From Cyclobacteriaceae bacterium (GTDB taxonomy: Bacteria > Bacteroidota > Bacteroidia > Cytophagales > Cyclobacteriaceae): 64,000 nt of DNA. Shown piece by piece: positions 1 through 64,000 of the stretch. Made by a program: the position numbers and the translations under genes. Positions within the stretch are counted from its first letter, which is position 1. Each line of letters starts with the position of its first letter. The stretch is taken from the NCBI GenBank assembly GCA_028284125.1, contig JANQSI010000004.1:186001-250000 (forward strand). Reading direction: 5' to 3'. Under the pieces are notes generated by a model, which worked only from the letters and a program-made list of their open reading frames with translations, did no database searches and was not told where the DNA came from.

Positions 1-909
1 TCTGCCATTCTTCTGGTTTCTCCTTTAATCGTTTTGTCAAAATCTTATAGGATTCTTTTTGATCACCTTGAAGAAGTAAAGGTCGCAGACCGTAGTAATA
101 GACATTGAATCCTGCGGCGGAATCAAGCGCTTCTTTCTTAAGCGTATTCCCGTTCTTTTTGTCTCCTTTTAGCAACAAGAGTTGGGCCTTTGCCATTTTA
201 TTATAGAATGTTGCTTCTGCTTCGATCGATTTATCAATCCACTTGAGCGCTTCATCAACATTTGCTGAATCCTGTTTTACAATGGTCAACGCATACTCCT
301 GGTAGTCTCTGGAGGTTTTTTCTTCCTTGTTTTCAAGATCCGCCAAAGTATTGGCAAGTGCATCTGTCTTCACTTCGAAACTTACCTTGGTGGTTTCCCA
401 TTTTAACTCAACATCTACAGATTCGTTTCTAGGGTTTGCAAATTCATAACTCAGCCATTCTTGATGAGCAATTGTTTCAGTTGGAACAGTTATCCTTAGC
501 GCATCATTGGTTGGATCATAATTGAAACTTCCCCAGGTTTTGCCTGAAGAAAATATCAAGGTCCATTCATTTTTTGATACCAGTGCAACAAAACCATATG
601 AACCAGCTTTAAGTGATTGACCTTCAATCTCTACATCATGAGTAAATTCAACAGTAGTCCGTTGGTTTGCGCCAGCTCGCCAAGGATACTCCTTATCATC
701 GACTACAAAATCGAAGGGTACAATTCCGCCAAATATTTTGCGTCCCTGGGCAGATGGGCTGTGGTAAGTTATTGTTATATCGGAATTACCAATATTGGCT
801 GTTGTTACTCGCTTTTGGCTTACGAGTGTAGCAGCTCCTACATCTTGCGCGCTTGAAAATAACGCACAAAGGAAAAATGAAAGGAAAAGTAGTTTTCTGG
901 GTTTCATAG
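1..909 (-). CDS. DUF2911 domain-containing secreted protein (3' end lies outside the window)
   Basis: Open frame on the minus strand from ATG at 909 to the window edge. Begins MKPRKLLFLSFFLCALFSSAQD (signal peptide), then SPSAQGRKIFGGIVPFDFVV..WRAGANQRTTVEF, the DUF2911 signature. Absent from the ORF track because it runs off the edge. Confidence 0.8.
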
Positions 910-1025
910 ACTTCTTATTTTGATTTGAAGTCTAATGTGAGAAGAAGCATTTAACGGTCAATCCAAAACCTAATTCAATTTGATTCAAGCACATTCAAGC
1001 ATGTTTACTTGATCCCGGTTGAGAA

Positions 1026-2282
1026 TCAAAGCATCTCCAAAACATTGGCGCTTGCTTGATCTTGCAAGGCAAAAGAAGCAACTTCTCCAACACCGAGAAA
1101 CCGATATCTCATTCCAACTAACCTTCCCATGGTTTCAAAGTACTCGCCTTCATAAACCTGATTGTCATTGATTGAAATAAAAACCTTCTTGTTCCGTACC
1201 TTGATTTCAAGGTCTGTATATTTTGAGAGATCTGTGCCCAGGTCAGAAAGATCGTGTTCTTTTCCACTGAAATACACATCGTTCAACATCAGATTGTTAT
1301 CCGAACTGCATCCAATGTTGGAAAATGGGATGACCATTGCTCCGTCGGTGGCAAGAATATAAATACGAGCTGATTGACAAACGGCCCATTTTTCATTCCA
1401 TAAAATCTTCAGTGAAGATCGAAGAGTGAAATTATCTCCGGAAATATTTCCAAGATCGCTTACATAATGAAAAGTTGTATTGATTGGCTCCTCTAAGGTT
1501 GTGACTTCTTCAGTTAGCTCAGGTGAGCAAATCAACTGATCCTGATCGAGTCCGTCAAATGAAAAATACTTGGGAACCGGACGGTAATCAATCGTTCCAA
1601 TCCAGCCGTCACTTCGAAGATAGAGGTCGTGCTCTTTCACGGATTGTCCATCAACAAGCAATTTGGATCTGAAATATCCGGGAAAATAATAGATGCCAGT
1701 AGCTTGCGTTTGATCTCTCCGTATTTGTATTGTCTTAGTGGGATCCCAATACTGTTGAATAAGTAAACTGTCGGATCGAACGTTCTTTAGGTCGAAATCA
1801 AAGACCACAGAATTAGGAAATGTAGTAGTAACCGGTCTACTTGAAAATGGAATCGCTGCGAGTACTTCAGGATCATCCACCCGTTTATTGCCTACAATCA
1901 GGACCATGAAAAGGGCAATGAAAAATCCGGCAGTTACGTAAAGAGATTTTCGAGGAATATGTTTGGGAAGTTTTGTCTTTCTTTTTTTATGCCCCTCCAG
2001 TTTGAATTCTCTCCAGTTGGCATAATCGAGAAATTGGGAAAGCGTATCAAGCGTGCTTATGCTTGGCGCTCCCTCATGGTTAACTGCTCCCCAAAACCGC
2101 TTCAATGTAGCGGCACTTAACATCACCTGACATTTTTCGAAAATCTTGTCGCTCAGTTCAGAGTACATCGAGCTATGCCAGTCAGCCGCTTTTCCCCAAT
2201 TAAGGTGTTTTTCTAAGTTTTCCCTTAATCGAATTATTTCCTTACTATCTCCAGATTCTTTAGCTGCCATAATTGCAATCAA
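1026..2282 (-). CDS. hypothetical protein with one TM helix; cytoplasmic N-terminal segment and extracytoplasmic C-terminal domain
   Basis: 418-aa ORF; hydrophobic segment YVTAGFFIALFMVLIV after a basic region. Confidence 0.65.
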   Translation of the reverse strand: MIAIMAAKESGDSKEIIRLRENLEKHLNWGKAADWHSSMYSELSDKIFEKCQVMLSAATLKRFWGAVNHEGAPSISTLDTLSQFLDYANWREFKLEGHKKRKTKLPKHIPRKSLYVTAGFFIALFMVLIVGNKRVDDPEVLAAIPFSSRPVTTTFPNSVVFDFDLKNVRSDSLLIQQYWDPTKTIQIRRDQTQATGIYYFPGYFRSKLLVDGQSVKEHDLYLRSDGWIGTIDYRPVPKYFSFDGLDQDQLICSPELTEEVTTLEEPINTTFHYVSDLGNISGDNFTLRSSLKILWNEKWAVCQSARIYILATDGAMVIPFSNIGCSSDNNLMLNDVYFSGKEHDLSDLGTDLSKYTDLEIKVRNKKVFISINDNQVYEGEYFETMGRLVGMRYRFLGVGEVASFALQDQASANVLEML

Positions 2283-2407
2283 AGGTGCTTAATATTCAGA
2301 AGCTGAACAATGTTGAATGAGTTTGAATCAACATGTATTGGGATTCTAGGCACGACCGTTTTCAAATGCCGTAAGTATGTGTTGATGAAAATCGAAAAAC
2401 TTAAGAA

Positions 2408-3499
2408 ATGAAAAGACTAATTTCTATCTTTTTTTCTGTAACACTTTTGAATGCAAGTGCCCAGGAAATTCTTCCAATTGATACCAATACCTGGAGTATT
2501 AATGGAGATTATATTATTGAAAATTACAGAGGCAAAAATGCCATCTATATCAAAGGTGGAGCCTTAGCGCTTAAGGACACTAAGTTTCTGAACGGCACAA
2601 TTGAGTACGATATTTTTCTCAAAGAAACGCAGGGGTTTCCAGGCGTTTATTTTCGGGTAAATGGACTGAATGGCGAGCAGTTTTATGTGCGTCCTCATCA
2701 ATCAGGAAATCCTGACGCTAACCAGGCAGCCCCTGTCGTAAATGGAATAAGCCCCTGGCAATTGTACTATGGGCCGAGGTATTCATTTCCATATGAATAC
2801 AAGTATGATGATTGGACGCATGTCAAAATTGTAGTGAATAACGACAAGGCGCAGGTTTATTTGGATTATTCAGAAACCCCAAATCTTTCTTGGAATCTAT
2901 TTCATGAGCCTGCGGCAGGCGATATAGTTATAAGAGGAGGTGGAGCACAGGCCATGCACATTGCAGATGTTAAAATTGATGCAAACTCGTATCAACTAGC
3001 CGATTTCAGTCCGAATGATAGAGAACCGATAGAAGGAGCGATTCCTGAATGGGAGATATCAGATATGTTTGACGAAAAGGATTTGGACGATCTGAGTAAG
3101 TTGAAGAAAGTAATTGACACGAGAACATGGGGAAGAAAAATTCAACTTATGGAAGGTGTAGCTGCAAATATTTCCACTCAACAAGTCCTGAATGGTGAGC
3201 CTGGGAATACTGTTTTTGCAAAAATCACCATCAATTCGAGCCGAGATCAGGTCAAACTTTTTGATTTTGGATACAGCGATCGAGTGGTTGCGATTTTAAA
3301 CGGTGAGCCTATTTATCGTGGAAATAACAAATGGAGATCAAGAGACTATCGTTATCTCGGTACGATCGGACTCTTTGATGCAATTTATCTCAGTTTGAAA
3401 AAAGGAGATAACACATTGCTGATGGCTGTTTCCGAAGACTTTGGTGGATGGCTGATCACTGGAAAATTTGTTGATGAAAAAGGAATAAAGGTGAGATGA
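2408..3499 (+). CDS. secreted hypothetical protein with concanavalin-like / DUF1080-like N-terminal domain
   Basis: 363-aa ORF with signal peptide; FLNGTIEYDIFLKETQGFPGVYFRVNG resembles LamG/DUF1080 folds. Confidence 0.65.
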   Translation: MKRLISIFFSVTLLNASAQEILPIDTNTWSINGDYIIENYRGKNAIYIKGGALALKDTKFLNGTIEYDIFLKETQGFPGVYFRVNGLNGEQFYVRPHQSGNPDANQAAPVVNGISPWQLYYGPRYSFPYEYKYDDWTHVKIVVNNDKAQVYLDYSETPNLSWNLFHEPAAGDIVIRGGGAQAMHIADVKIDANSYQLADFSPNDREPIEGAIPEWEISDMFDEKDLDDLSKLKKVIDTRTWGRKIQLMEGVAANISTQQVLNGEPGNTVFAKITINSSRDQVKLFDFGYSDRVVAILNGEPIYRGNNKWRSRDYRYLGTIGLFDAIYLSLKKGDNTLLMAVSEDFGGWLITGKFVDEKGIKVR

Positions 3500-3531
3500 G
3501 AACTTAAACCTAATCTCATAATTGTTGTTTA

Positions 3532-3574
3532 GGGGCGATCTATTTTCCGTAAGAGTTTTCGATCGTCCCTTTCT
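3532..3574 (+). terminator. rho-independent terminator
   Basis: GGGGCGATC...GATCGTCCC inverted repeat followed by TTTCTT, 33 nt after the stop at 3499. Confidence 0.55.
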
Positions 3575-3640
3575 TAATTATTATATTTTATTTGATATAT
3601 CAAATAAATAAATTTGCTGTCAAATTCAACATGGATAGAT

Positions 3641-4195
3641 ATGAAAAAATTGATGATACACCTAAGGTCCGCCAGCTTTTGCTTACTCCTTTTCTTTCTG
3701 GCATTGACGGTATCAGCTCAGGAAATCAGAGGTCTCGATGATAGTCCTCTTGACTTGGCCATTTTCAGACCAAATGGTCAAGGAACTCAACCGGTGGCTA
3801 GAATAATTTATAGCCGACCTCAGAAGAAGGGTAGAAAGATATTTGGAGGTATTGTCCCTTATGACGAAGTGTGGCGAACAGGTGCTAATCAAAGCACAGA
3901 AATCAATCTATATCGAGATATTTCTTTTGAAGGGAAAACATTGAAGGCAGGCAGTTACACGATGTACACTGTTCCTGGTGAAAAAACTTGGGAAATCATT
4001 TTTAATACAAACCTTCACACCTGGGGTGCTTTTGATTATGACTCTGACAAAAATGTCCTCTCTTTTGAGGTTCCGGCAAAAAAAGTAAGTGATGATCGAG
4101 AAGCTTTTGGAATGGCCTTCGATGGGGGAAATGGTAAAGGAAAATTGTTGATGGCATGGGAAAAAACTGAAGTATACCTGTCTTTTGATTATTGA
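3641..4195 (+). CDS. DUF2911 domain-containing protein
   Basis: MKKLMIHLRSASFCLLLFFLALTVSAQE signal peptide; SRPQKKGRKIFGGIVPYDEVWRTGANQSTEI motif. The ORF track start at 3614 is upstream of the likely start. Confidence 0.8.
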   Translation: MKKLMIHLRSASFCLLLFFLALTVSAQEIRGLDDSPLDLAIFRPNGQGTQPVARIIYSRPQKKGRKIFGGIVPYDEVWRTGANQSTEINLYRDISFEGKTLKAGSYTMYTVPGEKTWEIIFNTNLHTWGAFDYDSDKNVLSFEVPAKKVSDDREAFGMAFDGGNGKGKLLMAWEKTEVYLSFDY

Positions 4196-4236
4196 TTCCA
4201 TTTGGCTTCACAAAAGGAGTTAGTCAGGAAGCTTTG

Positions 4237-5721
4237 CTATTCCGACTTTACCTTGAGTTGGAATGACTTGACAATTTCTTTTAGCGATTCTGAAGAACTC
4301 AAGATCTTTTTCGAAAAATCATCTAACTCCCCAGCTGCTTGTTCATTGTTTTGTGAAACTTGATTCAGAAATACCATTGTGGAGTTAATTTGGTCTACTC
4401 CATTTTTCTGCTCTGCACTGGCATGTGAAATTTCCTTAATCAGTGATGTTGATGAGCTTATTTCTTTAACAGTCTTTGCTAACAGTTCTTCTACCTCTTC
4501 TGATGAGGCTAAACTTTCTGAAGTTAGAGCGATAATTTCATCAGCTGCTATCTGACTATTTTCTGCCAGTTTCCTTATTTCCTTAGCAACAACAGCAAAC
4601 CCTTTTCCATACTCACCCGCTCTGGCTGCTTCTACTGCGGCATTCAAAGCAAGCAAATTCGTTTGATTAGAAATTTCATTAATCACAGTGATCTTTCCTG
4701 AAATCTTTCTTGAGTGCTCAAGGTTTCGAAGTGCAACCGTTTCCATTTCTTTAATTTGATCTGAGGCCAACTGCGAGGTTTCCATGGTCTTATTCGTATT
4801 ATCAGAGTTTAGAGAAATACTAGAATTCATTTGTTCTAAAGAAGCTGAAATTTCCTCCGTGGTTGAAGCCAAATTTGAAGCTTCGTTACTCATATTTTCA
4901 GATCGTTCTGACAAAGGGAGGCAAACGGCCGATATATTCTTTGAAGAGTTGTCAATTCTTTGAAGCAGTTGATCTAGTTGGGTTACTGTTTTGTTTAGCT
5001 GGTGCATGATATAGCCCATTTCATTTCTCTTCTTGATATTCAATGTGTTAGATAAGTCACCGTTGCTTAGTTTTTTTAAGAAACTGGAGATTTCATTGAT
5101 AGGCTTAACAACTTCGATAAAAGCAATAAATACACCCATTGAAATCAAGATGATATTGGATATGACGATAATATATAAAATGGACTCAATTCGATTTTTG
5201 CTGCTGTTGTTATCGCTGACCAATGCTTGAACCAAATCGTTGTTGGTTTTTAGCATTTCGTTTCCCTTTTGCAGTATTTCGTCTATATCATTTTGGTTAT
5301 CAGATTTACTATCGACAACCCTTTGGATGATATTCTTGTAATCGGCCCACAAGCGTTCTACATTATCTATTTCATTTTTGAATTTGTCATAGACGCCATT
5401 GACATATGTCCCATTTTGGAGCTCACCTCCATTGGTTAATATTCTCACCGTATTTTCGTGTTCAACAATGGCGTTTTCCATTGTCTTCTTTGCATCAACG
5501 TTTCCTTTCACACTAGCAATTGCATTAAGCGCAATACGTTGCGATAGCATTCGATTTCTTCCTGAGATATCAATTAAGATTCCGGCTTCTTGTGAAGCAT
5601 TCAGCTTAAACAAAATGATAGTGGCAATAGAAAACAAAAGCATTAAGCTAGCGAGGAAACCAATTTTTGCTAGTGCATACTTGAATAATACGTTAAGTTT
5701 TAAAGTGTTCTTATTACTCAT
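4237..5721 (-). CDS. methyl-accepting chemotaxis protein with PilJ-like (type IV pili MCP) sensor domain
   Basis: Contains the MCP hairpin signature [41 protein letters not shown], a HAMP-like segment, and the N-terminal P-box-like [18 protein letters not shown]. Confidence 0.92.
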
Positions 5722-5967
5722 GGTGGCTCTGAATGATAGAAGACAATGAAATGGTTTAGTGGTTTTTAAAGAATAAAAAGCCCTTTGAAAAGGGTAGATC
5801 TGGTAATTAGTTTATGTTGTTGATTCGTTGTTTACGATTGTTTTATCAAGTATAACTACTTGGGTTATATAGAAATAACTGAAAGGTTCTAGAAATTGTT
5901 CAGAAATCCAAGATGTGATGGATAGACTTGATTATGGACTTACTAGTTATGCTTTACATAAAACAAA

Positions 5968-5995
5968 AAAACCTGGCTTAAAAAAGCCAGGTCTC
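5968..5995 (-). terminator. rho-independent terminator (minus strand)
   Basis: ACCTGGCTTaaaaaAGCCAGGT hairpin with an A-run on the + strand (U-run on minus), downstream of the 6126-6863 gene and the small ORF. Confidence 0.65.
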
Positions 5996-6034
5996 GAAGT
6001 AATCGCGCAGTGAAATTGATTTTACTCAGTCAAA

Positions 6035-6157
6035 CTAGGTTTCCACTGCAACGACTTCCCCATACGGATCTAGGTTTATTTCCCATAAAGTGTAGGCTTG
6101 TTGCTTTGATTCATTGAGTCCTTTTTTATATGGTTTCCCAAACAAGCCTTGCATCAT
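6035..6157 (-). CDS. possible small ORF (40 aa) overlapping the 3' end of the upstream gene
   Basis: Minus-strand ATGATG...TAG: MMQGLFGKPYKKGLNESKQQAYTLWEINLDPYGEVVAVET. Below the ORF-track length cut-off; followed by a terminator. Confidence 0.35.
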   Translation of the reverse strand: MMQGLFGKPYKKGLNESKQQAYTLWEINLDPYGEVVAVET

Positions 6158-6863
6158 TTTGTAGCTGTAGTTCCAGTCTAATGACATAAGGTTCTTCTTT
6201 GCTAAGCCAGAATGTCAATCCCTGATCTGTATTTACTTTCCATGTTTGAGTTGTTTTTCCATTGGGCAAATTCATTTGAATTTCATCTTCAACAGACACC
6301 GTGATCCAGTTTAATCCTTTTAATTGTTCAGCATAGAATGGCATTTTTGCAACAAGCCCTTCTTCCAATGGTAGTCCGACCAATAGCATCCCATACAAGT
6401 TCCAATCGTATATTTTTTCTTCAAGCTCGATGTTTATTTCTGTTACCTCACCTTCCTTGATTTTGTTGGTTCTTCCCGTAATCTTGTCACCATCAAATTG
6501 ATAGTGGAGAAATCCACCACTTGGATTAAGAGTAGAAAAGCTGACAGGCACCAGTGACTTATGCTCTACCATATTGATCCATGTATCTTGAAGATTCATG
6601 TTAGGGTCATAAAGATCCTGAACTCGATGAAAGTATTTTTTCCCATCGAGCTTAATAACCTGTCCATAGTCAGTCCATATTTTATTGGGAGTCGAGTTTC
6701 CCAGGGCATCAATGAATGTGACTTTCCATTTGTTGGTGTAGTCCTTTATGAATTCACCACTAAGTAGGTCGCTACCATAGTTTATTTCCAAAGTATCCGG
6801 CTGAGCCTTTGTAGAATTCCACAGGGCTAGGAAAGAAAAAACCAGCACAAACTTTAATGGCAT
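6126..6863 (-). CDS. secreted hypothetical protein
   Basis: 245-aa ORF with signal peptide MPLKFVLVFSFLALWNSTKAQ. Confidence 0.7.
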   Translation of the reverse strand: MPLKFVLVFSFLALWNSTKAQPDTLEINYGSDLLSGEFIKDYTNKWKVTFIDALGNSTPNKIWTDYGQVIKLDGKKYFHRVQDLYDPNMNLQDTWINMVEHKSLVPVSFSTLNPSGGFLHYQFDGDKITGRTNKIKEGEVTEINIELEEKIYDWNLYGMLLVGLPLEEGLVAKMPFYAEQLKGLNWITVSVEDEIQMNLPNGKTTQTWKVNTDQGLTFWLSKEEPYVIRLELQLQNDARLVWETI

Positions 6864-6948
6864 CTTTTGATGATCGAGTTACAATGCTCAAAAAAATACC
6901 ACCTATATCTGGTGAGGGTTAAATCCTATGATATTTTACCAAATTAAT

Positions 6949-7995
6949 CTAGACCAGGACCGACTGACTTTCCCGGAATTCACTTGGAGCCATTCCAGTG
7001 AATCGCTTGAAGGCATTGTTGAAAGAGGCCTTGTTGTTAAATCCAGAATCGTAAGCTACATGAATGATTTTTTTTTGATCATCTGCCAACAGAAGACGTT
7101 TGGCTTCTTCTATTCGATATTCATTGATAAAATCCGCAAAGTTTTTGCCATCCAGATCGTTGATAACCTGAGAAATGTAGTGGTTAGAAATATTTAGATT
7201 TTCAGCAAGGTCCTGGAGTCGGAGTGAACTATCGAGGTAAGGTCTTTCTGTCTCCATGAAGGATCTTAATTTATCAAGTATTGAAGAAGATGCTGTGGTA
7301 CTTAGCGCCGATCTTTCATAACGACCGTTTTCATACATTTTAAATATCTCTTGTCGCTGGAATCCGTGGTATCCAATGAAGTAAATAAAAAAGGAGGAAG
7401 CTACCGAGATCATGTAATCGTATTCCAACTTCAAGCTGTTCGTCCATACAAGTGTGAAATAAGAAATGAATGATAGGCTATATCCGAAGAAGGCCCAGCT
7501 CACCTTTTTTCTCCACAGATATAGTCGGAGTGCTCCATTTGAAAAGCCCTTGTTAGAATAGGTGAAATGAATAATTAAAACCGTGTAAACCGCTAAATGA
7601 ATGTTTTGCAAGGCGGCTTGAACATCCCGTAGTATTGGAAAAAGTGGTTGTGGATAAAGAGGTCTACAATACCAATACGCGATGAATAACAACCAAGGTA
7701 TAAAGTGATAACTATTGAAGTAAGCTACTTTCTTGCTTGATCGGACGTAGAAATAAAGAAGTGGGCCAAAGGTGTAAGTGAGTCCACCAAATACACCCAT
7801 TTGTGTTGGGATAACTCTATTGTATCCGGTCCAATAACCAACGTAATAAATCAAGCATATGCTAAAGGAGAGAATAAGCAAACCCAAAGAGTTGTTCACT
7901 TTGGATTTTCTCAAAAAAATCATGCTGGAAAGGAATAACCCTTGCACTGCAGCAATAAGAAAAAAAATGGTCCAGGTATCTAATGATGGCTCCAT
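6949..7995 (-). CDS. AraC-family transcriptional regulator with membrane-embedded N-terminal domain
   Basis: Several TM helices, then LQDLAENLNISNHYISQVINDLDGKNFADFINEYRIEEAKRLL...VAYDSGFNNKASFNNAFKRFTGMAPSEFR (double HTH). Confidence 0.92.
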   Translation of the reverse strand: MEPSLDTWTIFFLIAAVQGLFLSSMIFLRKSKVNNSLGLLILSFSICLIYYVGYWTGYNRVIPTQMGVFGGLTYTFGPLLYFYVRSSKKVAYFNSYHFIPWLLFIAYWYCRPLYPQPLFPILRDVQAALQNIHLAVYTVLIIHFTYSNKGFSNGALRLYLWRKKVSWAFFGYSLSFISYFTLVWTNSLKLEYDYMISVASSFFIYFIGYHGFQRQEIFKMYENGRYERSALSTTASSSILDKLRSFMETERPYLDSSLRLQDLAENLNISNHYISQVINDLDGKNFADFINEYRIEEAKRLLLADDQKKIIHVAYDSGFNNKASFNNAFKRFTGMAPSEFRESQSVLV

Positions 7996-8077
7996 AATTG
8001 AAGTTACTCAATTATTCAATCAATAAGACAATTTACATTGAATCAACCCTGAAGGTGTTGCATTAAAATAGAGACTT

Positions 8078-8989
8078 TTATGGATCGTACGCACAGCAGC
8101 AAAGTCCGCCAATATTGCAGCGCAAATGATAGACGAAATTCTCCAGATACTGGGGGCTTTCTTTTTGGTCAAGAGTAATGGCATACCATCGTCGATGCAT
8201 TCCATTTTTTGTTACTGGAACGATGGCAAGTGAATTGTCTTTCAGGTACGGTTCGATGATCCATTTGGCCACTACTTTAATACCCATGCCTGCCTTTACT
8301 AATTCAATGACCGCATCAGTTACCTGAATTTGAGTGACTTTTTTGGGGGAAACGCCAGCCGGAATGAGCAAGTTTCTGAACAAAGAAACAGATTCAAGTG
8401 GATAAGAATGGATGATTACGTTTTCAGTTTCAAAATCCTCGGCATTCACGTATTTCTTTTTTGTCCAGGGATGATCTGCAGGAACAAGTGCATAGACTTC
8501 ATCACGAAACAACTCATGGTACTTCAGTTTTGGCCTGTCTGAAACTTCACAAAGGATAGCCAAATCTATTTTACCATTCAGGACCTGATCTTCCACATCA
8601 CAACTATTATCCAGGATTACTTCAACCTCAACTTTTGGGAATTCCTTTTTAAAATCTATCAGTAATGATGGGAGCCAGTGGTAACAAGTGTAGCATTCAG
8701 TTGCCAGCCGGATTGTTCCAGTATCACCAGATACATATTTTTTTATGGAAAGCTCAGTCATCTCAATGTCATCCAATACGCGCTCTGCTGATTCAAGCAC
8801 CATTTTACCTGCTCCGGTTATGATCAGCTTCTTGTTTACACGGTGAAAAAGTGGAGTTCCCAGCTCGGTTTCAATTTCTTTTAGCTGATGGCTCAAAGCA
8901 GACTGAGATAAAAACAATGTATCTTTTGCCTTCGTGAGACTTTGCGTCTCAGCCACCTCTCGAATCAATTTTAAGTGCCTGATTTCCAT
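8078..8989 (-). CDS. LysR-family transcriptional regulator (MetR-like)
   Basis: N-terminal LysR HTH: MEIRHLKLIREVAETQSLTKAKDTLFLSQSALSHQLKEIETELGTPLFHR; substrate-binding domain. Confidence 0.92.
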   Translation of the reverse strand: MEIRHLKLIREVAETQSLTKAKDTLFLSQSALSHQLKEIETELGTPLFHRVNKKLIITGAGKMVLESAERVLDDIEMTELSIKKYVSGDTGTIRLATECYTCYHWLPSLLIDFKKEFPKVEVEVILDNSCDVEDQVLNGKIDLAILCEVSDRPKLKYHELFRDEVYALVPADHPWTKKKYVNAEDFETENVIIHSYPLESVSLFRNLLIPAGVSPKKVTQIQVTDAVIELVKAGMGIKVVAKWIIEPYLKDNSLAIVPVTKNGMHRRWYAITLDQKESPQYLENFVYHLRCNIGGLCCCAYDP

Positions 8990-9077
8990 ATCTACTATAT
9001 TAGTGAATTTGATTATTATTTAAAAATCAATTCGTATGGCTCATGATTACTAGCTGGATAGAGAAGGAAAAGGAACG

Positions 9078-9108
9078 TTTGAAAATATTATTGATTGGAA
9101 TAATTTCT
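9078..9108 (+). promoter_or_regulatory. candidate Bacteroidota-type promoter for the 9115-9304 ncRNA
   Basis: TTTG (9078-9081), 19-nt spacer, TAATTTCT (9101-9108), approximating the TTTG/TAnnTTTG consensus; homology to the second copy begins about 6 nt downstream. Confidence 0.4.
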
Positions 9109-9114
9109 GAATAT

Positions 9115-9304
9115 ATGCCTACACGTGGCCCCTTGACTCTGAAGCCAAGGGGACGCACTACTTAGGTTCTAAACCTAAATTTGACTTTGAGTTGAAGGTC
9201 GAAACCTTTAATTTTGGTCAAACGTTTTACAAAACGTAGTGCGCTTTTCGCACATGTAAACACAAGACAAAGATGGCAATACCTATAGGTGTTGCTATTT
9301 TTTT
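9115..9304 (+). ncRNA. structured ncRNA candidate, copy 1 (family unrecognised)
   Basis: Homologous to 42061-42250, with compensatory stem changes. Hairpins CCCCTTG/CAAGGGG, TTAGGTT/AACCTAA, AAGGT-CGAA-ACCTT, CGTTTT/AAAACG; long-range helix CGCACTAC/GTAGTGCG; 3' terminator GCAATACC/GGTGTTGC plus U-tract. Confidence 0.75.
9276..9304 (+). terminator. intrinsic terminator of ncRNA copy 1
   Basis: GCAATACC TATA GGTGTTGC hairpin followed by TATTTTTTT. Confidence 0.75.
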
Positions 9305-9443
9305 GAGTCTACTTTTCATCTCCTTTGATGCGTATTCTTCCTCCACCTATTACTGAATTTAATCAACACACTTAAATCAATTCATCCAATTGATGATTCT
9401 TTCTTCATGAAAAGACGTTCGATTTGTACTGAACGAATGACGC

Positions 9444-10376
9444 ATGAAGAATAAGAATTTATTCTTACTAATACTATTGGCCAGTTGTTGGGGACCTTCT
9501 TTCCTCTTCATCAAAATTGCCGTGGCAGAGGTCTCACCGATGCTGGTCGCCGGACTTAGGATTGGTATAGGAGCCCTTGTTCTCATTTTGATTTTGTTCG
9601 TAAAAAAGGAGCGGCTGCCATTGAAGCTTCATTTTTGGAAAAAGGTTTTCATTGCAGGTTTCTTTGCGCAGGCGCTTCCTTTCACCTTAATCAACTGGGG
9701 GGAACAATATGTAGACAGCTCACTAGCATCCCTTTTGAATGGCCTTACACCTCTAAGTACGATTGTCTTGGCCCAACTCCTCTTGAAAGACGAAAAAATG
9801 ACTGGAAACAAAATAGTTGGGGTAGTCCTTGGTTTGGTGGGATTAATGATACTGGTCACTCCAAGTCTCTTGGAAGGCGTGACTGGGACAACCCAAGGAA
9901 TTTTAGCAATAACACTAGCTGCAATAAGCTACGGTGTTGGTTTGGTTTTCATCAGAAAAAACCTGATCAACGTGCCACCAATTCATGCACCGGCAGCACA
10001 ATTACTTTCGGTGACAATCTACCTTCTTCCATTGGCGTTCTTTACAACTCCTGAATTTTCCATTTCTGAACTAAGCCCTCTTGCCATTATCGCGATTGGC
10101 GTCCTTGGAGTTTTTGGAACAGCCATTGCGTTTGTTCTTTATTTCAAATTATTGGAGCGTACGAGTGCCGCCTATGTTTCAACGGTGACGTACTTGATGC
10201 CTATTTACGGGGTTATTCTGGGAATCATATTCCTTGATGAAAAATTGACCGTTTGGATGCTTCTCGGAGCGATCAGTATACTAAGTGGTATTTCGATGGT
10301 GAATAAACGTAAGTCAAAAAGTTTCACTGGATTTGGTAAGCACCTGGACCGGTCTTATTATTCCCATTTTAGGTGA
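9444..10376 (+). CDS. EamA/DMT-family transporter
   Basis: 310 aa, about 10 TM helices, two EamA repeats (ASCWGPSFLFIKIAVAEVSPMLVAGLR; GTAIAFVLYFKLLERTSAAYVSTVTYLMPIYGVILGIIFLDEKL). Confidence 0.9.
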   Translation: MKNKNLFLLILLASCWGPSFLFIKIAVAEVSPMLVAGLRIGIGALVLILILFVKKERLPLKLHFWKKVFIAGFFAQALPFTLINWGEQYVDSSLASLLNGLTPLSTIVLAQLLLKDEKMTGNKIVGVVLGLVGLMILVTPSLLEGVTGTTQGILAITLAAISYGVGLVFIRKNLINVPPIHAPAAQLLSVTIYLLPLAFFTTPEFSISELSPLAIIAIGVLGVFGTAIAFVLYFKLLERTSAAYVSTVTYLMPIYGVILGIIFLDEKLTVWMLLGAISILSGISMVNKRKSKSFTGFGKHLDRSYYSHFR

Positions 10377-10418
10377 GAGAATCCAAGTCCATATTCAACA
10401 ATTGATTAAACACTAAAC

Positions 10419-10724
10419 ATGCTTGAAATAAGACCCACTTGCGAAAACTGCAACAAGCCGCTCCCAAATGATAGTACAGAAGCCATGATTTGCTCCTATG
10501 AATGTACTTATTGCAAGGATTGTGTGGAAAATGTGCTTTTCAATGTTTGTCCAAATTGTGGTGGAGGATTTGAAAAAAGACCTACTCGTCCAGCTGATTG
10601 CTTGACGGGAAACTGCACGGAAAAACATCCAGTAGGAGAAAAGGTAGTTTTTCAACCGATTGACCAGGAGAAATTTGCAGAAGTGAGAGCACATTTCGAG
10701 TACACAGCTCCTGAAAATAGATGA
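10419..10724 (+). CDS. DUF1272 domain-containing protein
   Basis: MLEIRPTCENCNKPLPNDSTEAMICSYECTYCKDCVENVLFNVCPNCGGGFEKRP, a Cys-rich DUF1272 pattern. Confidence 0.9.
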   Translation: MLEIRPTCENCNKPLPNDSTEAMICSYECTYCKDCVENVLFNVCPNCGGGFEKRPTRPADCLTGNCTEKHPVGEKVVFQPIDQEKFAEVRAHFEYTAPENR

Positions 10725-10734
10725 TTCCCCTTGG

Positions 10735-11607
10735 TTAATTATTGACCACCACAGCTAGTTTATCACCATCTCTTGAAACAGCTACTCGGCTCACAGTTCC
10801 AAGATCATAGTCTTTAAGATCGGCAAATTCAGCCCAGTTTCTTTCCCAATGAAAAAGCTTAGTCCCTTTACCCATGACCATGGAACCTTGGGGAGTCCAG
10901 CAGTAATCTTCAGATCCTTCGAGCGTATTGGTTAAATAAATCACGGTTTTGTCACTCGGATCCATCGCTTTCACAGCCCAAACGTCTTTCGATTTATCAA
11001 CGAAACTGAACCAGTTGTGATTGGGAACTTTGTGAAGTGATCGGCCGATTTTCTCATAAACAACTTCTGCTTCTCCTGATTTTGTATCGATTAATTGCAG
11101 AGTTGCTGGATCACCGAGAACAAAAGCAGCGATTTTCCAGCCTTCCACCCACGCGTGGTAGCCAATGACAAGTTCAGGAACTAACTCTTTTACGGTCCCA
11201 ATTAGCTCATAGGCATATAAACGTTGCAAGCCGGTGGTGTCCAATCTGATACTGGAAATCCTTCGATCAGGCATCATTGCGGGTGAATATTCACTGCCTT
11301 GTTTGGTGTTGCTGATGAGCTTTGTTTCTTTGGTTTCGAGGAAATAACGAGCTATCTCTGTTTGACCATCCACGGTTCTGGCGTAAATAACCGATTTACC
11401 ATCTGGCCAGAACGCCGGTTGATTGTCATACCCATCATTGTTAGAAATATTGACTGGATTAGAAATAGAAAAATTTGCGGTATCACCTTCTAGGTCGAAC
11501 ACATAGATTTCTGTGTTTGGCTGAGCAAGTGACAGAAAACCAGCTACAAATAGGACGATGGAACTAAACAATTTCATTTGGTAAAACTTAATAGGTGAAA
11601 TAGGCAA
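10735..11607 (-). CDS. TolB-like PD40 / WD40-like beta-propeller protein
   Basis: Repeats such as SNNDGYDNQPAFWPDGKSVIYARTVDGQTEIARY typical of PD40 propellers; signal peptide. Confidence 0.75.
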   Translation of the reverse strand: MPISPIKFYQMKLFSSIVLFVAGFLSLAQPNTEIYVFDLEGDTANFSISNPVNISNNDGYDNQPAFWPDGKSVIYARTVDGQTEIARYFLETKETKLISNTKQGSEYSPAMMPDRRISSIRLDTTGLQRLYAYELIGTVKELVPELVIGYHAWVEGWKIAAFVLGDPATLQLIDTKSGEAEVVYEKIGRSLHKVPNHNWFSFVDKSKDVWAVKAMDPSDKTVIYLTNTLEGSEDYCWTPQGSMVMGKGTKLFHWERNWAEFADLKDYDLGTVSRVAVSRDGDKLAVVVNN

Positions 11608-11703
11608 ACCATCATCTTATTCGTGAGGCGGATTTCCTAAAAGTTAATTTCTCGAATTATTCAGGTTAAATTTAGTGATTCGCAATAACCTGACTAAACT
11701 GCA

Positions 11704-13326
11704 TTGATCATGAAAAGAAGAAATTTCCTCCAATTGGGGGCATTGGGAAGTGCCATTCCTTTTATTGGAGTAAAAGCTTGTGCACCAACAAATGAAGAAA
11801 AAACAGCATCCAACACTCAAGAAGTCGACTTTGAATTAGAAGAATGGACAGTAGCTCAACTTCAAGAAGCCATGAATTCCGGCAAATACACTTCGCGAAA
11901 AATTTGTGAGTTGTATTTGAATCGAATCGAAGAAAAAGACCAATCTGAGAATGGATTAAATAGTGTGATTGAAGTAAATCCTGATGCGCTAGCAATTGCA
12001 GATCAGTTAGACAAAGAACGTTCGGAAGGAAATGTCAGAGGACCACTTCATGGCATCCCAATTATGATCAAGGACAACATTGATTCTGGAGACAAAATGA
12101 TGACTACTGCTGGGTCGTTGGCATTAGCAGGAACATCAGCACCAAAGGATGCATTTATTGTGAAAAAATTACGAGAGGCTGGTGCAGTTCTTCTGGGAAA
12201 AACCAACCTAAGTGAATGGGCCAACTTTCGTTCCTTTCGCTCGTCCAGCGGATGGAGTGGTCGCGGTAGACAAACGAGAAATCCATTTGCATTGGATAGA
12301 AACCCTTGTGGTTCCAGTTCAGGTTCTGGGGCGGCAGTTTCAGGAAACATGTGTGCCATTACGATTGGGACGGAGACCAACGGGTCAATTGTTTGTCCAT
12401 CATCAGCTAATGGTGTCGTTGGGATCAAACCCACGGTGGGATTGTGGAGCCGTTCCGGGATTATCCCAATTTCTCATACGCAAGATACTGCAGGCCCCAT
12501 GGCAAGAACCGTTGCAGACGCAGCAGCACTTCTTGGTCCTTTGACAGGAGTTGATGGCAATGATGGAGTTACTTCAGAAAGTGAAGGCAATTCCCAAACA
12601 GATTATACTCAATACCTTGATGTGAATGGACTACAAGGAAAAAGGATAGGGATTTTAAAAGGAACATTTGGAGCCCATGAAAAAGTGGATGAAATCTTTA
12701 ATGAAGTTAAAGAGGTGATCACTTCTAATGACGCTGAGATAGTGGATGATATAGAAGTTGCAGAAGATGGCGCTTATGGAAACTCCGGATTTGAAGTCTT
12801 ACTCTATGAATTCAAAGATGGAATGAATAAATACCTAAAGACAAGACCTGACGCATCGGTGAAAACACTGGCAGATATCATTCAATTCAACGTGGATAAT
12901 GCGGATAAAGAAATGACTTATTTTCCACAAGGAATTTTGGAACAATCGGAAGAAAAAGGTCCTTTGACTGATCCAGATTACAAAGACGCACTTAACACGA
13001 TGCTGACAGTTTCAAGAAATGGAATTGATAATGCCCTAAAGGATAATCAACTGGATGCTATCATTGGGGTGACAGGAGGGCCAGCCTGGCCAATCGATGT
13101 GATTAATGGAGATCATTTTGGAATAGGAAGTTCCACTCCAGCGGCTAGATCCGGATACCCTAACATTACTGTTCCAGCTGGATATGTTCATGGTTTGCCA
13201 GTAGGAATGTCCATTTTTGGTGGAAAATATCAAGAGCCGAAACTCATAAGTATTGCCTACGCATTTGAGCAAGCAACCAAAGTAAGAAAAGCACCTAAAT
13301 TATTGCCAACGCTAACTTTACCATGA
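11704..13326 (+). CDS. amidase (amidase-signature family, GatA-like), exported
   Basis: Amidase signature GGSSSGSGAAVSGNMCAITIGTETNGSIVCPSSANGVVGIKPTVG (seen as CGSSSGSGAAV...); N-terminal MKRRNFLQLGALGSAIPFIG..C export signal. Confidence 0.92.
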   Translation: MIMKRRNFLQLGALGSAIPFIGVKACAPTNEEKTASNTQEVDFELEEWTVAQLQEAMNSGKYTSRKICELYLNRIEEKDQSENGLNSVIEVNPDALAIADQLDKERSEGNVRGPLHGIPIMIKDNIDSGDKMMTTAGSLALAGTSAPKDAFIVKKLREAGAVLLGKTNLSEWANFRSFRSSSGWSGRGRQTRNPFALDRNPCGSSSGSGAAVSGNMCAITIGTETNGSIVCPSSANGVVGIKPTVGLWSRSGIIPISHTQDTAGPMARTVADAAALLGPLTGVDGNDGVTSESEGNSQTDYTQYLDVNGLQGKRIGILKGTFGAHEKVDEIFNEVKEVITSNDAEIVDDIEVAEDGAYGNSGFEVLLYEFKDGMNKYLKTRPDASVKTLADIIQFNVDNADKEMTYFPQGILEQSEEKGPLTDPDYKDALNTMLTVSRNGIDNALKDNQLDAIIGVTGGPAWPIDVINGDHFGIGSSTPAARSGYPNITVPAGYVHGLPVGMSIFGGKYQEPKLISIAYAFEQATKVRKAPKLLPTLTLP

Positions 13327-13976
13327 TTAGAAAAATACTACGCTTTTTTGGTTTTCTTCTGCTTGGGATACTGGTCTTAGCCTTAGCTCTTTATGTGATC
13401 ATAGACAAACCACTTCCAAATGGAACGCTGGGTCAAGATGCTGAAAGACTGGCTGATGAGGTGCTTGCTGCTGTGAATAAACAGGCGTTCGATTCATTAA
13501 ACTACATTGAGTTTACTTTCAGAAATACCAATAATCATAAATGGGATCGAGTGAATAATAGCGTAATAGTGAAATGGGCTGAACAAGAAGTTTACCTCGA
13601 TTTGAACCGACCAATGGATTCATATAGTCTTCTAGAGGCGAAGGCATATCAAAAATTCATCAATGATTCTTTTTGGCTAATTGCTCCATTCAAGATTAGA
13701 GACGAAGGAGTGATTAGAAGCACTGTGGATGTCGAGAATGGACGCGGTTTGCTTGTTACTTATTCTACCGGAGGTCTTACTCCAGGTGACAGTTATTTAT
13801 GGATTATTGGAGCAGAAGGACGGCCAGTCGCTTGGAAACTTTGGACTTCAAATATTCCAGTCGGAGGCCTTGAGTTTAACTGGTCTGAATGGAAAAAAAT
13901 GAACGAAGTTTGGTTCTCAACCGTCCATGATGGAAAAGTCACCACTGTACCTGTTGAAGTTCATTCAGTACGGTGA
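13323..13976 (+). CDS. hypothetical membrane-anchored protein, overlapping the amidase stop
   Basis: 217-aa ORF with N-terminal TM (ILRFFGFLLLGILVLALALYVII); ATGA overlap with the preceding amidase. Confidence 0.75.
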   Translation: MIRKILRFFGFLLLGILVLALALYVIIDKPLPNGTLGQDAERLADEVLAAVNKQAFDSLNYIEFTFRNTNNHKWDRVNNSVIVKWAEQEVYLDLNRPMDSYSLLEAKAYQKFINDSFWLIAPFKIRDEGVIRSTVDVENGRGLLVTYSTGGLTPGDSYLWIIGAEGRPVAWKLWTSNIPVGGLEFNWSEWKKMNEVWFSTVHDGKVTTVPVEVHSVR

Positions 13977-15206
13977 GATCTTAACACCCGTTTTTTTGAT
14001 CTCTTCCCAGTATCCGGGATAGGATTTTCTAACTACAGAAGGTTCTTTGATAATCACATCCATTAACTGACAGAGCGGCGCAAACGCCATCGCCATCCGA
14101 TGATCTTCATAGGTATCGATTTCCACTGAGTCAGGTAGGATTAGTGTAGGCACCAATTGCCAGCTATTGTCTTTTTCGACCAAATCGGCTCCAATCTTGT
14201 TGAGCTCATTTTTCATCGCTGCTATCCGATCTGTTTCTTTGATTTTTAAACTTTCAAGTCCGGTAAAATCGACTAAAACCTGTTTGGCGGCAGCTACCAC
14301 CATTATGGTTTGAGCTAAATCAGGGCAGTCCCGTAAATCCAGAGCTATCGGCTTCACATCAAAATCCATTTTGCTTAGACGTATCTTGTTGTTTTCAAAC
14401 TCAGTCACCACGCCGAATTGGAACATGATCTTAGCAATTCTTCGGTCGCCTTGTGAAGAATAGGTTCTCAGACGAGGAATGGAAATACTACTCTTTTCGT
14501 CCTGAGACAGAGCAATAAAACTGTACCAATAGCTGGCACTAGACCAATCTCCCTCAATGGTGTAATCTCTTAAAGCGTAATCCCCAGACAGGTAATCTCC
14601 CTTTTTTATTGAGATCGCATCTTTGTTCCATTTGGTTTCTACCCCAAAAGCCTTCATCAAATCGCGAGTCATTTCGATGTAGGGTTTGCTGAAAACTTCC
14701 GAGGTTAATTCGATATTCAAACCTTTTGGAAGTACGGGTCCAATCATGAGTAATGCGCTTATGAATTGGCTGCTGATATTTCCTGGAATTGAAATCTTAT
14801 TGGTCTTCTGTCCTGCAAATTTTTTGATCTTAAGCGGCGGGTATCCTTTTTTTTCCAAATACTCGATATCAGCACCAATTTCTTTCAAAGAATCAACGAG
14901 AAGACCAATTGGACGTTCTTTCATTCGGTCCGAACCTGTGATGGTGCATTCTTTTTGCCCAATTGCTAAATAAGCAGTCAAGAAACGCATCGTTGTTCCT
15001 GCATCAATCACATCCCATATACGTCGATTTTTTTGCAGTAGCAAATTCATCGTTCGGGTATCCTGCGCATCCGATAAGTTCTTTAAAACGATTTTTTCAC
15101 CTGATAAGGCTTTAATCATCAGTGCCCGGTTACTTTCACTTTTTGATGGAGAAACCCTCACTTCTCCCATTAGGCGATCGGTGTATTTATTTAATAAGTA
15201 GTGCAA
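13965..15206 (-). CDS. aroA: 3-phosphoshikimate 1-carboxyvinyltransferase (EPSP synthase)
   Basis: SPSKSESNRALMIKAL, DAGTTMRFLTAYLA, GDWSSASYWYSFIAL, DCPDLAQTIMVVAA, KETDRIAAMKNEL, EDHRMAMAFAPL. Confidence 0.93.
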   Translation of the reverse strand: MHYLLNKYTDRLMGEVRVSPSKSESNRALMIKALSGEKIVLKNLSDAQDTRTMNLLLQKNRRIWDVIDAGTTMRFLTAYLAIGQKECTITGSDRMKERPIGLLVDSLKEIGADIEYLEKKGYPPLKIKKFAGQKTNKISIPGNISSQFISALLMIGPVLPKGLNIELTSEVFSKPYIEMTRDLMKAFGVETKWNKDAISIKKGDYLSGDYALRDYTIEGDWSSASYWYSFIALSQDEKSSISIPRLRTYSSQGDRRIAKIMFQFGVVTEFENNKIRLSKMDFDVKPIALDLRDCPDLAQTIMVVAAAKQVLVDFTGLESLKIKETDRIAAMKNELNKIGADLVEKDNSWQLVPTLILPDSVEIDTYEDHRMAMAFAPLCQLMDVIIKEPSVVRKSYPGYWEEIKKTGVKISPY

Positions 15207-15278
15207 AAGTTGTTACGGGTATAATCTGTGAACAATATTCCAACTTTTTTCGTTAATAATTAGTCTTTAATAGAGAAT

Positions 15279-15440
15279 ATGTCAACATCAAAAACGATAG
15301 GAGCGATAGTACTTTCAGTACTTTTGGGAGCGGTTACTTTCTTTATTGCATCACCGAAAAAAGTGGTGAAAAAGAAAGAAAAAGAGGTTTCTGAGCCATT
15401 AGAAGGTAATTCTAATGCCAAGGAGAACCTGTTTATTTAG
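15279..15440 (+). CDS. small membrane-anchored protein (53 aa)
   Basis: ATG..TAG: MSTSKTIGAIVLSVLLGAVTFFIASPKKVVKKKEKEVSEPLEGNSNAKENLFI. One TM helix plus a charged Lys-rich tail; below the ORF-track cut-off; stop overlaps the convergent aroB stop. Confidence 0.7.
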   Translation: MSTSKTIGAIVLSVLLGAVTFFIASPKKVVKKKEKEVSEPLEGNSNAKENLFI

Positions 15441-16471
15441 GGTTTTGAATAGGCCAACAATGATTTCTCAATCATTTCTGGGCTAACACTCACATCAAAT
15501 TCACATTTACCAATTCCATTTAGAAGAGAAAAATTTATTCCTCTTGAATCATTTTTCTTGTCCTGAAGTAGGTAATCGCCAATAACTTCAATGCCCGGCA
15601 AGCGTTCTGGCAATGTAAAGTTGGTGATAATAAAGTCATTAATTTCTAAATATTCATTGTCAGTGAGCCACCCTTTTTGAAGCGAAAGATGACCTTCCAC
15701 AATCATACCAATGGCAATTGCTTCGCCATGTAAAAGTTTGTCTGAGGTCATTAGGAAATGGCTTTCAATTGCATGACCGATGGTATGCCCGTAGTTTAAG
15801 ATTTTCCTGAGACCATTTTCAGTCGGATCTTCTGAAACAACTGCATTTTTTATTGAGATTGATTGTGGGATGAGTTCACTCCAGTTTTGATTTTCAAATT
15901 CACTCGCTTTTAGTTTTTCCCATTGAGTTTGATCATGAATTAAAGCATGTTTTACCACTTCGCCGAAACCAGACTTAAATTCTCTTGGATTGAGTGTGCG
16001 AAGAAAGCCAGGATCAACAATAACATGATCCGGATATTTAAAAAGTCCGATGTGATTTTTCAGATGATCAAAATCAATACCCAATTTCCCACCAATGCTT
16101 GCATCCACTTGAGATAATAAGGTCGTCGGGATATTCACAAATTTGATTCCACGTTTATATGTGCTCGCAGCAAAACCGCCCATGTCACCAATTACACCAC
16201 CACCAAGATTTATAAGCAGCGATTTCCTCGTAAACTGACTTTCGGTCAAAGTAGACCAGATTTTTTCACAGGTTTTTAAGTTCTTGTTTTCTTCACCACT
16301 TTGAATTTCTATAATGACTGGATTTTGAATAGCAAGTCTTGGCAAACAAGATTCCTTGGTGTTTTCATCAACCAATATAGCAATATGATCGGGTTCCCAC
16401 TTTTCAATGAGGGATTTCAGGACATCAGAAGGTTGATCTGATATGGTTAGGTATGGAGGTAATTGATCCAA
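15437..16471 (-). CDS. aroB: 3-dehydroquinate synthase
   Basis: GGGVIGDMGGFAASTYKRGIKFVNIPTTLLSQVDASIGGKLGIDF, KHALIHD, LNYGHTIGHAIE. Confidence 0.95.
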   Translation of the reverse strand: MDQLPPYLTISDQPSDVLKSLIEKWEPDHIAILVDENTKESCLPRLAIQNPVIIEIQSGEENKNLKTCEKIWSTLTESQFTRKSLLINLGGGVIGDMGGFAASTYKRGIKFVNIPTTLLSQVDASIGGKLGIDFDHLKNHIGLFKYPDHVIVDPGFLRTLNPREFKSGFGEVVKHALIHDQTQWEKLKASEFENQNWSELIPQSISIKNAVVSEDPTENGLRKILNYGHTIGHAIESHFLMTSDKLLHGEAIAIGMIVEGHLSLQKGWLTDNEYLEINDFIITNFTLPERLPGIEVIGDYLLQDKKNDSRGINFSLLNGIGKCEFDVSVSPEMIEKSLLAYSKP

Positions 16472-16551
16472 AAAAGGGGTTTTGAAAATGAATAATTTAT
16501 TCTCTTCTCGCTCGAAGGTGTTAGCTATCTTTGCGACCGATTTTCAAAAAT

Positions 16552-17730
16552 ATGCAATCAGACGCAATCAATTTTGATAATACGGAAGTTGCATTTGCAC
16601 ATAAGTCAAATGCTGAGTTGAAGGGGTCTCATTTCGTGTTTTCAACAATGAGCTACCCCTGGATGGTCAAATTGGGCACCGCTATGACCAATTTTGCACT
16701 TCGTATAAAACTTCCGGTTCGTGGATTGATAAAAAAAACACTATTCAATCAGTTTTGTGGAGGGGAATCAATAGAAGATAGCCAACCGACAATTGATCAG
16801 TTGGGCGCACATAACGTTCATACCATTTTAGATTATTCAGTTGAAGGGATTGAAACAGAGGATGGCTACAATGATGTGAAAGAGGAAGCGCTTAGAGTCG
16901 TTGATTTTGCATCCAAATCGGTTCATATACCTTTTTGTGTTCTAAAATTATCTGCGCTTGGTTCCGTCGATTTGATGGATAAAGCCAATACTCCGGAAAA
17001 GCTCACAGAGCTTGAAAAATCAAAACTCTATTACTGTGAACAAAGAGCAGTTGAAATAGCTCAAAAGGTGTACGACAAAGGGTTGATGTTGATGATTGAT
17101 GCAGAAGAGTCGTGGTTGCAAAATTTCATCGATGGAGTTGCCCAACGACTAATGGAGCGCTTTAATAGAGAACGAGCAGTCGTTTTTACCACCTCTCAAT
17201 TGTATCGCCATGATGCTTTGGAAAAGCTAAAATTATCACTAGCAATTGCTACTAACGAAGGCTATTATTATGGAGTGAAGCTCGTTCGAGGCGCTTATAT
17301 GGAAAAGGAAAGAGAACGTGCAGAGGAGATGGGCTATCAGTCACCTATCCATGAAAACAAAGAAGCGGTTGACACGGATTATAACGAGAGCCTGAAGTTT
17401 TGCATAAAACACATTGATCGAATGGGGATTTGTGGCGGTACGCACAATGAGGAATCCTCCAAGTTTTTAGCACAACTGATGGAGGAAGCAGGGCTGGCCA
17501 AGAACGATCCTAGAATTTATTTTGCTCAACTGTTGGGCATGAGTGATAACATTTCATTCACGCTTAGCAGGTCTGGGTACAATGTGGCCAAATATGTTCC
17601 TTACGGACCTGTGGAAAAAGTATTACCTTATTTGTTTCGACGAGCAGAAGAAAACACTTCGATAGCCGGACAAAGTGGACGGGAATATTTGCTGGTCAAA
17701 AAAGAGTTGAGAAGAAGAAAAGAAAAATAA
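16552..17730 (+). CDS. proline dehydrogenase family protein
   Basis: [85 protein letters not shown]. Start chosen at the second Met. Confidence 0.93.
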
Positions 17731-17749
17731 GCTAACGTATTCAAGTCAT

Positions 17750-19462
17750 ATGCAATTAAGCGAGCAGGAGTTAGAACGAAGGAAATCTAGGGAAGAATTG
17801 ATGGAAATGGGTATAGACCCGTACCCAGCAGCTTCGTATGATGTCAATGTCAATGTCGGACATATCCTCAGGAATTTTGAACGAAGGCCAGACGATTACA
17901 CCAATATTTCAATGGCCGGCAGGTTGATGAGTCGGAGGATAATGGGATCGGCATCTTTTGCCGAAATTCAGGATTCGACTGGAAGGATGCAGATCTATCT
18001 TAGAAGGGATGATATCTGCGCTGATGAAGATAAATCTTTGTACAACGAGATCTTCAAGAAGAAGATGGACATTGGAGATATCATTGGTATCAAAGGGTAT
18101 GTGTTCAAAACGCAGGTAGGGGAGATTTCGGTTCACGTGACTCAGTTGACATTATTATCCAAAGCATTGAAGCCTTTGCCAATTGTGAAGGAGACTGAAG
18201 ATGAAGAGGGCAATAAGAAATTGCATGATGCTTTCAGTGATCCAGAACAACGATATCGTCAGCGCTACGTGGATCTGATTGTAAACCCTGAGGTTCGAAA
18301 TGTATTCATTCAACGAACTAAATTGGTGAATTCAATCCGAGAGTTTTTAGCAGGCATGGGATATCTGGAAGTGGAAACACCAATACTTCAACCCGTCTAT
18401 GGTGGTGCGGCTGCAAAGCCATTCAAAACGCATCACAACAAATTGGATATGACGCTTTACCTGCGAATTGCCAATGAGCTTTACTTGAAGCGGTTAATAG
18501 TGGGTGGTTATGATGGCGTCTTTGAGTTTTCGAAAGATTTCAGAAATGAGGGAATGTCTCGCTTTCATAACCCTGAATTCACCCAAGTAGAACTATATGT
18601 TGCCTATAAAGACTACAACTGGATGATGGATGTGATGGAAGAGATGCTTGAAAAAGTAGTGATGGATTTGCATGGTGATACAAAAGTTCAGGTGGGTGAA
18701 AATCAAATTGATTTTAAGCGGCCATGGAAACGTATGACCATGTACGATGCAATTGAACATTTTACTGAGGTCGATATCTCGGAAATGGATGAGGAAGCCT
18801 TGAGGAAAACGGCTCAGGATCTTCAGGTTCCACTTGATGAGACCATGGGAAGAGGAAAGATCATTGATGAGATTTTTGGTGAAAAATGCGAACCCTCACT
18901 GATTCAACCAACCTTTATTACGGACTATCCAGTGGAGATGTCACCACTTACTAAGAAACACAGATCTAAAGAAGGTTTGGTGGAACGGTTTGAGGCCATC
19001 TGCAATGGAAAAGAAATCATGAACGCCTATTCCGAGCTTAACGATCCTGTTGATCAGCGAGCACGTTTTGAAGAGCAATTGGAGTTAGGAAAAAGAGGAG
19101 ACGAGGAGGCTATGACTTTAGATGAAGATTTTTTGAGAGCGCTGGAATATGGAATGCCGCCTACTGCTGGCGTTGGTCTTGGTATTGATCGATTATCCAT
19201 GATTTTGACGAATTCCAATTCCATTCAAGACGTATTGTTTTTCCCTCAAATGAGGCCTGAAAAGAAAGAAAAAACGGTGGAATTATCAGAGGAAGAAAAA
19301 CTGATCATATCCTTACTTCAAGATCGTATGGATCTTAATGAATTGAAAGATCAAGCCGGGCTTTCGAATAAGAAGTGGGATAAGTCAATTAAGTCATTGC
19401 GAGAGGCGGAGTTGATTAAAGTGGAGAAGACAGAAGACGGACTTTTTATTGAAAAGCTCTAA
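17750..19462 (+). CDS. lysS: class II lysyl-tRNA synthetase
   Basis: [104 protein letters not shown]-terminal extension of about 60 aa. Confidence 0.96.
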
Positions 19463-19584
19463 TAGATCAGAATAAGTATACACTTGGTTTCAGGCAATTG
19501 ATTTAGTAATAATGAAAAGAGGAGTTTAATACTTGATTCCCTCTTCATACTTACTAGTATTTAGATACAGTATTTATGGGAAAA

Positions 19585-19608
19585 CAACTCGAAAGAGTTG
19601 CTTTTTTT
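19585..19608 (+). terminator. rho-independent terminator (lysS / element A)
   Basis: CAACTC-GAAA-GAGTTG hairpin followed by CTTTTTTT. Confidence 0.85.
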
Positions 19609-19799
19609 ATGCCTGTTTTCAGGGCGGTTCGATTCAACATCTATTCAATCTTAGGGACTTCTGCTTCAATTTTAATTTCTGGTATACAAAAGGTTGACAC
19701 AGTTTCAAGTCAGTATGAAATACTATAAGATAGGTTCTAATATTGAGGCTTAGTGTAACTACTAATTTTGGTTAGTAGTTAGAATACATAATAATCGGA

Positions 19800-19825
19800 G
19801 GCGGCTCGAAAGGGTCGTCTTTTTT
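19800..19825 (+). terminator. rho-independent terminator (element B)
   Basis: GGCGGCTC-GAAA-GGGTCGTC (G-C/G-U stem) followed by TTTTTT. Confidence 0.75.
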
Positions 19826-19833
19826 GTTGGAAA

Positions 19834-19863
19834 CAAAAAAGCCCCACCGCGTACGATGGGGCT
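19834..19863 (-). terminator. rho-independent terminator (minus strand)
   Basis: AGCCCCA ccgcgtacga TGGGGCT with AAAAAA on the + strand (U-run on minus). Confidence 0.7.
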
Positions 19864-19964
19864 ACCTATCTCACCTAATCACCAACATAATTTTTTGCTA
19901 GTTCCAAATGAGGTTTTCAATACTACCTGATCAATTAACAATCAAGGTTTTAAATTGTTTGTGA

Positions 19965-20035
19965 GTCACCCTGAATTTGTTTCAGGGTCTTCAGGTATCA
20001 GTAATAGGAAGATGCTGAAACAAGTTCAGCAAGAC
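19965..20035. repeat. REP-like hairpin pair (modules M1 + and M2 -)
   Basis: GTCACCCTGAATTTGTTTCAGGGTCT (19965-19990) and the reverse complement of GTCTTGCTGAACTTGTTTCAGCATCT (20010-20035). Confidence 0.7.
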
Positions 20036-20071
20036 TCGAACAGCTTACTACTTTTGTCGACTCTTCCAAAA

Positions 20072-20332
20072 TCAATTGGAACCTATCAGTTCACCGACAT
20101 GATATCCTTTTGATTCGAGGAAATGCTCAACTTCATTTATCTCAAAACCCTCCGATACGACAAGTTTCATAACCTTTTCCCAATCAAGCAGATCAATGCT
20201 CCATCGTATGATGTCTTTATGACTGTCGAAGTACCAAGACAATTGATTGACATCAAATTGTGTTGCAATGGATGTTCCTAAAATGTGAACATCCTCGCCT
20301 ATTGATTTTTCTAATTGAAATAGTGTTTCCAT
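20072..20332 (-). CDS. hypothetical small cytosolic protein, coupled to the upstream TonB receptor
   Basis: 86 aa; start codon overlaps the receptor stop (TAATG on the minus strand). Confidence 0.65.
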   Translation of the reverse strand: METLFQLEKSIGEDVHILGTSIATQFDVNQLSWYFDSHKDIIRWSIDLLDWEKVMKLVVSEGFEINEVEHFLESKGYHVGELIGSN

Positions 20333-22743
20333 TAAAATTGAATTCTATACATGACATCTGGGAAAAACCCTATCTGTTCTACCAGGTTGATTTCATCTGT
20401 TACACTGTTGTAGCGTCTAACAAACTCATTTCTACGATCTGAGATGTTCTGAAAATCAACAAAGAACTGGTGAGATACTTTATTCTTGTTTAGTCTCACA
20501 CCAAACTTGACATCCCACCTGAAATATTGACCATAGCGTTCGCTAAAAGCAATTTCTTCCATACGGATTTCACGTCCCGCATTTGCTCGTGTAGCAGCTA
20601 AGTCAATAGGTGAGTATGGTCTTCCACCTGAGGTTGTGACTTTTGTGTCGAACGTCCAGGCATTTTGCCTATTTGGTCCGAACTTCCACTCTTTTCCAAA
20701 TAAGAGATTCGCTACATAATTGTTGTTGAAAGCCGTGCTTCTCTGAATGCCATCACTTCCCTCGTACTGAGATTCAAAAATTGAAGTAGTCAACAATAAA
20801 TAGTAATCTCGACTGAAAAATTTCTCAAGTGTTATTTCCGCTCCATAGTTAAATCCAGTTCCTTCATTGACCAATGAACCTCTTTCTTCAAAAATGAAAT
20901 CAGATCCTTCATTGATAATCGAGTAGCTAGAAGTCGTTTGTTCAACTGGTATATCAAATAAGCTTTGGTAATACAACTCGGTCTTCAATCTCCAATCCGG
21001 ACCAAGATTCTTGTCATAGCCAAGAACGAAATGATGGGCTTTCATAAAACCTAGATCCTGATTAGTAGGAAGTGTTATACCAGGAGATACTTCTTCCTGA
21101 AAAAATAGGATTGGAGCCGGAATTGATTGTCCATGTAATCCATAAGCTAGACTCCATCTCTGAGTGGGTGTCTTGTTCCAGCTGACCGCAACTCTTGGCT
21201 CAATCATGAAATCATCTGTCAATCCATGATTCTGTGTATGAAAACCAAAAGTGGTAGATAAATCATCTGTCAATCGATATTCAGCTTGGGCATATGTTTG
21301 CAGCAAATTATAAGACTCCTGGAAATCCTGATTTATCAAAAAGTAATCAGGGATGGAATCATTGTTGATGTCTGGAATACTTACACGATCATCTCGATCT
21401 TCCGTAAAAACATTCATATCGTAGGTCTCATTCAAAAAACCAGCTCGTAATGTCCACCTGGCATTGAGCTTGCTATTTAAGGTCGAAGTAATCGTGTATC
21501 GGTTCTCTCTTGTGTCAGAATTTGTTGCGCGATACTTCTTGATGAGCAGATCATTATCATCCAATATTCGATTATCCTGGACGTATTCGTTTCCATTTGT
21601 GGATGCACCGAGTGATGTCTTTAGGTAGGTGTTTTTGCTAAATCTGAGTGTGTGGGCAAGTCCCATCAGACCAATTTCACTTTCAACAAAAGAATCTACA
21701 TTAGGGTCAGCGAATAAATCAGTTTCATCAGTTTCATCACCTAAGAAATCAATATTGCTTTTTCCGTAAATTCCGAAGAGTTCTATTCTGCCAAATTTGT
21801 AGTCGCCTAAGTTGACTTTGAATGATAAATCCTGGTAAAAAGGTGTAGCACTGGTTCCGGTGGCTGCAAGGCTTGCAACTCCATATCGATAAGAAGTTAG
21901 AAACGATGCATTTCTATTCTTGTTGATCGGCCCTTCAGCCATAAATTCCAATCCTGTATAAGCGGCCATTTGGCCGGTAAATTCAAACTTGTCGGCATTT
22001 CCGTTTCTAAACATGATGTCAAACACTGCTGCGTTTGCATTTCCATATTCTGCAGGGAAAGCTCCGGTTAGAAAGTCAGAAGTTCGCAGCATGTTGGTAT
22101 TCAAGGCGTTTACTGGACCACCTGTTGTACCCAATGTTGAAAAGTGATTCGTAGAAGCAATGGGAATCCCCTCAACTCTCCACAACAAACCCGTCGGGGA
22201 GTTCCCACGCACCACGATATCATTCCGAGCGTCGTTGGTTGAGCTCACACCGGCATAAGATGCAGCCAACTTAGCCGGATCATTTCTTCCACCTGAAAAT
22301 CTAGTCACTTCTTCAATACTGAAAGTTCTGGCACTTACTTTGGCCAAATCGTTGATTGGCATGTCTTTGTTTGCATTTGCCGTGATGACAACTTCTTCAA
22401 GCTTCTCGACAGATTCTTCCAATAGTAATTCAAGAACGACCTCCTTTCCAGCCGTTACCAGAACATTGGGAACTGTGATCGATTTGTATCCGATGTACTG
22501 AACTGCAAATACTTGCCTTCCAAAAGGGACATCTTCAATTCTAAAGGAACCATCAACATCAGTTATTGATCCTTTTATGGGATCGGATCCAAGCAGCGTT
22601 ATGGTAGCGCCGATTAACGGATACTCTGCCTGTGAATCGAGAATTTTTCCTTTGACCACCTGAGTTTGTGCAAAAACCAGGTTCACTAGTGTACTTAAGC
22701 TGACTATCAAAAGTACTTTGGTCATCGTGGTGTTAGTCTTCAT
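20332..22743 (-). CDS. TonB-dependent receptor with CarboxypepD_reg-like N-terminal domain
   Basis: VVKGKILDSQAEYPLIGATITLLGSDPIKGSITDVDGSFRIEDVPFGRQVFAVQYIGYKS, plug domain and long beta-barrel. Confidence 0.92.
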   Translation of the reverse strand: MKTNTTMTKVLLIVSLSTLVNLVFAQTQVVKGKILDSQAEYPLIGATITLLGSDPIKGSITDVDGSFRIEDVPFGRQVFAVQYIGYKSITVPNVLVTAGKEVVLELLLEESVEKLEEVVITANANKDMPINDLAKVSARTFSIEEVTRFSGGRNDPAKLAASYAGVSSTNDARNDIVVRGNSPTGLLWRVEGIPIASTNHFSTLGTTGGPVNALNTNMLRTSDFLTGAFPAEYGNANAAVFDIMFRNGNADKFEFTGQMAAYTGLEFMAEGPINKNRNASFLTSYRYGVASLAATGTSATPFYQDLSFKVNLGDYKFGRIELFGIYGKSNIDFLGDETDETDLFADPNVDSFVESEIGLMGLAHTLRFSKNTYLKTSLGASTNGNEYVQDNRILDDNDLLIKKYRATNSDTRENRYTITSTLNSKLNARWTLRAGFLNETYDMNVFTEDRDDRVSIPDINNDSIPDYFLINQDFQESYNLLQTYAQAEYRLTDDLSTTFGFHTQNHGLTDDFMIEPRVAVSWNKTPTQRWSLAYGLHGQSIPAPILFFQEEVSPGITLPTNQDLGFMKAHHFVLGYDKNLGPDWRLKTELYYQSLFDIPVEQTTSSYSIINEGSDFIFEERGSLVNEGTGFNYGAEITLEKFFSRDYYLLLTTSIFESQYEGSDGIQRSTAFNNNYVANLLFGKEWKFGPNRQNAWTFDTKVTTSGGRPYSPIDLAATRANAGREIRMEEIAFSERYGQYFRWDVKFGVRLNKNKVSHQFFVDFQNISDRRNEFVRRYNSVTDEINLVEQIGFFPDVMYRIQF

Positions 22744-22966
22744 TGTGTTTCGATTTTATAGTTTCAGCTAAACTATTTTTTGGAATTGCACACTTAAAGA
22801 AGAATGAGGTTGAGGTCAGGTTTTAAGTGACTGAAACCCGATGTTTATTGTTTAAACCTCAATAATCACACTTGAGTAAAGGTTTGCTAGTTGGATAGGT
22901 TTTTTTTCGGTTTCGACTGTCTATTTCCCTGCTTGAGTTGACATATGTTCATCTCCCTTTCAGCTT

Positions 22967-24022
22967 ATGTATATCTTTAATTTCGAAATGAAGCTTAGAG
23001 AAATACATTACCGTTGGTTAGGAATCCCAATTGTAGCGTTGATCGCAGAATTGGCAACAGAACATCCAGTGGCAGATCTTACCTATGGTGAGAAGTATTT
23101 CATCTCCGTCATGTTCACAGCTGTTTATTGGAGTGGCGCTGCGATCATTATCAAATACTTCAGAAGAAAATTCCCGCAGATAAGTTCCACGTCAAAAAGG
23201 GTAATCTCCTCGGCAATTTGTATCATCATCTGGATGATTTTTGGTGGAATTCCGATCAAATTATTGCTTGGCTTAGATAGCCTCGATCACCTGATGCAGT
23301 TTAAGTCTCATACGGCATTTATTCCCTTTAATTTGGTGGCCGCTACCGTAATTACTTTGATCTATGAAGCTTTTTACTTTTTTGAAAAATGGAAAGAATC
23401 GTTCCGCTTGAATGAGGAACTGAAAAATCGCCAGATTAGAACGCAGTACGAAGTTCTCCAAAACCAGATGAGTCCACATTTCTTATTTAATAGCTTAAAC
23501 ACACTCACCTCAATTATTCCAGAAGATCCGGAGGCAGCTGTTTCATTTACTGAGAAACTCTCTGAGGTGTACCGATACATCCTTCAAAACAAAGAGCGAG
23601 AGTTGGTGACGTTAGACGAGGAAGTAGATTTTGCAAAGTCTTATCTTTTTCTACTTCGCATGAGGTTTTCTGAAAATCTGACCTTTCAATTTGAGATAGA
23701 AAAGAAGTATGAAAAGCTAAACATACCTCCGCTAACACTGCAGATGCTGATTGAAAATGCGATCAAGCATAACGTCATTTCAAAAGCTAAGCCCCTTCAC
23801 ATCAATGTGTACATTGACAATGGAAAGTCCGTAATTGTGAAGAATAATTTGCAGAAAAAAGAATCATTAGAAAAGTCCACAAAAACGGGTTTGGAAAACA
23901 TCAAGAAGAGGTACAGCATATTGGGAGGTAAAAAGATTGATATTATCTCCAGTGCAAATAATTTCATGGTTGCAGTTCCGCTCATAGATTTGCTGGAAGA
24001 ATCCGATCTGGCACTCGCATGA
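22967..24022 (+). CDS. LytS/YehU-type sensor histidine kinase
   Basis: TM N-terminus; LQNQMSPHFLFNSLNTLTSIIPEDPEAAVSFTEKLSEVYRYIL (His_kinase), PPLTLQMLIENAIKHNV. Confidence 0.93.
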   Translation: MYIFNFEMKLREIHYRWLGIPIVALIAELATEHPVADLTYGEKYFISVMFTAVYWSGAAIIIKYFRRKFPQISSTSKRVISSAICIIIWMIFGGIPIKLLLGLDSLDHLMQFKSHTAFIPFNLVAATVITLIYEAFYFFEKWKESFRLNEELKNRQIRTQYEVLQNQMSPHFLFNSLNTLTSIIPEDPEAAVSFTEKLSEVYRYILQNKERELVTLDEEVDFAKSYLFLLRMRFSENLTFQFEIEKKYEKLNIPPLTLQMLIENAIKHNVISKAKPLHINVYIDNGKSVIVKNNLQKKESLEKSTKTGLENIKKRYSILGGKKIDIISSANNFMVAVPLIDLLEESDLALA

Positions 24023-24777
24023 AGGTCCTAATTATCGAAGATGAAGCACCAGCCTTTCGAAGGCTTCAGAAAATCCTTTCTGAAATTGATCCCGATATGG
24101 AAATATTAGAAGTCATGGACAGTGTGGAAGATTCTGTGAAGTGGATGAATAACCATCAATGGCCTGATCTGATCTTTATGGACATTCAGATAAGTGATGG
24201 TCTCAGCTTCCAGATTTTTGATGAGATCAAAGTAGAATCTCCGGTGATTTTCACAACAGCATTTGATGAATACTTGCTGAAGGCATTTAAAGTAAACAGC
24301 ATTGATTATTTACTTAAGCCCATCAAAAAAGAAGAGCTTGAAAGAGCGCTGGAGAAATACAGAAACCTTACCAAAAAGTATTCAACCGAATTGGATATCA
24401 GCGAATTGGTCAAGAAGATTTCATTGACAGAAACCACTTACAAATCTCGGTTTTTAGTGAAACAGGGAGATAAAATGCTGGCGATTCGAACGGAGGATAT
24501 TGTTTGTTTTCAATCAAAGCATGGTGTGGTTCATATTATTACTAAGCATGGCAAAACCTATCTTTCCGATTTTACTCTGGATGAGCTGGTCAATCAATTA
24601 GATCCGAAAAACTTTTATCGTGCCAACCGTCAGTTTCTCATTCATGCGGATTTCATCAACACCGTACACAAACATTTCAAGGGTAAGCTGCTCGTAGAAC
24701 TGGATCATTTCTCTGACGAACAAATCCTGGTAAGCAGCGAAAAAGCAACTGCTTTCAAGAATTGGCTGGATCAATAA
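24019..24777 (+). CDS. LytTR-family response regulator
   Basis: REC domain MKVLIIEDEAPAFRRL..DLIFMDIQISDG..YLLKPIKKEEL and LytTR domain RFLVKQGDKMLAIRTEDIVCFQS..FYRANRQFLIHADFI; overlaps the kinase by 4 nt. Confidence 0.95.
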   Translation: MKVLIIEDEAPAFRRLQKILSEIDPDMEILEVMDSVEDSVKWMNNHQWPDLIFMDIQISDGLSFQIFDEIKVESPVIFTTAFDEYLLKAFKVNSIDYLLKPIKKEELERALEKYRNLTKKYSTELDISELVKKISLTETTYKSRFLVKQGDKMLAIRTEDIVCFQSKHGVVHIITKHGKTYLSDFTLDELVNQLDPKNFYRANRQFLIHADFINTVHKHFKGKLLVELDHFSDEQILVSSEKATAFKNWLDQ

Positions 24778-24780
24778 AGC

Positions 24781-26013
24781 TTAAGAACTCAATGCTCTAA
24801 TTCGTTCTTTCAAAGGCGGATGAGAGTAATGAACAAAGACAAATGCTGGATGGGGCGTTAGATTGGAAAGGTGATCCGAACTTAATCGCTTAAGACCTTC
24901 AATCAATGGCTCAGGTTTATAAGTGGTTTTAGCATAATCATCAGCTTCGAATTCGTTTTTACGACTCAGTATATTTCCAAGAATGCCGAGTATCCTTGAT
25001 ACCGGAGAATATAAAATTCCAAAGGCAAGCATATTCAAATGAAGTGCGGATGTCTGACCGCCCATTGCCCAGCTTACTTCTGCATTAAATGCCATCAATG
25101 AAAATAGATAGAGCATTAGGCCCATGATTCCCACACTCAGAATTGTGCTGAGTATGATGTGTTTCTTTTTGTAGTGTCCCACTTCGTGGGCAAAAACTGC
25201 CGTCAACTCTTCGATGGAATGATTTTCAATCAAGGTATCGAACAAAACCACTTTCTTCTTTTTGCCTAAGCCGGAAAAGAAGGCGTTTCCCTTACTTGAT
25301 CTCTTCGAACCATCCATGACGAAAATGTTTTTCAAAGGAAATTTTACTTTGTTGCTGTATTCCTGGATAGAAGTTTTCAATTCACCTTCTTCTAAGGGCT
25401 TGAGTTTGTTAAAAAGGGGCAGAATTAGTGAGGTATAAAACATGTTGGCAAACAGCATGAACCCTGCAATCACTGCCCAGAAATACAACCAGAAATTGGT
25501 GCCCATAAAATTGACCATGTAGATAAACACAGTTAGTAAAATTCCGCCAATGATGATGGTTAAAATGTAGCCTTTTATTTTATCCAGAATAAATGTCTTA
25601 GCAGTTGTTTTGTTGAATCCATATTTTTCTTCGATTACAAAGGTCCCGTAAATGGAAAATGGAATTCCAATGATATCGGAGATGACAAAAAGCACTCCAA
25701 AAAAGATAAGCGTAGAAAGCATATCCAAAGGTGAGAATGTTCGAATCCAATCATCAATGATGCCGAACCAACCGAAATAAATCGCACAGAAAGTAAGAAT
25801 AAAACTGAAGGAAGCAGAGAAAATAGCAAACCTGGAAACTTCCGCTTGATAGGCTTGAGATTTTGCATATTTCTCCTCGTCGTAAATTCCTTCGAGCTCT
25901 TTTGGAATCGGCTTCTTCGAGCTTTTTCGATTCAGAAAACTTAAGATTCGCTCAAGAATAAAATCAAAGGAGATGATTCCGAGAAGGAGATATAAAATGG
26001 TTTGTTCGTTCAT
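24781..26013 (-). CDS. M48 family metallopeptidase (CAAX prenyl protease 1 / Ste24-like)
   Basis: HEVGH motif in AVFAHEVGHYKKKH, SKGNAFFSGLGKKKKVVLFDTLIENH, NEFEADDYA, HPPLKERI. Confidence 0.93.
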   Translation of the reverse strand: MNEQTILYLLLGIISFDFILERILSFLNRKSSKKPIPKELEGIYDEEKYAKSQAYQAEVSRFAIFSASFSFILTFCAIYFGWFGIIDDWIRTFSPLDMLSTLIFFGVLFVISDIIGIPFSIYGTFVIEEKYGFNKTTAKTFILDKIKGYILTIIIGGILLTVFIYMVNFMGTNFWLYFWAVIAGFMLFANMFYTSLILPLFNKLKPLEEGELKTSIQEYSNKVKFPLKNIFVMDGSKRSSKGNAFFSGLGKKKKVVLFDTLIENHSIEELTAVFAHEVGHYKKKHIILSTILSVGIMGLMLYLFSLMAFNAEVSWAMGGQTSALHLNMLAFGILYSPVSRILGILGNILSRKNEFEADDYAKTTYKPEPLIEGLKRLSSDHLSNLTPHPAFVFVHYSHPPLKERIRALSS

Positions 26014-26198
26014 TTCTTCCTTTTTAATCCGGCATCTTTCATGATACTGTGCAAAGTGCCTGTAGGTATTTCCTTACTATGAATTGGAACAATGATATTC
26101 TTATTTCCAGTTTTCTTGAAAATCGCATGACTTCCGGATTGTCTTACGAAAACAAACCCTTCTTTTTCCAGAAGCTTTACTAAATCCTTTGGTTTCAT
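26010..26198 (-). CDS. hicA: HicA-family toxin (type II TA)
   Basis: MKPKDLVKLLEKEGFVFVRQSGSHAIFKKTGNKNIIVPIHSKEIPTGTLHSIMKDAGL: HicA/YcfA fold with catalytic GSHxxF. Confidence 0.93.
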   Translation of the reverse strand: MKPKDLVKLLEKEGFVFVRQSGSHAIFKKTGNKNIIVPIHSKEIPTGTLHSIMKDAGLKRKK

Positions 26199-26390
26199 TT
26201 AAACCAATTGCAGGGATTTTTTGCCTATTTCCTCTTCGAGAATTGTATCAAGGTATAGGTGTACGGCATCTTTGAGATTTTCCATTGCCTCTTTGACAGT
26301 TTTTCCGTGAGTGTGACATCCAGGAAGTTCGGGACACCAAGTATGGAATTCATCTCCATCTCTTTCAATTTCAAAGCTCAAATTTTCCAT
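26199..26390 (-). CDS. hicB: HicB-family antitoxin (short form)
   Basis: FEIERDGDEFHTWCPELPGCHTHGKTVKEAMENLKDAVHLYLD: HicB RNase-H-like fold; 63 aa with no obvious C-terminal DNA-binding domain. Confidence 0.9.
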   Translation of the reverse strand: MENLSFEIERDGDEFHTWCPELPGCHTHGKTVKEAMENLKDAVHLYLDTILEEEIGKKSLQLV

Positions 26391-26429
26391 GATAACAAAA
26401 CTAATTTAAAAACGCATTAATATGGCTCA

Positions 26430-26915
26430 TCAGTTCCCTTTATGATTTACAACTTCCAGCTTTACAATCACACTTCTAGATCCATATTTCACAAATACGA
26501 TGCGAACTTGATCATGGAGCTTTAGTTGTGATGCACCATCAAATCGAAGCTTTGGAATTGGATTAAAAAGTAGATAGGTTCTTCCACTGATTTTAATGGA
26601 GCTGAGATAGGCATCATCAGATTCGTCCAATTCAGAAATCGAACCGCTTATCCCGATTTGATTCGTGTTTAGAAAAGCATACTTATCATTATAAATAGTC
26701 AGGGAATTGTAAAGCGAGTAACTGAAAGCAACCAGCGAGACAATGGAGATGATTACGCCGTTGACTATTCCACTTCCAAATAGAAATCCTTTGTCTGGCT
26801 CTGTCCTTCTACCTCTTGCAATGAGAAAAATTCCTAAGATGAGAAACGGAACGGGCAATAAAAAATCTAGACTGAGACCAGGGTGAGTCCAATCTGTAAT
26901 GAGTCTATAATCCAC
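26430..26915 (-). CDS. hypothetical membrane protein
   Basis: 161 aa with two hydrophobic segments. Confidence 0.65.
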   Translation of the reverse strand: MDYRLITDWTHPGLSLDFLLPVPFLILGIFLIARGRRTEPDKGFLFGSGIVNGVIISIVSLVAFSYSLYNSLTIYNDKYAFLNTNQIGISGSISELDESDDAYLSSIKISGRTYLLFNPIPKLRFDGASQLKLHDQVRIVFVKYGSRSVIVKLEVVNHKGN

Positions 26916-26924
26916 TCAATAAAA

Positions 26925-27950
26925 TTAGAAAATAAATGGAATTGGACATCTCAATTTCCTAACATCAGCTGAAGGCTTTAGTGGATCTGATAAAGAGAAA
27001 GAATAGGTAATGGAAATTTCATGAGCACCTCCAGTACCAATCCCAAGGTCTGAAATAGTGTAGTCAAAACTATATCCAAACGTTGCTCTATTGCTTTCAA
27101 ACCCAACCATAAATACCAACGCATCACTATTGGCAATGCCATCTTGTTCTTTTATTGGGAGTCCTCGATACCAAAGTCCGACAAGCATGGGTGATAAGGT
27201 GACATAAGCACCGAGATCTAACTGATCAAAATCTCCCTGAGAACGATAGTTGAAAGATGGAGTAAAGCTGTATTCTTTAGTCGTTCTTGTTTTTGCCGGA
27301 CCAAACGGGATTCGATACCCGCCGTGCATTGAAATCCTTCTTGGTAATGGTGCATTCCCACCAGCAATTGACTGATTAGGTTCATTCACATGATGCATTG
27401 CTGCTCCAAACCAAAAATTAGGACTGAAAAAGATCCCGCCGAAAGAAAGATCAAAGAACTGAGCATTGAAGCCGGTATTAAATATTTCTGATGTGGTTGG
27501 ACTTATTTGTCCGGTGTTATCAAACTGATCTCCAAATGTGAGTTTGTCAAAGTCTAGATCCCGGATGGTATAGGCAGCCTGAATTCCAGGCCGGAAGGTC
27601 CACCGATGATTCAAAGTCAATTGGTAAGCGTATTGAAGTCCGATAGAAGTTGATCTTAAACCAGCAATACCCTCACGGTCACTTGTAAACAAAAGACCAA
27701 CACTGCTGTAATAATCTTCAAAGTGATTATCGATATAGGCAGAGAACGTTTCAAAATTTGCTTCAAGGTTGGGCCATTGAGATCTGTAATTGATTCCCAT
27801 GCGACCTTTTTGATTGATTCCCACTAAGCCAGGATTGAGATACAATGGCGCTGCATAATATTGCGAGAATTGAGGGTCTTGAGCCATCAAAGTGTTCTCT
27901 GAGTAAAGAGAACTCAACATAACTAGGAGAATCAAAACCTTCTTTACCAT
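26925..27950 (-). CDS. PorP/SprF family type IX secretion system membrane protein
   Basis: QDPQFSQYYAAPLYLNPGLVGINQKGRMGINYRSQWPNLEANFETFSAYIDNHFEDYYSSVGLLFTSDREG, the PorP/SprF signature. Confidence 0.94.
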   Translation of the reverse strand: MVKKVLILLVMLSSLYSENTLMAQDPQFSQYYAAPLYLNPGLVGINQKGRMGINYRSQWPNLEANFETFSAYIDNHFEDYYSSVGLLFTSDREGIAGLRSTSIGLQYAYQLTLNHRWTFRPGIQAAYTIRDLDFDKLTFGDQFDNTGQISPTTSEIFNTGFNAQFFDLSFGGIFFSPNFWFGAAMHHVNEPNQSIAGGNAPLPRRISMHGGYRIPFGPAKTRTTKEYSFTPSFNYRSQGDFDQLDLGAYVTLSPMLVGLWYRGLPIKEQDGIANSDALVFMVGFESNRATFGYSFDYTISDLGIGTGGAHEISITYSFSLSDPLKPSADVRKLRCPIPFIF

Positions 27951-28081
27951 ACTAGAAAGTGAGATTTAAAATCAGGAAGCAAATTAGATAAATAATACAA
28001 ATTGATTCGAGATTAGTTCTTTTATATAAGTAATCAAACGAACATTCGCACGTTTGTATTTTAACGGTATTTTTACAGAAG

Positions 28082-31000
28082 TTGTGTATGAATAAGGACA
28101 TTCGGATGATTTTGAACCCCTATTGCTCTGAAAAGGTAAGAGTTTGGCTTGCGGTGTTTCTGGTATTTGGTGGATTCATTTCATTTGCCCAAAATGTAAC
28201 CGAGACTCGTTGGTATTTTGGCAACTCTCCGGAAAACCTTGTTTTTGATCGAAATGGGAGAGATGTCTATCTGGAGACCACTCAGTCTACTCCTTTTGGA
28301 ACAGGAGGTGCTGTCACAATCACGGATCAATTCACAGGCAATCTGCTTTTCTATTCCGATGGAGAACAAGTCTTCGATGGTTCTCATGCAGAAATTCCGA
28401 CATTTTCAGGGGGAACAAATTTGTCGGGAAATCCCGCGATTAATTCACCGGCAGTTGCAGCACCAGTAACCGGAAATCCGGGACAGTATTACATTTTCAC
28501 AAATTCCGGAACCAATGCCCCTAATGAAATTCAGTACTCTATAGTGGACATGAACCTGGCTGGAAATGGTTCTGCTCAATTTCCTCTAGGCGATGCTACA
28601 GTCATTAATCAAGGAACCGGATTGGCTGATCCTTCGGAGGCAATGACGGTAATTCCGCTGGGAGATGGTGAAACATTTTGGTTGTTGACTCAGGATAGAA
28701 ATACGTTTGAAATCCGGGTAACAGAGATTAACAATGGGGGAGTTGGCGCCACTATCAATTATGATTTCACCGATGGAACCAATCCGGGATTCCAGGCTTC
28801 CCATTTTTCTTTCAATCAAGATTCTTCCTGGCTAGCTGTGGCTCCTCAGTTATCAAATAGAAATATCTGGGTCCTTACTTTTGACCCTGCAACTGGTGTT
28901 CCGGCATTTGATCATCAATTGTTAAGCACAGGCTTTAATGATGGGGCAGGTGAATCGGTGTATGATGTCGAGTGGTCAAACGATGGTTCCAAATTATATT
29001 TTTCAAGATTCGGTGGAACAGGAGATGTTGGGAATGTGTATCAAATCGACTTTAACGATTCCACGGAAACAGCAACCCCAATTTTGGCCAATCCAATCAA
29101 CCGGAGTTATGGATTGAAACGCGCTATTGATGGTCGGATTTATCACCTCTATCAAGAGACAAATACCTCGTCATTTGAGCTAGGAAGGATTAATCGACCG
29201 GACAGCATTCCAGATTCAGTAGCTTATCAGCAAGTCGTTTTTCCGGACGATTTTGTAGCTCGACAATTCCCAGAATTTACCCCAGGATACAATTTCACTT
29301 TTGATACACTTGACTTCAATTATATAGACAGTTGTCTGGGAAATGTGACCAAATTTTTCCCAGTAATAGAACCAGTGCCTCAAAATGTGTTTTGGACATT
29401 GGAACCCGGAGTGGGTTCGACCGCTTATGCGCCACTGTATTCCTACCAGAATCCTGGTGGTTTTATGGTTAGCCTTACGGCAGAAATCAACGGTATCACT
29501 CAAACAGTAACAAAACCCGTCGACATACTTCAGAATGATCTAATGGTCGACATTGGAAATGACACCACGATTTGTGTGGATGAGATTTTAACACTGGATG
29601 CCGGAGCGGGTCAATCATGGGTTTGGAATACGGGTGATTCTACGCAAACCATTGATGTAGATACGGCTGGAACTTACTGGGTGGAGGTGACAAGCACAAC
29701 CGGATGTACAGGATTTTCCGATATAGAAGTAACCGAGTACGGAGTTTCTAACCAGCTTTCCAATCAGTGGTATTTTGGCGAGCAAGCGGGAATTGAATTT
29801 ACTGGTGGAGCCCAAGCGATTCTTGATGCCAACAACATGATGGCCACAGAAGGATGCGCGACAATTTCAGACGTTAATGGCGATTTACTTTTCTACACCA
29901 ATGGCTTTACCGTCTGGAACAGGGAACATGAAGTCATGCTGAATGGAGACACGATCGGTGGAGAACAGCCGGCTGCCCAGTCGGCCATCATTATGCCTTT
30001 CAATGGTGATGAAACCATGTTCTACATTTTCACGAACGAAAGTGTTTATGGAGATGGGGAATATGCGTTGCGATATTCCATTGTCGACATGAAAGAAGAT
30101 GTTGGTAAAGGAAAAGTGATTGTGAAGAACCGAATGCTGATGGACAATAGTACGGAGCGAGTTACAGCTTCAGGATTTACAGGAAATGATGTCATTGTCG
30201 CTCATGAGTTTGGAAACAATACTTTCCGATCGTTCTTTACCAATCCTAATGGCTTTTTTGCTGCTTTATATTCACCCGTGGGAGAAGTGCACGAGTTTAC
30301 CAATGAACAAAGCGGCACTGGCTACATGAAAATTTCTCCAGCTCAAAACACGATCGCCGTGAACATCCCTGGAACGAGCCAGGTTGAAATCTTTGATTTT
30401 GATGCTGGAGTTGTTTCCAATCCAAGATTGATTGATACAGGTGAACCTAACCTTTACGGACTCGAATATTCAACTGCTGGAACGAAATTGTATTTGACTA
30501 CTACAGGTGCAAATTCCAAACTCATCCAATATGACTTAGACAGCCTTAATTCTATGGATCCGGCCACAGATATTGAAGCCACCAAGTTTGATGGCTATCC
30601 TCAAGGGCCTGATTATGGTGCACTGCAAAATGGACCGGATGGTGTAATGTACATGGCAGTTGACAATTCCGGTACCATTGGGACAGTTAACAATAGCAAT
30701 GGAGATGATGCCGGGGCAAGCTTTGATCCAAATGGATTTGACCTTCAGGGGAGAACCAGTCGATTAGGGCTACCAAATTTTGCACAAAACCAATCACCCC
30801 CATTACAGCAACCGAGTATGACTGTGACAGTGGGATGTGTTGGTCAGGAATCTACCTTCAGTGGAGTAGGAAGGGACAATGTTATTGAAAACTATTTGTG
30901 GATTTTCGGTGATGGAACATCAGCCGTTGGGCAAGATACTACGCATACATACGCTGCTCCGGGAATTTATACGGTTCAGTTGGAACTGAGTAACCGTTGT

Positions 31001-33247
31001 GATGTGGACACTATCCTCATGCAAACCATTGAAATATTTACCCTTCCACAAGAGCCGACGGTTCCTCAGGATACAGCATTATGTGATCAGCCGATTGTCT
31101 TAACGGCATGGCCGGTCGATAATCCTGATTTTAGCTATTTCTGGTCTACTGGTGAGACAACACGTGAAATTACGGTTTCCAATCCTGCCATCATTGATGT
31201 AGCCATTATTGATAACACGACAGGATGTTCTTCAGATACGCTTCAGGTCTTAATGGCAGACGCACGTCCTTCCTTTGACCTTGGACCAGATCGTGTTTTA
31301 TGTCAAACCGATCCCACGGTGACGCTGGACACCCAAATCGCGAACGGCACCTATTCTTGGTCGATCGATGGAACTGTTTCCGGAAGTAATAGAACATTTG
31401 ATATTACCACTACCAATCCAGGTTCCTTTCAATATACAGTGGAAGTAACCAATTCATTTGGTTGTATTGGAAGGGATACGGTTAATGTCACGGTTTTGCC
31501 TGCTCCAGATATATCTGTTGTGAGTAATCCTACCACGGGTTGTGGCAATGATGATGGAAGCTTTGATATCACTTTCAATGCTACAGGAAGTTATTCCTAT
31601 CAATTAGCTGGACCAACCAATGTCGGGGCAGCCACCATTGATGGCCCAGCAGCTGTAAATGTTCCGAACCTAGCCCCTGGGAATTATACTTTGACTGTTA
31701 CAGACATTATTACTGGATGTGTGCTGTTGAGTTTAGAACAGATTGAAGATCCCGGAGCTCTGGGATTGACTGCAAATGCTCCGGCTGCTTGTATTGGTGA
31801 TGGCACGATTGATTTGAACTTCACTTCTCCTCCGGCAGCTTTCAATGTTTCCATTCTATATGAAGATGGATCGTCGGTGCTAAGTGCCAACTTGACCAAT
31901 CCAGTTGTTAATCCAGTTGTTTCCAACCTCGATACAGGTACATATTCGATTTCTGTTAGAGATCTAGCAGCTCCTTTCTGTGTGGAAACGGAAACCGTGA
32001 GAATTGCCTTGTTATCGCCTTTGCCAACATTTACGTTTGATGCAACGCAGGAAATTTGTGGGACACAAGGAGATATTTTGGTAACGGACGGAACAGGAGG
32101 TACAGCCACGTATAATTGGACCGGGCCAAATGGATTTACAGGTTCAGGTACAACAGTTACTGTAACGGATGTTGGGACTTACACGGTGACTGCAGATGGC
32201 GCTGGGTTTTGTCCACTTTCTGAAAATATTGATGTTGTGTTCAATAGTGATCCAATTGTGGATGTTACTGTAACGGGAGATCCGTGTGAAGGAATGGTTG
32301 TGCTCAATGCAAACGTGAGCAATGGAAGTGGAAATTTTGTCTACGGATGGAATGACGGTTCACAAGCTCCGCAGAATACGGTGATGACATCTGGTACGTA
32401 CCAGGTGACAGTGGTAGATCAGTTTACAAGCTGTTCTGTGACTTCAGCTCCGATCGATGTGACGGTTGAAGCTATTTTTGAAGTGACACTAACAACAGAA
32501 CCGGATTGTGATAACAGTGGCAACATCTTCCTGATCGGCACAACCAACTATTTTGACCCGTCTATTACTTACGAATGGAGAAATAGTTCCGGAACTGTAT
32601 TCCCTGACACGGATTCTATTCTTTCAGTGTCTACATCTGACAGATACATTGTGACGGCTACCAATGAAACAGGAACTTGTATGGTTTCTGATAGTATCGA
32701 CCTTAATGTGTTCCCTATTGATCCATTGGATTTGCTATTACCTCAGCGAGCCACTTACTGCTCAGCGAGTCCAACAGACTCACAGGTTGAGTTAAACCCA
32801 GGAATTTTCAACACCTACGAATGGCGATTACTTCCTGACGAGACAGTGATTTCTACGGATCCAACACTAACGGTTTCAACGGAAGGAACCTATGAAGTTA
32901 CGCTTTTCAATGGGTTTACCTGTACAACAGATATCGTTGAGGTGGTAGAGGACTGTAGACCTATAATTCATGCTCCAAATGCGTTTTCTCCTGGGAATGC
33001 AAATGGCATCAATGATGAGTTTTTTGTATTCCCCAATGATTTCGTTGACCAGTTTGAAATATTTATTTATTCTAGATGGGGAGAACTTGTCTTTTATTCC
33101 AACGTTTTGGACTTTCGATGGGACGGAATATATAGGGGGACTTTGCTTCCAGTTGGGACTTACGCCTATGTGCTCAAATTTTCTAGTACTTTGGAGCCCG
33201 AGTTGGGAACAATCGAGCAGTTTGGTTCTGTTACATTGATTAGATAA
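28082..33247 (+). CDS. large multidomain surface protein with PKD-like domains and gliding motility-associated (T9SS type B) C-terminal domain
   Basis: 1721 aa. PKD segment ENYLWIFGDGTSAVGQDTTHTYAAPGIYTVQLELSNRC; C-terminus HAPNAFSPGNANGINDEFFVFP..FEIFIYSRWGELVF..WDGIYRGTLLPVGTYAYVLKF. Confidence 0.93.
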   Translation: MCMNKDIRMILNPYCSEKVRVWLAVFLVFGGFISFAQNVTETRWYFGNSPENLVFDRNGRDVYLETTQSTPFGTGGAVTITDQFTGNLLFYSDGEQVFDGSHAEIPTFSGGTNLSGNPAINSPAVAAPVTGNPGQYYIFTNSGTNAPNEIQYSIVDMNLAGNGSAQFPLGDATVINQGTGLADPSEAMTVIPLGDGETFWLLTQDRNTFEIRVTEINNGGVGATINYDFTDGTNPGFQASHFSFNQDSSWLAVAPQLSNRNIWVLTFDPATGVPAFDHQLLSTGFNDGAGESVYDVEWSNDGSKLYFSRFGGTGDVGNVYQIDFNDSTETATPILANPINRSYGLKRAIDGRIYHLYQETNTSSFELGRINRPDSIPDSVAYQQVVFPDDFVARQFPEFTPGYNFTFDTLDFNYIDSCLGNVTKFFPVIEPVPQNVFWTLEPGVGSTAYAPLYSYQNPGGFMVSLTAEINGITQTVTKPVDILQNDLMVDIGNDTTICVDEILTLDAGAGQSWVWNTGDSTQTIDVDTAGTYWVEVTSTTGCTGFSDIEVTEYGVSNQLSNQWYFGEQAGIEFTGGAQAILDANNMMATEGCATISDVNGDLLFYTNGFTVWNREHEVMLNGDTIGGEQPAAQSAIIMPFNGDETMFYIFTNESVYGDGEYALRYSIVDMKEDVGKGKVIVKNRMLMDNSTERVTASGFTGNDVIVAHEFGNNTFRSFFTNPNGFFAALYSPVGEVHEFTNEQSGTGYMKISPAQNTIAVNIPGTSQVEIFDFDAGVVSNPRLIDTGEPNLYGLEYSTAGTKLYLTTTGANSKLIQYDLDSLNSMDPATDIEATKFDGYPQGPDYGALQNGPDGVMYMAVDNSGTIGTVNNSNGDDAGASFDPNGFDLQGRTSRLGLPNFAQNQSPPLQQPSMTVTVGCVGQESTFSGVGRDNVIENYLWIFGDGTSAVGQDTTHTYAAPGIYTVQLELSNRCDVDTILMQTIEIFTLPQEPTVPQDTALCDQPIVLTAWPVDNPDFSYFWSTGETTREITVSNPAIIDVAIIDNTTGCSSDTLQVLMADARPSFDLGPDRVLCQTDPTVTLDTQIANGTYSWSIDGTVSGSNRTFDITTTNPGSFQYTVEVTNSFGCIGRDTVNVTVLPAPDISVVSNPTTGCGNDDGSFDITFNATGSYSYQLAGPTNVGAATIDGPAAVNVPNLAPGNYTLTVTDIITGCVLLSLEQIEDPGALGLTANAPAACIGDGTIDLNFTSPPAAFNVSILYEDGSSVLSANLTNPVVNPVVSNLDTGTYSISVRDLAAPFCVETETVRIALLSPLPTFTFDATQEICGTQGDILVTDGTGGTATYNWTGPNGFTGSGTTVTVTDVGTYTVTADGAGFCPLSENIDVVFNSDPIVDVTVTGDPCEGMVVLNANVSNGSGNFVYGWNDGSQAPQNTVMTSGTYQVTVVDQFTSCSVTSAPIDVTVEAIFEVTLTTEPDCDNSGNIFLIGTTNYFDPSITYEWRNSSGTVFPDTDSILSVSTSDRYIVTATNETGTCMVSDSIDLNVFPIDPLDLLLPQRATYCSASPTDSQVELNPGIFNTYEWRLLPDETVISTDPTLTVSTEGTYEVTLFNGFTCTTDIVEVVEDCRPIIHAPNAFSPGNANGINDEFFVFPNDFVDQFEIFIYSRWGELVFYSNVLDFRWDGIYRGTLLPVGTYAYVLKFSSTLEPELGTIEQFGSVTLIR

Positions 33248-33253
33248 TTCGAA

Positions 33254-33847
33254 ATGAGCTATTTTGATTACGTATATAAAAAGTTGTTTTCTTCCAAGAA
33301 ATACGCTTCGTCCGTTTTAGTGAATGAAGTAATCAAAAGGAGTCAATCTTTTCTTAGAAATTTCAATGCATGGAAAGCATCGGAGATTTGTGAGGAGTAC
33401 TTGAATGAAATCTGGCAGTCTTATTTCTGGAGTAAAAAAGGCGTAGATAAAAATCCACAGGTTTCCATTTTTGAAAGCTCCAGAAGCAATGGTTTTGCTA
33501 TTTCTTATCAGCCAAGTTTGAACAAATACCATTTTCATTACTTATTTGACTATCTGGCAGATCAGGTAAAAAAACTGGATTACAAGCTCGTAACCAGCAA
33601 GTTCACGATGGCTGAACGCGGTGATCTGGTTGAAATGAAGGAAATGCATTATTTAAAACCCAAAAATGACTTCACTACTCCACGTGATCAAAAATTTGGA
33701 AACGTGCAGATTGAATATACACGGTTGAATGACCAGCCAACTAACATTAAGTTGATTGCGAATACCTATTCCGATCGAGCTTATCAAGAACCGAAAGACT
33801 TTGAGCAGCTTGCTCAGCATATTTTTTCTATTGAAACTAAATCTTAG
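33254..33847 (+). CDS. hypothetical protein (no obvious signal peptide)
   Basis: 197-aa ORF, 6 nt after the surface-protein gene and 3 nt before the next gene. Confidence 0.75.
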   Translation: MSYFDYVYKKLFSSKKYASSVLVNEVIKRSQSFLRNFNAWKASEICEEYLNEIWQSYFWSKKGVDKNPQVSIFESSRSNGFAISYQPSLNKYHFHYLFDYLADQVKKLDYKLVTSKFTMAERGDLVEMKEMHYLKPKNDFTTPRDQKFGNVQIEYTRLNDQPTNIKLIANTYSDRAYQEPKDFEQLAQHIFSIETKS

Positions 33848-33850
33848 ACA

Positions 33851-34201
33851 ATGAAACTGGCTTTACTTTTTTCCATGCTTTTTTTTGGTACTAATACAGA
33901 GGTAGTTGAAGAGCAACTTCTACCAACAAAGCTTAGGATTACGGTGATTAATGGATTGGGAAATTTTGTGAAAGGAGCTTCAGTGTCGATTTATGACAAT
34001 GAAGAAGACTATAGGGCTAGCGAAAACCCGATTGCTACAGGGCTTACTGATAAAAAGGGCAGGGTAACTTTCAAAGACCTGAAACCACTTTCTTATTATG
34101 TGGAGGCGAAAAAGGATGATCAAAACAACAACGGGGAGGGAGTTCTGACAAGTAAGTTGGCAGAGGGAAAAATAAACAAAGTAAATACGGTGATTGAATA
34201 G
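33851..34201 (+). CDS. secreted protein with carboxypeptidase-regulatory-like domain
   Basis: Signal peptide; LRITVINGLGNFVKGASVSIYDNEEDYRASENPIATGLTDKKGRVTFKDLKPLSYYVEAKKD. Confidence 0.7.
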   Translation: MKLALLFSMLFFGTNTEVVEEQLLPTKLRITVINGLGNFVKGASVSIYDNEEDYRASENPIATGLTDKKGRVTFKDLKPLSYYVEAKKDDQNNNGEGVLTSKLAEGKINKVNTVIE

Positions 34202-36975
34202 TGAATCGAATACTATTCATTTCTCTCACCATTTTATTTCTCTTCATACAAAAAGTTGAGGATCCCATTTCTTATGAAATGCCGAACCTCGACCAGAAAA
34301 CTGAAATTGGTTTTGAGGACATAAATGGCCGTCTGGAATATGAGCGGATGCTCACGGCCAATCCTAAAACCGGAATTGTGCCTCCAAACATCAGGGAAAG
34401 AGAATTAGCTTTTACAAGACTCATTGATTCCAAAACCAATCGATCGAGAACCAATGCACTTGACATTACTGCGGCTGGTCCTTTCAACGTAGGAGGTCGT
34501 ACACGAGCTGTCGCTCTCGACGTAAGAGATGAAGATGTAATTATCGCCGGAGGAGTTTCCGGTGGTATTTGGAAAAGCACCAATGGTGGAGTCACCTGGA
34601 TTAGAAAATCTGATCCTGACGAGTTGAACAGTGTAACAACCCTAGTTCAAGATACGAGACCTGGAAAACAAGATACCTGGTATTATGGAACGGGTGAATT
34701 GTTTGGGAATTCTGCACGAGGTGGTGGTGGAGCGGCTTTTAGAGGAAATGGCATTTATAAATCAACGGATAATGGGGAAACCTGGAACGTTATTCCTTCA
34801 ACCTTAGATTCAGAACCTTCTGTTTTCAATAGCCAGTTTCAATACATCTGGGACATGGAAATCAATGATCAAAACCTGGTGCAAGATGAGCTCATTGTGG
34901 CGGCTTTCGGTGGGATTTTACGATCCTTGGATGGAGGCGACACCTGGATGGTGGAAGTAGGACAACAACTCTTCAATTTGCCGGCGACCACCAACTTAAA
35001 CGACATCAATGCCTCATTCTTTACGGGCTTAGAGAAAACAAGCAGCGGACTTTTTTTCGCCTCCATGTCGACACTCAGTTCTCCTGACGGGGATTCACCA
35101 GATGCAGGGATTTACATCTCACAAGACGGAGATAATTGGTTTGAATTTAGTCCTTTCACTTCTGAATCAAGATATCGTCGGATTGTAATAGGACACGATC
35201 CATCCAACCCATCACGATGTTTTTTCTTGGTAGACACAAGCCCGGTCTTTTTACTTCGGTATGATTTGATTCGATTTGGTGTAGACGGACCTGTGGGAAA
35301 CTGGACCAATCTTGCTGAAAATGTTCCAATGTTTGGTGGTTCTCAAGGTGATTTTGATACGCAGGGATCTTTTAACATGATGGTGCGGGTTCATCCTGAA
35401 GATCCTGATGTGGTTTTTCTCGGTGGTACGAACCTCTATCGCTCGACGGATGGATTTGAATCAGATGAAAACACAGATTGGATTGGTGGATATAATCCGG
35501 AAGGTGGATTGAGTACGTACGCAAATCATCATCCGGATCAGCATGACTTATTATTCTTTCCATCCGACCCCAATAAAATGCTCTCGGCCAGTGATGGCGG
35601 TCTTATCATCTCAAGCGATGTGTTTAAAGATTCCGTAACCTGGCAAAGTAGAAATAACGGTTATGTGACCACACAGTTTTTTACCGTCGCACTTTCAAAA
35701 GAGGAGAATGACGATGCGATCTTAGGAGGTATGCAAGACAATGGCACGGATATCACTTCCGGTTCTACTAATTGGACCGATCTAATTGGTGGAGATGGTG
35801 GTTATGCAGCTTCCACACCTGGAAATCTCACCTGGTTTTCTTCCTTTCAACGTGGAAATGTACTGCGACTCACGTTAGATGAAGACAATGACATCACATC
35901 TTTTGCCCGTGTCGATCCACAACCGTTAGTGAATGCTGCTGGTTCAGACTATTTGTTTATTGCACCCTTTGTGTTGGATCCATTGAGTCCAAACCGTATG
36001 TTCATAGCCGGAGGTAATCACTTGTATGTCAATGACAATGTAGCGCAATCTCCAAGTGGTTCTTTGGAAGGAATAAAAATTGGATGGAAGCCAGTGAATG
36101 AATTACCACTTGAAACAGGTACCGTTACGGCATTGGACATCTCTAAAGATGGCTCTGTGGTCTACTTTGGCACTTCGGAAAGTCATCTCTATAGAGTGAA
36201 CAACGCGAACGATATTCTTGAAATGGAACTTGAAGAAATAGACAATTCTAGTTTCCCGGAAGGGGGCTACACTGCAAGTATTTCCATAAATCCTGATAAT
36301 CAGGATCATGTTCTTGTCATGTTTTCTAACTACGAGATCCCATCTATTTTTGAAAGTACAGATGGTGGCCAATCTTTCACCGACATTGGCGGAAATCTGG
36401 AGCAGTTTCCCGATGGAACCGGAAATGGACAAAGTATTCGATGGGGAGAGATTATTCCGAAAAATTCCAGCACTTTCTATACTGTCGGAACGTCCACTGG
36501 TCTCTATTCAACAGAAGCTACAAATGGAGCTTCTACTATTTGGACTAAGGAAGCTCCGGATTTGATTGGTAGTGCAGTTGTGAAAATGATGGATTATCGT
36601 CCCATTGATGGAAAACTCGCGATTGCTACGCACGGAAATGGCGTTTTTACTGCTACAGTCGATGATTTTAAAAGATTAGAAACTGTGAGAAATGGAGAAG
36701 ACTTCACTTTACTAGCTGCTTATCCGAATCCCTTTAACGAAAGCACTAGAATCCAATATTCGCTACCAGAAGATGGTGTCGTTCGAATAAATCTCTATTC
36801 TAGAAATGGTGAGCTAGTTAGGAATTTATTATGGGCTCGACAATTTTCCGGAGAGAACAGCATCGTTTGGGATGGGAAAAACACGGTTGGCACAACCGTT
36901 TCGAATGGTCTGTATTTCTACTCCGTTGAGTTTGAGAACTCAAGAAAAACTGGAAAACTAATTCTTAGAAACTAG
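34201..36975 (+). CDS. BNR/sortilin-type beta-propeller protein with T9SS type A sorting domain
   Basis: SGGIWKSTNGGVTWIRKSDPDE and IYKSTDNGETWNVIPS BNR repeats; C-terminus LLAAYPNPFNESTRIQYSLPEDGVVRINLYSRNGELV...GLYFYSVEFENSRKTGKLILRN. GTG start overlapping the previous TAG. Confidence 0.92.
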   Translation: MNRILFISLTILFLFIQKVEDPISYEMPNLDQKTEIGFEDINGRLEYERMLTANPKTGIVPPNIRERELAFTRLIDSKTNRSRTNALDITAAGPFNVGGRTRAVALDVRDEDVIIAGGVSGGIWKSTNGGVTWIRKSDPDELNSVTTLVQDTRPGKQDTWYYGTGELFGNSARGGGGAAFRGNGIYKSTDNGETWNVIPSTLDSEPSVFNSQFQYIWDMEINDQNLVQDELIVAAFGGILRSLDGGDTWMVEVGQQLFNLPATTNLNDINASFFTGLEKTSSGLFFASMSTLSSPDGDSPDAGIYISQDGDNWFEFSPFTSESRYRRIVIGHDPSNPSRCFFLVDTSPVFLLRYDLIRFGVDGPVGNWTNLAENVPMFGGSQGDFDTQGSFNMMVRVHPEDPDVVFLGGTNLYRSTDGFESDENTDWIGGYNPEGGLSTYANHHPDQHDLLFFPSDPNKMLSASDGGLIISSDVFKDSVTWQSRNNGYVTTQFFTVALSKEENDDAILGGMQDNGTDITSGSTNWTDLIGGDGGYAASTPGNLTWFSSFQRGNVLRLTLDEDNDITSFARVDPQPLVNAAGSDYLFIAPFVLDPLSPNRMFIAGGNHLYVNDNVAQSPSGSLEGIKIGWKPVNELPLETGTVTALDISKDGSVVYFGTSESHLYRVNNANDILEMELEEIDNSSFPEGGYTASISINPDNQDHVLVMFSNYEIPSIFESTDGGQSFTDIGGNLEQFPDGTGNGQSIRWGEIIPKNSSTFYTVGTSTGLYSTEATNGASTIWTKEAPDLIGSAVVKMMDYRPIDGKLAIATHGNGVFTATVDDFKRLETVRNGEDFTLLAAYPNPFNESTRIQYSLPEDGVVRINLYSRNGELVRNLLWARQFSGENSIVWDGKNTVGTTVSNGLYFYSVEFENSRKTGKLILRN

Positions 36976-37131
36976 CTACTTGATAGTAAAAACGAGCATT
37001 GCATAAGCAATGATCAATACCCAAAAATGGTAGTTAATTAGGTTAGGAATTATATCAATTTCCATTAAGACCAATAGGAGTGCCAGAATAATTGAAGCTA
37101 TCCTGATTGTTGTTTTTGTACTTTTTTTCAT
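36976..37131 (-). CDS. small membrane protein (51 aa)
   Basis: Minus-strand ATG..TAG: MKKSTKTTIRIASIILALLLVLMEIDIIPNLINYHFWVLIIAYAMLVFTIK. Two hydrophobic segments; below the ORF-track cut-off; fills an otherwise empty gap. Confidence 0.65.
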   Translation of the reverse strand: MKKSTKTTIRIASIILALLLVLMEIDIIPNLINYHFWVLIIAYAMLVFTIK

Positions 37132-37228
37132 AACCCGGTTTTTGTTGCTAAAGAGTAAGATCTATCACTAATGTATGGAAACTTTGGTGCTTTCTCAATA
37201 AGATGTTGACATTTGCAGCTTCAAAATA

Positions 37229-38179
37229 ATGGCTCAAATAGGTACCGATATTGAACATGCGATCTCATTGTTAGAGTCTGACGAACTGGTTGGAATCCCA
37301 ACAGAGACAGTTTATGGTTTGGCTGGAAATGCGCTGAGTGAATCTGCCATTTTAAAAATATATACTGCTAAAAATCGACCAAAGTTTGATCCTCTGATAG
37401 CGCATACTTACTCGATAGAAGCTGTTGACCAATTGGTAAAGGAAATCCCATCAAATGCTTTAAAGCTAGCGGAGAAGTTTTGGCCAGGCCCACTCACCTT
37501 GTTGCTTGAAAAATCAGAAAAAATCCCTGACCTGCTGACTTCAGGATTGCCTCGGGTGGCATTTAGAATTCCTAACCATCTGCTAACACTTCAATTATTG
37601 GAAAAGCTGAACTTTCCCTTAGCAGCTCCAAGCGCCAATCCTTTTGGGTATGTTTCTCCCGTGGAGGCAAATCATGTAAACGAACAACTTGGTGACAAGA
37701 TCAATTACATTCTCGACGGTGGAAGGTGCCAGGTGGGGCTTGAGTCCACCATTATTGGTTTCGAAGGAGAAGATCCGGTGATTCATCGTCTTGGAGGTAT
37801 TGCGGTTGAGGAAATTGAAGAAGTGATTGGGAAAGTCAAAATCGAAACGAACAAAAGTTCAAATCCAACTGCTCCGGGAATGCTTAAGTCCCACTATTCT
37901 CCAGGAAGACAACTGATCATTGGAGAAATTGAGAAGAATGTTCAGAAACATCTGGATAAAAACATCGGAATTATTTCATTCAAAGATGATTACAGCCAGT
38001 TAGTGAAAAGCAATTTCATTTTGTCAGCATCAGGAAATCTGGAAGAAGCAGCCAGCAATTTATTCAAGGCACTGCGTCAAATGGACGATCCCGAAATTGA
38101 CCTTGTGCTGACTGAGCAAGTGCCAGATGAAGGCTTGGGTTTAGCAATTAATGATCGATTGCGGAGAGCGGCGGTTTGA
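37229..38179 (+). CDS. sua5: L-threonylcarbamoyladenylate synthase (Sua5/YwlC type)
   Basis: VGIPTETVYGLAGNALSESAILKIYTAKNRPKFDPL, AAPSANPFGYVSP, LDGGRCQVGLESTIIGF, C-terminal Sua5 domain APGMLKSHYSPGR. Confidence 0.94.
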   Translation: MAQIGTDIEHAISLLESDELVGIPTETVYGLAGNALSESAILKIYTAKNRPKFDPLIAHTYSIEAVDQLVKEIPSNALKLAEKFWPGPLTLLLEKSEKIPDLLTSGLPRVAFRIPNHLLTLQLLEKLNFPLAAPSANPFGYVSPVEANHVNEQLGDKINYILDGGRCQVGLESTIIGFEGEDPVIHRLGGIAVEEIEEVIGKVKIETNKSSNPTAPGMLKSHYSPGRQLIIGEIEKNVQKHLDKNIGIISFKDDYSQLVKSNFILSASGNLEEAASNLFKALRQMDDPEIDLVLTEQVPDEGLGLAINDRLRRAAV

Positions 38180-38246
38180 TCAGAATTGTCCATTTTAAAC
38201 TGGATTCTTTTAAGATATTATAGTTAAACCCTACTGTTTCCAGTAT

Positions 38247-39101
38247 TCATTTTAAATAGTCAAAAGTGTTCACCATTTCATACTTGGGGCTTCTACTTAT
38301 AAAATCTCTAAAAAATGCCGCATGACTTGCGCCCATCAATATGAAAACTCTGTCATTTTCATTTAACTCAATCCTATTAAGATTAGTGTACATTCTCAAG
38401 TTTCGCTTGTAAAATTTAGTTGCCTCGTCTGCACCTTCAAAACCTTCTTCACTGCCAGCGTGTGTTAACATGTCCGCATTCACTGTAATTAGAAAGTCCA
38501 AATACCGATTATGGTTAGTCAATTTCAATTTGCCAAGTAAATCAAGGTCATCCTCGTCCACATCAACTTCTGGGTAAAAACTTAATGGATCCATATAATA
38601 GTTGCTGTACCAAGTTGGATCTACATCATTTTTAATTTCATTTCCAATGTTATAGTTGTAGCCCATTTTATGGTCAATTCCATAAATTCTTTTTACCCCA
38701 CTCAATCGTCCTAATTCGAAAGCAAGTAATTCTACTTCAGACGGGTTTTCAAAATGCATATTGGGGTTAGCAAGATATGCTTCGTATTCCTTAAGAAGTT
38801 TTCCATTGTACGCTGGGACATGTTCAACCAAAATTACAGTTGGCTTAAATGCAGATAACTTTTCAGCTATTCTATGTGCCTGCTTTTGATTTTCTAAACT
38901 GTGCTCGTCAAATTCAGTGGTATTAGCGTCAGTTGTATATCCAAAATGGAAAGTTCCTAAATTCAGTACTGGTATTTTTCCCGAGGCTCCATTTCCTTTC
39001 TTGCTGCTGTTTGAGCTTTTTTCGGATGTAGTTGGACTTTTTTCTATACACCCTAAGCTGATCAGGAATAGCGTAAGAATCGTAATTTTCAAAATATTCA
39101 T
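38247..39101 (-). CDS. DUF5694 domain-containing lipoprotein
   Basis: Lipobox LISLGC; NLGTFHFG..KLSAFKPTVILVEHVP..RIYGIDHKMGY..VFILMGASHAAFFRDFI. Confidence 0.75.
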   Translation of the reverse strand: MNILKITILTLFLISLGCIEKSPTTSEKSSNSSKKGNGASGKIPVLNLGTFHFGYTTDANTTEFDEHSLENQKQAHRIAEKLSAFKPTVILVEHVPAYNGKLLKEYEAYLANPNMHFENPSEVELLAFELGRLSGVKRIYGIDHKMGYNYNIGNEIKNDVDPTWYSNYYMDPLSFYPEVDVDEDDLDLLGKLKLTNHNRYLDFLITVNADMLTHAGSEEGFEGADEATKFYKRNLRMYTNLNRIELNENDRVFILMGASHAAFFRDFISRSPKYEMVNTFDYLK

Positions 39102-39219
39102 TAGTCGTTTTTATGGGTTATAACACCTCTGTATGAAGATACTTATAGTGTCATTGTCTAAAAAATTCCGATGATTTCTACCGTTATGATAAACGGACTT
39201 TTTGGTAGCAATTTGTTTC

Positions 39220-40443
39220 CTAATTGCTCAATTCTTTCAAGGCCCTTTCTAACTGCGGATCGTTAGTCTTTGATTCAATAGGACGATTTACAATCACATC
39301 TGGCATCACTCCAATTCCTTCAAGTCGTTTGCCATCGACATGCACATCATTGACTGCCAAGTACAGTAAGTCACCGCTACTTAATTTGAAAATCCGACCT
39401 GCAACAACAGCACCAGCTGTTTTTTCACCGATAATTTTACCAAGCCTTAGTTTCTTGAAACCGTATGCGAAAAGCTCTTTTCCACTTGTACTTCGCTCAT
39501 TAGTTATAAGTGCAACTGGTTTTTCCCAAACACCACTATAAGATCCGATGGGGCCATCACGTGGAGTGCTCTTGATGATGGCAATTGGGTCTCTGAAGAG
39601 ATTCAAGTTATTGATGTCTGCACCACCCCAGCCATCCCTTAGATCGACAATCAAAGCATCACATTGACTTAGTTTCCCCCATAAAATGGCCTCACGAAGT
39701 TGTTCTTGATATTTTGATCCAGCGTAGCTCCAGATATGCAGATAGCCAATTTTCTTTTCATTTTGCTCAATTATTCGAATGCTCGATTGAAGTGCCGTTT
39801 CAAACATGGTGCGGCCATCGAGAACAGTAACAGGGACTTTAATCGTGAGAGGATTATTATTCCGGACGAGTTCGATCGTGACACTTGAGTTTGCTTTGCC
39901 GCTAAAAGATTCGATGGGATGAAACGAATTGCCATTGACTGATACGATCTGATCACCAAACGTCAAACCAGCCTTGGCAGCTGGAAATCCGTCATAAACA
40001 GAAATGATAAAATTTTTGTCTTCAATGGTTCTGGTGTCTATTCCAATGCCTTCGTAACGAAACAAGCTTGTATCGTTTTTGTCAAAAAGCTGATGAAATA
40101 CGCCGAGTAGCTGGTACCGTTTGGGGTTATTTCGGGTGAAAAAGTAGGTGTGAGAAGTGTTCAATGAAGCCAGCAGGTCATTTACTTTCTTGTCAAATTG
40201 ATCGAGCGTTGTGACTTCTTCCAGTTGTTCGCGACACTCATCCAATTGTCTGTTCCACACGTCGGTGTTAAAGGTTGGATCGTAAAAATGTTCTTTTACT
40301 AAGGTTGAAATTTCATTCAACAGTTCGTGTTTATCAAAGTCTAATTTTTCTTGAGCTGGAGTATGGTAGCTTAGAAAAAAAAGTAAAACTGAAAACAGCG
40401 TTGATCGACTAACAATTATTTGGTTTGGTATGATAAAATTCAA
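39220..40443 (-). CDS. S41 family peptidase (C-terminal processing protease-like)
   Basis: PDZ segment GFPAAKAGLTFGDQIVSVNG; peptidase core ALIVDLRDGWGGADINNL, LITNERSTSGKELFAYGFKKL. Confidence 0.9.
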   Translation of the reverse strand: MNFIIPNQIIVSRSTLFSVLLFFLSYHTPAQEKLDFDKHELLNEISTLVKEHFYDPTFNTDVWNRQLDECREQLEEVTTLDQFDKKVNDLLASLNTSHTYFFTRNNPKRYQLLGVFHQLFDKNDTSLFRYEGIGIDTRTIEDKNFIISVYDGFPAAKAGLTFGDQIVSVNGNSFHPIESFSGKANSSVTIELVRNNNPLTIKVPVTVLDGRTMFETALQSSIRIIEQNEKKIGYLHIWSYAGSKYQEQLREAILWGKLSQCDALIVDLRDGWGGADINNLNLFRDPIAIIKSTPRDGPIGSYSGVWEKPVALITNERSTSGKELFAYGFKKLRLGKIIGEKTAGAVVAGRIFKLSSGDLLYLAVNDVHVDGKRLEGIGVMPDVIVNRPIESKTNDPQLERALKELSN

Positions 40444-40475
40444 TGCTAATGTTAACGCTCCTGTTTCGCTAAAGT

Positions 40476-41474
40476 TTAACGTGCAAACGAAGTGATAATC
40501 CCAAACTTGAAGCCAGGAAAGTTCTTGTTTTCAAGTGTATAGAACGGAACAGAAACTCCACCAAATATTCTAAGGTTGACGGTGGAATTTCGATTTATAA
40601 GATATCCACCACCCAAGTACAACCCTATGCCACCTTGTGTTGAATCTTCTATCTCTGAAAATTTAGGATCTCTTTTGGCGGTCATGAATCCGTATTCGAA
40701 ACTACCATCAAGAAACACAGTTGATCTTTGTCGGCTCAGCGGGAACATAGCACCTAAGCTAAAACTTCCATTCGATAACTCTCGTCCATCGTAAGCACCA
40801 TTTCTTAGTAAAGAAGAGGAGGGATAGTAGTCAAAATTCATACTGAAAAGGAAAGTGGAAGCATCATACGTGTAGGCTAGACCAATCCCAGAAAGTGTTT
40901 CTTCTCCAAACAAGTATTTTCCACCGATTGTAAGTCCAATGAAGTGATTGACCTTGATTTGTTTTAAATCGATTCCTCTACTATCGTATTCTGTTACTTC
41001 ATCAATTTCAATGTCGGTTTTGGCTGTTTTGGTGGTAAGAAACGACCTGCCTAAACGGGATAGCAATGGGTCAAGATCTTCTTCCAAAGTTCCTTTGACC
41101 ATATCATGCCAAACACGTTCTCCCGTTGCGGTTTCATACAATCCTAATGAAATAATGAAAACTCCTTGGAGGTTATGAATTTCTCCATCCATATAGTACC
41201 TGGCGGAGATTCCTTTGGCATTTTGAAGGGCTAATTCTCGATTTTCATCTTCAAAATAGGCCTGTCCAATTCTTTCTGGAAGCAATACTGCATAGTTATG
41301 ATTGTTTTCAATGTAAGACTTGAGAAGCTTGGATGTTGAATACTGTAGATCAGCGTCCTTGTTCGTATTGATCAACTCGAAGTAAGGAAAATATACCGTA
41401 TTATTTTGGGCCTGGGCCTTTGTAGCTACAAAAGTGGCGAGTACAAAAACAAGTAGTTTTTTGGTAGTGTTCAT
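40476..41474 (-). CDS. secreted hypothetical protein (outer-membrane-like C-terminal domain)
   Basis: 332-aa ORF with signal peptide MNTTKKLLVFVLATFVATKAQAQ. Confidence 0.7.
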   Translation of the reverse strand: MNTTKKLLVFVLATFVATKAQAQNNTVYFPYFELINTNKDADLQYSTSKLLKSYIENNHNYAVLLPERIGQAYFEDENRELALQNAKGISARYYMDGEIHNLQGVFIISLGLYETATGERVWHDMVKGTLEEDLDPLLSRLGRSFLTTKTAKTDIEIDEVTEYDSRGIDLKQIKVNHFIGLTIGGKYLFGEETLSGIGLAYTYDASTFLFSMNFDYYPSSSLLRNGAYDGRELSNGSFSLGAMFPLSRQRSTVFLDGSFEYGFMTAKRDPKFSEIEDSTQGGIGLYLGGGYLINRNSTVNLRIFGGVSVPFYTLENKNFPGFKFGIITSFAR

Positions 41475-41604
41475 GGTTCTCTCTTTTTAAGGCTAACTCC
41501 ATTAAGTTGCGGATTCTCAAACAAGCCCCTAAAACTTTTTAAAAGAAAACTGTTGACTTGAGCGAAGGGCATCCTGAATATGGATAGCTTTGCCGCCACT
41601 TTAA

Positions 41605-42042
41605 ATGACACAAAAAATGAAAGCGAAAGCAAACGATAATGTAAAAGTTCATTACACTGGGAAACTCACTTCAGGAGAAGTATTTGATTCATCTGAAGGA
41701 CGAGAACCGCTGGCTTTCACAGTGGGTGGAGGGCAAATGATCAAAGGATTTGATGAGGCAGTTGATGGAATGGAACTTAATGAGAAAAAGACAGTGACCA
41801 TTCCAGCGAAAGACGCTTATGGAGAACATAAGAATGAGTTAATTCAGCAAATACCCAAGAGCAATTTACCTGAAGATATGCAACCTGAAATTGGTCAACG
41901 GTTGGTAGCCACGAATGACCTTGGACATCAAACGCAGGTATCAGTGATTGATGTTACAGGGGAGAACATCACAATAGATGCTAATCACGATCTTGCTGGA
42001 AAAGATCTTGTTTTTGATATAGAATTGGTTGCCATCAACTAG
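41605..42042 (+). CDS. FKBP-type peptidyl-prolyl cis-trans isomerase (SlyD-like)
   Basis: VKVHYTGKLTSGEVFDSSEGREPLAFTVGGGQMIKGFDEAVDGMELNEKKTVTIPAKDAYGEH. Confidence 0.95.
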   Translation: MTQKMKAKANDNVKVHYTGKLTSGEVFDSSEGREPLAFTVGGGQMIKGFDEAVDGMELNEKKTVTIPAKDAYGEHKNELIQQIPKSNLPEDMQPEIGQRLVATNDLGHQTQVSVIDVTGENITIDANHDLAGKDLVFDIELVAIN

Positions 42043-42060
42043 CGACAACTAAGGATTTAA

Positions 42061-42250
42061 ATACCTACATATGGCCCCTGATCAATAAAACCAGGGGACG
42101 CATTGCTTAAGTTCTAAACTTAAATCTGATTTTTAATTCAAGGTCGAAACCTTTAAATTTGATCAAACGTTCTAAAGAACGCAATGCGATTTTCGCATAT
42201 GTAAGCATAAAATAAAAGTAGCAATTCCAGTAGGTTTTGCTATTTTTTTT
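42061..42250 (+). ncRNA. structured ncRNA candidate, copy 2 (family unrecognised)
   Basis: Homologous to 9115-9304. Same helix order with compensatory changes: CCCCTG/CAGGGG, TTAAGTT/AACTTAA, CGTTCT/AGAACG, CGCATTGC/GCAATGCG, ATGCG/CGCAT; terminator and U-tract at the 3' end. Confidence 0.75.
42220..42250 (+). terminator. intrinsic terminator of ncRNA copy 2
   Basis: AGCAA-ttCC-agta-GGtt-TTGCT followed by ATTTTTTTT. Confidence 0.65.
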
Positions 42251-42518
42251 GGTCTACATGTCATCCTCATAGTCACCTTTATTGATCACTCCCGAAGAGT
42301 TGAAAATATATTCTTAACAATCTTTTCAAAAAGAAGTCGAAACTTTTTTGACATGTAACTAGTTTAGTTAATTAAGACTGCAAATTGAAACAGATTAAGA
42401 ACCAGCTTTTTTCCTCTTAGCTTTTTAATTGCTGTCAAAGCCTTAACCCAACACCTCTACCTAGCGATGTGAATTGATTTCATTAGAAATCGTCATGTTT
42501 AATATTAACCACTAGAGA

Positions 42519-42914
42519 ATGCAGTCCACACAGTTAACCAGCCATTTACCTTCAAGTTTCTCCAAATCTGAGAAAGGAGAGAAGACCATCAGGGTAGATT
42601 ATCAACAAGCACTAAATCTTATAACCGTTAGAGGATCTTCGATAGCAGATCATTCCTCTTATAAATATGATGACCTTGTTGACAAAATAGAATCCCACTT
42701 CAAACTCGGAAATTCATTGCAACTCTATTTCAATTTCGATTTTCTGGATAACTCTGCATTAGCATATTTGGGAATAGTCATATCAACACTGAATGAATAC
42801 CATGACAAAGGAAAAATGGTGAAGGCATTTTGGAGCTGCCTCAGTGTAGCTGACAACATGAATGATGAAGGAGAGAAGCTAAAAGCACTTAGCAAATTTG
42901 AGTTCCATCATTAA
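42519..42914 (+). CDS. SiaC-like / DUF1987 regulatory protein
   Basis: LQLYFNFDFLDNSALAYLGIVISTLNEYHDKGKMVKAFWSCLSVADNMNDEGEKLKALSKFEF resembles DUF1987/SiaC. Confidence 0.65.
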   Translation: MQSTQLTSHLPSSFSKSEKGEKTIRVDYQQALNLITVRGSSIADHSSYKYDDLVDKIESHFKLGNSLQLYFNFDFLDNSALAYLGIVISTLNEYHDKGKMVKAFWSCLSVADNMNDEGEKLKALSKFEFHH

Positions 42915-43004
42915 GAGCTGAGCGAATAATATCACTGAATAACGCTTTTAATTAGCTGTCATGGCAATGTGATATTGTCTACTTTTAGTCAATAAAGTAA
43001 GCAC

Positions 43005-43700
43005 ATGTCCCGAGTTCTGGTAATGGGTGATATTCATGGAAATCTTCACGCATTTGAACAGTGCATCGAAAAATCTGAATTTGATTTCGAAAATGATGTA
43101 CTGATTCAATTGGGAGATGTCTCTGATCGTCAACCCGATACAGCCTTGGTTGTTGAAAAACTACTTTCCATTAAAAATCTAATTGCAATCCGAGGTAATC
43201 ACGATGATTGGACACGAAAATGGATTTCAAATGGAGGGCAAGACTCTACCTGGTTGGCAAATGGTGGACAAGAAACGATTGACTCTTACAAGAAAGAGAA
43301 CACAAGAATTGACTTGGAAAAACATCGCCAATTCTTCAGTGATGTACAAGTGAACCATTATGTGGATGATGAAAACAGAATTTTTGTTCACGGTGGATTC
43401 ACCAATTCTAAAGGCCCCGATTATGATTTGACAGAAAATCAATGTCTCTGGGATCGGAGTTTGTGGGAAAGTGCCATGATGGGTAGAAAAATTGATCTTG
43501 AACCCAAAGTTTTATCCGGGTTTAAGGAGATATACATTGGCCACACACCAACATTGAATTTCTTCGAAGATCAGCCAATGAATATTTTCAATGTGTGGAA
43601 TTTGGATACAGGTGCTGGTCATTCGACTGGAAGACTAACGATCATGGACGTTTACACAAAAGAGTATTGGCAATCTGATAGTACAGATAGCTTGTATTAA
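43005..43700 (+). CDS. metallophosphoesterase (PPP-type serine/threonine phosphatase-like)
   Basis: GDIHGNLHAFEQC, QLGDVSDRQPDTALVVEKL, AIRGNHDDW, YIGHTPT, NLDTGAGHSTGRLTI. Confidence 0.93.
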   Translation: MSRVLVMGDIHGNLHAFEQCIEKSEFDFENDVLIQLGDVSDRQPDTALVVEKLLSIKNLIAIRGNHDDWTRKWISNGGQDSTWLANGGQETIDSYKKENTRIDLEKHRQFFSDVQVNHYVDDENRIFVHGGFTNSKGPDYDLTENQCLWDRSLWESAMMGRKIDLEPKVLSGFKEIYIGHTPTLNFFEDQPMNIFNVWNLDTGAGHSTGRLTIMDVYTKEYWQSDSTDSLY

Positions 43701-43739
43701 TTGAGTCAATCAGTTTTAAAAACAACATGCTTTAAATCT

Positions 43740-43830
43740 GATCCTTCGGTTCACTCTGGATGACATTGCTTCGTTCAGTAAACATTCATACACAAGATCT
43801 GTGCTGTCATGCTGACGAAGGAAGCATCTT
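43740..43830. repeat. REP-like hairpin pair (modules M3 - and M4 +)
   Basis: Reverse complement of GTCATCCAGAGTGAACCGAAGGATC (43740-43764) and GTCATGCTGACGAAGGAAGCATCTT (43806-43830). Confidence 0.65.
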
Positions 43831-43847
43831 TTCATTAATGTTAAGTG

Positions 43848-44600
43848 CTATAAATTCTGACTTCTGTATAGCTCGATTTCTTCAATCAGATTTTGACAAA
43901 TTCTTTTGATGATTGCGTAGTTCCCTAGATTTTTCTGAAGGATGGAACGCGAGAGGTACATGAGGTTTTCAACCTCTTTAAGTTGATCAGATCGCTGTTG
44001 CCCAAGCCATGGGTATTGAAGTGTTGATACTTGAATCCCTTTTTCGAGCTTCTGTTGAATGGTCCAATAGTCGTTCAATCCTGGACGATCAAAAGCTGAG
44101 CGTATACGATCAGTATTCCCATCGGAATAGGCGCTCCACTTTTTTGCCTGACGATAATAGAGCGAAATCCATGACCTCAGTTTTCCACTCGAAAGGGAGT
44201 ACAGACGTCCGGTATTAATCATTTCATCATAGGTAGCAGTATTGGTTTCCAATAGGAAAATATCTACCGGATCAAGTTTTATTAAATCTATTCGATCCTG
44301 AAGACTGTTTTGAGTCTCGATTAATTGAATAGCTGAATCGCATAGGTTAATATGATGGTGAATGGCCGAGTCCAAAAAATCGAATCTCCTGATATCAGAT
44401 TTTAAATCTTCGTAAAGCCTGCTAATTGTAATCGATTCTGCTTTTGTTAGTTTCCTGTTTGTATTCCAATTATTTAGCTGAACCGCAATCAGAATTCCTA
44501 ACACCAGTAGCAGAATTTCTCCAAAGGCGTAAAGAAGTATTTTTTTCATTTTGGTTTGTTGAATGTTCTTTCTGCGAAACTTTCCTAGAAATCCAAGCAT
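43848..44600 (-). CDS. DUF6090-like membrane protein
   Basis: MKKILLYAFGEILLLVLGILIAVQLNNWNTNRK N-terminus characteristic of this Bacteroidota family. Confidence 0.8.
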   Translation of the reverse strand: MLGFLGKFRRKNIQQTKMKKILLYAFGEILLLVLGILIAVQLNNWNTNRKLTKAESITISRLYEDLKSDIRRFDFLDSAIHHHINLCDSAIQLIETQNSLQDRIDLIKLDPVDIFLLETNTATYDEMINTGRLYSLSSGKLRSWISLYYRQAKKWSAYSDGNTDRIRSAFDRPGLNDYWTIQQKLEKGIQVSTLQYPWLGQQRSDQLKEVENLMYLSRSILQKNLGNYAIIKRICQNLIEEIELYRSQNL

Positions 44601-44632
44601 ATCTGTGAGTAAACTTGGCTGAAGATAACAAA

Positions 44633-44654
44633 GGCCTCCGAAATTTCGGAGGCC
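44633..44654. terminator. terminator hairpin, perfect 22-bp palindrome
   Basis: GGCCTCCGAAATTTCGGAGGCC; on the minus strand followed by TTTGTT. Confidence 0.65.
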
Positions 44655-44659
44655 GACAG

Positions 44660-44697
44660 AAAGAAAGCCCCAGCGTGCAATAGAATGTACCGGGGCG
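44660..44697 (-). terminator. rho-independent terminator downstream of the 44733-45725 gene
   Basis: Minus-strand GCCCCGGTACA..TGCACGCTGGGGC followed by TTTCTTTCT. Confidence 0.65.
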
Positions 44698-44732
44698 TCC
44701 TAACCAACCTAAGAGAACTTTACTTCTTCATC

Positions 44733-45725
44733 TTAATTGTGATCATTCCCACATTCATTTTCCCATTCGTCCCATGCTTCACCAAGATCTATTTCCTCGG
44801 TCACGCCATTTTCAGTTAGAAAAATGATATTATCGCAAGTTCCATCTCCATAATTGATGGAATAACTTCCACTTTCACCTTCGTGTGTGTAGGTTCCAGA
44901 CTCCACTCCACTTACGAAGATCCAAACGTCTTCACAGTTATAGTTCATGAAGAGCGGAGTATCTACCTGAGATGTATAAGATTCACCTGTGCTTCGAGTA
45001 ACAGATTCCGCTCTTGATTCAACGGTATAACCGTCTTGATCCATTTTTTCTGACCCACTTGATTCATAATCAAGCGTGATTACTTCCTCTTCATTTGAAG
45101 TGCTGTCGAATACCGTGTAGGATTCTGTCAAGTCCGCTTCAAATGTGTAGCTCGCATTATATACCCAAACAGAATCGTCCGGACTGATTACGGAAGCATC
45201 TTCCCACGTTCCACTGTAGTTGTAGGTGCCATCAATGGACCAATCTTCTCCACCAAATCCAGTGTAGGTGGCAGAGGAAGAGAAGTTGTTAGGAGTGTAA
45301 TTACCGGTTTCAACCAATTTACCTTTCATGAATTCTCCGTAGTAATCGCATCCATCTCCAAAATCCAGGATGTAGGTATAATTTCCATCTTCGTCTTCTT
45401 CCCATGTTTCAATTAAGCAATCAGGTGTTTGTTCTGTGCTATCTGTAGCAATTCTTCCTGAAGCAGCTCCTTTCATCATTGTTAAAGGAGATCCTGAAGT
45501 TCTTCCTGAGGATGCAGCGGCAATGTTTCCATAGATAGCTCCTAGTGGGCCACCAAACCCAATTCCTCTTGCACGACTTGTGGCGGCTCCTGAATTCGAT
45601 AAAATATTCGTAGCGAATGAATTTTCCACCGTATCATTGGGGGTCACATCACTATCGTTACAAGACCAAATCAATAGAGCAACAGCAACCCAAACAGTGG
45701 TGGTTATTAATTTTCCTGTTTTCAT
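44733..45725 (-). CDS. hypothetical lipoprotein
   Basis: 330 aa; N-terminus MKTGKLITTTVWVAVALLIWSC (lipobox). Confidence 0.75.
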   Translation of the reverse strand: MKTGKLITTTVWVAVALLIWSCNDSDVTPNDTVENSFATNILSNSGAATSRARGIGFGGPLGAIYGNIAAASSGRTSGSPLTMMKGAASGRIATDSTEQTPDCLIETWEEDEDGNYTYILDFGDGCDYYGEFMKGKLVETGNYTPNNFSSSATYTGFGGEDWSIDGTYNYSGTWEDASVISPDDSVWVYNASYTFEADLTESYTVFDSTSNEEEVITLDYESSGSEKMDQDGYTVESRAESVTRSTGESYTSQVDTPLFMNYNCEDVWIFVSGVESGTYTHEGESGSYSINYGDGTCDNIIFLTENGVTEEIDLGEAWDEWENECGNDHN

Positions 45726-45826
45726 GTATCGTAGTTTTTCTTGTTTTGGTAGTGATACAGGCTTGGCAAAAATTACCCTACCAGTTGTTTAATTTTTTCT
45801 AGATTTTTTTGAACTCTTAAGAGTAC

Positions 45827-48505
45827 CTAGAACCTGATGTTAAGGAAGAAATTGGGAGTAAAACCTAACAGACGAGTGTCTAGCGCAACCAGTCGAAGTT
45901 GATCTTCTGTAATTGCTTCACTTTGCTCATCAAAAACAAACTGAGTTGTAAATCGCCTGGATTTTACATTGGTTCTGTCCAGTACGTTGAACAAAGTAAA
46001 ACCGGTTTCGAGTTTGGCTTTGCCTATTGGAAATGAATATTTAGCAGAAAGATCTACTCTGAAATAGTCCGGTAGTCGGAAAGCATTAACGTCACTTTCG
46101 CTGTAAACGATTGTGGAATCTCCTTCAAGAATTGGTACAGAAAATGGTCGACCAGAACCATAAATGACTGTGCTGGATAATTCCCAATTATTGACTTTGA
46201 AAATGTTAACTAGATTTATTTCATGTCGCTGGTCTTGATTAGATGGAAATGGATTGTTCTGATCGATATAAGAAAACTTATTGTTTGATGTCCCTAATGA
46301 ATAGCTCAACCATGAGGTGAATGTTTCGTCTCTATATTTTATAAATAGATCTACACCTTCCGCAATGTTCTCACCTGAAGGATTGATTAGAATTTCTCCA
46401 GAAACGCCCAATGAGTCTGGGGCTGTTGTAGACAGAGTTCTGAATTGGATATTATCGGGACTTCTTACCGCGAACAAATTTTCTATAATACCACTCGTGT
46501 TTTTCCGGTAGTATTCCAGATCCACAGTCCATTTACCTGAAGAAAAGTTTCCTCCGAAAATCATATGAGAGCTTCTCAAAATTGGTATTGATGCATCATC
46601 TGCTAATACCCAATAGAATTTATCGTTGTTATTAAATAGTGATAAGGAGGTCTGATTAACAAATTGGTGATGCAAAGATGCAGCACCTTTCAGGCTGAAC
46701 TTTTCGGTCACTTTTAAGCTCAGGTCGAAACGAGGTTCCAAGAACCATTTAGTTGTTGGCTCATAAAAACTCCCACGAATTCCAAAGCTTGACTTTATCG
46801 CTGAGCTATTGTATTGATAGCTTCCGTAGAAACTTGCAATGCTGGATTGAAGAATCAAGTCGTTCCGAATAACAACCTCATCTGAGAAATTTTGAAAGAA
46901 AAACTGATCCGCATCGTAATCGGTAGAAATCACATTTAATTCTACACCACCTCTGATCAGATCATCGTTTGCCAAGTCTATTTCATGATCAGATCTGAGG
47001 GTCAAATCAGAAACCAGGCTTTTAACTCTAAAGTTGGAGAGCCCAACCTGAGAATTACTGAAGATGGTATCGCTTTCTAAAAAAGCCACGTCCTGAAAGA
47101 ATGTTTGACTTACATCAAGCCGCTGATCATCGGAAAATTCTGATGCTGCTAGAGTATAGCTACTGTGCCAATTTGAGGCTGGATTTAGCTTCCAATTCAG
47201 GCTGATACCTTTATTTTCCCAGGTGGCATTGTCTTCAATATCAAAGGCAGAGAATTCATCTATCTCAGAAAAATCAGCGGAATAGAAATCTTCACTTAAG
47301 TATAGATTTATGTCAAGTATGGATCTGTTGCTGAACCGATGCTGAAGTTTTCCATTGATGTCATAAAAATTTAGCGAGGGTTGAAATTCCAATATGGTCA
47401 ACTCGGGACTAACAGATTCAATGAATGATTCCCTGTTTGATGCGAGAAAATCCTTGAACAGATTCGAGTTAAGTACGTCAGCAAAAGATTGCCGTACTCC
47501 TAGCATGAAGGAGGTGTTGGATCCAATCGGTGTCTCGATCATTCCATTAAATGAAAGGAAGTTAACACCGGCTTTTGCTGAGAATTTATCATTCGCTCCG
47601 GTTTTCGCAGACACATCTACCACTGAAGAAATTCTTCCTCCATACTCTGGACCAAAGCCTCCTTTATACAAGCCAACATTATTAATCACATTTGGATTTA
47701 GAGTAGAGAAAATCCCGAAGAAGTGATCCAAGTGATACAACGTGAATCCATCCATCAATACTAGGTTTTGCGCCGGGGTCCCACCTCGCACTGATAATCC
47801 AGAGGCTGTTTCATCGGATGCTTGGACTCCTGGTAAAAGCTGGATAGATTTGAAAACGTCAGTTTCTCCTAATGTTGGCAATGCATTGAATTGATCGGGA
47901 TTCATGCTGAAAAACCCGGGCTTACCGTATAGTTCTCCATTTTGGGAAGTATTCAAAATTATCTCTTGTAACACTTGAGGATTTTGTTCCAAGCTTACTG
48001 CTATGTCATATTCAGTAGGAGGAACCTCAAGTTTCAGATCTTTATAGCCAATGTAGCTGACTTGAAGCGTTATTGTATCTTCTCTTGGTGGAAGCTTAAA
48101 TTGGCCATCTTGATTACTAATAGCTCCTTTGTTCGAAGTTTGAACATGTGCAAATGCCAACGGCTTACCGGTGTCCTTATCATAAACTTTCCCTGCCAGC
48201 GACCTAGCTGGTTTTTTTATTTTCTCAGGAATGACTAGGTAAATACCATCAGACAATTGAATTTTAAAAGGCAAGTCTTCAAACACCTTGCTGATCAATT
48301 CAGCTTCTGAGTTTGCTTTAATTTTTTTATTCAGCTCATGCTGTTTTAAGAGCTCAGGATAGTATGAGAATTTGAATTTGTATTTATCAGAAAGCAATTC
48401 TACTGCTTCGAAGAGTGTTTGCTCTGAAAAATCAAAATCATATCTTTTTTGAGCGAGTACATTCGATGAAGAAAGAATTAAAATGAAAAGGATGGTGCTT
48501 CTCAT
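45827..48505 (-). CDS. TonB-dependent receptor with secretin/STN N-terminal domain
   Basis: STN-like YDFDFSEQTLFEAVELLSDKYKFKFSYYPELL, carboxypeptidase-like GKVYDKDTGKPLAFAHVQTSNKGAISNQDGQFKLPP, plug LPTLGETDVFKSIQLLPGVQASDETASGLSVRGGTPAQNLVLMDG. Confidence 0.94.
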   Translation of the reverse strand: MRSTILFILILSSSNVLAQKRYDFDFSEQTLFEAVELLSDKYKFKFSYYPELLKQHELNKKIKANSEAELISKVFEDLPFKIQLSDGIYLVIPEKIKKPARSLAGKVYDKDTGKPLAFAHVQTSNKGAISNQDGQFKLPPREDTITLQVSYIGYKDLKLEVPPTEYDIAVSLEQNPQVLQEIILNTSQNGELYGKPGFFSMNPDQFNALPTLGETDVFKSIQLLPGVQASDETASGLSVRGGTPAQNLVLMDGFTLYHLDHFFGIFSTLNPNVINNVGLYKGGFGPEYGGRISSVVDVSAKTGANDKFSAKAGVNFLSFNGMIETPIGSNTSFMLGVRQSFADVLNSNLFKDFLASNRESFIESVSPELTILEFQPSLNFYDINGKLQHRFSNRSILDINLYLSEDFYSADFSEIDEFSAFDIEDNATWENKGISLNWKLNPASNWHSSYTLAASEFSDDQRLDVSQTFFQDVAFLESDTIFSNSQVGLSNFRVKSLVSDLTLRSDHEIDLANDDLIRGGVELNVISTDYDADQFFFQNFSDEVVIRNDLILQSSIASFYGSYQYNSSAIKSSFGIRGSFYEPTTKWFLEPRFDLSLKVTEKFSLKGAASLHHQFVNQTSLSLFNNNDKFYWVLADDASIPILRSSHMIFGGNFSSGKWTVDLEYYRKNTSGIIENLFAVRSPDNIQFRTLSTTAPDSLGVSGEILINPSGENIAEGVDLFIKYRDETFTSWLSYSLGTSNNKFSYIDQNNPFPSNQDQRHEINLVNIFKVNNWELSSTVIYGSGRPFSVPILEGDSTIVYSESDVNAFRLPDYFRVDLSAKYSFPIGKAKLETGFTLFNVLDRTNVKSRRFTTQFVFDEQSEAITEDQLRLVALDTRLLGFTPNFFLNIRF

Positions 48506-48516
48506 CGCATTGAACT

Positions 48517-49401
48517 TTACTGAGCGCTTTTACTGATCGCGAAGGTATTTTGTCCGGTTTTTTCATATTCCAGACCCAATGGAAGGCAAACCATATCAAG
48601 AGCAGTTTCAAGACGCTTGTTGGTAAAGTATCCGGAAAATTCTTGTTCGCCAGATCCGTCAAATTCAATTTCGATGCTGAATTGTCGCTGAAGCTCTTGA
48701 AATACACTATTTATTGGTTGATGATCGAAATAGAATTCACCATTTTGCCAATTACCCATTGTCTCTGGTACTCTAAATACAACCTTGACGGTATCCGTAT
48801 CCACTGTTATCGCTTGTCCTGGAACAATATCCTCAGAAACAGATCGCTCGGGTACTGTGACTCTCACTTTTCCTGTTTTGCATGCCACATTAAATGATCC
48901 ATCTCGCGCAAAAACGTTAAATGAGGTTCCAAGTACTTGGACATTTCCAACATTCGTCTTTACCAAAAACTTATTACCTTCAGTTACTTCGAAGAACGCT
49001 TCACCTTCAAGTGTTAATTCTCTATTCCAATCATCGGAGTAGGTGATCATCGAAGAGGCGTTGAGGATAACTTTTGATCCGTCAGGAAGCACTTGAGTTG
49101 TATTCTCGCCAGAAGCTGTAGCTACTTCAATGAGCTCAGCAGGCTTGAGAAGAAAAAAGGAAATTGATGCGATCAAAGCAATGGATGCAGCAATTCCTAC
49201 TAATCGCCAGGTATATGTTTTTTTACTATCTGTGTTCTTCTCTTCCTCAATTGCTCCAGCGATATTATTCCAGATTTCTTCCTTGCTCTTTTTAGAAGGA
49301 ACTTTTACAGAAGAAGACTTACGAAGAAACTCCGATAGTTCATCCTTCGAGTCATTCTCTTCATGGTTAATCAAATCTCGATATTTATCTAAATCACTCA
49401 T
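48517..49401 (-). CDS. FecR family anti-sigma regulator
   Basis: TM segment, then TTQVLPDGSKVILNASSMITYSDDWNRELTLEGEAFFEVTEGNKFLVKTNVGNVQVLGTSFNVFA (FecR domain). Confidence 0.94.
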   Translation of the reverse strand: MSDLDKYRDLINHEENDSKDELSEFLRKSSSVKVPSKKSKEEIWNNIAGAIEEEKNTDSKKTYTWRLVGIAASIALIASISFFLLKPAELIEVATASGENTTQVLPDGSKVILNASSMITYSDDWNRELTLEGEAFFEVTEGNKFLVKTNVGNVQVLGTSFNVFARDGSFNVACKTGKVRVTVPERSVSEDIVPGQAITVDTDTVKVVFRVPETMGNWQNGEFYFDHQPINSVFQELQRQFSIEIEFDGSGEQEFSGYFTNKRLETALDMVCLPLGLEYEKTGQNTFAISKSAQ

Positions 49402-49943
49402 TAGATCTTCACTCCCAATTGTTCTCTGATAATACTCAGTGCCTTACTCATCCGTTTTTCTATTGCCTTTACACTCAGGTCCAATCGGGCAGCAATTTCT
49501 TCATACTTTAATTTATCTATTCTGTTCATCAAAAACACTTCCCTGCTTCCTTCTGGTAACGATTGAATCACTTCATTGAGCTTTCTTTCAAATTCTTTTT
49601 CCTCAAGTACAAATTGAGGTGAATTATGTTCCGTCCTATTCTGTGCAATCACATCTCCCTGATGATTCATCACCACTTTTTTATGTTTGAAGTGGTTGAT
49701 CATTAGGTTGTTTGCGATTGTGTACAACAAGCTTTTTACCGTATCCATTTTGATGCTATCTCTTTTCTCCCACACCTTAATAAATACCTCTTGCACGAGA
49801 TCCTCCGAGAGATCTATGTCACCAGTTTTGTAATATAAAAAGCCTCTCAGGCTCTCAAAATACTGGTCATAAACCTCCTTTAGGTCATTTTTGGTAAAGC
49901 GCTTGCTTACTTCCATAGGGCTAATGCCCAAAGATAGAGCCAT
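49401..49943 (-). CDS. ECF RNA polymerase sigma factor (FecI-like)
   Basis: DLSEDLVQEVFIKVWEKRDSI and EIAARLDLSVKAIEKRMSKALSIIREQ (sigma2/sigma4 regions). Confidence 0.94.
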   Translation of the reverse strand: MALSLGISPMEVSKRFTKNDLKEVYDQYFESLRGFLYYKTGDIDLSEDLVQEVFIKVWEKRDSIKMDTVKSLLYTIANNLMINHFKHKKVVMNHQGDVIAQNRTEHNSPQFVLEEKEFERKLNEVIQSLPEGSREVFLMNRIDKLKYEEIAARLDLSVKAIEKRMSKALSIIREQLGVKI

Positions 49944-49985
49944 CGCTGTTTAAGGAATATACAATTGCTGTTGAGATTACCCTAC

Positions 49986-50080
49986 CAATTGGTGAATTGG
50001 TGAATTGGTGAATTAGTGGATTAGAGAATTTAAGAATTAGTAGATTGGTGGATTAGATGATTTGAGAATTAGGGATTTTG
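49986..50080. repeat. degenerate short tandem repeat (GGTGAATT / GATTAG-type)
   Basis: TTGGTGAATTGGTGAATTGGTGAATTAGTGGATTAGAGAATTTAAGAATTAGTAGATTGGTGGATTAGA...; followed by ACTAGTAACTAGTAACTAAC. Confidence 0.85.
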
Positions 50081-50157
50081 GGTTTTTACAACTAGTAACT
50101 AGTAACTAACAACTATTCTCCAAATGTCTATATCTTGATCTCAGAACTTAAAAGTGG

Positions 50158-50616
50158 ATGGATCTTACTGGAACAAAGTCCAAACTGATTAACCAATGCA
50201 TTCAAACCCTTGAGAACAAGCTTCATGCTTTGGATAAGGAACTGAACCTTTTGCAGGAATCGGCAAATGAGGAAACCAAAAACAGTGCAGGTGATAAGTA
50301 TGAAACTGGAAGAGCGATGGTGATGCTGGAAAAAGAGAAGTTGGCGGGACAAAAGGAGCAAATATTTCAACAAATAAAACCACTCAAATCCATCGATGAA
50401 GGGAAAGAATTTAAAAAAGTGGAACACGGAGCGGTGGTTATGACTTCAGGGAGTAATTACTTTATTTCATCTGGTATAGGACAAGTTGAAGTAGAAGGAA
50501 TTTCATTTCTTGTGATTTCCGCAATGGCACCACTAGCACAGGTCATGATCGGGAAAGGCGAAGGTGAAACATTCAGTTTCAATAGGAATACGTTTGAGAT
50601 TCAAAAAATTGTCTAG
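50158..50616 (+). CDS. GreA/GreB-like protein
   Basis: 152 aa: N-terminal coiled coil; C-terminal VEHGAVVMTSGSNYFISSGIGQVEVEGISFLVISAMAPLAQVMIGKGEGETFSFN resembles the GreA/B C-terminal domain. Confidence 0.75.
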   Translation: MDLTGTKSKLINQCIQTLENKLHALDKELNLLQESANEETKNSAGDKYETGRAMVMLEKEKLAGQKEQIFQQIKPLKSIDEGKEFKKVEHGAVVMTSGSNYFISSGIGQVEVEGISFLVISAMAPLAQVMIGKGEGETFSFNRNTFEIQKIV

Positions 50617-50621
50617 AAGAA

Positions 50622-50652
50622 AAGCCCATGCTTAAGCACAGGCTTTCTAATT
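50622..50652 (+). terminator. rho-independent terminator
   Basis: AAGCCcaTGCTTAAGCAcaGGCTTTCT hairpin directly after the Gre-like gene. Confidence 0.65.
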
Positions 50653-50898
50653 GTGAGAAATTTTCCTTGGTAAGAAGGAGAATCACTTACTTTGCACTTA
50701 GTAGTTATAAAAAGGCTATACGAAGTAAGTATTTTGGATACTGAAATCAGAAGAATAGCGAATCAATTTATCCACACTATTGATCAAAAAATAGAATATA
50801 ATTCTGTTATTTTAATTATTAATATATTTTAATTCTATATAATTATTTTTTCGCGGTATATTATACAAGTAAAAAGCTATACATATAGTAGAATATTT

Positions 50899-51267
50899 TT
50901 AAGATTCTTTCTTGCCTAACATTAAGAGGTCATTCAGGTTTATTTCAGTTATATATTTTGTGACGCCATCTTTTTCATAAGATCGATTTATGAGTTTACC
51001 CTCTATAGCTATTTCACTTCCTTTTTTCAAATAGTTTTCCACAACCTCCACTCGCTTGTTCCAAACAACAATATTGTGCCATTGGGTATCTTCAATCTTT
51101 TCCCCTTGACCATTGTAGTATACTTCATTGGTAGCAAGAGAAAAGGTGGCCATTTTTTTATCACCATCAAATGTTCGGATCTCGGGATCACTACCTAGCC
51201 TGCCTGTTAATCGAACGCTGTTTCTTAAACTCATGATTTGTAATTTTTGATTTATAAATAAGTACAT
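50899..51267 (-). CDS. ssb: single-stranded DNA-binding protein
   Basis: NSVRLTGRLGSDPEIRTFDGDKKMATFSLATNEVYYNGQGEKIEDTQWHNIVVWNKRVEVVENYLKKGSEIAIEGKLINRSYEKDG. Confidence 0.94.
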   Translation of the reverse strand: MYLFINQKLQIMSLRNSVRLTGRLGSDPEIRTFDGDKKMATFSLATNEVYYNGQGEKIEDTQWHNIVVWNKRVEVVENYLKKGSEIAIEGKLINRSYEKDGVTKYITEINLNDLLMLGKKES

Positions 51268-51402
51268 CAGTCGCCCTGATGAACTTTTAAGTCTTTTCGA
51301 TTGGCTCTGAATTACGTTAATGGCAATACAATTTGGGACTGCTAAAATTTAGTTTCAAACTTTATGAACTACACTTAGTCTACTGCAGGTGGTCCTGGTA
51401 TG

Positions 51403-51428
51403 AGATCGCTTCGATACCTCGCGATGAC
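51403..51428 (-). repeat. single REP-like module (M5)
   Basis: Reverse complement of GTCATCGCGAGGTATCGAAGCGATCT. Confidence 0.6.
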
Positions 51429-51562
51429 GACTTTTGAAAATCCATCAATTTTTTTTCGTTCATCTAAAACTTTTTTTCATTTTACATCATCACTATAATG
51501 GAACAATAGAAAGACGAATGTTCGATTGTAGATTACCTAACCCTAACAAAAGCGTAAATTAG

Positions 51563-52201
51563 ATGTACGCAGAAAGTTTACTTGATATCGCTATGCTGCA
51601 TGCTGACACGCTGATTACCAATGCCCAAAAAGGGGATGAGAAAGCATTGAACCAACTGGTCAGTCTTTGGTACAAACGAATTTACAACTATGTACTGAAG
51701 TACTGCTCCGATGAAGATACTGCTACGGAAATTTCTCAGCAGACATTCATCGCAATGTTTAGAAACATTAAAAAGTTGAAAGACATTGACCGGTTCAAAC
51801 CATGGCTCTACCGAATAGCAACCAATTTTTGCTATGAAGAGAGCAGAAAAAGAAAACGAAACAGGACCGTATCGTTGACTGTATCACGAGGTGATGAAGA
51901 TGATTCCGAAGAGCGATTGGAAGTAGGGGAGGCGAAAGGAAATTTTTTCAATCCGGAACGAAGTTTTCAACAGCTGGAGTTAGAAGAAATTTTACTTGAA
52001 TCACTCGGAGAGCTTACGGAAGACCAGCGAACGGTAGTGATAATGAAAGAATACGAAGGGCTAAAGTTTACAGAAATTGCTGAAGCACTGGATGCTTCGG
52101 AAAACACGGTTAAAACAAGACTTTACAGAGGTCTGAAGACCTTGAAAGACATTTTAGAGCGAAAGAATATTACAAAAGAAACAGTGCATTATGAGTTATA
52201 A
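51563..52201 (+). CDS. ECF RNA polymerase sigma factor
   Basis: ATEISQQTFIAMFRNIKKLKDIDRFKPWLYRIATNFCYEESRKRKR and FTEIAEALDASENTVKTRLYRGLKTLKDIL. Confidence 0.94.
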   Translation: MYAESLLDIAMLHADTLITNAQKGDEKALNQLVSLWYKRIYNYVLKYCSDEDTATEISQQTFIAMFRNIKKLKDIDRFKPWLYRIATNFCYEESRKRKRNRTVSLTVSRGDEDDSEERLEVGEAKGNFFNPERSFQQLELEEILLESLGELTEDQRTVVIMKEYEGLKFTEIAEALDASENTVKTRLYRGLKTLKDILERKNITKETVHYEL

Positions 52202-52979
52202 ACCAGACGAAGCGACATTGACCTCTTACCTGTATGGTGAGTTGTCTAAGGAGGAAAGTGCCAAGGTCAGCGATTACTTAGCTGCCAATCCTGAAGTGAA
52301 GAAGGAACTGGAAGGCATCCAATCCATGCAGAAATTCATGGGGAAGTTGCAAGACAAGGAAGTAAACGAACCTTCTTTTGTATTTGAAGATTCTCCCACG
52401 ATTGTACTCGCGAGAAACAATTCGTTCAGCTACTTTTTGAAATCTACTTTGGCAATAGCTGCCAGTATTAGTTTGCTCATTCTTGTTGGATATTTTACTC
52501 AATTCAAGGTTTCATCCAATGACAATGGCTGGCAATTGAGCTTTGGCGACACTCAGAATCAATCGAATCCGAATTTCAATGAAGAAAGTATTAAAACGTG
52601 GATGAAAGAAACCTTGGCTGCCAATAATACGGATCTCATCAACAAAATAAATGAAGTAGAAAATGACCTGGATGAGCAGTCAGAACAATTATTGGCGACC
52701 AATTCCGGAATGAAACAACTGGCAAATTATAGAATAGATGAAAATCTGATCGATCGATACGTAAGTCAGATCTCCCGGGAAAACAGAGGCATCATTCTGG
52801 GTTTGATGGAAGTGGCCGGACGTTCACAACGAGAATACATGGAAGAAATGATGACGGACTTTGCCAAATTCATGGACGCTCAGCGACAAGATGATCTTGA
52901 CTTAATTCAAAACCAATTAAATGTCTTAGTCGATAACTCGGAAGCTAACCCTATCGATGATTACCGCAATAGTGAGTAA
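52191..52979 (+). CDS. anti-sigma factor-like membrane protein
   Basis: Overlaps the sigma gene by 11 nt; N-terminal ATLTSYLYGELSKEESAKVSDYLAANPEVKKELEGIQ (zinc-finger/ASD-like layout), TM FLKSTLAIAASISLLILVGYF, then a coiled-coil-like periplasmic domain. Confidence 0.8.
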   Translation: MSYKPDEATLTSYLYGELSKEESAKVSDYLAANPEVKKELEGIQSMQKFMGKLQDKEVNEPSFVFEDSPTIVLARNNSFSYFLKSTLAIAASISLLILVGYFTQFKVSSNDNGWQLSFGDTQNQSNPNFNEESIKTWMKETLAANNTDLINKINEVENDLDEQSEQLLATNSGMKQLANYRIDENLIDRYVSQISRENRGIILGLMEVAGRSQREYMEEMMTDFAKFMDAQRQDDLDLIQNQLNVLVDNSEANPIDDYRNSE

Positions 52980-54155
52980 TTGAAATTAATGCGTGAGTTA
53001 AAATTTATGAAAATGAAAAAAGTAAAAAGAACTATATATATGCTAACAGTTGCCATGATAATGTCCATGACCTCAGTAGGTCAAGAGATTGATCAGGCGA
53101 GAATGGAACGAGATCTCAAAATTGCAGAGAACATTTTGAGCACTTTGTCTAGCAATGAGCGAAACATTTTTTCTCTGTCGAGAAGTATAGAGAGTAACTA
53201 TATCCCAGATTATGGAGTGATTTTCAGTTTACCTCAAAACACATTGATCTACACATCAAAGTCGAAAGGGGATGTGACCATTTTATCACCTTCAGCGGTT
53301 GGTGTCGGCAGTGGCAGTGGTAGTTCTTTTAGTTATGTTATTTCTGATGGTGATGAAGAATTATCTGAAGAAACGGAAAAGAAAAATGCTGAATTTTTGG
53401 AGCAGGCAGAGAATTTGTTAGAAGAACAGATGACTACTTTTCTTGTTGATTACGCAGATTTAATTGGACAGTTAAAACCTTCGGACCGTATTATGCTCAA
53501 TGTGAAAAGTTCAAGAAGTGGGATTTGGATTAGTAGCAGTAGTTTTAGCTCCAAAAGTCGTAACAAAGGAAAAACGGCAGAGATTCTCAAGAGTGATTTA
53601 ATCGCATACAAGCAGGGGAAGGCTTCCAGAGAAGAGACCGTTAGTAAGATAAAGTTCTCTGAGCGAGATGGAGAAACAATGGACAGAGATTTGGAGCTTT
53701 TCTCCAGCATTTTTTCCAGGTTGTATGAACCAGATCTTTCAACGACTTACTATGCATCCAGTAGAAACATCAACTATGAAAGATTGGAAAACCTTGGTGC
53801 GATTTTCTCAATGCGCGTGTATTCTTCATCTGAGGATGGTGGATTACACACGATTCGGACAACACGTGAAAGTGGACTTACCCGAGAACAGCGAAATGCC
53901 AAGGTCACTGCCATGTATCCGGAATTTGAGCAAACATTCAAAGAAAACATGATTGATTACGGAAGGACCATCAAAAGTCTAAAACCTTCTGAGATGCTGA
54001 TTTTCAAAGTTCGGTTGACAGAATGCAAAGGATGTGACATGCCAAAGAGTATTGAAGTATCCGTGAAAGCCAGCGTACTAAACGACTTTGATAGTGGAAA
54101 AATGAGCAGAGCTAATGCAGTAAATGCAATTTCAATAAAGACAACCAGTAACTAA
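52980..54155 (+). CDS. secreted protein with two tandem homologous halves, third gene of the ECF operon
   Basis: Signal peptide MKKVKRTIYMLTVAMIMSMTSVGQE (start probably at 53007 or 53013). Halves share IGQLKPSDRIMLNVK / IKSLKPSEMLIFKVR and ILKSDLIAYKQGKASREETVSKI / SVLNDFDSGKMSRANAVNAI. Confidence 0.8.
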   Translation: MKLMRELKFMKMKKVKRTIYMLTVAMIMSMTSVGQEIDQARMERDLKIAENILSTLSSNERNIFSLSRSIESNYIPDYGVIFSLPQNTLIYTSKSKGDVTILSPSAVGVGSGSGSSFSYVISDGDEELSEETEKKNAEFLEQAENLLEEQMTTFLVDYADLIGQLKPSDRIMLNVKSSRSGIWISSSSFSSKSRNKGKTAEILKSDLIAYKQGKASREETVSKIKFSERDGETMDRDLELFSSIFSRLYEPDLSTTYYASSRNINYERLENLGAIFSMRVYSSSEDGGLHTIRTTRESGLTREQRNAKVTAMYPEFEQTFKENMIDYGRTIKSLKPSEMLIFKVRLTECKGCDMPKSIEVSVKASVLNDFDSGKMSRANAVNAISIKTTSN

Positions 54156-54178
54156 GGAATTAATCCTGACTCTACCGA

Positions 54179-54217
54179 ATAAGCCTTATCTGTTCCCATA
54201 TCGGATAAGGCTTTTTT
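54179..54217 (+). terminator. rho-independent terminator of the ECF operon
   Basis: AAGCCTTATC..GATAAGGCTTTTTT just after the 54155 stop. Confidence 0.85.
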
Positions 54218-54242
54218 CATATTATCTTAGTGTAATACCTAA

Positions 54243-54314
54243 AGATGCTTCCTACGTCAGCATGACAGTGCAATTTTGAGAATTGGATGTCATTCTGAAC
54301 GTAGTGAAGAATCT
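54243..54314. repeat. REP-like hairpin pair (modules M6 - and M7 +)
   Basis: Reverse complement of GTCATGCTGACGTAGGAAGCATCT (54243-54266) and GTCATTCTGAACGTAGTGAAGAATCT (54289-54314). Confidence 0.7.
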
Positions 54315-54337
54315 AGGTTTGTATAAACTAAGAAATC

Positions 54338-55588
54338 ATGCGAATCATCGTCCTGGCCACCTTTCTGGTATTTTCATTTTTCAATTACGCCCAAAAAATC
54401 ACCATTACTGCAGATAAAATGTTTGATGGGAACGAGATGCGTTCCAATTGGGGAGTTGTAGTAGAAGGAAATACCATTGTCGAAGTTGGACCAATTAACA
54501 GAATCACCAAAGGTGATAGTGTTATTCACTTTAGTGGTGGAACCTTAATGCCAGGAATGATCGAGGGACATTCACACGTATTACTGTATCCCTATAATCG
54601 AAGGTTGTGGAACGACCAGGTTTTAAAAGAATCAAGAAGTTTGCGAGCGATCCGAGGAGCGAAGATGGCTACCAAAAACCTTCACGCTGGATTTACAACC
54701 ATCCGTGATCTTGGTTCCGAAGGAGCGGGGTATGCGGACGTTGGAATCAAACAAAGCATAGAACAGGGAATCATTGAGGGTCCACGAATGCTGGTGGCTG
54801 GGCGAGCTATAGTTACCACTGGTAGTTATGGACCAAAAGGATTTCATCCTGATTTTGATGTTCCGCTTGGCGCGGAACCAGCAGATGGAAATGTCATTCA
54901 AAAAGTAGTTCGTGATCAAATCGGAAAAGGAGCAGATTTTGTCAAAGTGTATGCGGATTATCGGTGGGGACCTAATGGAGAAGCCATGCCAACATTTTCT
55001 ATTGAGGAGATGAGGTTGATGGTAGAAACCGCAGCGAGTAGCGGGAGAGATGTTGTCGCACATGCAGCTACTGCTGAAGGAATGCGAAGAGCAACTTTAG
55101 CTGGAGTAAAAACCATTGAACACGGAACAGATGGAACGGAAGAGGTTTTGAAGTTGATGAAAGAAAGAGGTGTGGCACTTTGTCCAACATTGGGAGCCAC
55201 CTACTCAATCGAGCGTTACTTTAGAAAATGGGATGGAAGAGATGAAACTGAAACACAGGCTATCAAAAACAAAAAAGCCATGTTCAAGATGGCACTCGAT
55301 CTGGGTGTCACGATAATCGCCGGCGGAGATGTAGGAGTCTTTGAACATGGAGAAAATGTATTTGAACTTGAGCTGATGGTAGACTATGGCATGAGAGAGT
55401 TGGATGTCCTTAGATCAGTTACATCGGTTAATGCCCAAACATTTGGTCTTGAAAATCTTGGTCAACTCAAAGAAGGGTTTCTTGCTGATTTAATTGTAGT
55501 AGATGGAAATCCTGAAGAATCCATCAAAGATCTTTACAACATTGCTATGGTGATGAAAGACGGCAAAAAAATTGAAATAAAGAACTAG
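54338..55588 (+). CDS. amidohydrolase family protein (exported)
   Basis: GGTLMPGMIEGHSHVLLYPYNR, TIRDLGSEGAGYADV, VAHAATAEGMRRATLAGVKTIEHGTDG, IIAGGDVGVFEHG. Confidence 0.93.
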   Translation: MRIIVLATFLVFSFFNYAQKITITADKMFDGNEMRSNWGVVVEGNTIVEVGPINRITKGDSVIHFSGGTLMPGMIEGHSHVLLYPYNRRLWNDQVLKESRSLRAIRGAKMATKNLHAGFTTIRDLGSEGAGYADVGIKQSIEQGIIEGPRMLVAGRAIVTTGSYGPKGFHPDFDVPLGAEPADGNVIQKVVRDQIGKGADFVKVYADYRWGPNGEAMPTFSIEEMRLMVETAASSGRDVVAHAATAEGMRRATLAGVKTIEHGTDGTEEVLKLMKERGVALCPTLGATYSIERYFRKWDGRDETETQAIKNKKAMFKMALDLGVTIIAGGDVGVFEHGENVFELELMVDYGMRELDVLRSVTSVNAQTFGLENLGQLKEGFLADLIVVDGNPEESIKDLYNIAMVMKDGKKIEIKN

Positions 55589-55623
55589 CATTAAGCAGCT
55601 CTTTATTTCAATTCTTGTTTCCA

Positions 55624-58011
55624 CTATTCTGTTCTCAAGTTATCTACAGGATTCGTTCTGATCAACTGATTCAAGTGGAATGAAACTGTCAGTATGATCG
55701 TCATGAGAATAATTAGCAGCGCTACAATGAATGGACCGGAAGTAAGACTTGGAGGTGATCCAAGAAACATCTCGGCTAACAAAGCATCAAAAAGAAAATA
55801 ACTTGTCGGAAGAGCTAGTATTAATGAAATTCCTAGCATGAACACAAACTGTTTGGCGACCAAACGCGCATTGTCTATTTGAGTAGCACCAAGCACATTC
55901 CGTATACTCAATTCCTTTATTCTTTTGACAATAAGGAGTGAAACCAGCCCAAACAATCCCATACTCGAAAGAATGATAGCCATAATGCTGGTGAAGTTCA
56001 TGACATCAATCAATTGACCCGTTTGTTGGAAAAAAACTTCAAAGGCTTCTTCTTGTTTGTATCCGCGATAAAGCTCATTTGGAAAATTTCTGTTCCAATA
56101 AGACTTGACATCAGCAGCTACCTGATCCAATTCACCTTCATTGGTTTTTAATGTCAAATACCTGAAGTTTTCATTGGCTGTGATTTTGAAAGCTGATGCT
56201 GCAATTGGTTCAAAGAAATCGTTGTGGTGAAAATCTCTCACAATACCGACAACCTGGTATTTTTCGTTTCCAATTTTCAATTCTTGCAATTCGTATTCTT
56301 CCTCATTCCATCCAAATTTTCGGATCAACTCCTCATTGACAATGATTTTGTTGTTGAGATCTCCATGAAGATTGACATTAAAAAATGAACCAGACTTCAT
56401 CACTAGCCCCATGGTTTTCATGTAGGTCTCATGTACCTCGAATACATCAACCGTCGTTTTTTTGCTATTGATTTCCACCGCTTCCGTGATTTTAGATTGG
56501 CCAATTTGACTATAGCTTCCGCTTTGAGCTGAAACGTCTGAAAGTTGTGTAGTGAATTGAGAGAGAGAATTGAATTGCGCTTGATCTTTGACCGGTACAA
56601 TCAATAGGTCACTTTGGTCGTAACCCCAATCCTGTTTCTCTTGTGATTTGTTGGTTTGAGTAAATATCAACCCCGATACCACAGCAATGAAAGTGAGAAA
56701 GAATTGGAAGGTCAAAAACAGTTTGGTCAGACTTCCTTTTCCAGCAATTTTTTCTTTTCCCTTAAAAATATCCAATGGCTTGAATGAAGAAATGTAATAA
56801 GCAGGATACGCTCCAGATGCTATTCCAACAATTAGGAATAGAAGAACGATAAAGTAGATAAGTCGAAGGTTTTCAGTGAAGTCAAGCGTAATCGTATCAC
56901 CACCAAAAATGGCGTTCATTCCGGGAATGATGACGCTTTGAGCCAAAATGATTCCTACCACCACACAGAAAAAACTGAGGACCAGATTTTCCACAATGAA
57001 TTGGAAAATAATTTTGCTACGAGTCCCTCCAATCACTTTTCGCATGGCAATTTCTTTCAGTCGTTTGCTCGATGAAGCAATGGCTATATTGATATAGTTG
57101 AAACAAGCTGAGACAAAAAGAATCAGACTGATGATGCCGAACATAACAAGCACTTCGGGAGTACTCCCGCAGGGCAGACATCCGATGGTGTATTGTGAGT
57201 TTCTAGCTGTGGTGGTGAGTGGTGAAAAATGGAATTTTGTTATCGGCCAATCCGGATTAGCTTCATTGATCACACTCAAATATGAATTAGTCGTTTCTTT
57301 AACCAGCTGTAAGTTTTTAGGATGATCAAGTTTGATGAACGTAAAAAGTGACGATTGTCTAATATCTGTCCAGGTATTTAAATCATTCTTGAACATAGTT
57401 GAAAGGTTGTCAATTGATAGTAGAAACTTGAAGCCAAAGGAGGCTGTTTCCGGAAGTTTTTCCGCCACACCCGAAATCATAAATTGATGGACCTCATCAT
57501 TGACAACCACTTGAAGATATTTCCCCATCGGATCTTCTTTGCCGAAGTACTTAACGGCGACATCAGCAGCAATGATGATATTATTTCGTTGCTTTAACGA
57601 TTGAGTGTTTCCTGCTGATAATGGAAAATTGAAAAGATCCAGAAAATCATTATCAGCGAAGCTTAACCGCTCTGAAAATATATCATCACCATACCTGATC
57701 AGCGCGGATTTCACCTGAACCCTCGACATGTATTCAATTTGAGGCAGACTTCCCTCCAGTGTTTTTCCTAATAATTGAGGTGATCTTGACCAGGTTTCAG
57801 CATTTTGATCCCATTGGATAACACTTTGAATCATGTAGATTCTCTCATGGCCTTCATGAAATTGATCCAGATGCATCTGTCGGTCAATGATCAAATACAC
57901 CGCGATGGCAATACTGACCGTGCTGGCAAGACCTACAACATTGATGAAAGAAGAAACTTTATTAGCCAGGAAGCTACGCACTCCGGACTTAATATAACTT
58001 TTGAGCATCAT
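55624..58011 (-). CDS. ABC transporter permease (MacB/FtsX type)
   Basis: FINVVGLASTVSIAIAVYLIIDRQ, INIAIASSSKRLKEIAMRKVIGGTRSKIIFQFIVENL, two FtsX domains. Confidence 0.94.
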   Translation of the reverse strand: MMLKSYIKSGVRSFLANKVSSFINVVGLASTVSIAIAVYLIIDRQMHLDQFHEGHERIYMIQSVIQWDQNAETWSRSPQLLGKTLEGSLPQIEYMSRVQVKSALIRYGDDIFSERLSFADNDFLDLFNFPLSAGNTQSLKQRNNIIIAADVAVKYFGKEDPMGKYLQVVVNDEVHQFMISGVAEKLPETASFGFKFLLSIDNLSTMFKNDLNTWTDIRQSSLFTFIKLDHPKNLQLVKETTNSYLSVINEANPDWPITKFHFSPLTTTARNSQYTIGCLPCGSTPEVLVMFGIISLILFVSACFNYINIAIASSSKRLKEIAMRKVIGGTRSKIIFQFIVENLVLSFFCVVVGIILAQSVIIPGMNAIFGGDTITLDFTENLRLIYFIVLLFLIVGIASGAYPAYYISSFKPLDIFKGKEKIAGKGSLTKLFLTFQFFLTFIAVVSGLIFTQTNKSQEKQDWGYDQSDLLIVPVKDQAQFNSLSQFTTQLSDVSAQSGSYSQIGQSKITEAVEINSKKTTVDVFEVHETYMKTMGLVMKSGSFFNVNLHGDLNNKIIVNEELIRKFGWNEEEYELQELKIGNEKYQVVGIVRDFHHNDFFEPIAASAFKITANENFRYLTLKTNEGELDQVAADVKSYWNRNFPNELYRGYKQEEAFEVFFQQTGQLIDVMNFTSIMAIILSSMGLFGLVSLLIVKRIKELSIRNVLGATQIDNARLVAKQFVFMLGISLILALPTSYFLFDALLAEMFLGSPPSLTSGPFIVALLIILMTIILTVSFHLNQLIRTNPVDNLRTE

Positions 58012-58098
58012 AATCTTAAAGGTTAGTTTAAGTTTAGATGAAATTATCTAGCTTAAGGTTGCTTGAACTTACAAGTATTTTGGAGCCTCGTTGCAGGC

Positions 58099-58950
58099 TT
58101 ATACAAGTCTCTTATTAATTGTCAAAACGGGTATTGCAGAAGTTTTAGTCATTTTAGTAGCAAATGAATGTTGTATAAAGCGATACAAACCTGCCCTTGC
58201 TTCAGAAAGTGTGACGATCAATCCAGCATGTAGTTGTTCCGCAAATTCCATCAATGCTTTATTCTCGTTTTTTGAGCTAATGACATCCACTATGTAGTTT
58301 TTCAGACCTACTCCTTTTGCTAAATTGTTCAGGTCACTCATCAGCGCTTCAGGCTGTTCCGATTTCACGATGTTAACCACATGGACTCGAGCATCCAGAC
58401 TTTCACTTATCACTTTTATCATTGCGAAAGCATCTTTTGTATAAGACTCGTCTTGCAGGTCAATCCCGACGACAATGTCTTTGATTTCGTCATCGGCTTG
58501 ATGTTGGATTGAAAGGACTGGTACATCAAGATTTTCTATGAGTTGTTCCGTATGATTTCCGGAAAATAACTCTTGAATGCTTTCTTCACCGGTAGTGCCC
58601 ATGACAATAAGATCTCCACCATGCATTTCAATAAAGTGCTCCAGACCTTTTAAAAACCCACCGCCAAGCTGTTGACCGGTGACAACCACATCTTTTTTCT
58701 CGTATTTTTCTGATAAGACTTTAAGCTTATTCGTGTTCGCACGAAAAAGCTGAACATTGTAGAGGTCATCTTCTGAATAACCACCTTGCCTCGCCTCACC
58801 GGTTAAGTGCAGTGAAGTATCGCCGAGTGGCATGTCTTCAAGGTGTAAGATGGATACTTCGGCTTTAATATCTTTTGCGATTCGAACAGCAAAAGCGATT
58901 GCTTGTTCAGATAATTTGGAGAAATCAGTTGGGACAATGATTCGTTTCAT
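58099..58950 (-). CDS. universal stress protein, two tandem Usp domains
   Basis: MKRIIVPTDFSKLSEQAIAFAVRIAKDI..GGDLIVMGTTGEESIQELFSGNHTEQLIENLDVPVL, with a second Usp repeat. Confidence 0.92.
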   Translation of the reverse strand: MKRIIVPTDFSKLSEQAIAFAVRIAKDIKAEVSILHLEDMPLGDTSLHLTGEARQGGYSEDDLYNVQLFRANTNKLKVLSEKYEKKDVVVTGQQLGGGFLKGLEHFIEMHGGDLIVMGTTGEESIQELFSGNHTEQLIENLDVPVLSIQHQADDEIKDIVVGIDLQDESYTKDAFAMIKVISESLDARVHVVNIVKSEQPEALMSDLNNLAKGVGLKNYIVDVISSKNENKALMEFAEQLHAGLIVTLSEARAGLYRFIQHSFATKMTKTSAIPVLTINKRLV

Positions 58951-59044
58951 GATGGTTTTTGGTTTAGGGTCTCAAATTAGAGGCTAGCCAAAGTCGAAGC
59001 ACGGAGAAATGTCAGGTTAAACCCTGTTTCTTGTCATATTTTGT

Positions 59045-60319
59045 TTAAAATCCATTTTGATGATATCGCTTATAAGCCGCTTCAGATAAAGCCTCTCGAT
59101 GCTTTGGATGAGCGATGGAAGTGAGAAGTTTGGCCCGTTCAACCAGATCCTTACCAAACAGATTTACTGCCCCGAATTCCGTGACTACCCAATGAACATG
59201 AGCTCGAGTGGTGGTGACTCCCGCACCAGCCTTTAACATGGGAGAGATTTTGCTTTCACCTTTTTTTGTACATGATGCAAGCGCGATGATAGCTTTACCA
59301 TCTGGTGAAAGTGATGCACCGCGGATGAAGTCCATCTGACCTCCAACTCCAGAATACTGATATGTTCCAATGCTGTCGGCACAGACCTGACCTGTAAGGT
59401 CAATCTCAATAGCACTATTTAACGCGATAACTTTTGGATTTTTACGGATAAGCGTAGTGTCATTGGTAAATGAAGCTTCTTTGAATTCCAGCATTGGATT
59501 GTTGTCAATGAAATCATACAGGTTTTGAGATCCAAACGCAAAGCAGCTAACTATTTTTCCTGGAAGTACTTTTTTAAACCTTCCGGTGATTACTCCTTTT
59601 TCTACAAGAGGTAAAATTCCATCCGAGAACATTTCGGTATGGACACCTAAATCTTTGTGATTAGTGAGCTGTGAAAGAACTGCATCCGGAATTCCTCCAA
59701 TTCCCATTTGTAACGTCGATCCATCTTCGATCAATTCAGCAATGTGTTTTCCGATTTTCTTTTCTTCCTCTGAAAGCACCTTGGATTGAATCTCAAACAT
59801 CGGGTCATCACTTTCGACACCATAATCAATTTGATTAACATGAATAAATCCATCTCCATGGACTCTCGGAACATTGGGGTTAAATTCTACAACCACATGC
59901 TTAGCAGCTCGTATAGCCGCCAATGTGACATCAACGGAAGTCCCAAGCGAACAATAGCCATGCGCATCGGGAGGAGAAACTTTGAGCAGAGCTATATCTA
60001 CTTTTCGGCTACCGCTGGTCAGTATTTGATGGATTTCGCTTAGAAAAACAGGGATATAATTTGCTTTTGGGTTGGTGTTGATCGCTTGTCGAACATTCGA
60101 TCCGACAAAGCAACTGTACATATTAAATTTAGATGAGTCGTGATCGATATAATCAGCCTTTCCTTCTGTATGAATATGAATTAGGTTCACGCCCGATTCG
60201 GAGCAATTCTCCGTTAAGGATTTCACCAGTTTGTTTGGTGTCATTGCAGCGCTGTGTACGAAAACGTTGTGCCCCGATTTGACCACCGAAAGGGCTTCTT
60301 TTAGGTTCGTTATTTTCAT
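59045..60319 (-). CDS. acetyl-CoA hydrolase/transferase family protein (4-hydroxybutyrate CoA-transferase-like)
   Basis: VSPPDAHGYCSLGTSVDVTLAAIRAAKHVVVEFNPNVPRVHGDGFIHVNQID, LQMGIGGIPDAVLSQL, HTEMFSDGILPLVEKGVITG. Confidence 0.92.
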   Translation of the reverse strand: MKITNLKEALSVVKSGHNVFVHSAAMTPNKLVKSLTENCSESGVNLIHIHTEGKADYIDHDSSKFNMYSCFVGSNVRQAINTNPKANYIPVFLSEIHQILTSGSRKVDIALLKVSPPDAHGYCSLGTSVDVTLAAIRAAKHVVVEFNPNVPRVHGDGFIHVNQIDYGVESDDPMFEIQSKVLSEEEKKIGKHIAELIEDGSTLQMGIGGIPDAVLSQLTNHKDLGVHTEMFSDGILPLVEKGVITGRFKKVLPGKIVSCFAFGSQNLYDFIDNNPMLEFKEASFTNDTTLIRKNPKVIALNSAIEIDLTGQVCADSIGTYQYSGVGGQMDFIRGASLSPDGKAIIALASCTKKGESKISPMLKAGAGVTTTRAHVHWVVTEFGAVNLFGKDLVERAKLLTSIAHPKHREALSEAAYKRYHQNGF

Positions 60320-60333
60320 TGGTGAAATGCAAA

Positions 60334-60358
60334 AACCTGACTTTGGTGAAAAGTCAGG
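60334..60358 (-). terminator. intergenic terminator/attenuator inside the gene cluster (minus strand)
   Basis: CCTGACTTtggtgaaAAGTCAGG with AAAAA on the + strand (U-run on minus), between the DsrE-like and CoA-transferase genes. Confidence 0.65.
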
Positions 60359-60381
60359 CTTCTTAGTGTAATTACAATTTT

Positions 60382-60891
60382 TTAAATAAAGAGTACATGA
60401 GTACCGTCACCTTTGGCACGAGCGTAGAAATCTCCTACTGTTAGTACTCCGTCAATTTCATCGATTAGTTTGTCCTTGTTCAAATGAAACATGTCCATAG
60501 CGAGCCTACACGCCCACAGTTTCGTTCCAGAGGCTGAAAGTATTTCCAAAAATTCTCCTACAGGTGGGATATCCAGTTTCTCCATTTCATTCTTCATCAT
60601 TTTGCTAGCAAGCGCTTCCATGCCAGGCAATCCTCCTAGCATGGTCGGCATATGCATCGCAGGGTTTCCTACTGTAGCAATGTGCAAATGATTAAGTTTC
60701 TCTTTTTGAATGGCTTCAAGTCCGAAGAAGGTGAAAAAAATCTCTGATTCTATTCCTTCCATTCTCGCTCCATTGGCTAGAATGAAACATGCGTAGACAT
60801 TATCAATAGTCGCTTTGGACAGGATAAGCATCATTTTTTTGACCGGCTTCTCATCCTTCGAGACTTTCGCTGATTTTTCTAACGTTTCCAT
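60382..60891 (-). CDS. DsrE/DsrF/DrsH-like (DsrE2-type) sulfur-relay protein
   Basis: KMMLILSKATIDNVYACFILANGARMEGIESEIFFTFFGLEAI..GTKLWACRLAMDMF. Start taken at METLEKSAKV; the track start at 60921 overlaps the TusE-like gene. Confidence 0.88.
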   Translation of the reverse strand: METLEKSAKVSKDEKPVKKMMLILSKATIDNVYACFILANGARMEGIESEIFFTFFGLEAIQKEKLNHLHIATVGNPAMHMPTMLGGLPGMEALASKMMKNEMEKLDIPPVGEFLEILSASGTKLWACRLAMDMFHLNKDKLIDEIDGVLTVGDFYARAKGDGTHVLFI

Positions 60892-60911
60892 TTTCTCTCT
60901 GTTTATGATTA

Positions 60912-61223
60912 TCAGATACAACTAACTGGTTTAGGGATGCCAGCAATCCTACTGGCTTTTTTTAGTGGTCCTCCAGGAAAAAGTTGATAGAAAGTTTTAA
61001 TATCCACAACGCCACTTTTTCCAATTTTTCGAATAGTCAACGGGATATCATTTTTGTATTGATCTTGGATGAAATCAAGAACCTCCCAATGCTTAGGTAG
61101 CAATTCGATTCCTTCTTCTGCCGCGATTTCAGTTGCTACAGCTTTGTTCCACTGCTTTAAGTCCGTCAAATATCCTTCCTCGTTGCAATCAATTTTGGTT
61201 TCAGCATATGTTCTTTCGCTCAT
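60912..61223 (-). CDS. TusE/DsrC/DsvC family sulfur-relay protein
   Basis: DCNEEGYLTDLKQWNKAVATEIAAEEGIELLPKHWEVLDFIQDQYKND..KTFYQLFPGGPLKKASRIAGIPKPVSCI. Confidence 0.94.
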   Translation of the reverse strand: MSERTYAETKIDCNEEGYLTDLKQWNKAVATEIAAEEGIELLPKHWEVLDFIQDQYKNDIPLTIRKIGKSGVVDIKTFYQLFPGGPLKKASRIAGIPKPVSCI

Positions 61224-61242
61224 GATTTTACTTTTTTAGTTG

Positions 61243-62496
61243 TTAAGATTCTATTCGTTCCGGCTCGTCTATTTCTTTGCCAGTCATACTCATGGTCGGC
61301 GTGACGAAAGGAATGTGTTTCCCCTGCAGCAGCATGTTCCAGTAGACCCAACGAAAAGCCATTTTCCCCAAATGATTCATGTGTGTTTCTTTCAAAAGAC
61401 TTAATGGACCTACACCAGCAAATGGGAAAACTCCTCTTACCGGTTCCTGGGTATAGTTAAAGTCAATTAAGAGTGCTTTGCCATGCCCCGTTTCAACAAA
61501 GCAATTGGCATGGCCATCAAACTCTTTTTTCAATTCTTTGCCTTCAATGAAGCGAAGAATGTTTTCTGTCAAGATTTCGGATTCAAAGTGCGCTACCGAA
61601 CCGGCCTTTGATGCGGGTAAATCTGTTGCATCACCTATGGCAAAAATGTTATCCTTGATTTTGGTTTGTAGGGTGTTCCTATCGGTAGGAACATAGTTGA
61701 GGTCATCGCCCATACCAGACCTTGCCACCATTTCATCACCCATGTTGGTTGGCACAGTGACTAGCAAGTCATACTCAACTTCTTGTCCGCCATAATCAAT
61801 AATCTTATTGTTTTCAGTATCAACTCGTTCGATGTTAAAATCAGGAACCAATTTGATGTTTTTCTGTTCTAGCAAGTGTCCCAGCGCTTCAGTCGCTTTT
61901 GGTTTGGTAAAAGCTCCTGACAAAGGAGTCACGTACGTGATGTCCACTTTTTCTCGAATTCCCTTGTTGAGAAAATAGGAATCAGCTAGAAAGGAAAACT
62001 CCAGTGGTGCGACCGGACATTTAATGGGCATTTCGGCGATATGGACCACAAGTTTTCCTCCGGGCCACATTCTCAATTTATTCCTCAGGTTTCTGGCTCC
62101 TGTGTAGGTATAAAAATCAAAGATTGATTTTTGCCATTGTTCGCCAAGCATTCCTTCGATTTCCTCAGGAGCAATGTGGGTACCGGTGGCAATGATCAAT
62201 ACGTCATAATTCAAGACAATTCCATTTTCCAGAAAGACCTGATCATGCTCCTTATCAATCCGATCGATGGTTCCATGTACCAAATGAATTTCTTCAGGAA
62301 TGAACTTCTCAGTGGGTTTTCTTATTTGTTTTCTCTTGATTAAATCAAAAGGGAGATACAGAAATCCTGGCTGATAGTAGTGAGTTTCATCCTGATCCAC
62401 GATGCTTATTTCCCACTCTTTCGGCAACACTTTGAGCAGGTGGTTTGCCATTATTGTTCCAGACGTACCAGCTCCTAAAATCAATAGCTTCTTCAT
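61243..62496 (-). CDS. FAD-dependent sulfide:quinone oxidoreductase-like protein
   Basis: KKLLILGAGTSGTIMANHL, MPIKCPVAPLEFSFLAD, NIFAIGDATDLPASKAGSVAHFESEIL, TYTQEPVRGVFPFAGVGPLSLLKETHMNHLGKMAFRWVYWNML. Confidence 0.9.
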   Translation of the reverse strand: MKKLLILGAGTSGTIMANHLLKVLPKEWEISIVDQDETHYYQPGFLYLPFDLIKRKQIRKPTEKFIPEEIHLVHGTIDRIDKEHDQVFLENGIVLNYDVLIIATGTHIAPEEIEGMLGEQWQKSIFDFYTYTGARNLRNKLRMWPGGKLVVHIAEMPIKCPVAPLEFSFLADSYFLNKGIREKVDITYVTPLSGAFTKPKATEALGHLLEQKNIKLVPDFNIERVDTENNKIIDYGGQEVEYDLLVTVPTNMGDEMVARSGMGDDLNYVPTDRNTLQTKIKDNIFAIGDATDLPASKAGSVAHFESEILTENILRFIEGKELKKEFDGHANCFVETGHGKALLIDFNYTQEPVRGVFPFAGVGPLSLLKETHMNHLGKMAFRWVYWNMLLQGKHIPFVTPTMSMTGKEIDEPERIES

Positions 62497-62680
62497 TTGA
62501 ACAAGTTTTATCTTGCCTCAAATGTCTAGCTGATCAAATAAAGGGAATATGATATCCGTCAAGAACAGAACTAATGTTCTTCAGGTGGGTTTGGATAGCT
62601 AGGTTTTGGAAGAATCAAGAATTTTTGGAAAGCTTATTCTGAGAAAATGCTAAAAAGTTATTTAACTCAATGACTTTCAA

Positions 62681-64000
62681 TTATGGTTTTGAAGGGTCAA
62701 ATTTCCACAACTCACCTCCCTTGTCAGTAGAAGTAAAAATTAGATATCCAATATCTCCTATTTTAAAAGAAATAGGCCTCCCCCCATTAAAACCACCTTC
62801 AATTGACTCGGATTCCCAACTATCCCTTTCCTCTACATATCTGTAAAAATTGCTAGGTCCAGTTCCAGCATAGGGTTTTCCGTTTAAAACGAATCCAGGA
62901 CCTACTTGACTATTGAGAGCACGAAATTCCTCCCAAATATCAATTGTTGGGTTGTATTTTCTACTTGAATGAAATGTTATATAGAAGGCTTCATTGTCAT
63001 CAGCGAAAGGTTGACGAAATGATGAAATGGTACCAATATCTGATGGTAAATCTTTGAGGCGGTTCCAAGTATCAAATTCGGCATTATAGCACCAAAAGTC
63101 AAGGAAATCAAAGTAATCGAAGTTTCTTATTGCTCTTCCTCCGCCAAAAAAACCTCTATTCTTTATAGAAAATCCAATTGGTGATCTTCGGGCATCACCT
63201 GGAAAGTCATCTTTTCTTAACCATGTTTCGCCAGATGAGTTAAATTCCCAAATTTCATTAAGATTTACATCCTCTTCATTTACTCCTCCTATAATGTATG
63301 CTTTAGTATCAATAGCTACTACTACCGCGCCATATCTTGGTCCACCAGGAAAGGAACTGATTTGAGTCCAAGAATCGTTTTTCTCATCGTATTTCCAAAA
63401 ATCATCGAGTAAATCAAAATTGTTGCTCAGACCAAGACCCACATAGGCTATATCTTCTAATGTAAAGCTTACTCCGTATCTACGATCGGCTCCTGGAAAG
63501 TCATTCAATCGAGTCCACCGACCTTCATAATCAAAAGCAATTGCATTTTCGAGTTTTCCGACTTGATCAAGAACTTCTACACTTACAGTAGCGTTCAGGT
63601 TTACGCTCAGTTTGGGGTCTGACATAAGTCGTCCGAAATTGACAACAATCTTCTCATTACTGGTACTAATTATATTTCCATATTTATCCTCAAGCATTAC
63701 TTTGTTTTTTAGAGCTATTGGATTAAAATTCTCTCCAAAAATTGTTATTTCACCATTGTAAAAAGTCTCAATTTTTGGCGGAGATACCGAATGAATTATT
63801 GGAGGCTTTAGAGCAATTGATTCAAATTGCATACACCTCCCTGCAACACAATAGTTCAGAATATTCCCAGATGATTGTGAAATTTCGTTAGGAGTTAGGA
63901 ATTCAACCTGGTCTTTTGAACTGCTAACTACTACAGCTGAAGTAGATCCAATTTCAATTGTGTTGTTCTCATTAATAAAACTTAAGTTTTCTCCATGTAT
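62681..64000 (-). CDS. Kelch-repeat protein with IPT/TIG domains (5' end beyond the window)
   Basis: The ORF-track start at 63832 is an internal Met. The frame stays open to base 64000 (IHGENLSFINENNTIEIGSTSAVVVSSSKDQVEFLTPNEISQSSGNILNYCVAGRC-M). TIG-like IHSVSPPKIETFYNGEITIFGENFNP; kelch repeats DFPGDARRSPIGFSIKNRGFFGGG etc. Confidence 0.85.
   Translation of the reverse strand: MHGENLSFINENNTIEIGSTSAVVVSSSKDQVEFLTPNEISQSSGNILNYCVAGRCMQFESIALKPPIIHSVSPPKIETFYNGEITIFGENFNPIALKNKVMLEDKYGNIISTSNEKIVVNFGRLMSDPKLSVNLNATVSVEVLDQVGKLENAIAFDYEGRWTRLNDFPGADRRYGVSFTLEDIAYVGLGLSNNFDLLDDFWKYDEKNDSWTQISSFPGGPRYGAVVVAIDTKAYIIGGVNEEDVNLNEIWEFNSSGETWLRKDDFPGDARRSPIGFSIKNRGFFGGGRAIRNFDYFDFLDFWCYNAEFDTWNRLKDLPSDIGTISSFRQPFADDNEAFYITFHSSRKYNPTIDIWEEFRALNSQVGPGFVLNGKPYAGTGPSNFYRYVEERDSWESESIEGGFNGGRPISFKIGDIGYLIFTSTDKGGELWKFDPSKP

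Follow-up and report, generated by a model that had tools for sequence, protein, structure and literature searches.

A candidate family of structured noncoding RNA genes dispersed through intergenic spacers of a Cyclobacteriaceae genome

Results

The window analyzed here, a 64,000-nt stretch of the source Cyclobacteriaceae genome, contains two copies of an RNA of ~190 nt, both on the plus strand. The first, c1 (9115-9307, from the [A/G]TG at the homology start through the end of the terminator U-run), lies between a LysR regulator gene (8078-8989, minus strand) and an EamA transporter gene (9444-10376, plus strand). The second, c2 (42061-42251), begins 19 nt past the stop codon of the FKBP-type isomerase gene directly upstream (41605-42042, plus strand). 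The two align end to end, as the original prediction had described for 9115-9304 and 42061-42250, and are ~79% identical across the RNA.

Reading along the plus strand of c1, strand A (9120-9127) forms the 5' strand of the closing helix P1, with its partner at 9251-9258, and is followed by hairpin P2, CCCCTTG/CAAGGGG with a variable loop (9129-9152); the fold and two-sided changes support both. Strand D (9154-9161) is the 5' strand of the long-range helix P3, CGCACTAC, which is supported by the fold and by covariation, as are the long hairpin P5 (9180-9222, TTTGAC...GTCAAA with an inner AAGGT-CGAA-ACCTT) and hairpin P6 (9223-9236, CGTTTT/AAAACG). Between strand D and P5 sits P4, TTAGGTT-CTA-AACCTAA (9162-9178), the most conserved hairpin according to the alignment and covariation. 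Strand B (9236-9243, GTAGTGCG) is the 3' strand of P3 and can alternatively form a local hairpin with 9249-9253, within strand C (9249-9258), which serves either as the 3' strand of P1 or as the local partner of strand B. A conserved, A-rich, single-stranded linker follows (9261-9272, CACAAGACAAAG; family form CACAAAACAAAGA), and then an intrinsic terminator with an 11-bp stem, a TATA loop, and a T run (9273-9304), which a simple terminator-pattern scanner did not list. The corresponding terminator of c2 is at 42218-42250. Just 3' of the c1 terminator lies a TCTAC tail (9308-9312, plus strand), which is kept in c1-c6 and missing in the copies c7, Ga, and Gb described below, for no obvious reason. 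A Bacteroidota-type promoter-like sequence, TTTG-N19-TAATTTCT, was read directly ahead of c1 (9078-9108, plus strand), as originally predicted, but it is not a feature of the family: the other copies lack it, and no promoter common to the copies was found among them.

With BLAST, seven dispersed copies were found in the source genome, and a covariance model (R1) built from these returned the same seven from that genome with none in addition. Besides c1 and c2 in the window, c3 is on contig 7, c4 and c5 form a tandem pair on contig 1, c6 is on contig 2, and c7 is on contig 13, with pairwise identities among the seven of 59-79%. Among sampled relatives, the covariance model added two copies, Ga and Gb, both in G056, a Cyclobacteriaceae genome of another genus, bringing the known total to nine. 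Ga is 81% identical to c4, which exceeds any pair inside the source genome (at most 79%). The original prediction, which had proposed a search for further intergenic homologues, thus had two of the seven source-genome copies and two of the nine overall.

Beyond these genomes the RNA was not observed. A second covariance model was positive in two of 397 sampled family genomes, with zero matches in the ~395 others; nine congeners of the source organism lacked the RNA, two 15-bit matches among congeners being at chance level. Homologues were also absent from the sampled order, the sampled class, and the second member of the G056 genus. A degenerate pattern fitting all nine copies, searched against one genome per species for 85,462 species, matched only two contigs, both of CALGOB01, an uncultured Cyclobacteriaceae bacterium; the genes around the matches are those found at Ga and Gb, so these contigs represent the G056 genome. 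The large genome searches used strict filters, by which distant relatives may be lost, and the family is partly sampled, so the absence applies to the sampled genomes. Carriage by phage or plasmid was dropped as an explanation: plasmids gave no match to the RNA, three patterns found none in viral contigs, and a Chryseobacterium phage gave one weak match of ~46 bases to the terminator region.

The predicted fold is shared across the family. Fold energies of c1 and c2 lie far below those of dinucleotide shuffles (z of -7.3 and -6.8). All nine copies follow one layout: an [A/G]TG at the homology start (ATA in c2), P1, P2 with a free loop, and the long-range P3 around P4 (GGTTCTAAACC), P5 with its internal loops, and P6; the conserved A-rich linker and the terminator with its T run lie 3' of this core. 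The shared terminator of the original prediction is present in all nine copies, with a U-run and, in six of them, a GNRA loop. In the nine-row alignment, which was fitted to the covariance model and is therefore biased toward structure, 89.8% of cells were paired and 27 of 52 modelled pairs had two-sided changes (7/8 in P1 and 6/8 in P2). The covariation score was 0.361, compared to a shuffle mean of 0.172 and at most 0.113 in slid controls; none of 500 shuffles attained the observed pairing or covariation, and every slid control was also lower. An independent MAFFT alignment of seven copies gave the same covariation picture.

The paired substitutions first described between c1 and c2 are present in P2 (CCCCTTG/CAAGGGG to CCCCTG/CAGGGG), P4 (TTAGGTT/AACCTAA to TTAAGTT/AACTTAA), P6 (CGTTTT/AAAACG to CGTTCT/AGAACG), and P3 (CGCACTAC/GTAGTGCG to CGCATTGC/GCAATGCG). 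The change from TTTGAC/GTCAAA to TCTGAT/ATCAAA does contain the paired substitution, but c2 also carries an uncompensated C.A at the base of P5. Covariation, proposed at the outset as a check, was well above both the shuffled and the slid controls. As judged from sequence comparison, these compensatory changes show selection for base pairing.

Part of the core can pair in a second way. In each of the nine copies, strands B and C are able to pair locally as a hairpin of 5-9 bp. The per-copy shuffle p lies between 0.002 and 0.44, and it is the shared position across the nine copies that supports this hairpin. P2 can also be extended by strands A and D. In partition-function folds, evaluated over rough strand windows, the long-range state was found for c1, c2, c3, c5, and Ga and a largely local state for c4, c6, and Gb, with c7 intermediate. 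The terminator stem takes no part in the alternative pairing. In this folding model, the central helices are arranged as a four-way junction whose branch point can migrate, with strands A, D, B, and C able to re-pair, and such a mobile junction may allow the core to switch between two conformations; a cellular role for both states is our inference from the model.

Rfam 15 (4227 models) gave no match at gathering thresholds for the window or the other copies, in line with the original view that the RNA is not tmRNA, 6S, SRP, RNase P, or a named riboswitch. Relaxed scans returned sub-threshold matches only, the best being sbrA, at 23/45 bits, on the terminator part. Among the papers searched, none dealt with noncoding RNA in Cyclobacteriaceae.

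Helices on a transcribed strand are expected to hold more G-U than A-C. This was observed in the terminator only (12 G-U cells vs 1 A-C, with U8 and GNRA loops). In the core, A-C occupied 29 cells in 20 column types and G-U 16 cells in 8 column types, with 8 of the 16 representing one fixed U-G pair. The core excess of A-C has a two-sided p of 0.036 by column, and the contrast between core and terminator has a Fisher p of 0.0003 on cells, which are non-independent. Fold z-scores were alike on both strands, with minus-strand folds equally good and the minus-strand consensus energy slightly better (-87.0 vs -83.3). Of the original proposal that selection acts on RNA structure, the base pairing stands, but which strand of the core folds is less certain than first assumed.

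An unlikely reading, though one to be taken seriously, is that the functional folded core is the minus strand, with an RNA that starts in the linker and runs leftwards while the plus-strand terminator serves a neighboring gene. The slightly better energy suits it, and the 29 A-C and 16 G-U cells become an excess of G-U over A-C on that strand; the variable departures in P4, the P5 base, and P6 are all A-C on the plus strand, save one fixed U-G pair, although the overall A-C count takes in cells of P1-P3 where alternative pairing is possible. The linker holds a minus-strand TATCTTTG-like box ~7 nt before P1, with at least 5 of 6 positions of TAnnTTTG matched in all nine copies as read from the alignment, and there is conserved sequence past the plus-strand terminator in c1-c6. 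Yet a correctly spaced -33 TTTG is absent, the 3' end of the minus strand has no consistent U-run terminator, and the z-scores do not separate the strands. Plus-strand transcription is favored because the terminator lies directly 3' of the core in all nine copies, and we take it as stronger evidence for that strand than the core asymmetry. The terminator is clearly plus-strand; the A-C excess of the core runs counter to the plus-strand reading.

To describe how the copies came to be where they are, the flanking genes were compared with the nearest congeners at five loci covering six copies (c1, c2, c3, c4/c5, and c6); the gene upstream of c7 was not found in congeners. At all five, the congeners have the flanking genes around the corresponding spacer but no RNA in it. 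In G006, the LysR and EamA genes are adjacent and RNA-free. At the c2 site, the RNA stands in place of the congeners' own FKBP terminator, and at the c6 site, the spacer after the malate dehydrogenase (MDH) terminator is ~50 nt in the congeners and ~300 nt longer in the source genome. No protein-coding gene arrived with the RNA at the five loci. On this comparison, the RNA is a recent gain at each of them. The c4 and Ga copies, from different genera, are sisters in the tree with 96/96 support, so the source-genome copies are not one clade. Given the near-absence from relatives and these cross-genus sisters, transfer between lineages followed by local dispersal would be the simplest history, simpler than near-universal loss of several ancestral copies, which is a formal alternative to transfer.

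Several further observations concern these spacers. The c1 spacer (window 9000-9443) is variable: there, G005 and G007 have a coding-like stretch, gamma-glutamylcyclotransferase-like by eye, which the source genome lacks; G006 has neither this stretch nor the RNA. Ga comes after an apparently interrupted tyrosine recombinase gene and before two small genes of unknown family (L027:58-2451). A 23-nt palindrome, CACGGAAG[T/A]AACTTCCGCGCTAG, occurs at 15 places in the source genome, often clustered, with no occurrence of the reversed control pattern; three copies flank the tandem c5 and c4 (G000:C1:292298, 292645, 293011), and other places are at L067-L072. It resembles REP-type repeats and has a CTAG foot, and it was rejected as a general insertion site, being a separate dispersed repeat that is missing at the other copies. 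Past c4, imperfect 42-nt tandem repeats reading as STDRIVASTYDLAESTDKIVASTDNLAKSTD (L005:2184-2310) are seemingly the remnant of a repeat-protein gene; the repeats that congener G006 has in this spacer are different ones.

A mobile but non-autonomous DNA element, whether MITE-like or a single-stranded DNA hairpin, would also fit the recent gains of single units at five loci, the patchy distribution, and the cross-genus sisters. Such an element would require its fold at the DNA level, to transpose or recombine, and its transcription would be incidental. The recombinase gene beside Ga and a core without plus-strand G-U preference point the same way, as does an inverted AACCGAT/ATCGGTT near the insertion ends of c6, seen at that insertion only. 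We nevertheless regard this as improbable. Terminal inverted repeats or target duplications common to the copies were not seen, the other copies have no adjoining transposase, every copy carries a well-formed transcription terminator, and the copies are strongly diverged yet retain their pairing, unlike decaying dead elements. The integron attC core sites RYYYAAC/GTTRRRY were also sought by eye in the alignment, and no pair was found at conserved positions. A more speculative proposal, to which we give little weight, is a protein-less mobile RNA unit of ~200 bp, in which the four-way junction in its minus-strand form, either RNA or single-stranded DNA, would serve as the substrate of its own copying or recombination; the unit would spread into Bacteroidota spacers, each insertion bringing a terminator for the gene ahead.

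The genes next to the copies are diverse: LysR/EamA at c1, FKBP/SiaC at c2, DUF2911 at c3, TetR and CBS/PPK2 at c4/c5, MDH/PPK1 at c6, S41 peptidase/LOG-type at c7, a tyrosine recombinase at Ga, and BNR-repeat/SpoIIE at Gb. No common class of same-strand downstream gene was found across the copies. Several copies lie near phosphate or phospho-signaling genes, namely SiaC, PPK1, PPK2, and the SpoIIE phosphatase (window 42519-42914; L006:1803; L004:2385; L026:2591); this proximity is probably chance, because in congeners, which lack the RNA there, SiaC and PPK1 have the same upstream neighbors. A short reading frame opening at the 5'-boundary [A/G]TG was rejected, as the predicted peptides vary in length and sequence between copies in the alignment, by eye.

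A terminator immediately after an aptamer-like multi-helix core, alternative pairings within that core, and a same-strand gene within a few hundred bases downstream at c1, c2, c3, c6, and Ga are what a cis-acting leader, whether riboswitch or attenuator, governing the downstream gene through the terminator would present. We rejected this as very unlikely on the neighboring genes and their orientation: the downstream genes are unrelated, and those at c4/c5, c7, and Gb are on the opposite strand, which excludes cis control there, while congeners have the same genes without the RNA and the terminator stem lies outside the alternative pairing. No more likely is a 3'UTR or terminator module that stabilizes and ends upstream mRNAs without functioning as an independent RNA, which the starts of c2 and c7 (19 and ~14 nt past a stop codon) and the replaced FKBP terminator would suit, but the upstream gene is directed away at c1, c3, and c4/c5, leaving no upstream mRNA there, and a 150-nt covarying core exceeds the needs of a terminator.

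Discussion

On balance, and with modest confidence, we interpret these loci as stand-alone genes of a new structured noncoding RNA family, RNA-only units that have spread horizontally and act in trans. The ~190-nt RNA is probably non-coding, as far as its sequence allows this to be judged, and a trans-acting, multicopy regulatory small RNA would be its most economical function. Under this interpretation, the RNA genes would have reached intergenic spacers as RNA-only units, through horizontal transfer and dispersal, and would often have settled just past a stop codon. Plus-strand transcription of each unit would begin at a local promoter or enter by read-through of the upstream gene, and the folded core of the unit would be stable. 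The RNA would then act in trans, most likely by pairing with mRNAs or by binding a protein through the conserved linker and the P4/P5 loops. The junction strands A, D, B, and C may switch between two conformations, and many copies could supply dosage or diversification, by analogy with the multicopy small RNA families of Bacteroides.

Multicopy trans-acting sRNAs such as Qrr and LhrC act through short accessible seeds. The RNA described here resembles them in having several paralogous, self-terminated copies per genome, dispersed and standing alone, but it is mostly structured. Qrr and LhrC are named as multicopy sRNAs in the study of FopS, which has 14 copies of ~65-70 nt in B. thetaiotaomicron, with a 5' seed, R1', and is conserved throughout Bacteroidaceae (PMC11697453). 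The FopS copies are dispersed intergenic paralogues, one of them 3'UTR-derived, and the authors suggest phage-mediated spread (PMC11697453). Compared by description, the two families share dispersed paralogous intergenic RNAs in multiple copies in one Bacteroidota genome; the Cyclobacteriaceae RNA differs in its length (homology and fold indicate ~190 nt), its multi-helix covarying core, and its presence in 2 of 397 sampled family genomes. A second B. thetaiotaomicron sRNA family of six members, BTnc020 and others, lies beside transposases or invertases (PMC11697453). It is likewise a multicopy RNA tied to mobility genes, and is set apart by description, since the Cyclobacteriaceae RNA adjoins a recombinase at one of nine copies (Ga). 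Like the orphan structured RNAs of the Rfam motif class, the family is covarying, intergenic, and of unknown function, but it matches no Rfam model at gathering and was recently dispersed as single units.

Multicopy small RNAs are only now being recognised in Bacteroidota. A large, strongly structured RNA with recent dispersal at five mapped sites, shared across genera, offers a clean system, in which the RNA-free sites of relatives allow comparisons that bear on how an RNA gene moves without protein cargo and why a genome holds seven copies. The covariance model and the short list of loci provide ready experimental targets.
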